Positions 1-34,873 of a stretch of DNA of 34,873 nt are shown piece after piece. Below the pieces are notes generated by a model that did not search any database, was not told the origin of the DNA, and saw nothing but the letters and a program-made list of their open reading frames with translations. Numbering within the stretch: the first letter of the stretch is position 1; each line of letters starts with the position of its first letter. The translations under genes were made by a program, and so were the position numbers. Origin of the DNA: Ignavibacteriota bacterium (GTDB taxonomy: Bacteria; Bacteroidota; Ignavibacteria; UBA10030; UBA6906); NCBI GenBank assembly GCA_003152875.1, contig PMBF01000066.1, positions 1-34,873 of the forward strand, read 5' to 3'.

Positions 1-978
1 AACCAGGCCACCGTCTCGGCCCGCTTCGGCGGACGTATCGAAAAGCTGTATGTGAATTTCACCGGCGACCTCGTGCGCCGTGGCCAGCCCCTCTTCGAAT
101 TGCACAGCCCGGACCTTGTCTCTGCGGAACAGGAGTATGTGCTCGCCCTCCAGGCGGTCGAAAAAGCGGGGATCACGGACGCGTCCCTGCGCGCGCAGCA
201 GGAGAGCCTCCTGCAGGCCATTCATGAAAGGCTCATGGTCCATTTCGGACTGACCGAAGGGCAGATTGCCGCTGTGGCCGGATCGCGCTCCGTCCACTCC
301 AATGCGGTCTTCTACTCGCCCATGCGCGGAACCGTGATCGCCAAGCAGATTCAGGAAGGTCAGTATGTGAGCGAAGGCATGGTGCTCTACCAGCTGGCAG
401 ACCTCTCCACGGTGTGGGTGATCATCGATGTCTATGAATCCAGCATCCGCAGTGTCAGGGTTGGGCAGCCCGTTGTCGTGACCACCGAGGCATATCCGAA
501 TGAGACCTTCTCGGGCAGAGTGACATTCATCGATCCGTCCGTGGACCCGGAGAACAGGACTGTCCGGGTGCGCACGGAGTTCTCCAATCCCGGCGGAAAG
601 CTCAGACCGCAGATGTTCGTCAGGGCCAGGGTCACCGTCCCCTCCGTGCCTGGCCTCGTGATTCCAGCCTCAGCGGTCCTCGCCACAGGACGGCGTAACG
701 TCGTCTGGGTGGAAGTGAGGCCGAACGTCTTTGAACCCCGCGACGTGGTGTTGGGAATCAGGACGGACGATGCCTGCCAGGTGCTGAGTGGGCTGAGCGA
801 AGGGGAGCAGGTTGCCGTGACAGGGGGTTTCATGCTCGACTCGGAATCCCAGCTCCAGCAACCCGCGGGCGGACAGCACCAGCCCCCTGCGGTTCCGGCA
901 GCTCCGTCCCGGGACACGGCGGTCCCTCCCGCAGAGGGCGGACCCCGTGCGGTCAGGATCGATGTCAACGTCGACTGA
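1..978 (+). CDS. cusB: CusB-like RND efflux periplasmic adaptor, 5' end missing
   Basis: The frame is open from the first base, so this is the C-terminal 325 residues of a membrane-fusion (adaptor) protein; its signal peptide and first strands lie outside the window. The visible part starts in the lipoyl/barrel-sandwich half (ARFGGRIEKLYVNFTGDLV, then LFELHSPDLVSAEQEY). A helical hairpin follows, then the returning lipoyl half (SPMRGTVIAKQIQEGQYVSEG), a beta-barrel (VWVIIDVYE, IDPSVDPENRTVRVRTEF) and a membrane-proximal domain. The tail is rich in Gln, Pro and Ala and contains one His. Adaptors of this family link an inner-membrane RND pump to an outer-membrane channel and pass Cu(I)/Ag(I) to the pump. 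The stop lies 10 bases before the CusA start, so the two are almost certainly co-transcribed. The Cus assignment rests on the neighbours as well as on the sequence. Other heavy-metal adaptors (CzcB type) are the main alternative. Confidence 0.9.
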   Translation, partial: NQATVSARFGGRIEKLYVNFTGDLVRRGQPLFELHSPDLVSAEQEYVLALQAVEKAGITDASLRAQQESLLQAIHERLMVHFGLTEGQIAAVAGSRSVHSNAVFYSPMRGTVIAKQIQEGQYVSEGMVLYQLADLSTVWVIIDVYESSIRSVRVGQPVVVTTEAYPNETFSGRVTFIDPSVDPENRTVRVRTEFSNPGGKLRPQMFVRARVTVPSVPGLVIPASAVLATGRRNVVWVEVRPNVFEPRDVVLGIRTDDACQVLSGLSEGEQVAVTGGFMLDSESQLQQPAGGQHQPPAVPAAPSRDTAVPPAEGGPRAVRIDVNVD

Positions 979-988
979 GGGCACTCCC

Positions 989-3900
989 ATGATTGAAAAG
1001 ATCATCGATTTCTCCGCGCGCAACAAGTTTCTTGTCATCCTCGCCTACGTGATCATCGCCGGGTGGGGGATCTGGGCGGTAGTCAATACGCCGCTCGATG
1101 CCATCCCCGATCTCTCGGAAAACCAGGTCATCGTCTTTACCGAGTGGATGGGAAGGTCCCCCCAGCTCGTCGAGGACCAGATAACGTTCCCGCTTGTGAC
1201 AGCCCTCCAGGGAGTGCCGCAGGTCTCTGCCGTCCGTGCGCAGTCCATGTTCGGGATGTCGTTCATCTACATCATCTTCAACGAGAAGACAGACTTGTAC
1301 TGGGCGCGGAGCCGGGTGCTGGAAAAACTCTCTACTGTCCAGTCAGGCCTGCCGCAGGGGGCGAAGATGCAGCTCGGACCCGACGGGACGGGAGTCGGGC
1401 ATGTCTTCTGGTACACCCTCGAAGGGAAACAGGACCTCGGGACGCTTCGGGCGATTCAGGACTGGTATGTCAAACTGAACCTTCAGGGAGTGGAAGGTGT
1501 CGCGGAAGTTGCTTCCGTCGGCGGCTACATCCGCCAGTACCAGGTCGACGTCGACCCTGTGAGGATGAAAGGGTACGGCGTCACGCTGGCGGATATTCAA
1601 ACGGCGGTCATGCGCTCCAACAACGATGTCGGCGGAAAGATCCTGGAGGTGTCCGATGCGGAGTATTTTGTCCGCGGGCAGGGCTACATCCGGAACACGC
1701 GCGACATCGAAGACATCGTCGTGGGGACCGGCCCCGGAGGGGTCCCGGTCTATGTCAGAAATATCGGCACCGTCCAGATGGGGGGTGATATCCGCCGCGG
1801 ATCTCTGGACAAGAACGGCACCGGCCAGGTCGTGGGCGGGATCATCGTGATGCGCACCGGTGAAAACGCAAAAGAGGTGATTGACCGCGTCAAGGAACGG
1901 ATCCGGCAGATCTCCCCCGGCCTGCCCGACGGCGTGGAGATCAAGACTGCATACGACAGAAGCGATCTGATCAACGCCTCCGTGGAGACGCTGAAAGACG
2001 CTCTGCTCGAAGAGGCGGCGGTCGTCGGCATCGTCGTCTTCCTCTTCCTCCTCCACTTCAGAAGCGTCCTCCGGATCATCATCGAGATCCCCGTGGCGGT
2101 GTTGATGGCCTTTATCTGCATGAGGCTGTTCGGCATCACGTCCAACATCATGTCGCTCGGGGGAATCGCCATCGCCATAGGGGTGATCGTCGACGCCTCG
2201 ATCGTGCTGGTGGAGAACGCCTACCGCAATGTGGCCAGGGCCCAGGAGACCAAGGGCCACCTCACGAAGGAGGACTTCGTGGAGATCTCCATCCTCTCGG
2301 CAAAGCAGGTCGGCAGGGCTATTTTCTTCGCCGTGACGATCATGGTGGTGTCGTTTCTGCCGGTCTTCCTGCTTGAAGGTCAGGAGGGAAAGCTCTTCCG
2401 CCCGCTGGCCTTTACGAAGACGTTCGTGTTAGGCAGCTCCGCTGTCATCGCCATCACCCTTGTCCCCGTCCTCATGGTTATGCTCACCCGCGGGCGGTTC
2501 CGCCGGGAGAACGAGAACCCGATCACCCGCTTCCTGAACCGCCTCTACACTCCCGCCATCCACTGGGTGCTGGGCCATCGCAAGACCACGATCCTGATCA
2601 ACATCCTTGCCCTCCTGATCACGATCCCGATGATCATGCACACGGGCTCCGAGTTCATGCCGCCGCTGGATGAAGGGAGCCTGCTGTTCATGCCGGTTAC
2701 GCTGCCCTCGGCCTCCCTGACGGAGGTGAACCGCGTGCTTCAGGTCCAGGATGCCATCATCAAGTCGGTGCCCGAGGTGGAACAGGTCCTGGGCAAAGTG
2801 GGGAAAGCGGAGACATCGACCGATCCGGCTCCGGTGAGTATGATAGAAACCATCGTGCTCCTCAAGCCGAGGGACCAGTGGCGCAAAGGCAAGACGAAGG
2901 ATGACATCATTGCCGAGCTGGATGCGAAGCTCCAGATCCCCGGGGTCCGCAACGGGTGGACCCAGCCGATCATCAACAGGATCAACATGCTCTCGACCGG
3001 GGTCCGGACCGATCTCGGCGTGAAAGTCTTCGGCAAGGACCTTGACACGCTGGAGAGGCTCGCAATCGACGCTGAACAGATTCTCAGAAAAGTACCGGGC
3101 GCCGCCGATCTCTACGCCGAGCGGACGCAGGGAGGGCTCTTCCTGGACATCAAGATCAACCGGCAGCAGGTCGCCCGCTACGGCGTCAACGTGGGGGATG
3201 TTCAGGATATCATCGAGACTGCCATCGGCGGCCAGAATATCGGCACAGTCATCGACGGCCGCCAGCGCTTCCCGATACGTGTCCGTTATGAGCGGGAGTG
3301 GCGGGATAACATCGACAGACTGAAGTCTCTTCTCGTGCCGGTGGCCATCGGCCCCTCCCGGCAGCAATCCGGTTCCCCGGCACAGGCGGCGGCTGCCAAT
3401 CCCGCGTCAGGGATGACCGCAGGCATGGGCGGGGCTCCGGCTCCGGAAGGTTCGGGCGCATTTTCGGGCGGCCCGCAAACCGCTGCCGCCGGCGCGTTCC
3501 CGGCCGTATCGCGGCGCAGCTACGTCCCCCTTTCACAGGTCGCCGAATTCGAGATCGTCCCCGGAGCCCCCATGATCTCCAGCGAGAATGCTCAGCTCCG
3601 CTCCATCGTCTTCCTGAATGTTCGCGGACGGGATATGGGAGGATTTGTGGGGGAGGCCAGGGAGGTCCTTGCCAGGGAGCTCAGGCTTCCGCCCGGTTAC
3701 ACGGTGCAGTGGAGCGGACAGTGGGAGAACCAGATCAGGGCAAAAAAACGTCTCGAGGTTCTGATGCCCATTGTGTTCGTGATCATCTTCGTGATGCTCT
3801 ATCTTACGACCAGGGACTTCACCGAAGCCTTCGTGGTCATGCTTTCGGTCCCCTTTGCCCTCATCGGGGGTGTCTACCTCATTTACATTCTCGGGTATAA

Positions 3901-4330
3901 CTTCTCTGTCGCCGTCTGGGTGGGGTTTATCGCCCTCTATGGCGTTGCGGTGCAGACTGGCGTCGTGATGGTGGTCTATCTCCACGAGGCGCTCGACAGA
4001 AGACTCCGCGCCCATCAGCTCGGACAGCGGGGACCGATCACCGCACAGGATATCTACGATGCCACGGTGGAGGGTTCCGTGCTCAGGCTCCGCCCCAAGA
4101 TCATGACCGTAGGGACGGCGTTGATCGGCCTGATTCCCATCATGTGGAGCACCGGTGTCGGGGCCGACGTGATGAAGCCGCTTGCGGCGCCGATGATCGG
4201 CGGCCTCCTGACATCGACAATCCACGTGCTGGTGGTGACCCCCATCCTCTTCACCTTCATGAAACTCCGTGCGCTGAAAAAAGGGACCCTCGAGATCTCG
4301 AAAATGGCGCAATGGATGAAGGAGGAATGA
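989..4330 (+). CDS. cusA: CusA-like heavy-metal RND efflux pump
   Basis: Proton-driven inner-membrane pump of the heavy-metal efflux RND family, 1113 residues from the ATG at 989. That start gives the family-typical N-terminus MIEKIIDFSARNKFLVIL; an upstream start at 947 would overlap cusB. Visible hallmarks are TPLDAIPDLSENQVIVFTEW after TM1, the TM4 segment GVIVDASIVLVENAYRN with its proton-relay Asp, the periplasmic MPPLDEGSLLFMP motif, and twelve predicted membrane segments in two halves. Its partner adaptor lies directly upstream and a metal-binding exported protein directly downstream, which favours monovalent copper/silver export. No outer-membrane CusC is visible in the window. Unusual for the family is a stretch of about 58 residues, roughly 787-844, very rich in Gly, Ala, Pro and Ser, in the second periplasmic loop. 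It makes the protein longer than E. coli CusA (about 1047 residues). Specificity for Cu/Ag rather than Co/Zn/Cd is inferred. Confidence 0.93.
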   Translation: MIEKIIDFSARNKFLVILAYVIIAGWGIWAVVNTPLDAIPDLSENQVIVFTEWMGRSPQLVEDQITFPLVTALQGVPQVSAVRAQSMFGMSFIYIIFNEKTDLYWARSRVLEKLSTVQSGLPQGAKMQLGPDGTGVGHVFWYTLEGKQDLGTLRAIQDWYVKLNLQGVEGVAEVASVGGYIRQYQVDVDPVRMKGYGVTLADIQTAVMRSNNDVGGKILEVSDAEYFVRGQGYIRNTRDIEDIVVGTGPGGVPVYVRNIGTVQMGGDIRRGSLDKNGTGQVVGGIIVMRTGENAKEVIDRVKERIRQISPGLPDGVEIKTAYDRSDLINASVETLKDALLEEAAVVGIVVFLFLLHFRSVLRIIIEIPVAVLMAFICMRLFGITSNIMSLGGIAIAIGVIVDASIVLVENAYRNVARAQETKGHLTKEDFVEISILSAKQVGRAIFFAVTIMVVSFLPVFLLEGQEGKLFRPLAFTKTFVLGSSAVIAITLVPVLMVMLTRGRFRRENENPITRFLNRLYTPAIHWVLGHRKTTILINILALLITIPMIMHTGSEFMPPLDEGSLLFMPVTLPSASLTEVNRVLQVQDAIIKSVPEVEQVLGKVGKAETSTDPAPVSMIETIVLLKPRDQWRKGKTKDDIIAELDAKLQIPGVRNGWTQPIINRINMLSTGVRTDLGVKVFGKDLDTLERLAIDAEQILRKVPGAADLYAERTQGGLFLDIKINRQQVARYGVNVGDVQDIIETAIGGQNIGTVIDGRQRFPIRVRYEREWRDNIDRLKSLLVPVAIGPSRQQSGSPAQAAAANPASGMTAGMGGAPAPEGSGAFSGGPQTAAAGAFPAVSRRSYVPLSQVAEFEIVPGAPMISSENAQLRSIVFLNVRGRDMGGFVGEAREVLARELRLPPGYTVQWSGQWENQIRAKKRLEVLMPIVFVIIFVMLYLTTRDFTEAFVVMLSVPFALIGGVYLIYILGYNFSVAVWVGFIALYGVAVQTGVVMVVYLHEALDRRLRAHQLGQRGPITAQDIYDATVEGSVLRLRPKIMTVGTALIGLIPIMWSTGVGADVMKPLAAPMIGGLLTSTIHVLVVTPILFTFMKLRALKKGTLEISKMAQWMKEE

Positions 4331-4398
4331 AGGACCTGGAACGAGCAGACAGTTCTTCAGACACAAACCCAACCACAGACAATACCGGAGCAGCACAC

Positions 4399-4941
4399 AT
4401 GAATACCCGCGGATATTGCATCACCGGAATTCTTGCCCTGACGCTGATGGGAAGATCGCCCGCTGCATCACAGACCTTCACCCCCCACTCCCAGCCTGCG
4501 CAGAAGAACCAGGCAACCCTCGTCGATACGGCGGCACATCCGGCGCCCGCCTACCGCTGTCCCATGGACCACGAGGTCGTCTCGGACAAACCCGGGACGT
4601 GTCCCAAATGCGGAATGAAACTGGAGAAGATGGCGTCAGGCTCGGCCGCGAAGGCGTCCATCATGTCCGCCACGTCTGCCGCGGCAGTGTCATCACGGGA
4701 GAAGTGCCCCGGCATGGCAAAGACGACGGCCACACACCATGAGGGCATGGCTGGCGGGATGATGCCGCATGACTGCTGCGCCGGGAAAGACAAAGCGTCC
4801 TGCGAAGGGAAACGCGCGGCCACTGGAAAAGGCAAAGCCTCCTGCCCCGGGAAAGACAAGGCCGCAGGAACATGCAATGCCTCCTGCTCCGGCGCCTCGA
4901 CATCCGCCGGGTCACTCAAGGACAGCGTGTCCACGCAGTAG
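4399..4941 (+). CDS. Exported heavy-metal-binding-domain protein with Cys-rich tail
   Basis: The ATG at 4399 has GGAG eight bases upstream and opens a short hydrophobic leader (YCITGILALTLMGRSPAAS), so this start is preferred. An in-frame ATG at 4327 overlaps the cusA stop as ATGA, but its Shine-Dalgarno-like AAGGAGG lies almost against the start codon. Residues 52-77 form a heavy-metal-binding domain of the kind found in CusB and P1B ATPases, with CPMDHEVVSDKPGTCPKCGM placing Cys, Met and His as ligands. The last 100 residues are rich in Cys, Met, His and Lys, with repeated ASC-x-GK-type units (DKASCEGK, GKASCPGKDK, CNASCSG). The likely role is a periplasmic copper/silver buffer or chaperone for the pump encoded just upstream. 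The domain call is secure; the chaperone role is inferred from the operon. Confidence 0.82.
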   Translation: MNTRGYCITGILALTLMGRSPAASQTFTPHSQPAQKNQATLVDTAAHPAPAYRCPMDHEVVSDKPGTCPKCGMKLEKMASGSAAKASIMSATSAAAVSSREKCPGMAKTTATHHEGMAGGMMPHDCCAGKDKASCEGKRAATGKGKASCPGKDKAAGTCNASCSGASTSAGSLKDSVSTQ

Positions 4942-4953
4942 CAGGGAGTGTCC

Positions 4954-5424
4954 TCATCGGGTCTTGCCTTGACTGGAACCCATACGGCGGTCGAGCGACC
5001 AGTCTCCCCCTCCCACCACGAGAAGAAAGAGGAGTCCGAGCACCATGGAGAAGTCCACCCTCGCTTCATGTGCCATCGCCCAGAACCCCTTCTGAAGGAG
5101 CAGAGGAACCTTTGTCGTGGCGATTGCCACCAGGATATCGATCAACAACGGGATCGTCGAGAGCCGTGTAGCCAGACCGAGCAAAAGGAGGGAGCCGAAG
5201 ACAATCTCGACGATCCCAACGAACGGGGCCATGATTTCGGGCGCCGGAATTCCGATGTGGGCAAACCTTCCGGCGCCGAGGGCGTCGGTGAACAGAAACT
5301 TCTGAATCCCCTCCGAGATGAAGACCCAGCCCACGAGGATCCTTATCAGGAAGACGCTTCGGGCATGTATCGTGCTCTCGTCCGTGGTCCCTGGGATGCG
5401 ATGGAGAAGCGGGATGTTGCGCAT
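4954..5424 (-). CDS. DoxX family membrane protein
   Basis: A 156-residue protein with four hydrophobic segments and the DoxX signature: RILVGWVFISEGIQKFL in the first helix, then FVGIVEIVFGSLLLLGLATR. AAGGAG stands six bases before the ATG. DoxX-like proteins are small inner-membrane proteins found beside many redox and stress genes, and their chemistry is mostly unsettled. The gene converges on the metal-binding protein gene with only 12 bases between the two stops. It is read in the same direction as the outer-membrane protein gene upstream, so the two may share a transcript although 142 bases separate them. The family is clear; no specific function can be read from the sequence. Confidence 0.88.
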   Translation of the reverse strand: MRNIPLLHRIPGTTDESTIHARSVFLIRILVGWVFISEGIQKFLFTDALGAGRFAHIGIPAPEIMAPFVGIVEIVFGSLLLLGLATRLSTIPLLIDILVAIATTKVPLLLQKGFWAMAHEARVDFSMVLGLLFLLVVGGGDWSLDRRMGSSQGKTR

Positions 5425-5566
5425 GGCATGCTCCTTACGGTCTGGTGTTCCGCTTCACGGAGACGAAGCAGATGGTTAGGTCAGCGGCTGCGTCGATCCG
5501 GAATGCGGCACGCTCATGAGAGATCCCGTCGAGATCTTGCTCCGGGGCGGCATGTCTCAGGGCGAT

Positions 5567-6319
5567 TCATATCGTCATTTGATAACCGAGGTAGACGGTC
5601 GTCGTCGCCTCGCCCGCGAAGCTCTGCCCGGCCGAAAAGAGAATGTGGTTTCTTTCGTCAATGTTGATGAATCCCCCAACATTGAACGCCGCACCCGGCT
5701 TAGCATCATCGCTGTCTGCCGTATGATAGCAGATCTCTCCGCCCAGCGACACCGTCTCGGAGAACTCGTACTGGGCCTGCCAGCCGGCAAACACCCAGTT
5801 CCTGTTTTCTGGTCCGGGGTTGTACCAGAATCCTCCACCGCCGTACGTTGAGAACTTCCCCCAGCTTTTTTGGAGCCAAACGGGAAGGAATGCCTGGACT
5901 TTCCCATTGCTGAGCTGCTTGTCCTTTTCCCCGGTGGGGACCTCCACCAGAGGGAATATGCCGATCTGTGGAACATGATCGGATTCCTGCACGAACCGGT
6001 ACTTCACGCCCAATTCAATGTTGGAAAACCCGTATGCGGTCCCGCCGCCGGAGCGCACGAACTCCATCGGGGCGACGATATGGAGTTGGACGTTTGGGAC
6101 GGCTCCGTAATTGACCTCAAGGTGAGGAAGCGTTGCGTCGATTTCGTGCTTCAGGTGCTGCTGCACCGATGCGAGGTAGAATTCCCAGTGCAGATAGTCG
6201 ACCGGCTCGGGGTCATCGGTAAAGAACGGCGGTCCCGCCCGGCTGCTGCTGAAGGATGTCATCATGAGCACGGCGCTGCCCAGCATCAGCCACGTTCTTC
6301 GCATACGGCTCGCTCTCAT
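5567..6319 (-). CDS. Putative outer-membrane beta-barrel protein (transporter-like)
   Basis: About 250 residues. The start at 6319 is chosen because GGAGG lies four bases before it; an in-frame ATG at 6349 lacks this. An N-terminal signal sequence (RRTWLMLGSAVLMMTSFSSSRA) is followed by GPPFFTDDPEPVDYLHWEFY, then many amphipathic strands rich in aromatic residues and Gly (NIELGVKYRFV, FSTYGGGGFWYNPG, TVSLGGEICYH). The chain ends in a strand, TTTVYLGYQMTI, as barrels do. The pattern fits the broad family of outer-membrane transporters distantly related to the MetA phenol-degradation protein. These often sit near heavy-metal RND pumps, but the substrate is unknown. Its 5' leader contains a terminator-like hairpin (see 6440-6474), which may control it. 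I am sure of export and barrel character, not of function. Confidence 0.75.
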   Translation of the reverse strand: MRASRMRRTWLMLGSAVLMMTSFSSSRAGPPFFTDDPEPVDYLHWEFYLASVQQHLKHEIDATLPHLEVNYGAVPNVQLHIVAPMEFVRSGGGTAYGFSNIELGVKYRFVQESDHVPQIGIFPLVEVPTGEKDKQLSNGKVQAFLPVWLQKSWGKFSTYGGGGFWYNPGPENRNWVFAGWQAQYEFSETVSLGGEICYHTADSDDAKPGAAFNVGGFINIDERNHILFSAGQSFAGEATTTVYLGYQMTI

Positions 6320-6439
6320 TCGACCTCCGGCTCCCTCCACCGTCCGCACAGGATTGGTTCGGGCCCCGGCAACACATTGCGGACGGGAAGAGAATCCAGC
6401 GGCTAGAACATGCTTCGGGCAGGAGTCCGTTCCCGATGC

Positions 6440-6474
6440 AAAAAAAGGGCCCGGTCACAGAATTCGTGACCGGG
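6440..6474 (-). terminator. Intrinsic-terminator-like hairpin in the leader of the outer-membrane protein gene
   Basis: On the minus strand a perfect 9-bp stem, CCCGGTCAC / GTGACCGGG (6474-6466 with 6458-6450), has a 7-base loop. It is followed, after GGGCCC-type sequence, by seven T residues (6446-6440). The shape is that of a Rho-independent terminator acting on leftward transcription. No minus-strand gene lies just upstream, and the next gene downstream on that strand starts about 120 bases later. It is therefore either a leader attenuator or a block to antisense transcription from the ychF side. Confidence 0.6.
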
Positions 6475-6554
6475 GATAATCAACCCCAGGGAGCAGATGT
6501 GCCCGATTCTTCGTATTTTCACATGTTCATCCTCCCACTCCTGAGGCTCAATCC

Positions 6555-7640
6555 ATGCAGATCGGCATCGTCGGACTTCCCTTTTCGGGCAAGTCAACGC
6601 TCTTCCAGGCGGCAACAAAAACCCACCTCGACTCCGCGCATCTTGCCAGGGCGGAATCCCACCACGCCATTGTCAGGGTTCCCGACGGACGGCTGGACAG
6701 GTGCTCGGCACTCTTCAAACCTCCAAGCACGGTCCATGCGACCATTGAATTCGTGGATGTTGTAGGGTTGAAGAAGGGGGAAACCGGGTCTACACAGTTC
6801 ACGACCAATTTCCTCGGCAGCGTGAAGACCAATGATGCGCTCGTTCAGGTCGTCAGGCTCTTCAACGACGATTCGGTGCCTCATCCGGACGGCTCCGTGG
6901 ATCCGTTACGGGACATAGCGACGTTTGAGACGGAGTTCCTCATTTCCGACATGGGGGTGCTGGAAGCGCGCATCGACCGGCTCCGGAAACAGGCGCTGAA
7001 AGCCGGAGACGAACAAGCGAAAAGGGAACTGCCGCTTCTGGAGAGATGCCACGGGTTCGTCGAAGCGGAGAAACCCCTGCGCTATGCCGGTTTCACGAGA
7101 GACGAGCTCCAGATGCTCAAAACCTATCAATTGCTGACCGCGAAGCCGATGCTGATCGCGTTGAACTGCGATGAGACACAGGTCGCCGTCGCCCCGGAGA
7201 AGGTGCGCCAGGCGGCTGAAAAGAAGGAGGGCCAGCAGACTTCGGTGCTCGCATTCTTCGGCAAGATCGATCTGGAGATGTCGGAGCTCGCCGACGACGA
7301 GGCAAAAGCGTTTATGGCCGAATATGGCATACAGGAATCAGCCCTCGCAACGCTGATACGCGAAGCGTATGCCCTGCTCGGGCTGCAATCGTTTTTTACG
7401 GTCGGCGAGGATGAGTGCAGGGCGTGGACGATCAGGCGGGGTGTGAACGCGCAGGATGCAGCAGGAGTAATCCATTCAGATTTCTATAACAAGTTCATCC
7501 GGGCGGAAGTGGTGGCCTACAGTGACTTCATCGCGCATGGCGGGTCCTTTGCCAGGGTGAAAGAAGCCGGACTCTGGCACCTCGAGGGGAAGGACTACAT
7601 CGTGCAGGACGGAGATATTCTGAACATCCGCCACAGCTGA
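6555..7640 (+). CDS. ychF: YchF/OLA1-type ATPase
   Basis: A 361-residue member of the Obg-related YchF family, close to the usual 363. It begins MQIGIVGLPFSGKSTLFQA with the P-loop at residues 7-15, and the switch region includes EFVDVVGLKKGE. At residues 204-207 the nucleotide-specificity motif reads NCDE. This fits the NxxE pattern that replaces NKxD in YchF/OLA1 and accounts for its preference for ATP over GTP. A central coiled coil (about 130-170) and a C-terminal TGS domain (from about residue 275, LQSFFTVGEDECRAWTIRRG) complete the family layout. The protein binds ribosomes and is linked to oxidative and translational stress responses in other bacteria. It appears to be transcribed alone. 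Confidence 0.95.
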   Translation: MQIGIVGLPFSGKSTLFQAATKTHLDSAHLARAESHHAIVRVPDGRLDRCSALFKPPSTVHATIEFVDVVGLKKGETGSTQFTTNFLGSVKTNDALVQVVRLFNDDSVPHPDGSVDPLRDIATFETEFLISDMGVLEARIDRLRKQALKAGDEQAKRELPLLERCHGFVEAEKPLRYAGFTRDELQMLKTYQLLTAKPMLIALNCDETQVAVAPEKVRQAAEKKEGQQTSVLAFFGKIDLEMSELADDEAKAFMAEYGIQESALATLIREAYALLGLQSFFTVGEDECRAWTIRRGVNAQDAAGVIHSDFYNKFIRAEVVAYSDFIAHGGSFARVKEAGLWHLEGKDYIVQDGDILNIRHS

Positions 7641-7737
7641 CCTCTGTTCCGCGTTGGGTGACAGTGTCACCTCCCGGTGAGGATGACCGGGAGACGGAGA
7701 ATTGCTGTGACCGCGACACGTGGTGATGACAGGAACC

Positions 7738-7766
7738 TTGACAATCCCTGCGAACCGGAGTACATT
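7738..7766 (+). promoter_or_regulatory. Possible sigma-70 type promoter
   Basis: TTGACA at 7738-7743, a 17-base spacer and TACATT at 7761-7766 form a fair -35/-10 pair about 100 bases before the small membrane protein start at 7871. The -35 is a perfect consensus and the -10 matches four of six positions. This is a pattern match only. Confidence 0.35.
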
Positions 7767-7870
7767 GGTGCAGCGGCACTGCTCTCGTTTCGTTAGCGCC
7801 TTCGGTCCTGGTGGATTGGGGGCGTTCGCGTTCTCCGGGATCGCAACAGCAGAACGATCAGAGGCCTTCT

Positions 7871-8092
7871 ATGTCACAGACCACCAGAGTCATACTTGCG
7901 GCGGTTATCGCCATGGTCGGAACCAGGATCATCTATGCTCTGACCGACTTTCACTTCAGTCTCACTGCGAGTCCATTCAATCTCGGGTTGTTCCTTATCG
8001 ACCTGGCGTTTTGGAGCGCACTGTTTTTCTCAGCTCTCTGGATCCTTTCCGTTATTCCAAAGGCCCGGAAAAAGGAACCCGAAAATGCCTGA
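7871..8092 (+). CDS. Small two-helix membrane protein, unknown function
   Basis: A 73-residue protein. The ATG at 7871 follows GAGG at a usable distance and gives a sensible membrane topology; a longer open frame from 7811 would add a polar, Arg/Gln-rich extension without a ribosome site. Two hydrophobic segments are visible, TRVILAAVIAMVGTRIIYAL and LFLIDLAFWSALFFSALWIL, followed by a basic cytoplasmic tail, PKARKKEPENA. I do not recognise the family. It lies alone between ychF and a convergent pilin-like gene. A putative promoter about 100 bases upstream supports its being a real gene. Confidence 0.6.
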   Translation: MSQTTRVILAAVIAMVGTRIIYALTDFHFSLTASPFNLGLFLIDLAFWSALFFSALWILSVIPKARKKEPENA

Positions 8093-8177
8093 ATTCCATG
8101 CTCCCCGCCCGTCTCCCGGGGTTCACCGGTCCTTTGCCGCTACGGTGCTGTTCCCCGGGAAATGCTGACCCTCTCTT

Positions 8178-8597
8178 TCAGTGCAGGATGACCAGGCTGT
8201 CGGCCCGTCCCGCATCACGCACGTGGATCTCCACCTTGACGGGGTTCCCGTCTCCGGCACGTTCCGCGCCGACACCTTCAATGACCACCTCATTCAATGT
8301 GCCAGCCGCGGAAATCGAGAACGTCCCGTTATTGTTCTTCCCCCCGGGGAGGCTGGTGAGTTTCTTGATGCCGGCGTCATCAGCGGTCAGTCCGGCAAAG
8401 GAATGATCCCCCCCGCCCATGATCGCGGGACGCCGGTAGTATGCCTGAGCGCGGCCGGCCAGGCTGGTGAGGTCGCTTGATACCGCGTCACGGTTCGAAG
8501 AGATGGCATTATCGGCGAACATCTGTATGCCGACGGTCACCGCGATGCCGACCACAATCGTGGCGAGGATAATGAGAAGCAGCTGCTGTTGTGCCAT
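8178..8597 (-). CDS. Pilin-like protein with N-terminal hydrophobic helix
   Basis: A 139-residue protein with a strong ribosome site (GGAGGAGATGAG) before the ATG. The N-terminus is MAQQQLLLIILATIVVGIAV, a hydrophobic helix running into an amphipathic one. Next come SNRDAVSSDLTSLAGRAQAYYRRP and a beta-rich C-terminal part (GTFSISAAGTLNEVVIEG, PVKVEIHVRD). This is the architecture of type II secretion pseudopilins and type IV pilins. However, no prepilin-peptidase site (Gly followed by Phe and Glu at +5) is visible. Short proteins with this MxQQQLLLIIL start occur in Ignavibacteria-like genomes, usually unnamed; that is recollection, not a search. No secretion or pilus genes lie nearby. Pilin-like fold is the best description, with function unknown. 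Confidence 0.7.
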   Translation of the reverse strand: MAQQQLLLIILATIVVGIAVTVGIQMFADNAISSNRDAVSSDLTSLAGRAQAYYRRPAIMGGGDHSFAGLTADDAGIKKLTSLPGGKNNNGTFSISAAGTLNEVVIEGVGAERAGDGNPVKVEIHVRDAGRADSLVILH

Positions 8598-8806
8598 GGC
8601 TCATCTCCTCCGGAGTGGGTCCGTGATATGAGTCACAAGAAACATACCATGCAGGGAGGGAGCGGGGAAGGCGGTTTCTTCACGAAGAGCGTCGAGACCT
8701 GTGAGTTGCGTGCATCGTTTCTACATGGAGCTCTGCAATCCCTATGACCGGACATCCCAGGTCTGAGCCCGCCCGGCCCGTAGTGTAATCACAACCTTGG
8801 CGTACC

Positions 8807-9799
8807 ATGCGGCTTTTCCTCGCAGGCGTTCAATCCAGGATTCCGAGGGTCAGGCTCACCGATGATGAGTCATTGGATTTCTTCGGCCGTTTCTTCAAGA
8901 GGGCGAGAGAGGTGTGGGACGGGGGCGACGTCATGAGATATGTGGGCTACACGTGGAAGATCGATGAGGCCGAGGACCTTGTGTTCATCGGACTGGAAAC
9001 CGGGGAGACGGATCTTCTTCCTGATGACATGACCGCATGGGTGCTCACCGACACATCGTGGGAGATCCGCTCGGCGGGCGCAGGCGGAAAGGGAGTCATT
9101 GCACGGAGGGGTATCGGATGGAACTGGATCGACAGCCCTCCCGGCGATGAGCGCAGGGGCACGACAGGCGAATTCTACGTCAGGGGCGCTGAGAGCTTTA
9201 TTCCCGGAGAACGGCGGGGGCGGTGTCGTCTCTCCGCCAATGCATACATCCGTCTTGACAGGGAGTACGAAGGGGGAGACAGGGTAGCTCTTGCCTCGTA
9301 CAACCCGGCCTGGCCCTCGGAGTATGCCGGTTTTTCCCGTCACATTCGAGACATGCTCGGCCCGGAGATTGCTCTTCGGATCGAGCATATTGGCAGCACT
9401 GCCGTCCCCGGTATCCCGGCAAAACCCATCATCGACGTCCTGGTGGAGATCCCTTCATTTGCAGAGTCAAGAAAAAGGGTCATTCCCCTGTTGAACACGG
9501 ATACCTGGGAATACTGGGGCTATGACGATCATCCCGTCTTCATCAAAAGAGACGGGTTCATGGGACGGCGCACACACCATCTCCACCTTGCCACACGCGG
9601 CCACAGAGAGTGGGAGACTGTGTTGTTCCGGGACTACCTGCTCGCGCATCCCCAAGTGGCCGGCGAATATGCCAGGTTGAAGGAACAGCTGGCGCTGACA
9701 TACAGCGAGAACCGCGAACTGTACACCATCGCCAAGCGCGGGTTTATCCGCGATGTGACATCGTTGGCCCGGGAAGAGGCGCGGCAGGGGGGCACATGA
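8807..9799 (+). CDS. Fusion of a GyrI-like effector-binding domain and a GrpB/UPF0157 domain
   Basis: A 330-residue two-domain protein. Residues from about 40 to 152 resemble GyrI-like (AraC-type effector-binding) domains: YVGYTWKIDEAEDLVFIGLE, then DDMTAWVLTDTSWEI, a GWNWI segment and the closing strand NAYIRL. Residues from about 160 to 325 are a clear GrpB/UPF0157 domain, which belongs to the nucleotidyltransferase superfamily. It carries SYNPAWPSEYAGF, IEHIGSTAVPGIPAKPIIDV with the GS and D-x-x-V signature, RTHHLHLATRG, and FRDYLLAHPQVAGEYARLK. The first 40 residues could be the worn end of a lost DNA-binding region. The ribosome site before 8807 is weak, so the true start may be internal. 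GrpB proteins are thought to transfer nucleotidyl groups to unknown acceptors. Fusion to a small-molecule sensor domain suggests ligand-controlled activity, which is inference. Confidence 0.8.
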   Translation: MRLFLAGVQSRIPRVRLTDDESLDFFGRFFKRAREVWDGGDVMRYVGYTWKIDEAEDLVFIGLETGETDLLPDDMTAWVLTDTSWEIRSAGAGGKGVIARRGIGWNWIDSPPGDERRGTTGEFYVRGAESFIPGERRGRCRLSANAYIRLDREYEGGDRVALASYNPAWPSEYAGFSRHIRDMLGPEIALRIEHIGSTAVPGIPAKPIIDVLVEIPSFAESRKRVIPLLNTDTWEYWGYDDHPVFIKRDGFMGRRTHHLHLATRGHREWETVLFRDYLLAHPQVAGEYARLKEQLALTYSENRELYTIAKRGFIRDVTSLAREEARQGGT

Positions 9800-9910
9800 G
9801 CTCCTCGTTACCGTCGGGACCAGCCGTTGTGCGCCCGCCTTCAGTATTCCTGGCCGTTGCATTGGAGGGAGTGGTGGAGTATCTTGTCATGATCATTCAA
9901 GGAGGCCGGC

Positions 9911-10114
9911 ATGGGAATCGATGAGATCAAAGCCGCAATCAAAACCCTCTCGGTTGAAGAGCGGCGCAAAGTCGCTCTCTTCATCCTCGACCTTGAGCGA
10001 ACACATCTGCAGGACACCCTGGGACCCCAAATTGCCGAAGACCTTGAGAGCGTCTTGAAGGTAATACAGGAGACCGTCGAGAAGATCAAACGGCATGTGA
10101 AAAACAACCTCTGA
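9911..10114 (+). CDS. Small helical protein, unknown function
   Basis: A 67-residue protein preceded by an excellent ribosome site, AAGGAGG, six bases before the ATG. It is predicted to be all helix: IDEIKAAIKTLSVEERRKVA, then a long charged segment up to VEKIKRHVKNNL. The first part resembles the start of many small antitoxin-like or regulatory proteins (LS-x-EER-x-K-x-A), but no toxin partner is adjacent. Its stop lies three bases before the next start, so it is translated together with the VOC protein. No family is recognised. Confidence 0.6.
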   Translation: MGIDEIKAAIKTLSVEERRKVALFILDLERTHLQDTLGPQIAEDLESVLKVIQETVEKIKRHVKNNL

Positions 10115-10117
10115 TCT

Positions 10118-10588
10118 ATGCCTCTTAACGCACGGTTCCGGCACACCAATCTCATAGCACGCGATTGGAAGCGCCTCTCTCGCTTTTACCAGGAAGTCTT
10201 CGGGTGCGTCCCGGTCCCGCCGGAACGGCATCTCAAGGGGAGGGAACTGGAGCGTGGCACCGGAGTACAAGGCGCCGAACTGCACGGTGAACATCTCCTC
10301 CTCCCCGGATACGACGACCAGGGACCGACCCTTGAGATTTTCACCTACCGTGAGCTTGAGGACAACGGGCCGGGCGTCGTGAATCGTCCCGGCTATGGCC
10401 ACATTGCCTTTGCCGTGCCGAGCGTCCAGGAAGCCCGCACGATGGTCCTCGGTGCCGGCGGGAGCTCCGTCGGGGAAGTAGTGACCCTCTCCAAGGCCGG
10501 CGGTGCGAGCGTGACGTTCTGCTACGTGACAGACCCCGAGGGAAACATCATCGAGCTTCAATCCTGGTCGAGGAAGCCAGTCCCATGA
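10118..10588 (+). CDS. VOC family (glyoxalase/dioxygenase-like) protein
   Basis: A 156-residue protein of the vicinal-oxygen-chelate superfamily, with two beta-alpha-beta-beta-beta modules. The first begins ARFRHTNLIARDWKRLSRFY with a metal-ligand His. The second begins RPGYGHIAFAVPSVQEA, and the protein closes with YVTDPEGNIIELQSW, where the Glu is the usual last metal ligand. These positions suggest a functional divalent-metal site. VOC proteins of this size include glyoxalase I, fosfomycin-resistance enzymes and extradiol-type enzymes; nothing here selects among them. The gene follows the small helical protein with a three-base gap and has no visible ribosome site of its own, so translational coupling is likely. 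Confidence 0.88.
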   Translation: MPLNARFRHTNLIARDWKRLSRFYQEVFGCVPVPPERHLKGRELERGTGVQGAELHGEHLLLPGYDDQGPTLEIFTYRELEDNGPGVVNRPGYGHIAFAVPSVQEARTMVLGAGGSSVGEVVTLSKAGGASVTFCYVTDPEGNIIELQSWSRKPVP

Positions 10589-10737
10589 GCGGGTGCATGG
10601 AACGCGTTCCTGCCCGGCACGGCATCACGCCGGCAGGCGGAGACGAAACTCCTTCGGCCGCTGTTTCAGGTTGGAGGTTACCTGCCGGATCGGCCCGGAG
10701 TCCGGGTCAGCCGTTCAGCAATTGACAGGAGGAGTAT

Positions 10738-11400
10738 ATGCGAGCGCTCATATTCGACCTCGACGGCACGCTGGTCGACACCGTCTATGCCCACGTCTTC
10801 GCCTGGCAGAGAGCGCTCGCGGAATCCGGTATCGCAATCGAAGGCTGGAGGATCCATCGGCGCATCGGGATGAGCGGCGGGCTCTTCACCCGCGCAGTAA
10901 CACGCGAGCTCGGCCGCGACCTCAGCCCTGAGGTCGCAGTGACTCTCCAGCGGCGTCATGGAGAGCTGTTCGCCCAGCTTCTGCCTGAGCGCCGTCCTCT
11001 CAACGGGGCCGTCGAGCTTCTGAGATTCCTGCGGTCTGCCGGAGTCCTGTACGGCATTGCCACCTCGGGGCGCCGGCCGGAAATCAATGCATCGCTTGAG
11101 GCGCTCGGGGTTGGTGAAGAGGCGGTTGTGGTTGAGCGCGGCGACGTCCTGCGCGCCAAACCCGAGCCCGATCTCTTTCTCGCATGCCAGGAACGGCTGG
11201 GAGTCCGTGTGGAAGAGTGCTATGCGGTGGGCGATGCGGTCTGGGATCTTCTTGCGGCGCGCCGCGCAGGGATGCTCAGTATCGGCCTGCTCAGCGGGGG
11301 ATATGGTGAAGACGAGCTGAGCAGAGCGGGCGCATTCCGCGTCTATCGTGACCCGCACGAGCTCCTCGGCTCGCTGGATGAGCTGGGTGTGCTGCCTTGA
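10738..11400 (+). CDS. HAD-superfamily phosphatase (phosphoglycolate phosphatase-like)
   Basis: A 220-residue haloacid-dehalogenase-type hydrolase with all four motifs. Motif I is FDLDGTLVDT (nucleophile Asp near residue 7), motif II is ATSGRRPE, motif III is the Lys in RAKPEPDLF, and motif IV is YAVGDAVWDLLAARRAG. A helical C1 cap occupies roughly residues 15-85. GGAGG stands five bases before the ATG. Subfamily IA members of this type hydrolyse small phosphomonoesters such as phosphoglycolate or sugar phosphates. The DGTLVDT and GDAVWD motifs do not define the substrate. It appears monocistronic, about 150 bases after the VOC gene. Confidence 0.9.
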   Translation: MRALIFDLDGTLVDTVYAHVFAWQRALAESGIAIEGWRIHRRIGMSGGLFTRAVTRELGRDLSPEVAVTLQRRHGELFAQLLPERRPLNGAVELLRFLRSAGVLYGIATSGRRPEINASLEALGVGEEAVVVERGDVLRAKPEPDLFLACQERLGVRVEECYAVGDAVWDLLAARRAGMLSIGLLSGGYGEDELSRAGAFRVYRDPHELLGSLDELGVLP

Positions 11401-11455
11401 TTCCTTCTCGAAGCGAGACAGTCCGGCGCCTCCCGTCTCCTTGCGGAGGATGGAA

Positions 11456-11477
11456 ATGGCCCAATCGCTTGGGCCAT
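11456..11477. terminator. Hairpin between convergent genes, possible bidirectional terminator
   Basis: A perfect 9-bp stem, ATGGCCCAA / TTGGGCCAT, with a four-base loop lies between the HAD gene (plus strand, ends 11400) and the gene ending at 11519 on the minus strand. Neither side has a long T tract, so strength as an intrinsic terminator is uncertain. Confidence 0.4.
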
Positions 11478-11518
11478 CCCCTTGCTCAAGAATGCAGTTA
11501 CCCACCGGCGCAAGCCGT

Positions 11519-11869
11519 CTAGTTCGAGCGTTCCTTCTCGTTATGCTTCTTGCGGTAGATGTCGCGGCTTGCCTTGTTCTGGTCCTTCCTGAGCTGGTTT
11601 CTTTCGGCCGGGGTCACCTTGCCGTCTGCCTTCGCTGCTTGCTTTTCGGCCTGGATGTTCCGTTGCTCCGTGCGAAGCTTCGCCGCCTCTCCCTTGGTCA
11701 GTTCGCCGCTCTTCACTCCCTGCCGGATCCGTGCATGCTGATTGACCTGCCGTTGATGAATGACGGGGGTCTTCGGTTTCTCTGGCGGCGGGGGGGTCGT
11801 TTGATCCTGAGCCATCGCCAGGCCCGATCCCGCCACGAGGAATGCCAGGACAAGAATCGCAGATTTCAT
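11519..11869 (-). CDS. Small periplasmic Lys/Gln-rich protein
   Basis: A 116-residue exported protein. The start at 11869 is chosen because GGAG lies eight bases upstream and it opens directly with a signal peptide, MKSAILVLAFLVAGSGLAMA, cut before QDQTTPPPPEKPK. The mature part is helical and highly charged. It contains an EF-hand-like turn, KADGKVTPAERNQLRK, preceded by a related segment, KSGELTKGEAAKLRTEQ, so it looks like two tandem helix-loop-helix units. The end is very basic (ASRDIYRKKHNEKERS). Similar small periplasmic proteins occur across Gram-negative bacteria without an assigned role. Metal binding is possible but not shown. Confidence 0.72.
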   Translation of the reverse strand: MKSAILVLAFLVAGSGLAMAQDQTTPPPPEKPKTPVIHQRQVNQHARIRQGVKSGELTKGEAAKLRTEQRNIQAEKQAAKADGKVTPAERNQLRKDQNKASRDIYRKKHNEKERSN

Positions 11870-12472
11870 GATATATCTCCTTGTGAAGTGTGGAGCCGAT
11901 CGGCTTCCCGCCTGCACGGAAGCCATCGGCTATACATGGACACCCCCGGGATAAGAACCGTTTAATGATTTGGGGAATTCCCAGGTTAAATCCTTTTCAT
12001 CCGGTTCGTAAAAACATGATTTGTCGGTGACATTTCGATGCCAGAGAACGCAAAATCTTCTTCTCCGCGAGAGAAATGCTTCCGGGGGCTTTATGCTGTG
12101 TTTTTCCTTCCGTTCGGGGTCTGGCTCCTTCCCCGGAGATCCATTCAGCCGCCGAGGGCGTCGGGAACTTTTTTGACCACGCCTTGACTTTGTGGTAACG
12201 CCGGACTAATATTCCAGAAATAGCCTTTCTTCGCCGCTGTCCAATCATCGGCGGATGTTGCAAACCAGCGGGGCCATTACCGCCATTTCAAGTACCGGGT
12301 AACGAGATCTTCTTCCCGGGGCGTCAGAAACTCACTCTTGTGAGACAATCCCGTTCGCGGGAGCGCCGATCTCTTTGCGGAATGCCCCGCTGGTCTTTGT
12401 TTCGGCTTGATGAGCTCAGGCGGGAACATGCCCTTGGGAATGGGGGGGCTTTGGCGCATCAGCGGAGGTGTC
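11870..12472. other. Non-coding gap of about 600 bases, with a putative promoter
   Basis: No convincing gene is visible on either strand. Short open frames here lack ribosome sites and read as low-complexity polar sequence. The clearest signal is the promoter-like pair at 12184-12212 facing the DUF4177 operon. Confidence 0.5.
12184..12212 (+). promoter_or_regulatory. Putative sigma-70 promoter of the DUF4177 operon
   Basis: TTGACT at 12184-12189, a 17-base spacer and TAATAT at 12207-12212 give a good -35/-10 pair. It would leave a leader of about 250 bases before the start at 12473, long enough to hold regulation, although no defined structure was recognised in it. Confidence 0.45.
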
Positions 12473-12664
12473 ATGAAGCAGTATAAGGTGATGACCCAGA
12501 AGGACAGGTTCTTCGGGGGGAAATTCGACCCCGAACAGTTGGAGGCGGCCATCAACTCCTATGCTGAGGAGGGATGGGTAGTCGTGGGAGTCGCAACCGG
12601 AAGGATTCCCTCCTTTGGTGATTCCAGAGAGGAAATCGTGATCATTCTTGAGAGAGAGAAATAA
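12473..12664 (+). CDS. DUF4177 domain protein
   Basis: A 63-residue protein. GGAGG lies four bases before the ATG at 12473; a longer frame from 12407 would add an unlikely Met/Gly-rich lead. The sequence KQYKVMTQKDRFFGGKFDPE, then LEAAINSYAEEGWVVVGVAT and EEIVIILEREK, matches the DUF4177 fold. In that family, a strand, a helix ending in EGW and two further strands are typical. Function is unknown for the family. Its TAA overlaps the next gene's ATG by one base (TAATG), a standard sign of translational coupling. Confidence 0.8.
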   Translation: MKQYKVMTQKDRFFGGKFDPEQLEAAINSYAEEGWVVVGVATGRIPSFGDSREEIVIILEREK

Positions 12665-12954
12665 TGGAGGCCTGGACCGGCGTCAATGGTTCTGTGCATA
12701 AGGGCGTGCTCTTTACGGAAGAGACGATTCCCGATGCCCGCGTGCTTAGACACCTCCGCGTGCAAATATCGCGACAGAACTCAAACCTCGGCGAAGTCAA
12801 GGATCGACTCGCCCGGAAAGCGAAGAAACGCGGCGCAACAGCAGTCATGAACTTCCGCTACGGCCAGAAAAGGAATCCCTGGTGGCAGCTCTTTTTCACC
12901 TTGAGGTTCGACACCGAGTCCTGGCACGGAGAAGGCGACGCGATTCAACTCTGA
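12664..12954 (+). CDS. Small protein of unknown function, weakly YbjQ/DUF74-like
   Basis: A 96-residue protein whose ATG overlaps the stop of the DUF4177 gene. Residues 45-65, with LARKAKKRGATAVMNFRYGQ, resemble the helix-strand unit of YbjQ/DUF74-type proteins, where an A-x-x-x-GA-x-AV core is common. The end, NPWWQLFFTLRFDTESWHGE followed by GDAIQL, is rich in aromatic residues and looks like a distinct conserved block. Because it is coupled to DUF4177 and one base from a methyltransferase, the three likely form one operon. The YbjQ comparison is from pattern memory and may be wrong. Confidence 0.6.
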   Translation: MEAWTGVNGSVHKGVLFTEETIPDARVLRHLRVQISRQNSNLGEVKDRLARKAKKRGATAVMNFRYGQKRNPWWQLFFTLRFDTESWHGEGDAIQL

Positions 12955-12955
12955 C

Positions 12956-13723
12956 ATGACCATGGAGTATGACCGGATTGCCGATATCTACGACCTCTTC
13001 GTCCAAACGGTGGCGGATGTTCCGTTCTTTCTGGATCACGCACGTAAGTCTCCGGGCGAAGTGCTCGACCTGATGGCCGGCACCGGAAGAGTATCGGTTC
13101 CTCTTTCCGGGGCGGGTCTTGCTGTGACCTGCGTGGACAGCTCGCATGAAATGGTCACCGTTCTCCGGCATAAACTCCGCGAGCGCGGACTCCATGCGGA
13201 TGTCAGGGAGATGGACATCCGGCATCTCTGCCTGGAAAAGCGTTTCGGCCTCATCATCATCCCCTTCAACTCCTTTTCCGAGATCGTGTCCGTCGAGGAT
13301 CAGCGCTGCGTGCTGGAGGGCGTGCACAAGCATCTCCTGGACAACGGAAGGTTTATCTGCACGCTTCACAATCCGCCGGTCAGGCTTCAACTGGTCGACG
13401 GGAAACTGCATCTCCGCACAAGCGTCACGCTGCCGAACAAGAGTCTGCTCAGGCTCTGGACCTGGGAAAACCTTGACCCCGGCACCGGCATCGTAACGGG
13501 GGTGGAGTTCTTCAAGGAATTCGACCAGCACGGAAACCGGCACTCGAAGAGGAACCTCGACATTCTATACCGGATCATGAGCAAGGCGGAGTTTGAGAAC
13601 CTTGCCTGCGCGGCGGGGTTCAGAGTCGTGGAGTTCTTCGGGGATTACTCGGGCACGGCCTTTCAGGAAGATGCGAGTCCGTCGATGATCTGGGTGCTCG
13701 AAAAGGAGGCAGTGGGGGATTGA
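12956..13723 (+). CDS. Class I SAM-dependent methyltransferase
   Basis: About 255 residues; ATGs at 12956 and 12962 are both plausible, and the second gives MEYDRIADIYDLF, typical of the family. The SAM-binding motif I is LDLMAGTGRVSVPLSGAGL, and the acidic residue after strand 2 is in TCVDSSHEMV. Motif post-II is REMDIRHLCLEKRFGLIIIP, and the later segment is FNSFSEIVSVEDQRCVLEGV. The C-terminal half (VEFFKEFDQHGNRHSKRNL) would cover the substrate pocket. These enzymes methylate small molecules, lipids or proteins; no substrate can be read here. The gene starts one base after the preceding stop, so it belongs to the DUF4177 operon. Confidence 0.88.
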   Translation: MTMEYDRIADIYDLFVQTVADVPFFLDHARKSPGEVLDLMAGTGRVSVPLSGAGLAVTCVDSSHEMVTVLRHKLRERGLHADVREMDIRHLCLEKRFGLIIIPFNSFSEIVSVEDQRCVLEGVHKHLLDNGRFICTLHNPPVRLQLVDGKLHLRTSVTLPNKSLLRLWTWENLDPGTGIVTGVEFFKEFDQHGNRHSKRNLDILYRIMSKAEFENLACAAGFRVVEFFGDYSGTAFQEDASPSMIWVLEKEAVGD

Positions 13724-13732
13724 TCCCGAGGT

Positions 13733-13900
13733 ACCGCTGGCAGAAGGCCACCGCTTCCTTCTTCCTTCCCTTCGCCTCGGTACATCGGGTGCTTCCGTAA
13801 AGTGACGGCGCGTAGTGGGAATTCAGCCTCAACGCCCTGCCGTAGTTCTGCAGCGTTTTGTCGGTGTTCCCCTTTCCTGATTCTACCCTTTCCGCACGAA
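13733..13900 (-). pseudogene. Remnant of a tetratricopeptide-repeat protein
   Basis: On the minus strand, a frame without a proper start reads TLQNYGRALRLNSHYAPSLY and continues AKGRKKEAVAFCQRYLGINP. This reproduces a TPR unit very well: a Tyr-x-x-AL-x-LN helix end, an A-x-x-x-Y helix, then GR-x-x-EA and a final helix ending in NP. The readable part is flanked by sequence without TPR character. It overlaps the 3' end of the PAS gene and abuts the end of the methyltransferase gene. It looks like the C-terminal scrap of a larger gene, formerly downstream of or fused to the PAS/receiver genes. Confidence 0.45.
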
Positions 13901-14254
13901 ATGCGGCAGCTCATGGGGGATGACAAAGGCGATTTCGACAAAGCCGCGGTACTTGCCGTTGTCATACCATGGCGACTGGTAGATCAACTTCTTCTTCCCA
14001 CTCTTCTCGATCGTATAGACATTCGGAGTCCCCGAGGCGAGGAGATGTTCGAGCGTGGTGCGTGCAGGCTCGGGATGGCACGCAAGAACATTGGAGCCGA
14101 TGAGTGTGGCGCCGCCGTCTTCCGCGAACATTGCGCATGCTGTATCGTTCATCTCCAGGATGGTTCCGCCGGAGTCGCAGACGGTGATAGCGGCTGGAAA
14201 CTCCCGGACCCAGGCCGCGGCAATGGGCGGCTCGTGCCCGCGATCATCGGGCAT
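13883..14254 (-). CDS. Stand-alone PAS domain protein
   Basis: A 123-residue protein that is essentially one PAS domain. Residues about 12-110 read FPAAITVCDSGGTILEMNDT, then FAEDGGATLIGSNVLACHPE, a helix (ARTTLEHLLASG) and the closing strands KKKLIYQSPWYDNGKYRGFVEI. GGGAGGTG precedes the ATG. PAS domains sense small molecules, redox state or light, and here no output domain is attached. It lies 33 bases after the receiver gene on the same strand, so the two probably cooperate, with PAS as sensor and the receiver as relay, through some third protein. No cofactor can be assigned. Confidence 0.85.
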   Translation of the reverse strand: MPDDRGHEPPIAAAWVREFPAAITVCDSGGTILEMNDTACAMFAEDGGATLIGSNVLACHPEPARTTLEHLLASGTPNVYTIEKSGKKKLIYQSPWYDNGKYRGFVEIAFVIPHELPHFVRKG

Positions 14255-14287
14255 TGCGGCACCTCCCTGGTGATGGGGCGAGCTGGT

Positions 14288-14689
14288 TCATGGCTTGATG
14301 GGAAGTCCGAGTTTTCGGAGGGTGGCCAGGAGAGTCTTCTTGTCATACGGCTTCAGGACGTACGCGTCGCACTCTCCCGCGATGGCGTTCACGACGCTCT
14401 CTTTATCGCTGAGAGCCGTGGTCATGACAATCTTTGCCCGCTTTTTCTGGTGGAGCCCCCGTTTTTTTTCAATGGTCCTGATGCCCCGGAGGACGGCTTG
14501 TCCGTCTACTTCAGGCATCATAATATCCAGACAGACAAGGTCGTATGAAATCCCCAGGTTTTCCGCCCGCTTCACTGCCGCCAGTGCTTCTTTTCCATTG
14601 ACAGCGACGTGGATCTCCCCGTACGGGGAGAGCATTTGCTGGAGGATGACCCTGTTGGCGAATTCATCCTCGACGATGAGCGTCTTCAT
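14288..14689 (-). CDS. Single-domain response regulator (CheY-like)
   Basis: A 133-residue receiver domain only: MKTLIVEDEFANRVILQQML with the acidic pair, the phospho-acceptor Asp in YDLVCLDIMMPEVDG, the Thr in KIVMTTALSDKE and the Lys in YVLKPYDKK. All catalytic positions are intact. No histidine kinase adjoins; the PAS protein follows 33 bases later on the same strand. Lone receivers act as phosphate relays or interact with motility, secretion or second-messenger proteins. Which applies here cannot be determined. Confidence 0.92.
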   Translation of the reverse strand: MKTLIVEDEFANRVILQQMLSPYGEIHVAVNGKEALAAVKRAENLGISYDLVCLDIMMPEVDGQAVLRGIRTIEKKRGLHQKKRAKIVMTTALSDKESVVNAIAGECDAYVLKPYDKKTLLATLRKLGLPIKP

Positions 14690-14720
14690 GTAGCTCTCTG
14701 CAATATGGGGGAGGGGGACG

Positions 14721-14858
14721 TTATGCCGTCAAGAGTGTATCAATGGATACCTTGCCGGCGCCCTTCAGGAGCAGCGCGTGGGAGATGCCCATGAACAGAA
14801 GGTGAACCTCAACGCCTTCCGCTTCTGCGTGCCGCTCCAGATCGCGGCAGTCTCGCAC
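14721..14858 (-). pseudogene. Orphan 45-residue frame upstream of the receiver gene
   Basis: A GTG-initiated minus-strand frame reads RDCRDLERHAEAEGVEVHLL then FMGISHALLLKGAGKVSID and ends TLLTA. It has the hydrophobic/charged pattern of a real C-terminal domain and AAGGA just upstream of the GTG. It is too short for any family I recognise. It may be a tiny gene co-transcribed with the receiver, or the tail of a decayed one. Confidence 0.3.
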
Positions 14859-15139
14859 TCATTTTCCTTCAGGCCACCAAGGATATAACAAACTATTGGA
14901 ATAAATCCAAGAGCTCCCTGGACATTGAGGGTCGTCCGCTAGAGTGCATACACGCCTGCGATTGGAGAGATGTCCGCCACACCTCCGGGAGTTGGACCGG
15001 GAAACGATGGAGCCATATCAGGCAATTGCCAAAGGGAACACTATCCCCTGGGTGAATCGTACACGCGGTCAGAAGGAAATGTAGCGGAGAGTGTCCAGAA
15101 GACGAAACCCACGGAGGGGGGATCAGTGCACATCACTTG

Positions 15140-15211
<72 letters not shown>

Positions 15212-15414
15212 AGAACAACGGCAATATAGGATACCAGGCTGAGACATTCAAGCTGTCCCCGATCTCAGTTGCGGTGCATTCTGTATCATTCAGAGGCACC
15301 AATTGGGCGGGATGATAAACCGGGGCTTTCCTCGCGTGTTACGCGGCGCACTTGGAAGTACAAGCCGAACGAGATCGACGGCACAGCGCAATTTACCGGG
15401 AATGCGCTTTCAGG

Positions 15415-16569
15415 TCAATTAGATGGGGCGTCTTTTTGTACGGTCTGGGGCATCGTCCTGCTGACGAGTCGATCCTGGCTAGGGTCCTGGACCAGCAGTT
15501 GGTTGAGGAGTCTCTGCAGGAAAGCCGGTCTGGGATGGACCTCATCGAAGAAGTCAGAAGCCTGTGCGTTACAGGAATCCGGGTTGAAACTTCCCGCAAG
15601 GGGGATATTGCGCTCAAAGGCCAGGGTCCGGTAGTACCGCTCGGCGTCGCCGACGATCGTGAAATCTGCGGTGCCGCACAGCTGCTCGTAGAACAGCGGA
15701 TGAAACGGGGCGAGGAGGAAAAAGACCGTTGCACCATGGTTCCGGAACGCGGCAATGAGCGCTTCGAACTTCTCGATCCTGGACCTGCCCGGTGGTTCGG
15801 ACCCGTAACCTTTGTACTTGCCTGAAGCGATTGCATTCAAGGCCTGTTTGGTGACTTCCGCCACTGAAGCCTCCTGAACTCCTCGTTCATAGGCAAGCGA
15901 CCCATCGGCCAGCCAGATCCAGCCGTTGCCTACGCTGTCGGTAGTGGGTTCGAATTTTATATTGCTCGACGGTGCCCGCAATATCCGGGGCAACGCTCTC
16001 AACGCAACGCTCAAATACGCAGGGGAAACCAGCTCGACGAGCGGAGAGACCCGCCAGCGCAGGTATTCCGTCCGGCTGATTCCTCCCTCAAGGTTCATGT
16101 CTCGCAATCCGCGTCCATATACCCGGTACAACGAAACATATCTGGGTCGGTCGAAGTTTTCGCTGAGCATCCAGGGCTCGACCCCGATGATGAAATACCG
16201 GGGGTACGTCTTACGGCCGAGGAAAGCAGCATGCAGCCCGATCATGTCCTCGATATCCACCATGGGGACAGCACAGTTCATGAAACTGAACCCGGGAAAA
16301 TGGGAGGCACGGATCTGCAGTGAGCGGCTTGAACCAAACACGACGACTTCAGGGACGATGGCGGACTGTTCGATCAGTGCTTCCCGAAGCAGGCGTTCAT
16401 CGACGTCAGAATTTGCCGCGCAATTCAGACCAGTCGTAAGGGTTGCAGCCATTTGTGTTTCGGTCCGGCCTTTGTTCAGAATATTCCCGGGATCGACCCA
16501 GGTATTCAAGCCAATAACCAGGATCGCGAGCGGGGCTAGCAGGAGAAACTTCTTCCAGAGAATGCGCAT
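15415..16569 (-). CDS. Membrane-anchored SGNH-type protein of an MBOAT acylation cassette (DltD/AlgX-like role)
   Basis: A 384-residue protein with one N-terminal membrane anchor (KKFLLLAPLAILVIGLNTWV, residues 6-25) and an extracytoplasmic body. Block I of the SGNH fold is VVVFGSSRSLQI, with the candidate nucleophile Ser at about 80-81. Near the C-terminus DFFDEVHPRP supplies Asp342 and His345, spaced as the DxxH dyad of SGNH hydrolases. The strand TVFFLLAPFHPLFY lies between them. Proteins of this kind accompany MBOAT acyltransferases: DltD beside DltB, and AlgJ/AlgX beside AlgI. They handle the acyl group on the outer face of the membrane. The gene starts 39 bases after the MBOAT stop on the same strand, so co-transcription is very likely. 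The family level is firm, while the acyl acceptor is unknown. Confidence 0.85.
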   Translation of the reverse strand: MRILWKKFLLLAPLAILVIGLNTWVDPGNILNKGRTETQMAATLTTGLNCAANSDVDERLLREALIEQSAIVPEVVVFGSSRSLQIRASHFPGFSFMNCAVPMVDIEDMIGLHAAFLGRKTYPRYFIIGVEPWMLSENFDRPRYVSLYRVYGRGLRDMNLEGGISRTEYLRWRVSPLVELVSPAYLSVALRALPRILRAPSSNIKFEPTTDSVGNGWIWLADGSLAYERGVQEASVAEVTKQALNAIASGKYKGYGSEPPGRSRIEKFEALIAAFRNHGATVFFLLAPFHPLFYEQLCGTADFTIVGDAERYYRTLAFERNIPLAGSFNPDSCNAQASDFFDEVHPRPAFLQRLLNQLLVQDPSQDRLVSRTMPQTVQKDAPSN

Positions 16570-16608
16570 ACGATGGCAGCTTCACGTTGTACGGGGTAGA
16601 GTCTGAAT

Positions 16609-18078
16609 TCAGAACTGGAAGTAGAGAAAACTCGAAGAACCCCACATGCCCAGGAGGATAACTGAAAGCAGGAGACCATAGTATGCCGCCCAGCGCACCG
16701 CCCACGGTCTCCCGAAGAGGTCCTCCAGCTTTTTTCCCCGGTAGCCTGCCACCTCGATTGTGGCAGCAATGAGGAGTCCGAGCACGGCAAGTGCGAAGCG
16801 CATCTCCATGAAATGCCCGGGGAATCTGCCCCAAAAGGCTGAGAAAGTCGAGGCGGGATGGACAAAGGCCTGACCGATGACTGTGAGAATGTACAGGGCC
16901 TCTCCAAAGCCTCCCGCTCTGAACCAGACCCAGGCTGCGCAAACCAGGGAGAATGTCAGAACAATCCGCACCACAGTGTAAAGCCGGGGGACCCGATCGA
17001 GCCCGATCAGCCGGACGAACTGCTCTCTCTGTTTTTTCGTAAGGAGAGAAACAACCATATAGAGGCCGTTCAGACACCCCCACACGAGGAATGTCACGTT
17101 TGCCCCGTGCCACAGGCCGCAGATGGCAAACGTGATGATGAGGGCCGCCGGGGTGCTGAGCTTCCCCCACCGGAAGGTGGCTATTTGCAGGGGCATGAAC
17201 AGGTAGTGCATAAGCCACTGGGAAAGCGAAATATGCCACCTGCGCCAGAAGTCGGCGATGGAGGTGGCGAAGTACGGCTGCCGGAAATTGTCCGTCAGGC
17301 GCACTCCGAACAGGCGGGCAATGCCCAGAGCCATGTCTGTGTAGCCGGAGAAGTCCGCATACAACTGGAACGCGTAGCAGACAGTCGCAAGGATCAGGGA
17401 TGTTGCAGAATGCGCATGCACATTGCCGTAGACGAGGTTGACAAAGACCGCCATGCGCTCGGCGACGACGACTTTCTTGAATGCGCCCAGGGTAAAGAGG
17501 ACCAACCCGTACCGGAGGTCTTCATAGGCAAACGCATGAAGGTTCTTCAATTGCGGAAGCAGCCAGTCGGCCCGCTCGATCGGGCCTTGCAGAAGCTTCG
17601 GGAAGAAGAGAAAATAGAGCGCCAAAGAGCCAGGGTTTCGTTCTGCGGGAACGGCCTCTCCGTACACGTCGATCAGATAAGAGATCGCTTGGAAGCTGTA
17701 GAACGACACACCGATCGACACTCCCATTCCCGTGGTTCTCGAGAACAGCATGACCCAGGGCGATGTTATCGGGATTCCCAGTGCCTGGGCAACGGGAAGA
17801 AAATAGCGAAGAAGCAGAAGTGGAAGAAGGTTGCCGGTGATACCTGTGACAAGAAGCGTCCGCCGGAGGACAACAGCGCGATCGAGAGAAATCCCCAGCA
17901 GGTAGTTCAGCACCACGATGAAGACCACCACAACGAGAAGATGCGGCTGCTGGAAGGCTGCGTAGAAGATGACACTGCCGAGGAGCAGGGTAATCCATCG
18001 GAACCGATCCCGGGCAGCATGATAGCAAAGCGCCACGCACAGCAGGAACACTGCGAACGTCATGCTGTTGAACTGCAC
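16609..18078 (-). CDS. MBOAT family membrane O-acyltransferase (AlgI/DltB type)
   Basis: A 489-residue polytopic membrane protein. The GTG at 18078 is chosen as start: GAGGGAG precedes it, and QFNSMTFAVFLL is the usual family N-terminus. Signature segments are VSFYSFQAISYLIDVYG (about 125-140), LQGPIERADW (163-172), YADFSGYTDMALGIARLFG (240-258), FWRRWHISLSQWLM (277-290) and GLWHGANVTFLVWG (321-334). The catalytic His is at 324, with the conserved secondary His at 282. This subfamily transfers acyl groups from a cytoplasmic donor, or a donor at the membrane interior, to exported polymers. In this operon the donor is presumably the acyl carrier protein encoded upstream, and the SGNH protein downstream is the usual partner. 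The spacing to the carrier gene is about 176 bases, wider than the rest of the cassette. Confidence 0.93.
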   Translation of the reverse strand: MQFNSMTFAVFLLCVALCYHAARDRFRWITLLLGSVIFYAAFQQPHLLVVVVFIVVLNYLLGISLDRAVVLRRTLLVTGITGNLLPLLLLRYFLPVAQALGIPITSPWVMLFSRTTGMGVSIGVSFYSFQAISYLIDVYGEAVPAERNPGSLALYFLFFPKLLQGPIERADWLLPQLKNLHAFAYEDLRYGLVLFTLGAFKKVVVAERMAVFVNLVYGNVHAHSATSLILATVCYAFQLYADFSGYTDMALGIARLFGVRLTDNFRQPYFATSIADFWRRWHISLSQWLMHYLFMPLQIATFRWGKLSTPAALIITFAICGLWHGANVTFLVWGCLNGLYMVVSLLTKKQREQFVRLIGLDRVPRLYTVVRIVLTFSLVCAAWVWFRAGGFGEALYILTVIGQAFVHPASTFSAFWGRFPGHFMEMRFALAVLGLLIAATIEVAGYRGKKLEDLFGRPWAVRWAAYYGLLLSVILLGMWGSSSFLYFQF

Positions 18079-18254
18079 GGCTCTCCCTCGCTAATCCTGC
18101 TCAATATCCTGTCACATCTGCCCGGTGGTGTCGAACGAGGCAGCAGTACTCCGAGAAGCGGAATTCTCACCCCGAGCTCTTCCAAGGTCCTGCCTATCAA
18201 TGCAGTACCTTGATGAGGCGGAGGACCATCCTTGACGAAAAATCCAAGAATCGA

Positions 18255-18494
18255 TTACCCGTGTATCTGAGATTTCACGTCTACCAGCCGCTGCAAGTCG
18301 CCTACATTCTTCAGTCTTACTATTTCAGTTGTCTTGAATCGAACATGGAAATGTTTCTCTACGGCAACGATCACCTTGACGTGCGTAAGCGAATCCCAGC
18401 CGGGGATTTGCGCCGTAACGGTCTCTTCGCCGATTTCCCACTCATCCAACTGTAGCACGGTAAGAATAACTCCTTTTAGTTCATCCGATATCAT
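18255..18494 (-). CDS. Acyl carrier protein
   Basis: A 79-residue carrier protein of normal ACP size. The 4'-phosphopantetheine attachment Ser is Ser35 in IPGWDSLTHVKVIVAVEKHF, a good match to the DSL motif followed by helix II. Helix I is ELKGVILTVLQL, and helix IV is KNVGDLQRLVDVKS. The ATG lies 14 bases inside the end of the upstream ligase gene in another frame, so the two proteins are made in coupled fashion. With that ligase it forms an activation-and-loading pair: the ligase adenylates a carboxylic acid and loads it on this carrier. It is not in a fatty-acid-synthesis (acpP) context. Confidence 0.92.
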   Translation of the reverse strand: MISDELKGVILTVLQLDEWEIGEETVTAQIPGWDSLTHVKVIVAVEKHFHVRFKTTEIVRLKNVGDLQRLVDVKSQIHG

Positions 18495-20208
18495 CTACAC
18501 TCCGTTTCGTTGATCCTGAGGCATCCACAATTCTCTCTTTATTTGCTTTGCGGCTTGGCTTGCCGGCAGAGCTTTTTATCAGCCAGCGGGGCGGAACCAG
18601 ATATACTTTCCCAATAGTCACATCAATTGCCATTCCGGCTTTGACAATTTCCAGCCGTAGTTTTTTTTGTTCTGGTTCGGCACTGACGTGCGTCTCGGCA
18701 ATCACGGATATTTGCTCGCTCCCCATCTCGTTGTCTTCTTCCCCGAAGGCAACGACTCTGCCGGGGGTAATTCCGTCCACTTTGCTCAGAGCATCTTCGA
18801 TATCTTCTGGATAGATATTATTGCCGGCAACAATGATAATATCTTTCTTCCTGCCGATGATATAGAAGTCGTCGCCATGCTTGAAGCCGTAATCGCCCGA
18901 GTAATACCAGCCATCGAGCAACACCTCTGCGGTTTTTTCGGGATAGTTTCTGTAACCGTCGAACATGGAGTCGGAATGAATCACCAGCTCTCCGATAGTT
19001 CCATCCTCAACTGGGTTTCTCTCGTTATCGAGTATTTTGACTTGGCAACCTCGTATTGTTTTGCCGGACGATACGCACATCCTGTAGTTGCTGCCGCTCG
19101 TTGTTACACGCGCCTTTCCTTTCGAGAGTTCCAGTCTGTCAACGGAAAGGACTGACGGCGGGACGTTGGGAGGAGTCTGGGTAACGGCGAAAGTCGTTTC
19201 CGCCATTGCGTAACACGTTGACAGGGAGGCGGGGTTCAAGCCATAGGGGAGGAATTTCTGTATGAATTTTAGGTGACTGTCATATCTCACCGGCTCGCTG
19301 CAGTTGATGATCATCCGCCAGCTTTCGAGGGAAATGCCCTCGAGATCTTCATCACGAATCTTGTCTGCCATGAGATTGTAGGCAAAATTCGGCAGCCAGG
19401 AAATTGTTCCGTGTTCGTTTGATATCGCTTGTAACAGAAGCGATGGAACGAGCACCCATTCGAACGTATCGAGTTGTATAACGGGGATGCCGAAAACGAG
19501 AGGAACGTGGAATGCTGCAATCAGGCCCATATCGTGATACAAGGGCAGCCAGCTGACAATTTTGTCATTGTCGTTCAACCCGATTGCTTCGCCGTAATAC
19601 TCGGCGTGTTGAATCACAGCGCGATTCGAAAGCAATACCGGCTTCTGAAGTCCGGTGGTACCTGACGAATGTTGAAGCAGGAGCGGATGGCTGGCGTTTG
19701 TTGAATTGTGGAAATCGATCATTGTCTTGCGAATCTCTTTTTCAACGGCCCGATCGATGTGCCACTCCAAAGGGAAATGAAGACCTTTAATGGTGCTGTG
19801 TTCTTTTTCGATGAGCGGTGTGATAGCCGGCTCGAGCTCTCTCTCCGTGAAGATCCAATCGAGTCCGGAACGCTGAGACATGCCTTCTATGCCTTGCCGG
19901 AATTTGTCGGGATGAAGCCTGGGATTTGGATAGGCCAGGATTGCAGGGATAGCGCCAGCGTTGTCAATTGCAAGATACAGAGGATAGAAATTCTTGTTGT
20001 GTCGCATGATGATGGCACATACATCACCTTTCTTGATTCCACTTTCAATCAAACTGACAGTCAAACTCTCCGCGGCGGATATCAAATTGGCGAACGTCCA
20101 CCGATAGGGTTCCTCGCCGGCTACCCAATGGACAATTGCTTCTTTGTCGGGGTGTTTTTCGGCGTTCGCACACCACCGAGTCCAGGCTAGTTCATCGGGG
20201 TCTTTCAT
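18481..20208 (-). CDS. AMP-forming acyl ligase, fatty acyl-AMP ligase (FAAL)-like
   Basis: A 575-residue adenylating enzyme. The AMP-binding loop is QHSSGTTGLQKP (about 179-190). Further motifs are SWLPLYHDMGL, the A5 motif YAMAETTFAVTQ, GWYYSGDYGFKHGDDFYIIG, the hinge GRKKDIIIVAGNNIYPEDIE and the C-terminal catalytic Lys at about 550 in SSAGKPSRKANK. YHDMGL, the VSSG block after A5 and the N-terminal domain resemble FAALs, which make acyl-AMP and hand the acyl group to a carrier protein rather than to CoA. The overlapping ACP gene supports that. Base composition is visibly more AT-rich than in most neighbours, and the ribosome site is poor (no GGAGG). Both may point to recent acquisition. 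An acyl-CoA or amino-acid ligase cannot be excluded without structural alignment. Confidence 0.88.
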   Translation of the reverse strand: MKDPDELAWTRWCANAEKHPDKEAIVHWVAGEEPYRWTFANLISAAESLTVSLIESGIKKGDVCAIIMRHNKNFYPLYLAIDNAGAIPAILAYPNPRLHPDKFRQGIEGMSQRSGLDWIFTERELEPAITPLIEKEHSTIKGLHFPLEWHIDRAVEKEIRKTMIDFHNSTNASHPLLLQHSSGTTGLQKPVLLSNRAVIQHAEYYGEAIGLNDNDKIVSWLPLYHDMGLIAAFHVPLVFGIPVIQLDTFEWVLVPSLLLQAISNEHGTISWLPNFAYNLMADKIRDEDLEGISLESWRMIINCSEPVRYDSHLKFIQKFLPYGLNPASLSTCYAMAETTFAVTQTPPNVPPSVLSVDRLELSKGKARVTTSGSNYRMCVSSGKTIRGCQVKILDNERNPVEDGTIGELVIHSDSMFDGYRNYPEKTAEVLLDGWYYSGDYGFKHGDDFYIIGRKKDIIIVAGNNIYPEDIEDALSKVDGITPGRVVAFGEEDNEMGSEQISVIAETHVSAEPEQKKLRLEIVKAGMAIDVTIGKVYLVPPRWLIKSSAGKPSRKANKERIVDASGSTKRSVDDIG

Positions 20209-20619
20209 TATCGCCCATGGGAATTGTACGAATGGTGTCGGCAGATCGTATCCTGATTCAACCCGAGAGAGAGCCGATCAATTGCGTGAGGGAGAATCAC
20301 GGGGATATCAGCAAAGAGCCTGAGCGGCCAGAAACCTGGGGACCCTTTTTTGGGGGAAACGTTGCTGGCGTCGATGGCTCTGTTCGTTCGGCGGCGTTGA
20401 TCCATTTGGCGATATAGTTGTTGCAGAGGGAGTTGATGGCGGCGGGACAAGGCGCATGATGTGCTTTCGGGAGGGCTCTCGGTCGAAAACTCGCACGTCT
20501 CTCTGGATACTCTGCACGATCTGACGGATCGTCATCTGGCAAGGGTTCATTCAAAACAGACGGTCATCATTCCCCCCAAAGAGGTGTTAGAAGTGGCGCC
20601 AGAAGAGCTCGGATCGAAT
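20209..20619. other. Non-coding or decayed stretch upstream of the acylation operon
   Basis: No intact gene is seen. On the minus strand two overlapping frames look partly protein-like. One carries MTIRQIVQSIQRDVRVF and the shifted one carries INSLCNNYIAKWINAAER, which could be pieces of one frameshifted gene. I do not recognise a family. The promoter of the acyl ligase operon should lie near its right-hand start, but no clear -35/-10 pair was found. Confidence 0.3.
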
Positions 20620-20850
20620 TCAACATACAAATCTCGTCTCTTTCATGCAAGCGTCCCGCACTGGAAGCGTCCCATCTGCGGTTGCCGGGAAACTTGAAAT
20701 TCTCCCACATGGTCCTGTGCATTCCCTCAGAGCGGCGGCGACCTGAGTGAGGAGTAGTGGGATGAAGCTGCAACCACTGCAGCCCGCGAGGACAACGAGC
20801 AACAATCCGATGGGAAGTGTGCAGAGTAAGGGGTGGAAGTTCTGTTTCAT
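20620..20850 (-). CDS. Small lipoprotein, possibly truncated
   Basis: A 76-residue frame with AAGGAG six bases before the ATG. It has a textbook lipoprotein signal: HPLLCTLPIGLLLVVLAGCS, where LAGC is the lipobox and the Cys would carry the lipid. The short mature part (SGCSFIPLLLTQVAAALREC onward) is Cys-rich with no known domain and turns into sequence of random character, so the 3' part may have been altered by a frameshift. The surrounding DNA is decayed. The signal makes a real origin likely; present function is doubtful. Confidence 0.5.
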   Translation of the reverse strand: MKQNFHPLLCTLPIGLLLVVLAGCSGCSFIPLLLTQVAAALRECTGPCGRISSFPATADGTLPVRDACMKETRFVC

Positions 20851-20955
20851 CGCACTCTCCTTGAGATGTCACGTGTGTGCAGATCCACCAATCTTTGATG
20901 GGAAAGTGAATGATATGATCTTCCCCTCAGGATGACCCCGCCACGATGGCTGGCG

Positions 20956-21090
20956 TCAGGCGGAGCCCTTCCACTTGTCCCCGGGGCTGATTCCCAGTCG
21001 CCCCTCGTCCATCTCGTTCTGTCGTTTCGGGCGAACGACCTCGGCGCGTTTCCTGGTTTCGCGGTCCTGGAACTTGTGGGGATGTCCCGA
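20956..21090 (-). pseudogene. C-terminal gene fragment of unknown origin
   Basis: A minus-strand frame without a start reads HPHKFQDRETRKRAEVVRPK, then QNEMDEGRLGISPGDKWKG and a stop. Its charged/hydrophobic pattern is more protein-like than the other five frames. It ends next to the nested palindrome and carries no motif I recognise. Confidence 0.22.
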
Positions 21091-21133
21091 AGGTCGTTGG
21101 CAATGATCTGAGCTGGTAGTGGCTTGACACAAA

Positions 21134-21206
21134 ACATGGCGATGCTTATTCTGAGGAAGTCACTCTGCGAAAAGTCACAACCTCAGAAAGGAGCGAATCG
21201 CCATGT
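21134..21206. repeat. Nested palindrome with direct-repeat core
   Basis: Outer arms ACATGGCGAT (21134-21143) and ATCGCCATGT (21197-21206) pair perfectly over 10 bp. Inner arms TTCTGAGG (21149-21156) and CCTCAGAA (21181-21188) pair over 8 bp. The core holds AAGTCAC twice (21157-21163 and 21172-21178). The right arm contains AAAGGAG and the ATG of a 24-codon frame (21203-21277, starting MSVPKVENQRTQVKLVLGEG). That frame is cut off where the TonB-receptor remnant begins. It could be a mobile-element end, a recombination site or a translation-controlling hairpin. Confidence 0.6.
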
Positions 21207-21264
21207 CTGTACCCAAGGTAGAAAATCAGAGGACACAAGTCAAACTGGTTCTTGGTGAAGGTGA

Positions 21265-21942
21265 CTCTGCCTCATAGCCACCCGCCTTGACCTCAATCTC
21301 ACGGATGAAGTTCTACGGCAGATTCGTGCCGCTGGCGCCGATGAGCGGATCCGTCACTTCGACACCATCGACGAAGTACTTGTTCTCAAACCCGGTAGCT
21401 CCTGCAATGTTCACTTCATCCCCGAAGAAGCTCGTATTGGACTGCAGGAGTAGCGATATCATGCTCCTATAATTTCTCTCGACGGGGAGATTCTCGAAGT
21501 CCGACGGACGAAGGTTGGAACCATATGTGGTCGTGCGAGGGTCGATGCTCAGCTGTTGACCTGAAATCACCAGTTCCGGCATATCATGGGTCCGTGCCAG
21601 AACCCGTATCTCACCTAGACTGGTGGTCTTCCCCAGCTGAATGAGAACTTCCTCAAAAACGACCGGCTGATAAGCTGTGTGGCTCAGGCGCACGGTAATC
21701 TTGCCTGGAGCCAGGGCGAGAACACTGCAGAAGCCGAGATCGTTGGTGACCCCGCCCCGGACGCCCTGGACATTGGGTCCTGTAACGACGGCGTTCACGC
21801 CGGGGACCGGATCGCTCAGTGAATCGATCACGCTGAATCGCAGATCACCCGTCACGAATTGCGCGTGAGCGCTTCCGTGAAAGGCAAAAAGCTATACCAT
21901 GAGCAACGGGGCGAGCGTGGCAACGGCAGTGATAGGGCGCAT
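21265..21942 (-). pseudogene. TonB-dependent receptor, N-terminal remnant with two amber stops
   Basis: From an ATG at 21942 with AGAGGTG upstream, the minus strand reads a signal peptide (MRPITAVATLAPLLMV, stop, LFAFHGSAHAQ). A carboxypeptidase-regulatory-like beta-sandwich follows: FSVIDSLSDPVPGVNAVVTG, then KITVRLSHTAYQPVVFEEV. Next comes a TonB-receptor plug: MPELVISGQQLSIDP, NTSFFGDEVNIAGATGFENK, YFVDGVEVTDPL. The frame is broken by TAG at codon 17 (21894-21892), inside the signal peptide, and by TAG at 21315-21313. Both sit where Trp, Tyr or Gln-type codons would be natural. After the second stop, homology continues as NFIREIEVKAGGYEAE and then ends abruptly at about 21265. The whole beta-barrel (roughly 600 residues or more) is missing. 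It is non-functional unless amber codons are read through, and even then it is truncated. Confidence 0.85.
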
Positions 21943-23035
21943 AATGCACCTCTCAGAGAGTCCTCTGTCGTAGTTCGAATGCGATTCTCCGGTTATTGAA
22001 TATGTTGACAGCTTATTTCATCGGAGACCCCTCACGATGAGAGAGGATTCACGGTTGAAGAAATCGCAGGGCCTCCCCTGTACACAAACACCTCACTCAG
22101 CACGGACTCGGAAACCGCTGCTAGAGGGCGGAGTCTTGATCTGGCATTACGCTTCTCAGGCCACGAGTGCTGGTACAGTGGAGCGAAGAACGACTGTGCT
22201 CCGATGGTCGGAAGGAAAGCTCTTGAGCAGAATCCTTTAGCCGTGAAAGGAAAGGCACGGGATCGTGATCATCGTGTGCTCGAAACCCTCCATACTGCGA
22301 AGCCAGGGATATTCCAAACAAGTTCGCCAAGTGGGGGTTTTTTGGTCAACTATTCCCTTCTTTTCTTTTCCGCATCGGAATTGGTTGCTACAAGAACAGA
22401 GAGGCAAAAGTCCATGCATAGGCGACAGTGGCTCCCTCCAATCCCGTGCGTCGGTTAAGCTACCAGCCATTCTGAGTCTTCATCATCTGCCGGATCTCTC
22501 GGTCAGTTGGGCCTTCGATGTGATCCAAGCCTTCAAACCCGCCAAATTCAGCCCGCCTTGCTAGGATTTCCAACCATGGTGATTGCTGGAAGCGGTTCCA
22601 TTCCCAGCCTGCCACAGAGGTCACTCATCGCGCTCAAACAAAAAGCCATCCCGAATCGGAGACGGCTTATGATTGGTCCCTGTACAGAACAATGGGGAAA
22701 GCCCGGACTCCTCATTCGGGTTCCCTGCATCGCCAACAACGACATATCCCATCAAACAACGGACCCCACCCGATTCCCCCTTCTATCTCGACTCGGCGGG
22801 TGTGGGTGCGGCGTGCGACAGCGTCGTTCTTCTTACATCCTCGGCCTGCTCTGAAGGATTGGTATGGGCCGCGGGGTTCCAGTGCTGAAGGACTCGCTGC
22901 CGAATCGGTCCCCGTGGACTGCGAGGAACGGGATGGCGTTCAATTTCATTTGCCTTCTTCGCGGAATCTTCATATGGTTTGACCATACCCTCTCCCAAAG
23001 TACGGTGGAACCACTCAACCCATTGGAGCGCCCTC
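21943..23035. other. About 1.1 kb without an intact gene
   Basis: Base composition and the six frames show no complete gene with a ribosome site. Apart from the 54-codon frame at 22460-22624 nothing recognisable was found. A minus-strand frame at about 22783-23035 (with WVEWFHRTLGEGMVKPYE) is weakly protein-like but lacks a start signal. I read this as decayed intergenic DNA between the TonB remnant and the methyltransferase. Confidence 0.5.
22460..22624 (-). pseudogene. Short orphan frame, probable gene fragment
   Basis: A 54-codon minus-strand frame (GTG start possible) reads GWEWNRFQQSPWLEILARRA, then EFGGFEGLDHIEGPTDREI, and ends MKTQNGW. Amphipathic spacing and several Trp and acidic residues make it look like real protein, but no ribosome site is present and no family is recognised. 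It may be the C-terminus of a lost gene. Confidence 0.28.
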
Positions 23036-24160
23036 ATGTCAAAGATCCAACGCCCGCATGACATCGTGTCCGGCCCCATGTCTTCACTCGAACCCCTCAT
23101 CGAACGGTTGAACACCTTTTCAGCAGACAACTACTGGGACCTGGGAAAATTCCTTGCCGAAAAGGTCATCCCGGCAGCCCTGGAAAAGGGGATCTTTGCG
23201 GAGCAGATCCTCAAGCGCATGGCGGAAATGCCGGGTTTCAAATTCCCATTCTCGCTGCTGAAACAGTGCCAGCGCTATTACAGCTACTATCCCGACGTGG
23301 AAACGAGGCCTCTCCCCGAGCTCTTCTACTATGAGCTGGCAACGAAGGTGGAGGACAGCAAGAAGCGCGACCACTATGAGAAAATGGCGGTTGCGAACAA
23401 GTGGACTATCTCCGATCTGCAAAAAAGAATCCGTGAAGATGAGCAGGCACGCCGGGAAGACGAAAAAACAAGCTACGGATTCGATCGCAAGGAGAAGAAC
23501 ATCTGGTCATTCGACACTTCCGATCCGCGGTTCGGCAAGCCGGCCGCCAAGGGTCGCCTGCCTGGACAGATTGTGGCGAACGCGCTCTTCTACTATACCC
23601 AGCCCGGCTGGACGATTGTGGACCCCATGGCAGGCAGCGGAACTACGGGGGATGTGATTGAGTCGGTCAGCTGTTTCGAGGACCGGAAGTGCCGCATGTA
23701 CGACATCGAACCATCGGACGACCGGATAAAGAGGAGCAATATTCTGCAGACGGGCATCCCGGAAGAGACCGGAAGCGTCGACTACGTGTTCCTCGATCCC
23801 CCTCATGATTTCTACCCCCGGGGACTCGAACCCGGGTATTCGGCCGCGGCGGCACAATCGGATACCATGAGAAAGCTCAAGGCCATTCTCCGGGAGAGCG
23901 TTCGCATCATTAAGCCCGGCGGGCGGGTTTCGATCATTGTCGAGGTGACTAGCGGACCCTCCGTCTTCATCGATTCTCCCTTTGAAGTCACCCTGCTGGC
24001 ACGGGAGCTCGGGGTTGTGCAGATCGGCAAGGTCTACCTGCCCCGGCGAAGCGATTCGACCAGGCAGTTTTCATCAACGCATGATGCTAAATCGCTCCTC
24101 TCAGAATGCCGGGAGCTGCTCACATTTGAAAAACGAACTCCACAGGCTGCACAAAACTAA
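23036..24160 (+). CDS. Solitary DNA methyltransferase-like protein with DPPH motif
   Basis: A 374-residue protein; TTGGAG precedes the ATG at 23036. Residues about 15-90 (ADNYWDLGKFLAEKVIPAAL, then FPFSLLKQCQRYYSYYPDV) resemble the DUF1016/YhcG N-terminal domain, a DNA-associated helical module. From about 155 comes a class I methyltransferase core in gamma-like order. A motif X-type segment (IWSFDTSDPRFGKPAAKGRL) is followed by motif I VDPMAGSGTTGD (about 195) and an acidic MYDIEPSDDR. Motif IV is LDPPHDFYPRG (Asp254 to His257), followed by IKPGGRVSIIVEV. The usual amino-methyltransferase motif is (D/N/S)PP(Y/F/W), so His at the fourth place is unusual and may alter base stacking or specificity. 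No restriction enzyme is adjacent. DNA adenine-N6 or cytosine-N4 methylation is the likely reaction; loss of activity is possible. Confidence 0.8.
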   Translation: MSKIQRPHDIVSGPMSSLEPLIERLNTFSADNYWDLGKFLAEKVIPAALEKGIFAEQILKRMAEMPGFKFPFSLLKQCQRYYSYYPDVETRPLPELFYYELATKVEDSKKRDHYEKMAVANKWTISDLQKRIREDEQARREDEKTSYGFDRKEKNIWSFDTSDPRFGKPAAKGRLPGQIVANALFYYTQPGWTIVDPMAGSGTTGDVIESVSCFEDRKCRMYDIEPSDDRIKRSNILQTGIPEETGSVDYVFLDPPHDFYPRGLEPGYSAAAAQSDTMRKLKAILRESVRIIKPGGRVSIIVEVTSGPSVFIDSPFEVTLLARELGVVQIGKVYLPRRSDSTRQFSSTHDAKSLLSECRELLTFEKRTPQAAQN

Positions 24161-24230
24161 TCGCTTACCGACGTTTCCACGTCGCGAGATTGCCTCGAAT
24201 CGGTCACCAGGCCTCAATCCACCCTGGAGG

Positions 24231-24671
24231 CTAGGGCGCTTCCATGGGCAGTTTCTTGCCTGACTTGACAATTTCGACCGCCTGGGCGAACCTGGTGTGG
24301 AATGTGGACTCGGTCAGACCCGTCGCGAGGTTCGTCTGCATCTTCCTTTTTGTCACGATCGTGACTTTGCTGTTCCCTTTGCCCGCCGGTTCCACCCAGA
24401 CCCCGACGACACTCCCGGCTGAGACTAAATTCGCTCCAACGGTCGTCAGCATGTAGCCATCCTCCCGGTGCTCTTCAATCGTCTCGGCCCCTTCCCAGTG
24501 CAGGACCGTCATGGCAGTGCTCCATGCTCTGTCCGGACTAACCGGATAGTTCCGGACTGTCCCTTCCGCTTTGTTGCTCAGGACATCGCTCATTGTCGCA
24601 CAGCCGGGCTCTGAGTATTGTCCGTCCATCCTCCGGGAAGCCTCCACATTCAAAGTTGCCTCTTCGGGCAT
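24231..24671 (-). CDS. Putative lipoprotein-like protein lacking a clear signal peptide
   Basis: A frame of up to 146 residues. Its core begins PGCATMSDVLSNKAEGTVRN, looking like the first residues of a mature lipoprotein (Gly-Cys-Ala-Thr). Alternating strands and helices follow: SPDRAWSTAMTVLHWEGAET, EEHREDGYMLTTVGANLVSA, SVVGVWVEPAGKGNSKVTIV, then HTRFAQAVEIVKSG. Such small beta-rich domains occur in DUF3568-like periplasmic lipoproteins. However, the 27 residues before the Cys are polar and give no membrane signal. Either the signal has been lost, making this a degenerate gene, or translation begins at an internal Met, such as the one after CAT. It lies 70 bases from the methyltransferase stop, in convergent orientation. 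Confidence 0.55.
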   Translation of the reverse strand: MPEEATLNVEASRRMDGQYSEPGCATMSDVLSNKAEGTVRNYPVSPDRAWSTAMTVLHWEGAETIEEHREDGYMLTTVGANLVSAGSVVGVWVEPAGKGNSKVTIVTKRKMQTNLATGLTESTFHTRFAQAVEIVKSGKKLPMEAP

Positions 24672-24999
24672 TGTGTCAAGTCCACATCACAAACCTCTGG
24701 CCAATCAAAAGTGGTATGGGGGAGCTCGCCTGTTCGAGGTTCTGCTCGAACATCCGGGCCGGCCGCTTTTCTCTACCGGAGGCCGGTTAGCGTGAACGCT
24801 ACAGCACGCCAGAATGTTCGAAATAACAGCATGTTCCCACCTGTGTGCAATGGAAGGCTCAATGGAACCAGGGAACTAGGGGGAACCAGGAGCCGGCCGC
24901 CAAAGGGGTTCCTGTGACCACGTGAATAGGCCGGGTGCCGCCGCCCCAGACCGATGGAGGGCAGCTCCCATTCATGTCTGAGTGTGGAAGGGTTGATCC
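24672..24999. other. Intergenic region before the sensor kinase, with hairpin
   Basis: No gene is seen. It contains an 8-bp hairpin, TGTTCGAG / CTCGAACA (24731-24738 with 24745-24752), and a run of near-repeats of the form GGAACCAGGGA/GGGAACTAGG at about 24860-24895. Either could be an operator for the kinase operon, but no promoter pair could be fixed. Confidence 0.4.
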
Positions 25000-27900
25000 A
25001 TGGCGCATACGTTGAATGTTCTCGAGCGTCATATCTTCGGTCTGTTGGTGTTGCTCCAATCGTCTGCTGCAATTGCTCAGCCGTCCCCTCAGGAAGCCGG
25101 CCGTCCCTTCATCACTACCTATAGCCAGAAGCAAACCGGGGGACAGTTCCAGAGCTGGTCATTTATTCAGGACAGCAGGGGAGTGATCTACGTCGGGAAC
25201 AACGCAGGGGTCCTTGAATTCGATGGGACCAGCTGGCGGCTGATCGAAACCGCGCAAAGCAACATTGCCCGGTCTCTGGCCATCGACAGCCTCGGACACA
25301 TTTTCGTGGGCTCGACAAATGATTTCGGGTGGCTCCTGCCCGACAGTACCGGCAAGCTCCGATATTTTTCCCTTTTCGGAAATGTTCCGGAGCCGGAACG
25401 GGAATTCAGCTACATATGGACGGTCCGTGCCCTCGACGGCGGCGTCTATTTCCAGTCGCGAGAACGGATATTCCGTCTGAAGCTGGTCGATTCCTCCAGG
25501 CAGAGCTCCCTAGGTGATACCGTTTCGTCGACCTCCGATCGGACAACCGTATCCCCTTCTGCCGGGGAAAAGCCGGAACATGCCGGGCCTTCGTGTCAAG
25601 TGAAGGTCTGGAAACCGGTGGGCCGCTTCGGCTACGCCTTTGTCGTCGGCCATACCTACTATGTGCAGCAAGGGGGGGTGGGGCTGATGAAAATGGAAGG
25701 CGATTCCCTGAAACTCCTCCCGGGAGGGGAGCAGTTCGCTGAAGAGCGCTTGCAGGTCATGCTCCCCTTCGTACGGGGCGGACCGGAAGGGGAGAAGGCG
25801 GTGATCCTCGTCGGGACGTTCAACAGGGGACTTTTCCTATTTGATGGCCGCTCGTTCCAGCCGTTCAAAACGGAGGTTGATGAATTCCTCAAGAGCAATA
25901 CGCTGTATGACGGGGCCCTGCTCCCTGACGGGAGCATCGCATTCGCAACCCTGGTCGGGGGGGTTGTGGTCATCGACCGCCAGGGACACCAGCTGGTCGC
26001 GTTGAATCAGCGGGCGGGCCTGACCAGCAATTCGGTCAACGCGCTCTTCGTCGATCATCACGGGCTCCTCTGGGCGGCACCCGAAAACGGCATCAGCATC
26101 ATTGAAACACCTTCCCCGCTTTCCCGCTTCGACGGTGCCTCAGGTGTTGTCGGCGCCGTTTCGGATATCATCAGGCATAAGGGGATCCTTTATGCGGCGA
26201 CTTCAAACGGGCTCTATTTCCTGGATCGACACACATCAGCCTTCAGCCCGGTCTCCGGCTGGCTTCCTGGGAACCGGCAGGCTTTTGCCCTCATCCCTAT
26301 GGGCGAAAGACTTCTCGCCGCGATGGGGACCGGTGTGTACCAGATCGAGGGATCCCGGGCCTCACTCGTGAGGGCAAATGCTCGCGGAACCTCGTTCAAT
26401 CCGATCTCCCTTCTCCGGTCGCGGCAGGACTCCAACCGGGTGTTCGTGGGTCTCTTCGACGGACTCGCCTCCCTTCGCCTCGAGAGGTCCGGCCGGTGGA
26501 TCGACGAAGGGAGGATACAAGAGATTCAAACGTACGTGTTGCGGATGGCCGAGCCTGAACCGGGCGTTCTCTGGCTCGGGACCGCGGATACGGGGCCGAT
26601 CCGTATCCGGTTTGAAGGTCCTTCCCTGGAACATCGCGCCGTTGACCATTTCGGCCCGGAGCAGGGCTTTCAGGCCTCGGGAGGTTCCTCCGTCTACAAT
26701 GCAGGAGGGAGGCTCTTTGTCACTTCCAAAGCGGGGGTCTATCGTTTCGATGATGGCAGCCAGCGATTCATCCTCGATTCCCTGATGGCCGGCATCGGCG
26801 TGGGAGGCTCGCCAGACGAGTACCAGATCAAAGAGGATGCCCGGGGAGACCTGTGGGTCAATATCGGCCGCGAGAGCGCGATCTTCAGGCGGCAGGTCGA
26901 CGCGACGTACCGGGTCGACAAGACGCCGCTCCTCCGGTTTGCCGACGTGCAGTCGACGGCTGCGATCTATCCGGAAGCCGACGGCGTGGTCTGGTTCGGC
27001 AATGCAGAGAGCATCATTCGCTATGACGCAAACCTCCAGAAAGATTACGGTGCCGGATTTCCCTCCTTGATTCGCCGGGTTGTTGTGAATGAGGACTCTG
27101 TCCTCTTCGCCGGAGCGGCATCGTGGGCGGGGCGCCCGTCGCCCCGGCTCCCGCACAAGGAGAACGCCCTCCGCTTTGAATTCGCCGCTACGCATTTCGA
27201 GAATCCCACCGAGACACAGTTCCAGGTCATGCTCGAGGGCTTCGACCCGCACTGGTCAGCCTGGAGCAAGGAGGCGAAGAAGGACTACACGAACCTTCCG
27301 GAAGGAGCTTACCGGTTCCGCGTCCGGGCCTTGAACATCTACCAGCACGTCAGCGAGGAAGCGTCGTTCGGTTTTTCCATCCTCCCGCCCTGGTACCGGA
27401 CGTGGCCGGCCTATGGGCTCTATGCCCTGGCATTTCTCGGAGCCGCCTTCGGCATGGACCGGTTGCAGCGCCGGCGCCTGATCAGGAAAGAGCGCCGGCA
27501 GGCCCGGCTGCGCGAAGCTGAACTGCGCGCCAAGGCGGCCGAAAACCTTGCGCAGTCGGAACGGGAACGCAAGAAGAACGTGGAGCTCCTGAGTGAGATC
27601 GGCCGGGAAATTACCGCCTCGTTGGATTTTGACACGATTTTTTACCGGTTGTACGAGCGTGTCAACCAGCTGGTCGACGCTTCGGTCTTCGGGGTCGGAA
27701 TCTACCATCCGGAGACCCAGGAGATTGAGTACCGCCTCGCCGTGGAGAAAGGCAAACGGTACGCTCCCTACTCGCGGGATGCCCGGGACAGAAACCAGTT
27801 CCCTGTCTGGTGCATCGAGCACCGGGAGGCGGTCTTCATCAACGATGTCAACGTGGAATTCGGCCGCTATATAGGGGAATACCGGGACCCCCGGAGGCTG

Positions 27901-28944
27901 CTTGAGGACGGCAGCTACTCCGAGGCCCCTCAGTCGCTGATCTATCTTCCGCTTATCGCCCAGGAGCGGGTCCTCGGTGTGATCACGGTCCAGAGCTTCC
28001 GCACTCACGCCTACACCGACGTGCATCTTTCGATTCTTAAGACCCTTGCGGCATATTCCAGCATAGCTCTGGATAACGCCGACGCGTACCGAAGGCTGAA
28101 CGCCACGCTCGAGAACCTGAATGCCACGCAGGAGCAGCTGGTGGCACAGCAGAAGCTTGCGTCTCTGGGCGCCCTGACGGCCGGGATCGCTCACGAGATC
28201 AAGAACCCTCTAAACTTTGTGAACAATTTCTCGGAACTTTCGCTGGAACTCCTTCAGGAGCTGAGAGAGGAGTTGAGCAGGGGGAAAAACGCTGAACAGG
28301 CCGCTCAGGATGATGCCATCGGAAGCCTTCTGCGGGATCTGGAACAAAACGCGATGAAGGTCAACGAACACGGAAAGAGGGCGGACAGCATCGTGCGAAG
28401 CATGCTCCAGCACTCGCGCGGCCGGACCGGGGACCGCCAGGAGACCGATATCAACGCCATGGTAGAGGAAAACCTCAACCTGGCGTACCATGGAACGCGC
28501 GCCCAGAATGCGGAGTTCAATATCAAGATGGAGAAACTGCTGGATCCCTCCATCGGCAAGGTTCGCGTGGTTCCGCAGGACCTGAGCCGGGTGCTTCTGA
28601 ATGTCATTACCAACGGCTTCTATGAGGCGCACCGGAAAAAGAAGGCCTCAGGCCCGGACTTTGCGCCGATCCTTACGGTCAGCACCCGGAACCTGGGAGA
28701 TACCATCGAGATTCGGGTTCGCGACAACGGCAACGGGATTCCCCCCGCAGTGCGTGAGAAGATCTTTACCCCCTTCTTCACAACCAAGCCCACCGGCCAG
28801 GGGACCGGTCTGGGCCTCTCGCTCAGTCACGACATCGTGGTAAAGGAACACCACGGAAGCATCAGCTTCGAGAGCGAAGAAGGGGCGTTCACGGAGTTCA
28901 TTATCAGGTTGCCGAAGAACGGGGCTTCGCACCGGGAAAACTGA
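25000..28944 (+). CDS. Propeller-type sensor histidine kinase with GAF domain
   Basis: A 1314-residue membrane sensor. An N-terminal signal-like segment ([18 protein letters not shown]) is followed by a long extracytoplasmic region of two-component-regulator propeller repeats, about residues 35-700 ([60 protein letters not shown]). A Y_Y_Y domain (about 715-795, [20 protein letters not shown]) and one membrane helix (about 797-818) come next, then a coiled coil and a GAF domain (about 865-1025). The HisKA motif [19 protein letters not shown] holds phospho-accepting His1065, and the ATPase domain has [20 protein letters not shown] and [10 protein letters not shown]. It probably senses an extracellular ligand, by family precedent a poly- or oligosaccharide. 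No receiver is fused; two receivers are encoded immediately downstream and should be its targets. Confidence 0.93.
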
Positions 28945-28986
28945 ACACGCCCTCCCCGCAGACATTGGCACCAACGGAGACAAGGC

Positions 28987-29361
28987 ATGAAAGTTTTGGT
29001 GGTCGACGACGAACAGGATATCCGCCTGCTGTTTCTCCAGAAATTCCGAAGGGAGCTCAGGGCCGGCCAGCTGGAGCTGGAATTTGCGCTCTCAGGCGAG
29101 GCGGCCCTGGAATACCTCGACAGGCAGGGAGCGGCGGGACGGGAACTCATCCTGTCCGATATCAACATGCCCGGCATGAACGGCATCGAATTGCTGAAAA
29201 TCGTCAAGCACCGCTATCCCATGTTGAGGGTCTTCATGATCACCGCCTACGGTGATGAAGCGTATTTTACTTCCGCCATGGAGAACGGGGCCGACGACTA
29301 CCTGATCAAGCCGATCGAATTCGAGCGGCTCAAAGTCAAAATGTCCAGCATGCAGGCATAA
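28987..29361 (+). CDS. Single-domain response regulator
   Basis: A 124-residue receiver: MKVLVVDDEQDIRLLFLQKF with the acidic pair, phospho-acceptor Asp58 in LILSDINMPGMNG, MITAYGDEAY, and the Lys in YLIKPIEF. It starts 42 bases after the kinase stop and ends 12 bases before the next gene, so it belongs to the operon. It is closely similar to the receiver half of the next gene, sharing VVDDE, LQKFR and SDINMP/TDINMP, which suggests tandem duplication. It may act as a phosphate sink that tunes signalling to the PP2C regulator. Confidence 0.93.
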   Translation: MKVLVVDDEQDIRLLFLQKFRRELRAGQLELEFALSGEAALEYLDRQGAAGRELILSDINMPGMNGIELLKIVKHRYPMLRVFMITAYGDEAYFTSAMENGADDYLIKPIEFERLKVKMSSMQA

Positions 29362-29373
29362 CGGGTGGAGACT

Positions 29374-30543
29374 ATGCGATCGAGGATCCTTGTCGTAGAT
29401 GATGAACCGGACGTGGAGCAGCTGGTCCTTCAGAAATTCAGGAAGCAGATCCGTGAAGGGTCGCTCGTGTTCGACTTCGCACGGAATGGCCTTGAGGCGC
29501 TCCGGAAGCTTGACGAGGACCGCAGCATCGGTCTCATCCTGACCGATATCAACATGCCGGAGATGGATGGCCTCACGCTGCTGCAGAAGATCGAGGACCT
29601 GGAAAATCCCGCTCTGAAGGCCGTGATTGTCTCGGCATACGGAGACATGGAAAACATCCGCCGGGCGATGAACTACGGCGCCTTTGATTTCATCACCAAG
29701 CCGATCGACTTCAACGATCTGGAGATCACGATCGCCAAGACGCTGAAGCATCTGGAGATGATCGAACGGGCGCGTCAAGACCACCAGAAGCTGGTGGCGG
29801 TCCAGCAGGACCTGGCCATTGCCTCACGCATCCAGTTGTCAATCCTTCCGCGCGTGTTCCCGCCATTCCCGGAGAGAAAAGAATTCGCCCTCTATGCGGC
29901 GATGACACCGACGAAGGAGGTGGGCGGCGATTTCTACGACTTCTTCTTCATCGACGGCGAACGGCTCGCGCTGGTGGTGGGGGATGTCTCCGGAAAGGGT
30001 GTGCCTGCGGCAATTTTCATGGCCATGTGCCGGACGCTCCTGAAAGCCCTTGCGCAACAGGTGGTGAATCCGGGCGAGTGCCTGCGGCGGCTCAACACCA
30101 TCCTGGCCTCGGAGGGCGACACGTCGATGTTCGTCACAATCTTCTACGGCGTCCTCAATACCCGCACCGGTGAGCTGCAGTACAGCAGCGCGGCCCATCC
30201 GGCCCCCTGCCTTCACCATGCCGACGGGAACGTCGAGCTGCTCGAGCAAGTCGGGGGAACGCTCATCGGGATGATGCCGAACCTGGAATACGATGTGAAG
30301 CGCATAGCCCTGCGCCGCGGGGATACCCTCTTCCTGTATACCGACGGGGTAACGGAAGTTATGAACGAGTCACAGGACCTCTTTGCCGAGAACAGGCTCC
30401 TGGAGTGCCTGAAGCAGTCCTGCGGGTATCCTCTGGAAGAACTGACCCGGCGGACGTTTCAAGAGCTGAATGCCTTCGGCGGAAAAGAGATCCACGCCGA
30501 CGACATCACCATGCTTGTCGCACGGTACTTCGGCCCGCCCTGA
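29374..30543 (+). CDS. Response regulator with PP2C/SpoIIE-type phosphatase output (RsbU-like)
   Basis: About 389 residues from the ATG at 29374 (GTGGAG three bases before; a GTG at 29365 would add three residues). The receiver at residues 1-120 has Asp58 in LILTDINMPEMDG and the Lys in FITKPIDF. A coiled-coil linker (IERARQDHQKLVAVQQDLAI) leads to a SpoIIE/RsbU phosphatase domain from about 175. It has metal-binding KEVGGDFYDF and GDVSGKGVPAAIFMAM, TLFLYTDGVTE, and the closing HADDITMLVARY. Such proteins dephosphorylate STAS-domain anti-sigma antagonists, so phosphorylation by the upstream kinase would feed into a partner-switching cascade. No anti-sigma factor, STAS protein or sigma factor is seen in the window, so the target lies elsewhere. 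Confidence 0.93.
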   Translation: MRSRILVVDDEPDVEQLVLQKFRKQIREGSLVFDFARNGLEALRKLDEDRSIGLILTDINMPEMDGLTLLQKIEDLENPALKAVIVSAYGDMENIRRAMNYGAFDFITKPIDFNDLEITIAKTLKHLEMIERARQDHQKLVAVQQDLAIASRIQLSILPRVFPPFPERKEFALYAAMTPTKEVGGDFYDFFFIDGERLALVVGDVSGKGVPAAIFMAMCRTLLKALAQQVVNPGECLRRLNTILASEGDTSMFVTIFYGVLNTRTGELQYSSAAHPAPCLHHADGNVELLEQVGGTLIGMMPNLEYDVKRIALRRGDTLFLYTDGVTEVMNESQDLFAENRLLECLKQSCGYPLEELTRRTFQELNAFGGKEIHADDITMLVARYFGPP

Positions 30544-30782
30544 GACGCCCCTGTCAATCCCGCTGCCCCCACCAGAGTTCCGCGAGTCCTCCCCTGTGAA
30601 ATCAAACCGGTCTCTGAGGTTCGCCGGACACTGAAAGAAATTTCCCGACGTCGGCCTCATCACTACATCCTGCCTGCGATCCGTCAAACACTCATGTGGA
30701 ATTTGTCCCGGTAACTCGGTACCATACGTGGTTGCCAGGAAAGCAACTCACGGCGGCATTGTCGGACTCTTCCAGAGGCCAA

Positions 30783-31340
30783 ATGGCTGAGAGTGTCTGT
30801 CCCTGGTGGGCGGGTTACCTGCTTGCCAGCCCGATCCGAAAGCTGATGCAGGACCCCGAGAAACTCCTCCACCCTCACGTGAAACCCGGCATGCGTGCGC
30901 TCGATGCCGGCTGCGCCATGGGGTTCTTCAGCCTGCCGATGGCACGGCTCGCGGGAACGTCGGGCCGCGTGGTGTGTGTGGATCTGCAGGAAAAAATGAT
31001 CAACTCCCTGAAAAGGCGGGCGACGCGCGCAGGACTGGTCGGGCGCATGGAGTTCAGAGTGTGTTCGCCCGGATCTCTGATGATCGATGACCTTGCGGGA
31101 AGCATCGATTTCGCCCTGGCGTTCGCCGTCGTGCACGAGACGCCCGATCCGGGGAAATTCTTTGCTGAGATCGGCAATGCCGTGAGAAAGGGAGGACACC
31201 TCCTGCTTGCTGAGCCGGCAGGGCATGTCTCTGCTGATGCCTTCCAGAAGACTCTTTCGCTCGCCCGAAACTCCGGCTTTCACACAGGGGAGTTGCCCGC
31301 GGTCTGGAAAAGCTATTCCTGCGTTCTGATTAAAGACTGA
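30783..31340 (+). CDS. Class I SAM-dependent methyltransferase (ubiE-like)
   Basis: A 185-residue methyltransferase. The ATG at 30783, with CAGAGG upstream, gives AESVCPWWAGYLLASPIRK, typical of this small subfamily; a GTG at 30696 would add 29 residues of poor character. Motif I is ALDAGCAMGFFSLPMARLAG, motif II is VVCVDLQEKMINSLKRRA, and the later region has FALAFAVVHETPDPGKFFAE then KGGHLLLAEPAGHVS. The PWW and LQDPEK-type residues before motif I are usually invariant in relatives. The substrate is unknown; these proteins often lie near metal or arsenic genes, but nothing of that kind is adjacent here. Confidence 0.85.
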   Translation: MAESVCPWWAGYLLASPIRKLMQDPEKLLHPHVKPGMRALDAGCAMGFFSLPMARLAGTSGRVVCVDLQEKMINSLKRRATRAGLVGRMEFRVCSPGSLMIDDLAGSIDFALAFAVVHETPDPGKFFAEIGNAVRKGGHLLLAEPAGHVSADAFQKTLSLARNSGFHTGELPAVWKSYSCVLIKD

Positions 31341-31437
31341 AGCCGGCCTGCACCTCTCCGGTGGTTCCTCCCTTCCTGGTACGTTGCTTCGGCATCCAGG
31401 CTGCCACAAAGTATTCGCGAGTAGGTCGAGTCCGTTG

Positions 31438-32076
31438 ATGGGATATGCTGTCAAGGAGATCTTCTACACACTGCAGGGGGAAGGGGCCCGCACAGGCCGC
31501 GCGGCCGTGCTCTGCCGGTTTGCCGGGTGCAACCTCTGGAGCGGCCGGGAAGAGGACAAGGCCAGTTCGATCTGTAACTTCTGCGACACGGACTTCGCCG
31601 GGACAGACGGTCCGGGAGGGGGAAGCTTTCCCACTGCCCACCTCCTGGCCGAGGCGGCGTGGTCGGCATGGCCCTCAGGCAGAATGGGGGCCATCCCGTA
31701 CCTCGTCTGTACCGGGGGTGAACCGCTCCTGCAGCTCGACGAACCACTGGTCGGGGCCTTCCATGCTGCGGGTTTCGAAGTGGCCGTTGAGACGAACGGC
31801 ACCAGGCCTGCGCCGCGCGGCATCGACTGGGTCTGTGTCAGCCCCAAAGCGGGGGCTGAGTGTGTTCTTCTCTCCGGTGATGAGCTGAAGCTCATCTACC
31901 CCCAGCCAGGAGCGGAACCCGAGAAGTTCTCCGCGCTGCGCTTCTCGCATTTCTTCCTCCAACCCATGGATGGTCCTGACCTGCGGCAGAATGCGGACCT
32001 TGCAGTCAGATACTGCCTGGAACATCCGCAGTGGCGCATCAGCCTGCAGACACACAAGCTCCTGGGAATCCCGTGA
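31438..32076 (+). CDS. queE: 7-carboxy-7-deazaguanine synthase QueE
   Basis: A 212-residue radical SAM enzyme. The ATG at 31438 gives the standard N-terminus YAVKEIFYTLQGEGARTGRA; a longer frame adds 18 unlikely residues. Cluster ligands are Cys31, Cys46 and Cys49, that is CX14CX2C (GCNLWSGREED, then SICNFCDTDF), rather than the canonical CX3CX2C. This spacing is known from a distinct QueE clade. Further conserved parts are YLVCTGGEPLLQLD, VAVETNGT, WVCVSPKAG, ELKLIYPQ and FFLQPMDGPD. QueE converts 6-carboxy-tetrahydropterin to 7-carboxy-7-deazaguanine for queuosine in tRNA, or for deazapurine DNA modification. No other que genes are in the window and no preQ1 riboswitch was recognised upstream. 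Confidence 0.95.
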   Translation: MGYAVKEIFYTLQGEGARTGRAAVLCRFAGCNLWSGREEDKASSICNFCDTDFAGTDGPGGGSFPTAHLLAEAAWSAWPSGRMGAIPYLVCTGGEPLLQLDEPLVGAFHAAGFEVAVETNGTRPAPRGIDWVCVSPKAGAECVLLSGDELKLIYPQPGAEPEKFSALRFSHFFLQPMDGPDLRQNADLAVRYCLEHPQWRISLQTHKLLGIP

Positions 32077-32275
32077 TAGCCCCGGGCCCGGTTCCCGCCT
32101 GACGTTGGGAGCAGCCTTCCATCTGCCCCGACTCCAAAAACAGATCCCTATGTTGTAGCTCGAGAGGTGTCAGAAACAGTACCATGCTCCATGGCGTGGA
32201 TAGCATTCCCGGGATTTCCTATCTTCGCATCGCAGGTCAAGATCCGGAGGACACCTCCGGGCCAAAGGAGGGTGT

Positions 32276-33259
32276 ATGGAATACCGTGCTTTGGGTCGCA
32301 CCGGATGGCAGGTATCGACAATCAGTTTCGGCGCCTGGGCCATCGGAGGAACCTGGGGAAACGTGGATGACCGGGAATCCCTCTCGGCGCTCCACCGCGC
32401 CCTCGATCTGGGGGTGAACTTCTTCGACACCGCCGACGTGTATGGCGACGGACGAAGTGAACGCCTTCTGGCCCGGCTGCGACGGGAGCGCCGCGAACCG
32501 TTTCACGTGGCAACAAAAGCGGGCAGGAGGCTCGACCCCCACGTCGCAGGAGGCTACACACGCCGCAATCTCACGGCCTTTGTGGAGCGCAGCCTGGCGA
32601 ATCTGGAAAGCGACACACTCGACTTGCTTCAGCTTCATTGTCCGCCAACAGAGGTCTATTATATGCCTGAGGTATTCGATGCCCTCGACACGCTGGCGAA
32701 GGAGGGTAAACTCCGCTTCTACGGAGTAAGTGTCGAGAGAGTCGAGGAAGGCATCAAGGCGATAGAATACCCCGGAGTGCAATCGGTGCAGATCATCTTC
32801 AACGTCCTTCGCCAGCGCCCAGCCGATCTCTTCTTCAACGAGGCCCGGCGCCGCCAGGTTGGAATCCTGGCCAGAGTGCCCCTGGCCTCGGGCCTCCTGA
32901 CGGGCAAACTCAGCCGGGAGACCACGTTTGCTCCGGACGACCATCGGGCATTCAACCGCCACGGCGAGTCGTTTGACCGCGGGGAAACCTTTTCGGGACT
33001 GGACTTCGAGACGGGTCTGCGTGTGGTGGAGGCTTTGCGTCCGCTAGTCCCGCCGGGGCAGACGCTTGCACAGATGGCCTTGCGGTGGATCCTGATGGAG
33101 CCGGCGGTCACCTGTGCCATCCCGGGAGCCAAGCGCCCGGCCCAGGTAGAGGAGAATGTGAGAGCTGCCGATCTGCCGCCCCTCCCCGAGGCGACAATGT
33201 CTGCCTGCCGCGAGCTTTACAGCCGGCACGTGCGCCCCCTCGTGCATCACTACTGGTAG
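32276..33259 (+). CDS. Aldo/keto reductase
   Basis: A 327-residue NADPH-dependent oxidoreductase of TIM-barrel type, with AAAGGAGG before the ATG. Catalytic positions are visible: Asp and Tyr in NFFDTADVYGDGRSE, Lys in VATKAGRR and His in LLQLHCPPTE. The cofactor-binding end is LRWILMEPAVTCAIPGAKRP followed by QVEENVRAADLPPLP. It resembles the YajO/Gcy-type branch acting on aldehydes and sugar-like carbonyls. The substrate is unknown. It stands alone, about 200 bases after queE. Confidence 0.93.
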   Translation: MEYRALGRTGWQVSTISFGAWAIGGTWGNVDDRESLSALHRALDLGVNFFDTADVYGDGRSERLLARLRRERREPFHVATKAGRRLDPHVAGGYTRRNLTAFVERSLANLESDTLDLLQLHCPPTEVYYMPEVFDALDTLAKEGKLRFYGVSVERVEEGIKAIEYPGVQSVQIIFNVLRQRPADLFFNEARRRQVGILARVPLASGLLTGKLSRETTFAPDDHRAFNRHGESFDRGETFSGLDFETGLRVVEALRPLVPPGQTLAQMALRWILMEPAVTCAIPGAKRPAQVEENVRAADLPPLPEATMSACRELYSRHVRPLVHHYW

Positions 33260-33957
33260 GTGGCTTGAAACCTTCGATCCTCCCCTGCCGTACTCGGTAA
33301 CTCCAATTTCCACACCTTCCGCAGATGTTGAGCCCCAGTGCATTCCAGGCGGCATGGGAAACGTAAACGCGGCATGCCGGAAAACGAGGTGAAGGTGTTT
33401 GTACTGGAAACCCCGCAGGGAGAGGTGAAAGTTCACCCCTCCCGGCCGGACTCTTCACGGAGCGAGGCAAGAGTCGGCGAATCAAGGCCAGGATGCCGGC
33501 GGGCGCAGCCTTGTCCGCTCACGATGCCTGTGAGACTTCGAGCGGATGTTCTCGAAGTTTTCTTTTCTTTTGGATCCATCCCGGAACGGGGTTGAAACGC
33601 GCGGTGTTGGCAGAGTGGGATTGCTCGAAGCACCAGGCCATGGCACCCCGTCTGGCTCCCTTCAGGATTCTTCAGAGGCGGCCTGCGGCTCGAGCCTTCC
33701 TTCCAACCAGCAGGGCAAGATTCTTCTTCGCTCTTCAGTGCCAGCAAACGCAGATCAGCGGGTCGATGGTTATGGCGCCACAATGGTGCCTGAGATCGGT
33801 ACTGACCGGGTTTTTTCTGAGTAGACATCTGACCCCTCTCTCTTTGCCCTGTCAACTCCCGATCGCTCGCACACGGGGGTTTCTCCCCACTCTGCTCCGT
33901 GCCCATCAGCATGTAATCTATCACTATGCTTTTCATCAACCACAAGAGGAGGAGTAC
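33260..33957. other. About 700 bases without a recognisable gene
   Basis: An open frame from 33493 runs into the next gene, but its first 155 codons lack any domain, ribosome site or signal, so it is treated as chance. A short stem CGGT/ACCG followed by six T residues (33797-33816) could be a weak rightward terminator. Just before it is GGCGCCA/TGGTGCC, another imperfect hairpin. Confidence 0.4.
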
Positions 33958-34803
33958 ATGAATCGATTGTCGTTTGTGCCGGTACTTTTGCTGGCGGCGT
34001 GCCTGACGGCTCATGGGCAGACCAGCAGCGCGGATGCAAAGAGCCTGGAAGAATTCGACCGGGCTTGGGGGGACGCGGCACTGCGCGGCGACCGGGCTTT
34101 CCTGAACTCCATCATCGCCGATGATTTTGTGAACCTCGGACTCGGGGGGATTCAGGGCAAGGCGGAGTCGATCGACATCCTTGTGAAACAGGCGGAAAAG
34201 AACAAGGCAATGCCGACCCCTCCCAAATCCTCCTTCGACTACTACATGGTCAGCTCCACTCCCACCACGGCGACGATCACTCACCGCTCCACCACGACCT
34301 CCATGGCGAACGGGAAAGAGGAGACGAGCTACGCCCGGAGCATTCATTTCCTCGAGAAGCGCGGCGGGAAGTGGCAGGTGGTCAGCAACGCCGGACATGC
34401 GCTGAGCGACGCCGAAGTCCTTATGTACATGGAACACGAATGGAACGACGCGGATATCAAAAAGGATGCCGCCTGGTTTGAGCGCAACTATGCCGACGAC
34501 GCAACGGACATCAGCAGCCGCACCGGCGCGATCAACGGAAAAGCGGAGACGGTTGCGGATGTGAAGACAGGAAAGACGACCATGGAATGGGCAGAGCTGT
34601 CCGACCTGCATCCCCGGGTCGACGGGCGCTTTGCAGTGGTGACCGGCGTCAATCATGTCAAAGGGCGGGATGACAAAGGCGTCCCATTCGAGCGCTGGGC
34701 GAGCTTTACCGACACCTACATCAAGCGGGACGGCCGCTGGTTGGTCTGGGCAACCGAGGGAACCGAGATCAAGAAGGAACAAGGAGTCACAAAGCCGAAG
34801 TGA
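33958..34803 (+). CDS. Secreted protein with two NTF2-like (SnoaL/DUF4440) domains
   Basis: A 281-residue exported protein. The ATG at 33958 follows GAGGAGG and opens a signal peptide (RLSFVPVLLLAACLTAHGQ) cut before TSSADAK; the AAC in it could also serve as a lipobox. Two consecutive NTF2-like domains follow. The first (about 25-145) includes EEFDRAWGDAALRGDRAFLN, IADDFVNLGLGG and IHFLEKRGGKWQVVSNAGH. The second (about 150-275) includes EHEWNDADIKKDAAWFERNY, ADDATDISSRTGAINGK and DTYIKRDGRWLVWATEGTEI. The repeat of the same plan suggests an internal duplication. DUF4440 proteins are usually periplasmic, of unknown activity, and may bind small hydrophobic ligands. Confidence 0.85.
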   Translation: MNRLSFVPVLLLAACLTAHGQTSSADAKSLEEFDRAWGDAALRGDRAFLNSIIADDFVNLGLGGIQGKAESIDILVKQAEKNKAMPTPPKSSFDYYMVSSTPTTATITHRSTTTSMANGKEETSYARSIHFLEKRGGKWQVVSNAGHALSDAEVLMYMEHEWNDADIKKDAAWFERNYADDATDISSRTGAINGKAETVADVKTGKTTMEWAELSDLHPRVDGRFAVVTGVNHVKGRDDKGVPFERWASFTDTYIKRDGRWLVWATEGTEIKKEQGVTKPK

Positions 34804-34873
34804 ACGGTCCCGGCGCTTGAGGGCGTGCTCCCGGCACGCAGTCGAGGGACCTTCGATGAACGATTCCGGGGGC

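Follow-up and report, generated by a model that had tools for sequence, protein, structure and literature searches.

The 34,873-nucleotide contig PMBF01000066.1 (assembly GCA_003152875.1) of an Ignavibacteriota bacterium, analysed whole and referred to here as the window, carries on its plus strand a genuine gene with an ATG start whose product combines a DUF1016_N domain with a degenerate methyltransferase domain (Table 1). Upstream of it, on the minus strand, lie genes for MBOAT and AMP-binding proteins together with a small carboxypeptidase-regulatory-like ORF, the last 1.2 kb or so ahead of the gene holding only small overlapping ORFs. Downstream, a short convergent ORF without a match is followed by genes for a sensor kinase, a stand-alone response regulator and a second one joined to a SpoIIE phosphatase, which may constitute a partner-switching cascade. 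A scan of 10 neighbouring ORFs of the window revealed neither a nuclease nor a defence gene, and PADLOC returned no match at 1e-5. This agrees with the preliminary description, in which the gene was regarded as an orphan with no adjacent nuclease, and a restriction-modification methylase with an adjacent cognate nuclease was rejected on the same 10 ORFs.

Table 1. Positions in the window of the gene, its domains and motifs, and other features; f1 to f6 and f10 are labels for host families.
Feature	Position	Strand	Basis
Gene for 374-aa DUF1016_N and degenerate methyltransferase protein	23036..24160 (stop included)	+	24 full-length relatives, 53-73% alignment identity
DUF1016_N domain, all-helical, about residues 20-144	23093..23467	+	Pfam 33/33 members; hhalign to YhcG N-domains; model pLDDT 89
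Methyltransferase (Rossmann) domain, about residues 147-366, motif order X-I-IV	23474..24133	+	Pfam N6_N4_Mtase 32/33; fold matches
DPRFG...GRLPGQ signature ahead of motif I	23522..23569	+	Alignment; common to phage ParB_N-methyltransferase MW202554
Motif I DPMAGSGTTG (SAM loop), residues 196-205	23621..23650	+	Intact in 27/27 f1-f3 members, 4/12 f10 members
Degenerate motif IV DPPH, residues 254-257	23795..23806	+	Residue 257 non-aromatic in all relatives read
HlyD/CusB-type adaptor and AcrB-type RND pump	52-4330	+	
Small overlapping ORFs ahead of the gene	21856-23035		No Rfam match
146-aa ORF directly after the gene, convergent	24231-24671	-	No Pfam match
1314-aa Reg_prop/Y_Y_Y-GAF-HisKA sensor kinase, lone response regulator, response regulator-SpoIIE phosphatase	25000-30543	+	

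In Pfam searches, residues 23-135 of the window protein matched DUF1016_N (PF17761; E 4.4e-7, 30.5 bits, slightly below the curated cut-off of 32.8), and residues 127-210 matched N6_N4_Mtase (PF01555; E 9e-7, 29.5 bits, above the cut-off of 26.7). When 33 family members were searched at E <= 1e-3, DUF1016_N was recovered in all of them (best E 4e-9) and N6_N4_Mtase in 32, and when the family N-domain (35 rows) was compared by hhalign with the N-domains of 15 YhcG-type proteins from related genomes, the probability was 100% (E 1.5e-40), so that neither domain can be regarded as a chance match. The YhcG-like N-terminal module proposed in the preliminary description was thereby upheld in profile comparison. 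YhcG, which with the other DUF1016 nucleases is catalogued as PDC-S02, is described in PMC1189080 as having a helical N-domain without a known fold and a C-terminal PD-(D/E)XK nuclease domain; the window family shares the former, but has a methyltransferase domain in place of the latter and does not belong to the YhcG nucleases. No nuclease family appeared among the Pfam matches of the window protein or of the 33 members, nor was a ParB_N CTPase domain found in these members, in which DUF1016_N and N6_N4_Mtase were the only matches. The suggestion that the DUF1016-like module replaces a target-recognition domain (TRD) did not hold, the nearest methyltransferases having no obvious separate TRD: these are single domains of about 230-300 amino acids, or else viral proteins extended at the N-terminus (by ParB_N in MW202554). 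In the window protein 48 residues separate motif I from motif IV and 117 lie beyond motif IV.

The genome containing the window (3.96 Mb, 97% complete) encodes one copy of the gene. A full-length protein was retrieved from 25 of 60 relatives, this genome counted, comprising 10/21 in f1, 5/5 in f2, 10/10 in f3 and 0/24 in f4-f6, with one partial match in f4 confined to the methyltransferase part. Among 391 genomes of the class (E <= 1e-20), 39 matched with one copy each (nine in f1, five in f2, 13 in f3 and 12 in f10), and among 395 genomes of the phylum (E <= 1e-30) there were nine matches, the window's own genome included, all within the same class. A family profile matched 12 of these 395 genomes, the three additional hits being short DPPY/DSPY methyltransferases lacking DUF1016_N; absence is judged here from the sampled genomes of the class and phylum. 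A scan of genome contigs with strict peptide patterns taken from the window protein located eight loci, and a PF01555 search (E <= 1e-5) for a candidate catalytic partner in the window's own genome and one other (G014) gave no match, the query gene itself also being missed. The named relatives are metagenome assemblies titled Ignavibacteria/Ignavibacteriae, Chlorobi or Bacteroidetes.

When motif IV was left out of the tree, each of the four host families formed a single clade with support of 97-100. Since the gene clades correspond to host families, inheritance has been largely vertical, the gene having been lost from some of f1; it is passed on vertically, as a single copy per genome, within a single bacterial class, which most record titles name as Ignavibacteria. 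Searches with the window protein retrieved no match from 72,556 plasmids or, as a single-protein query, from viral contigs, and a mobile or defence gene was rejected on these grounds. The family profile reached at least 12 loci in viral contigs, none of them full-length among the matches listed, and the single strong phage match covers the methyltransferase domain alone. At the 33 loci where the gene was called (some contigs being counted twice; one further locus had no gene call), the neighbours were metabolic-looking and differed by family. For instance, an acyl-CoA dehydrogenase lay upstream in 9/12 f2/f3 genomes, a pterin-4a dehydratase downstream in 5/10 f1 genomes and a B12-binding protein upstream in 6/6 f10 genomes; neighbours were named by eye except for GlmS, SDR and the pterin-4a dehydratase, which were confirmed with Pfam. 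As no neighbour was common to all families, a fixed partner gene was ruled out.

Of the 40 family copies known, one (G677) is cut short by a contig end and lacks motif IV, and the remaining 39 were read at the motifs, one of them (L127) from an internal Met; four of the f10 sequences were counted for motifs only and stand outside the tree and the dN/dS analysis. The combination of an intact motif I with a non-canonical motif IV, which had first drawn attention to the window protein, was confirmed. The fold and the SAM-binding motif I of the N6/N4 amino-methyltransferases are present, with motif I intact in 31/39 sequences, but a motif IV of the form (D/N/S)PP(Y/F/W) was found in 0/39. Residue 257 is S in 11 sequences, A in nine, D in seven, T in four, H in three, E in three and K in two, and is never aromatic, whereas Tyr occupies the same alignment column in all 10 intact-looking outgroup methyltransferases (five short chromosomal, five viral). 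His257 is restricted to the window protein and its two closest relatives, from three genera. The question of whether His is conserved among homologues is therefore answered in two parts, in that it is not unique to this sequence, nor is it conserved, and the trait common to all 39 is that the aromatic residue has gone; a conserved His chemistry was accordingly ruled out. An m5C chemistry was ruled out as well, as the sole near-invariant Cys of the family (C78) sits in the N-domain.

The tree required at least 13 changes at residue 257, placing it at the 93rd percentile of variability (the median site having four changes), and the adjoining sites are nearly fixed. In f1-f3, D254 was found in 27/27 members and DPP in 26/27, P256 and motif I also being conserved, and residue 258 is acidic in 35/35 sequences and residue 259 is Phe in 31/35. 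Decay has gone further in genus g47 of f10, where D254 was lost in 6/12 sequences, P255 and with it DPP in 10/12, and the strict motif I in 8/12. Motif IV there reads DLPx, ALPD, NLPD, NLPA, NLPx or DPPE, and motif I takes forms such as DPFATDGT and DPFAAGGT. Between eight f10 sequences, identity was lowest in motif IV (0.63) and highest in DUF1016_N (0.86). These 12 sequences (L059-L064, L042, L043 and L126-L129) form a natural series of enzyme decay, in which most members have lost motif I and/or DPP and the protein is kept.

Whole-protein dN/dS ranged from 0.019 to 0.081 in the 10 of 13 pairs for which it could be estimated; dS was saturated in the other three and exceeded 1.5 in several more, so that those values are rough. 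The reading frame is open in all 39 sequences, and together with the low dN/dS where measurable this ruled out a pseudogene or a sequencing error. The family is thus conserved, vertically inherited, catalytically degenerate and strongly selected.

The aromatic residue of motif IV is reported in PMC10050889 to stack onto the flipped base, and non-aromatic substitutions to damage activity, the N360A-W363A double mutant of M.PtoI being severely compromised. In CamA, an active orphan methylase, the motif is NPPY and Tyr168 stacks on the adenine according to PMC8187626, an intact aromatic that the window family lacks. The family is also compared with METTL14, which is described in PMC5023411 as having a degenerate site, EPPL, and as kept for a non-catalytic role; it shares with the window family a DPPx-type motif without an aromatic residue, but is eukaryotic and a partner of METTL3, whereas the window family has no fixed neighbour across host families.

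Among sequences nearer to the family, viral ParB_N-methyltransferase fusions have a methyltransferase domain of the same type; that of MW202554.1 (UOF78520.1, annotated ‘chromosome partitioning protein parB’) aligns with residues 157-302 at 35% identity (E 6e-18) and shares a DPRFG...GR.PGQ signature with the family. The viral fusions retain DPPYW, with an N-terminal ParB_N in MW202554, whereas the window family has DUF1016_N and no aromatic residue. Short methyltransferases that occur alone in the same class (L034, L035, L087-L089) agree with the family in motif order, L034 and L035 being 31-33% identical to it over some 147 residues, but keep DSPY or DPPY intact and lack DUF1016_N. Searches of the literature on DUF1016/YhcG, pseudomethyltransferases and Ignavibacteria methyltransferases yielded, among the matches listed and judged by title and abstract, no description of a DUF1016_N-methyltransferase family. 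To our knowledge, few bacterial DNA-type methyltransferases are recognized as conserved non-enzymes.

Since the key residue has been lost in every relative read and strong selection nevertheless persists, the protein probably performs a non-methylating, DNA-binding role. A methyltransferase fold, a degenerate catalytic motif and purifying selection, which together characterize pseudo-methyltransferases, were all found, and on balance we favour a domesticated pseudo-methyltransferase passed on by vertical descent and comparable to METTL14, which would bind nucleic acid rather than methylate amino groups. What the family inherits vertically is a methyltransferase of the same kind as the phage and solitary DPPY enzymes, fused to a DUF1016_N domain. 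With the base-stacking aromatic of motif IV gone, amino-group methylation would have been lost; DUF1016_N would bind DNA (or RNA), and the methyltransferase fold would provide a scaffold or a surface for nucleic acid. Binding of SAM may persist in most members, and those of f1-f3, with motif I intact, could function as a SAM-responsive switch, the protein acting as a stand-alone chromosomal regulator. Several points speak against a domesticated pseudo-methyltransferase. A purely structural protein need not have retained DPP and motif I, as the f1-f3 members have; the acidic residue 258 and the mostly Phe residue 259 mean that a shifted aromatic could take over stacking; some activity is compatible with a non-aromatic residue at this site in the M.TaqI variants and the RlmL domain considered below; and the putative DNA binding is drawn from fold resemblance only, the net charge of DUF1016_N being near zero in f1 and f2 examples. 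The interpretation offered in the preliminary description is partly supported.

Members of this family display graded decay under steady purifying selection, from DPPS/A/T/H/K to DLPx, ALPD and NLPx with a broken motif I, and these stages make a non-catalytic function directly testable. An automatic label of ‘DNA methyltransferase’ would mislead methylome work on these bacteria.

The strongest competitor is a methyltransferase that is still active, with an altered chemistry or substrate (such as a base in RNA or a side chain in a protein) that makes the motif IV aromatic dispensable. In fold comparison the methyltransferase domain scored highest with the RNA methyltransferases Trm11/TrmN/Trm14 (Z 14.1-14.7 over 156-165 residues, rmsd 2.5-3.0), and the second domain of RlmL, an active m7G enzyme, carries DPPT (FIDPPTF), in a weak alignment (E 0.04). 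With D254, P256 and motif I retained in f1-f3, the pattern at residues 258 and 259, and this non-aromatic DPPx in an RNA methyltransferase domain, an altered chemistry stays a real rival, albeit an unlikely one. By sequence, however, the domain groups with N6/N4 amino-methyltransferases having DPPY or DSPY, residue 257 drifts over S, A, T, H, K, D and E with no preferred chemistry, and the methyltransferase domain has no invariant Cys, an absence that speaks against m5C chemistry. The gene is moreover retained in f10 despite the losses there, and as motifs I and IV have decayed within one genus under purifying selection, a non-catalytic protein fits better than an altered chemistry or an RNA-directed enzyme.

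A weakly active, slow orphan adenine methylase of regulatory function, CcrM- or Dam-like, appears improbable. CcrM and Dam are vertically kept without a cognate nuclease, and the single-copy vertical inheritance of the family resembles that of CcrM, but both are active enzymes with the aromatic residue of motif IV intact. The Y108A/G variants of M.TaqI are reported in PMC3036652 to have reduced rather than abolished activity, which leaves some room for such an enzyme; against it stand the complete loss of the aromatic residue in 39 sequences, the lack of a recognizable TRD and the decay in f10. A role in defence, anti-restriction or as a decoy, the last two entertained in the preliminary description, is hardly credible, for although DUF1016_N proteins are listed as candidate defence system PDC-S02, the PADLOC models of which match residues 22-136 (best E 1.7e-9), this is a fixed chromosomal gene, passed on vertically amid metabolic-type neighbours, with no full-length plasmid, phage or viral match (in the viral profile scan, among the matches listed).

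The full-length structure model (33 sequences; pLDDT 73, pTM 0.56) comprised an N-domain made entirely of helices and a methyltransferase domain with a Rossmann fold, and the N-domain was also modelled alone, from 17 sequences (pLDDT 89). Foldseek gave no significant match for the N-domain, the best being Noc (E 0.53), with ParB/Noc in 11 of 19 rows. In the VIA comparison 15 rows exceeded Z 5, of which 12 were ParB/Noc/Spo0J DNA-binding domains (Z 6.9-9.3, rmsd 3.4-5.8) and the other three Raf1; such Z values in helical domains may reflect merely a common arrangement, and folds missing from VIA lists carry no weight as evidence. By hhalign, the N-domain of the window family reached only 0.7% against ParB, its best control scoring 7.8%, so that kinship of this domain with ParB is unsupported by sequence. 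The DUF1016_N model bears a weak resemblance to ParB/Noc DNA-binding domains that we treat as a lead, and it is suggestive that the phage protein most closely matching the methyltransferase domain is a ParB_N fusion.

A more elaborate proposal, which we advance tentatively and consider rather doubtful, is that of a bacterial METTL14-type protein found throughout the lineage, SAM-sensing in f1-f3 and SAM-free in f10, derived from a phage-type ParB-methyltransferase and bound to the chromosome through a ParB/Noc-like DUF1016_N, which would couple DNA binding to methyl-donor status. Were this true, the DUF1016_N of YhcG would also be a ParB-type DNA-binding domain, and the ParB/Noc hint, if confirmed, would provide a mechanism for this widespread domain. 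The YhcG-type N-domains, when compared with the ParB HTH region by hhalign, scored 33.8% (P 4.3e-4), 18 control families reaching at most 0.7%, and in these sequences (L036, L110-L118 and L121-L125) the weak match to chromosomal ParB extended over about 48 columns in the C-terminal part of both.
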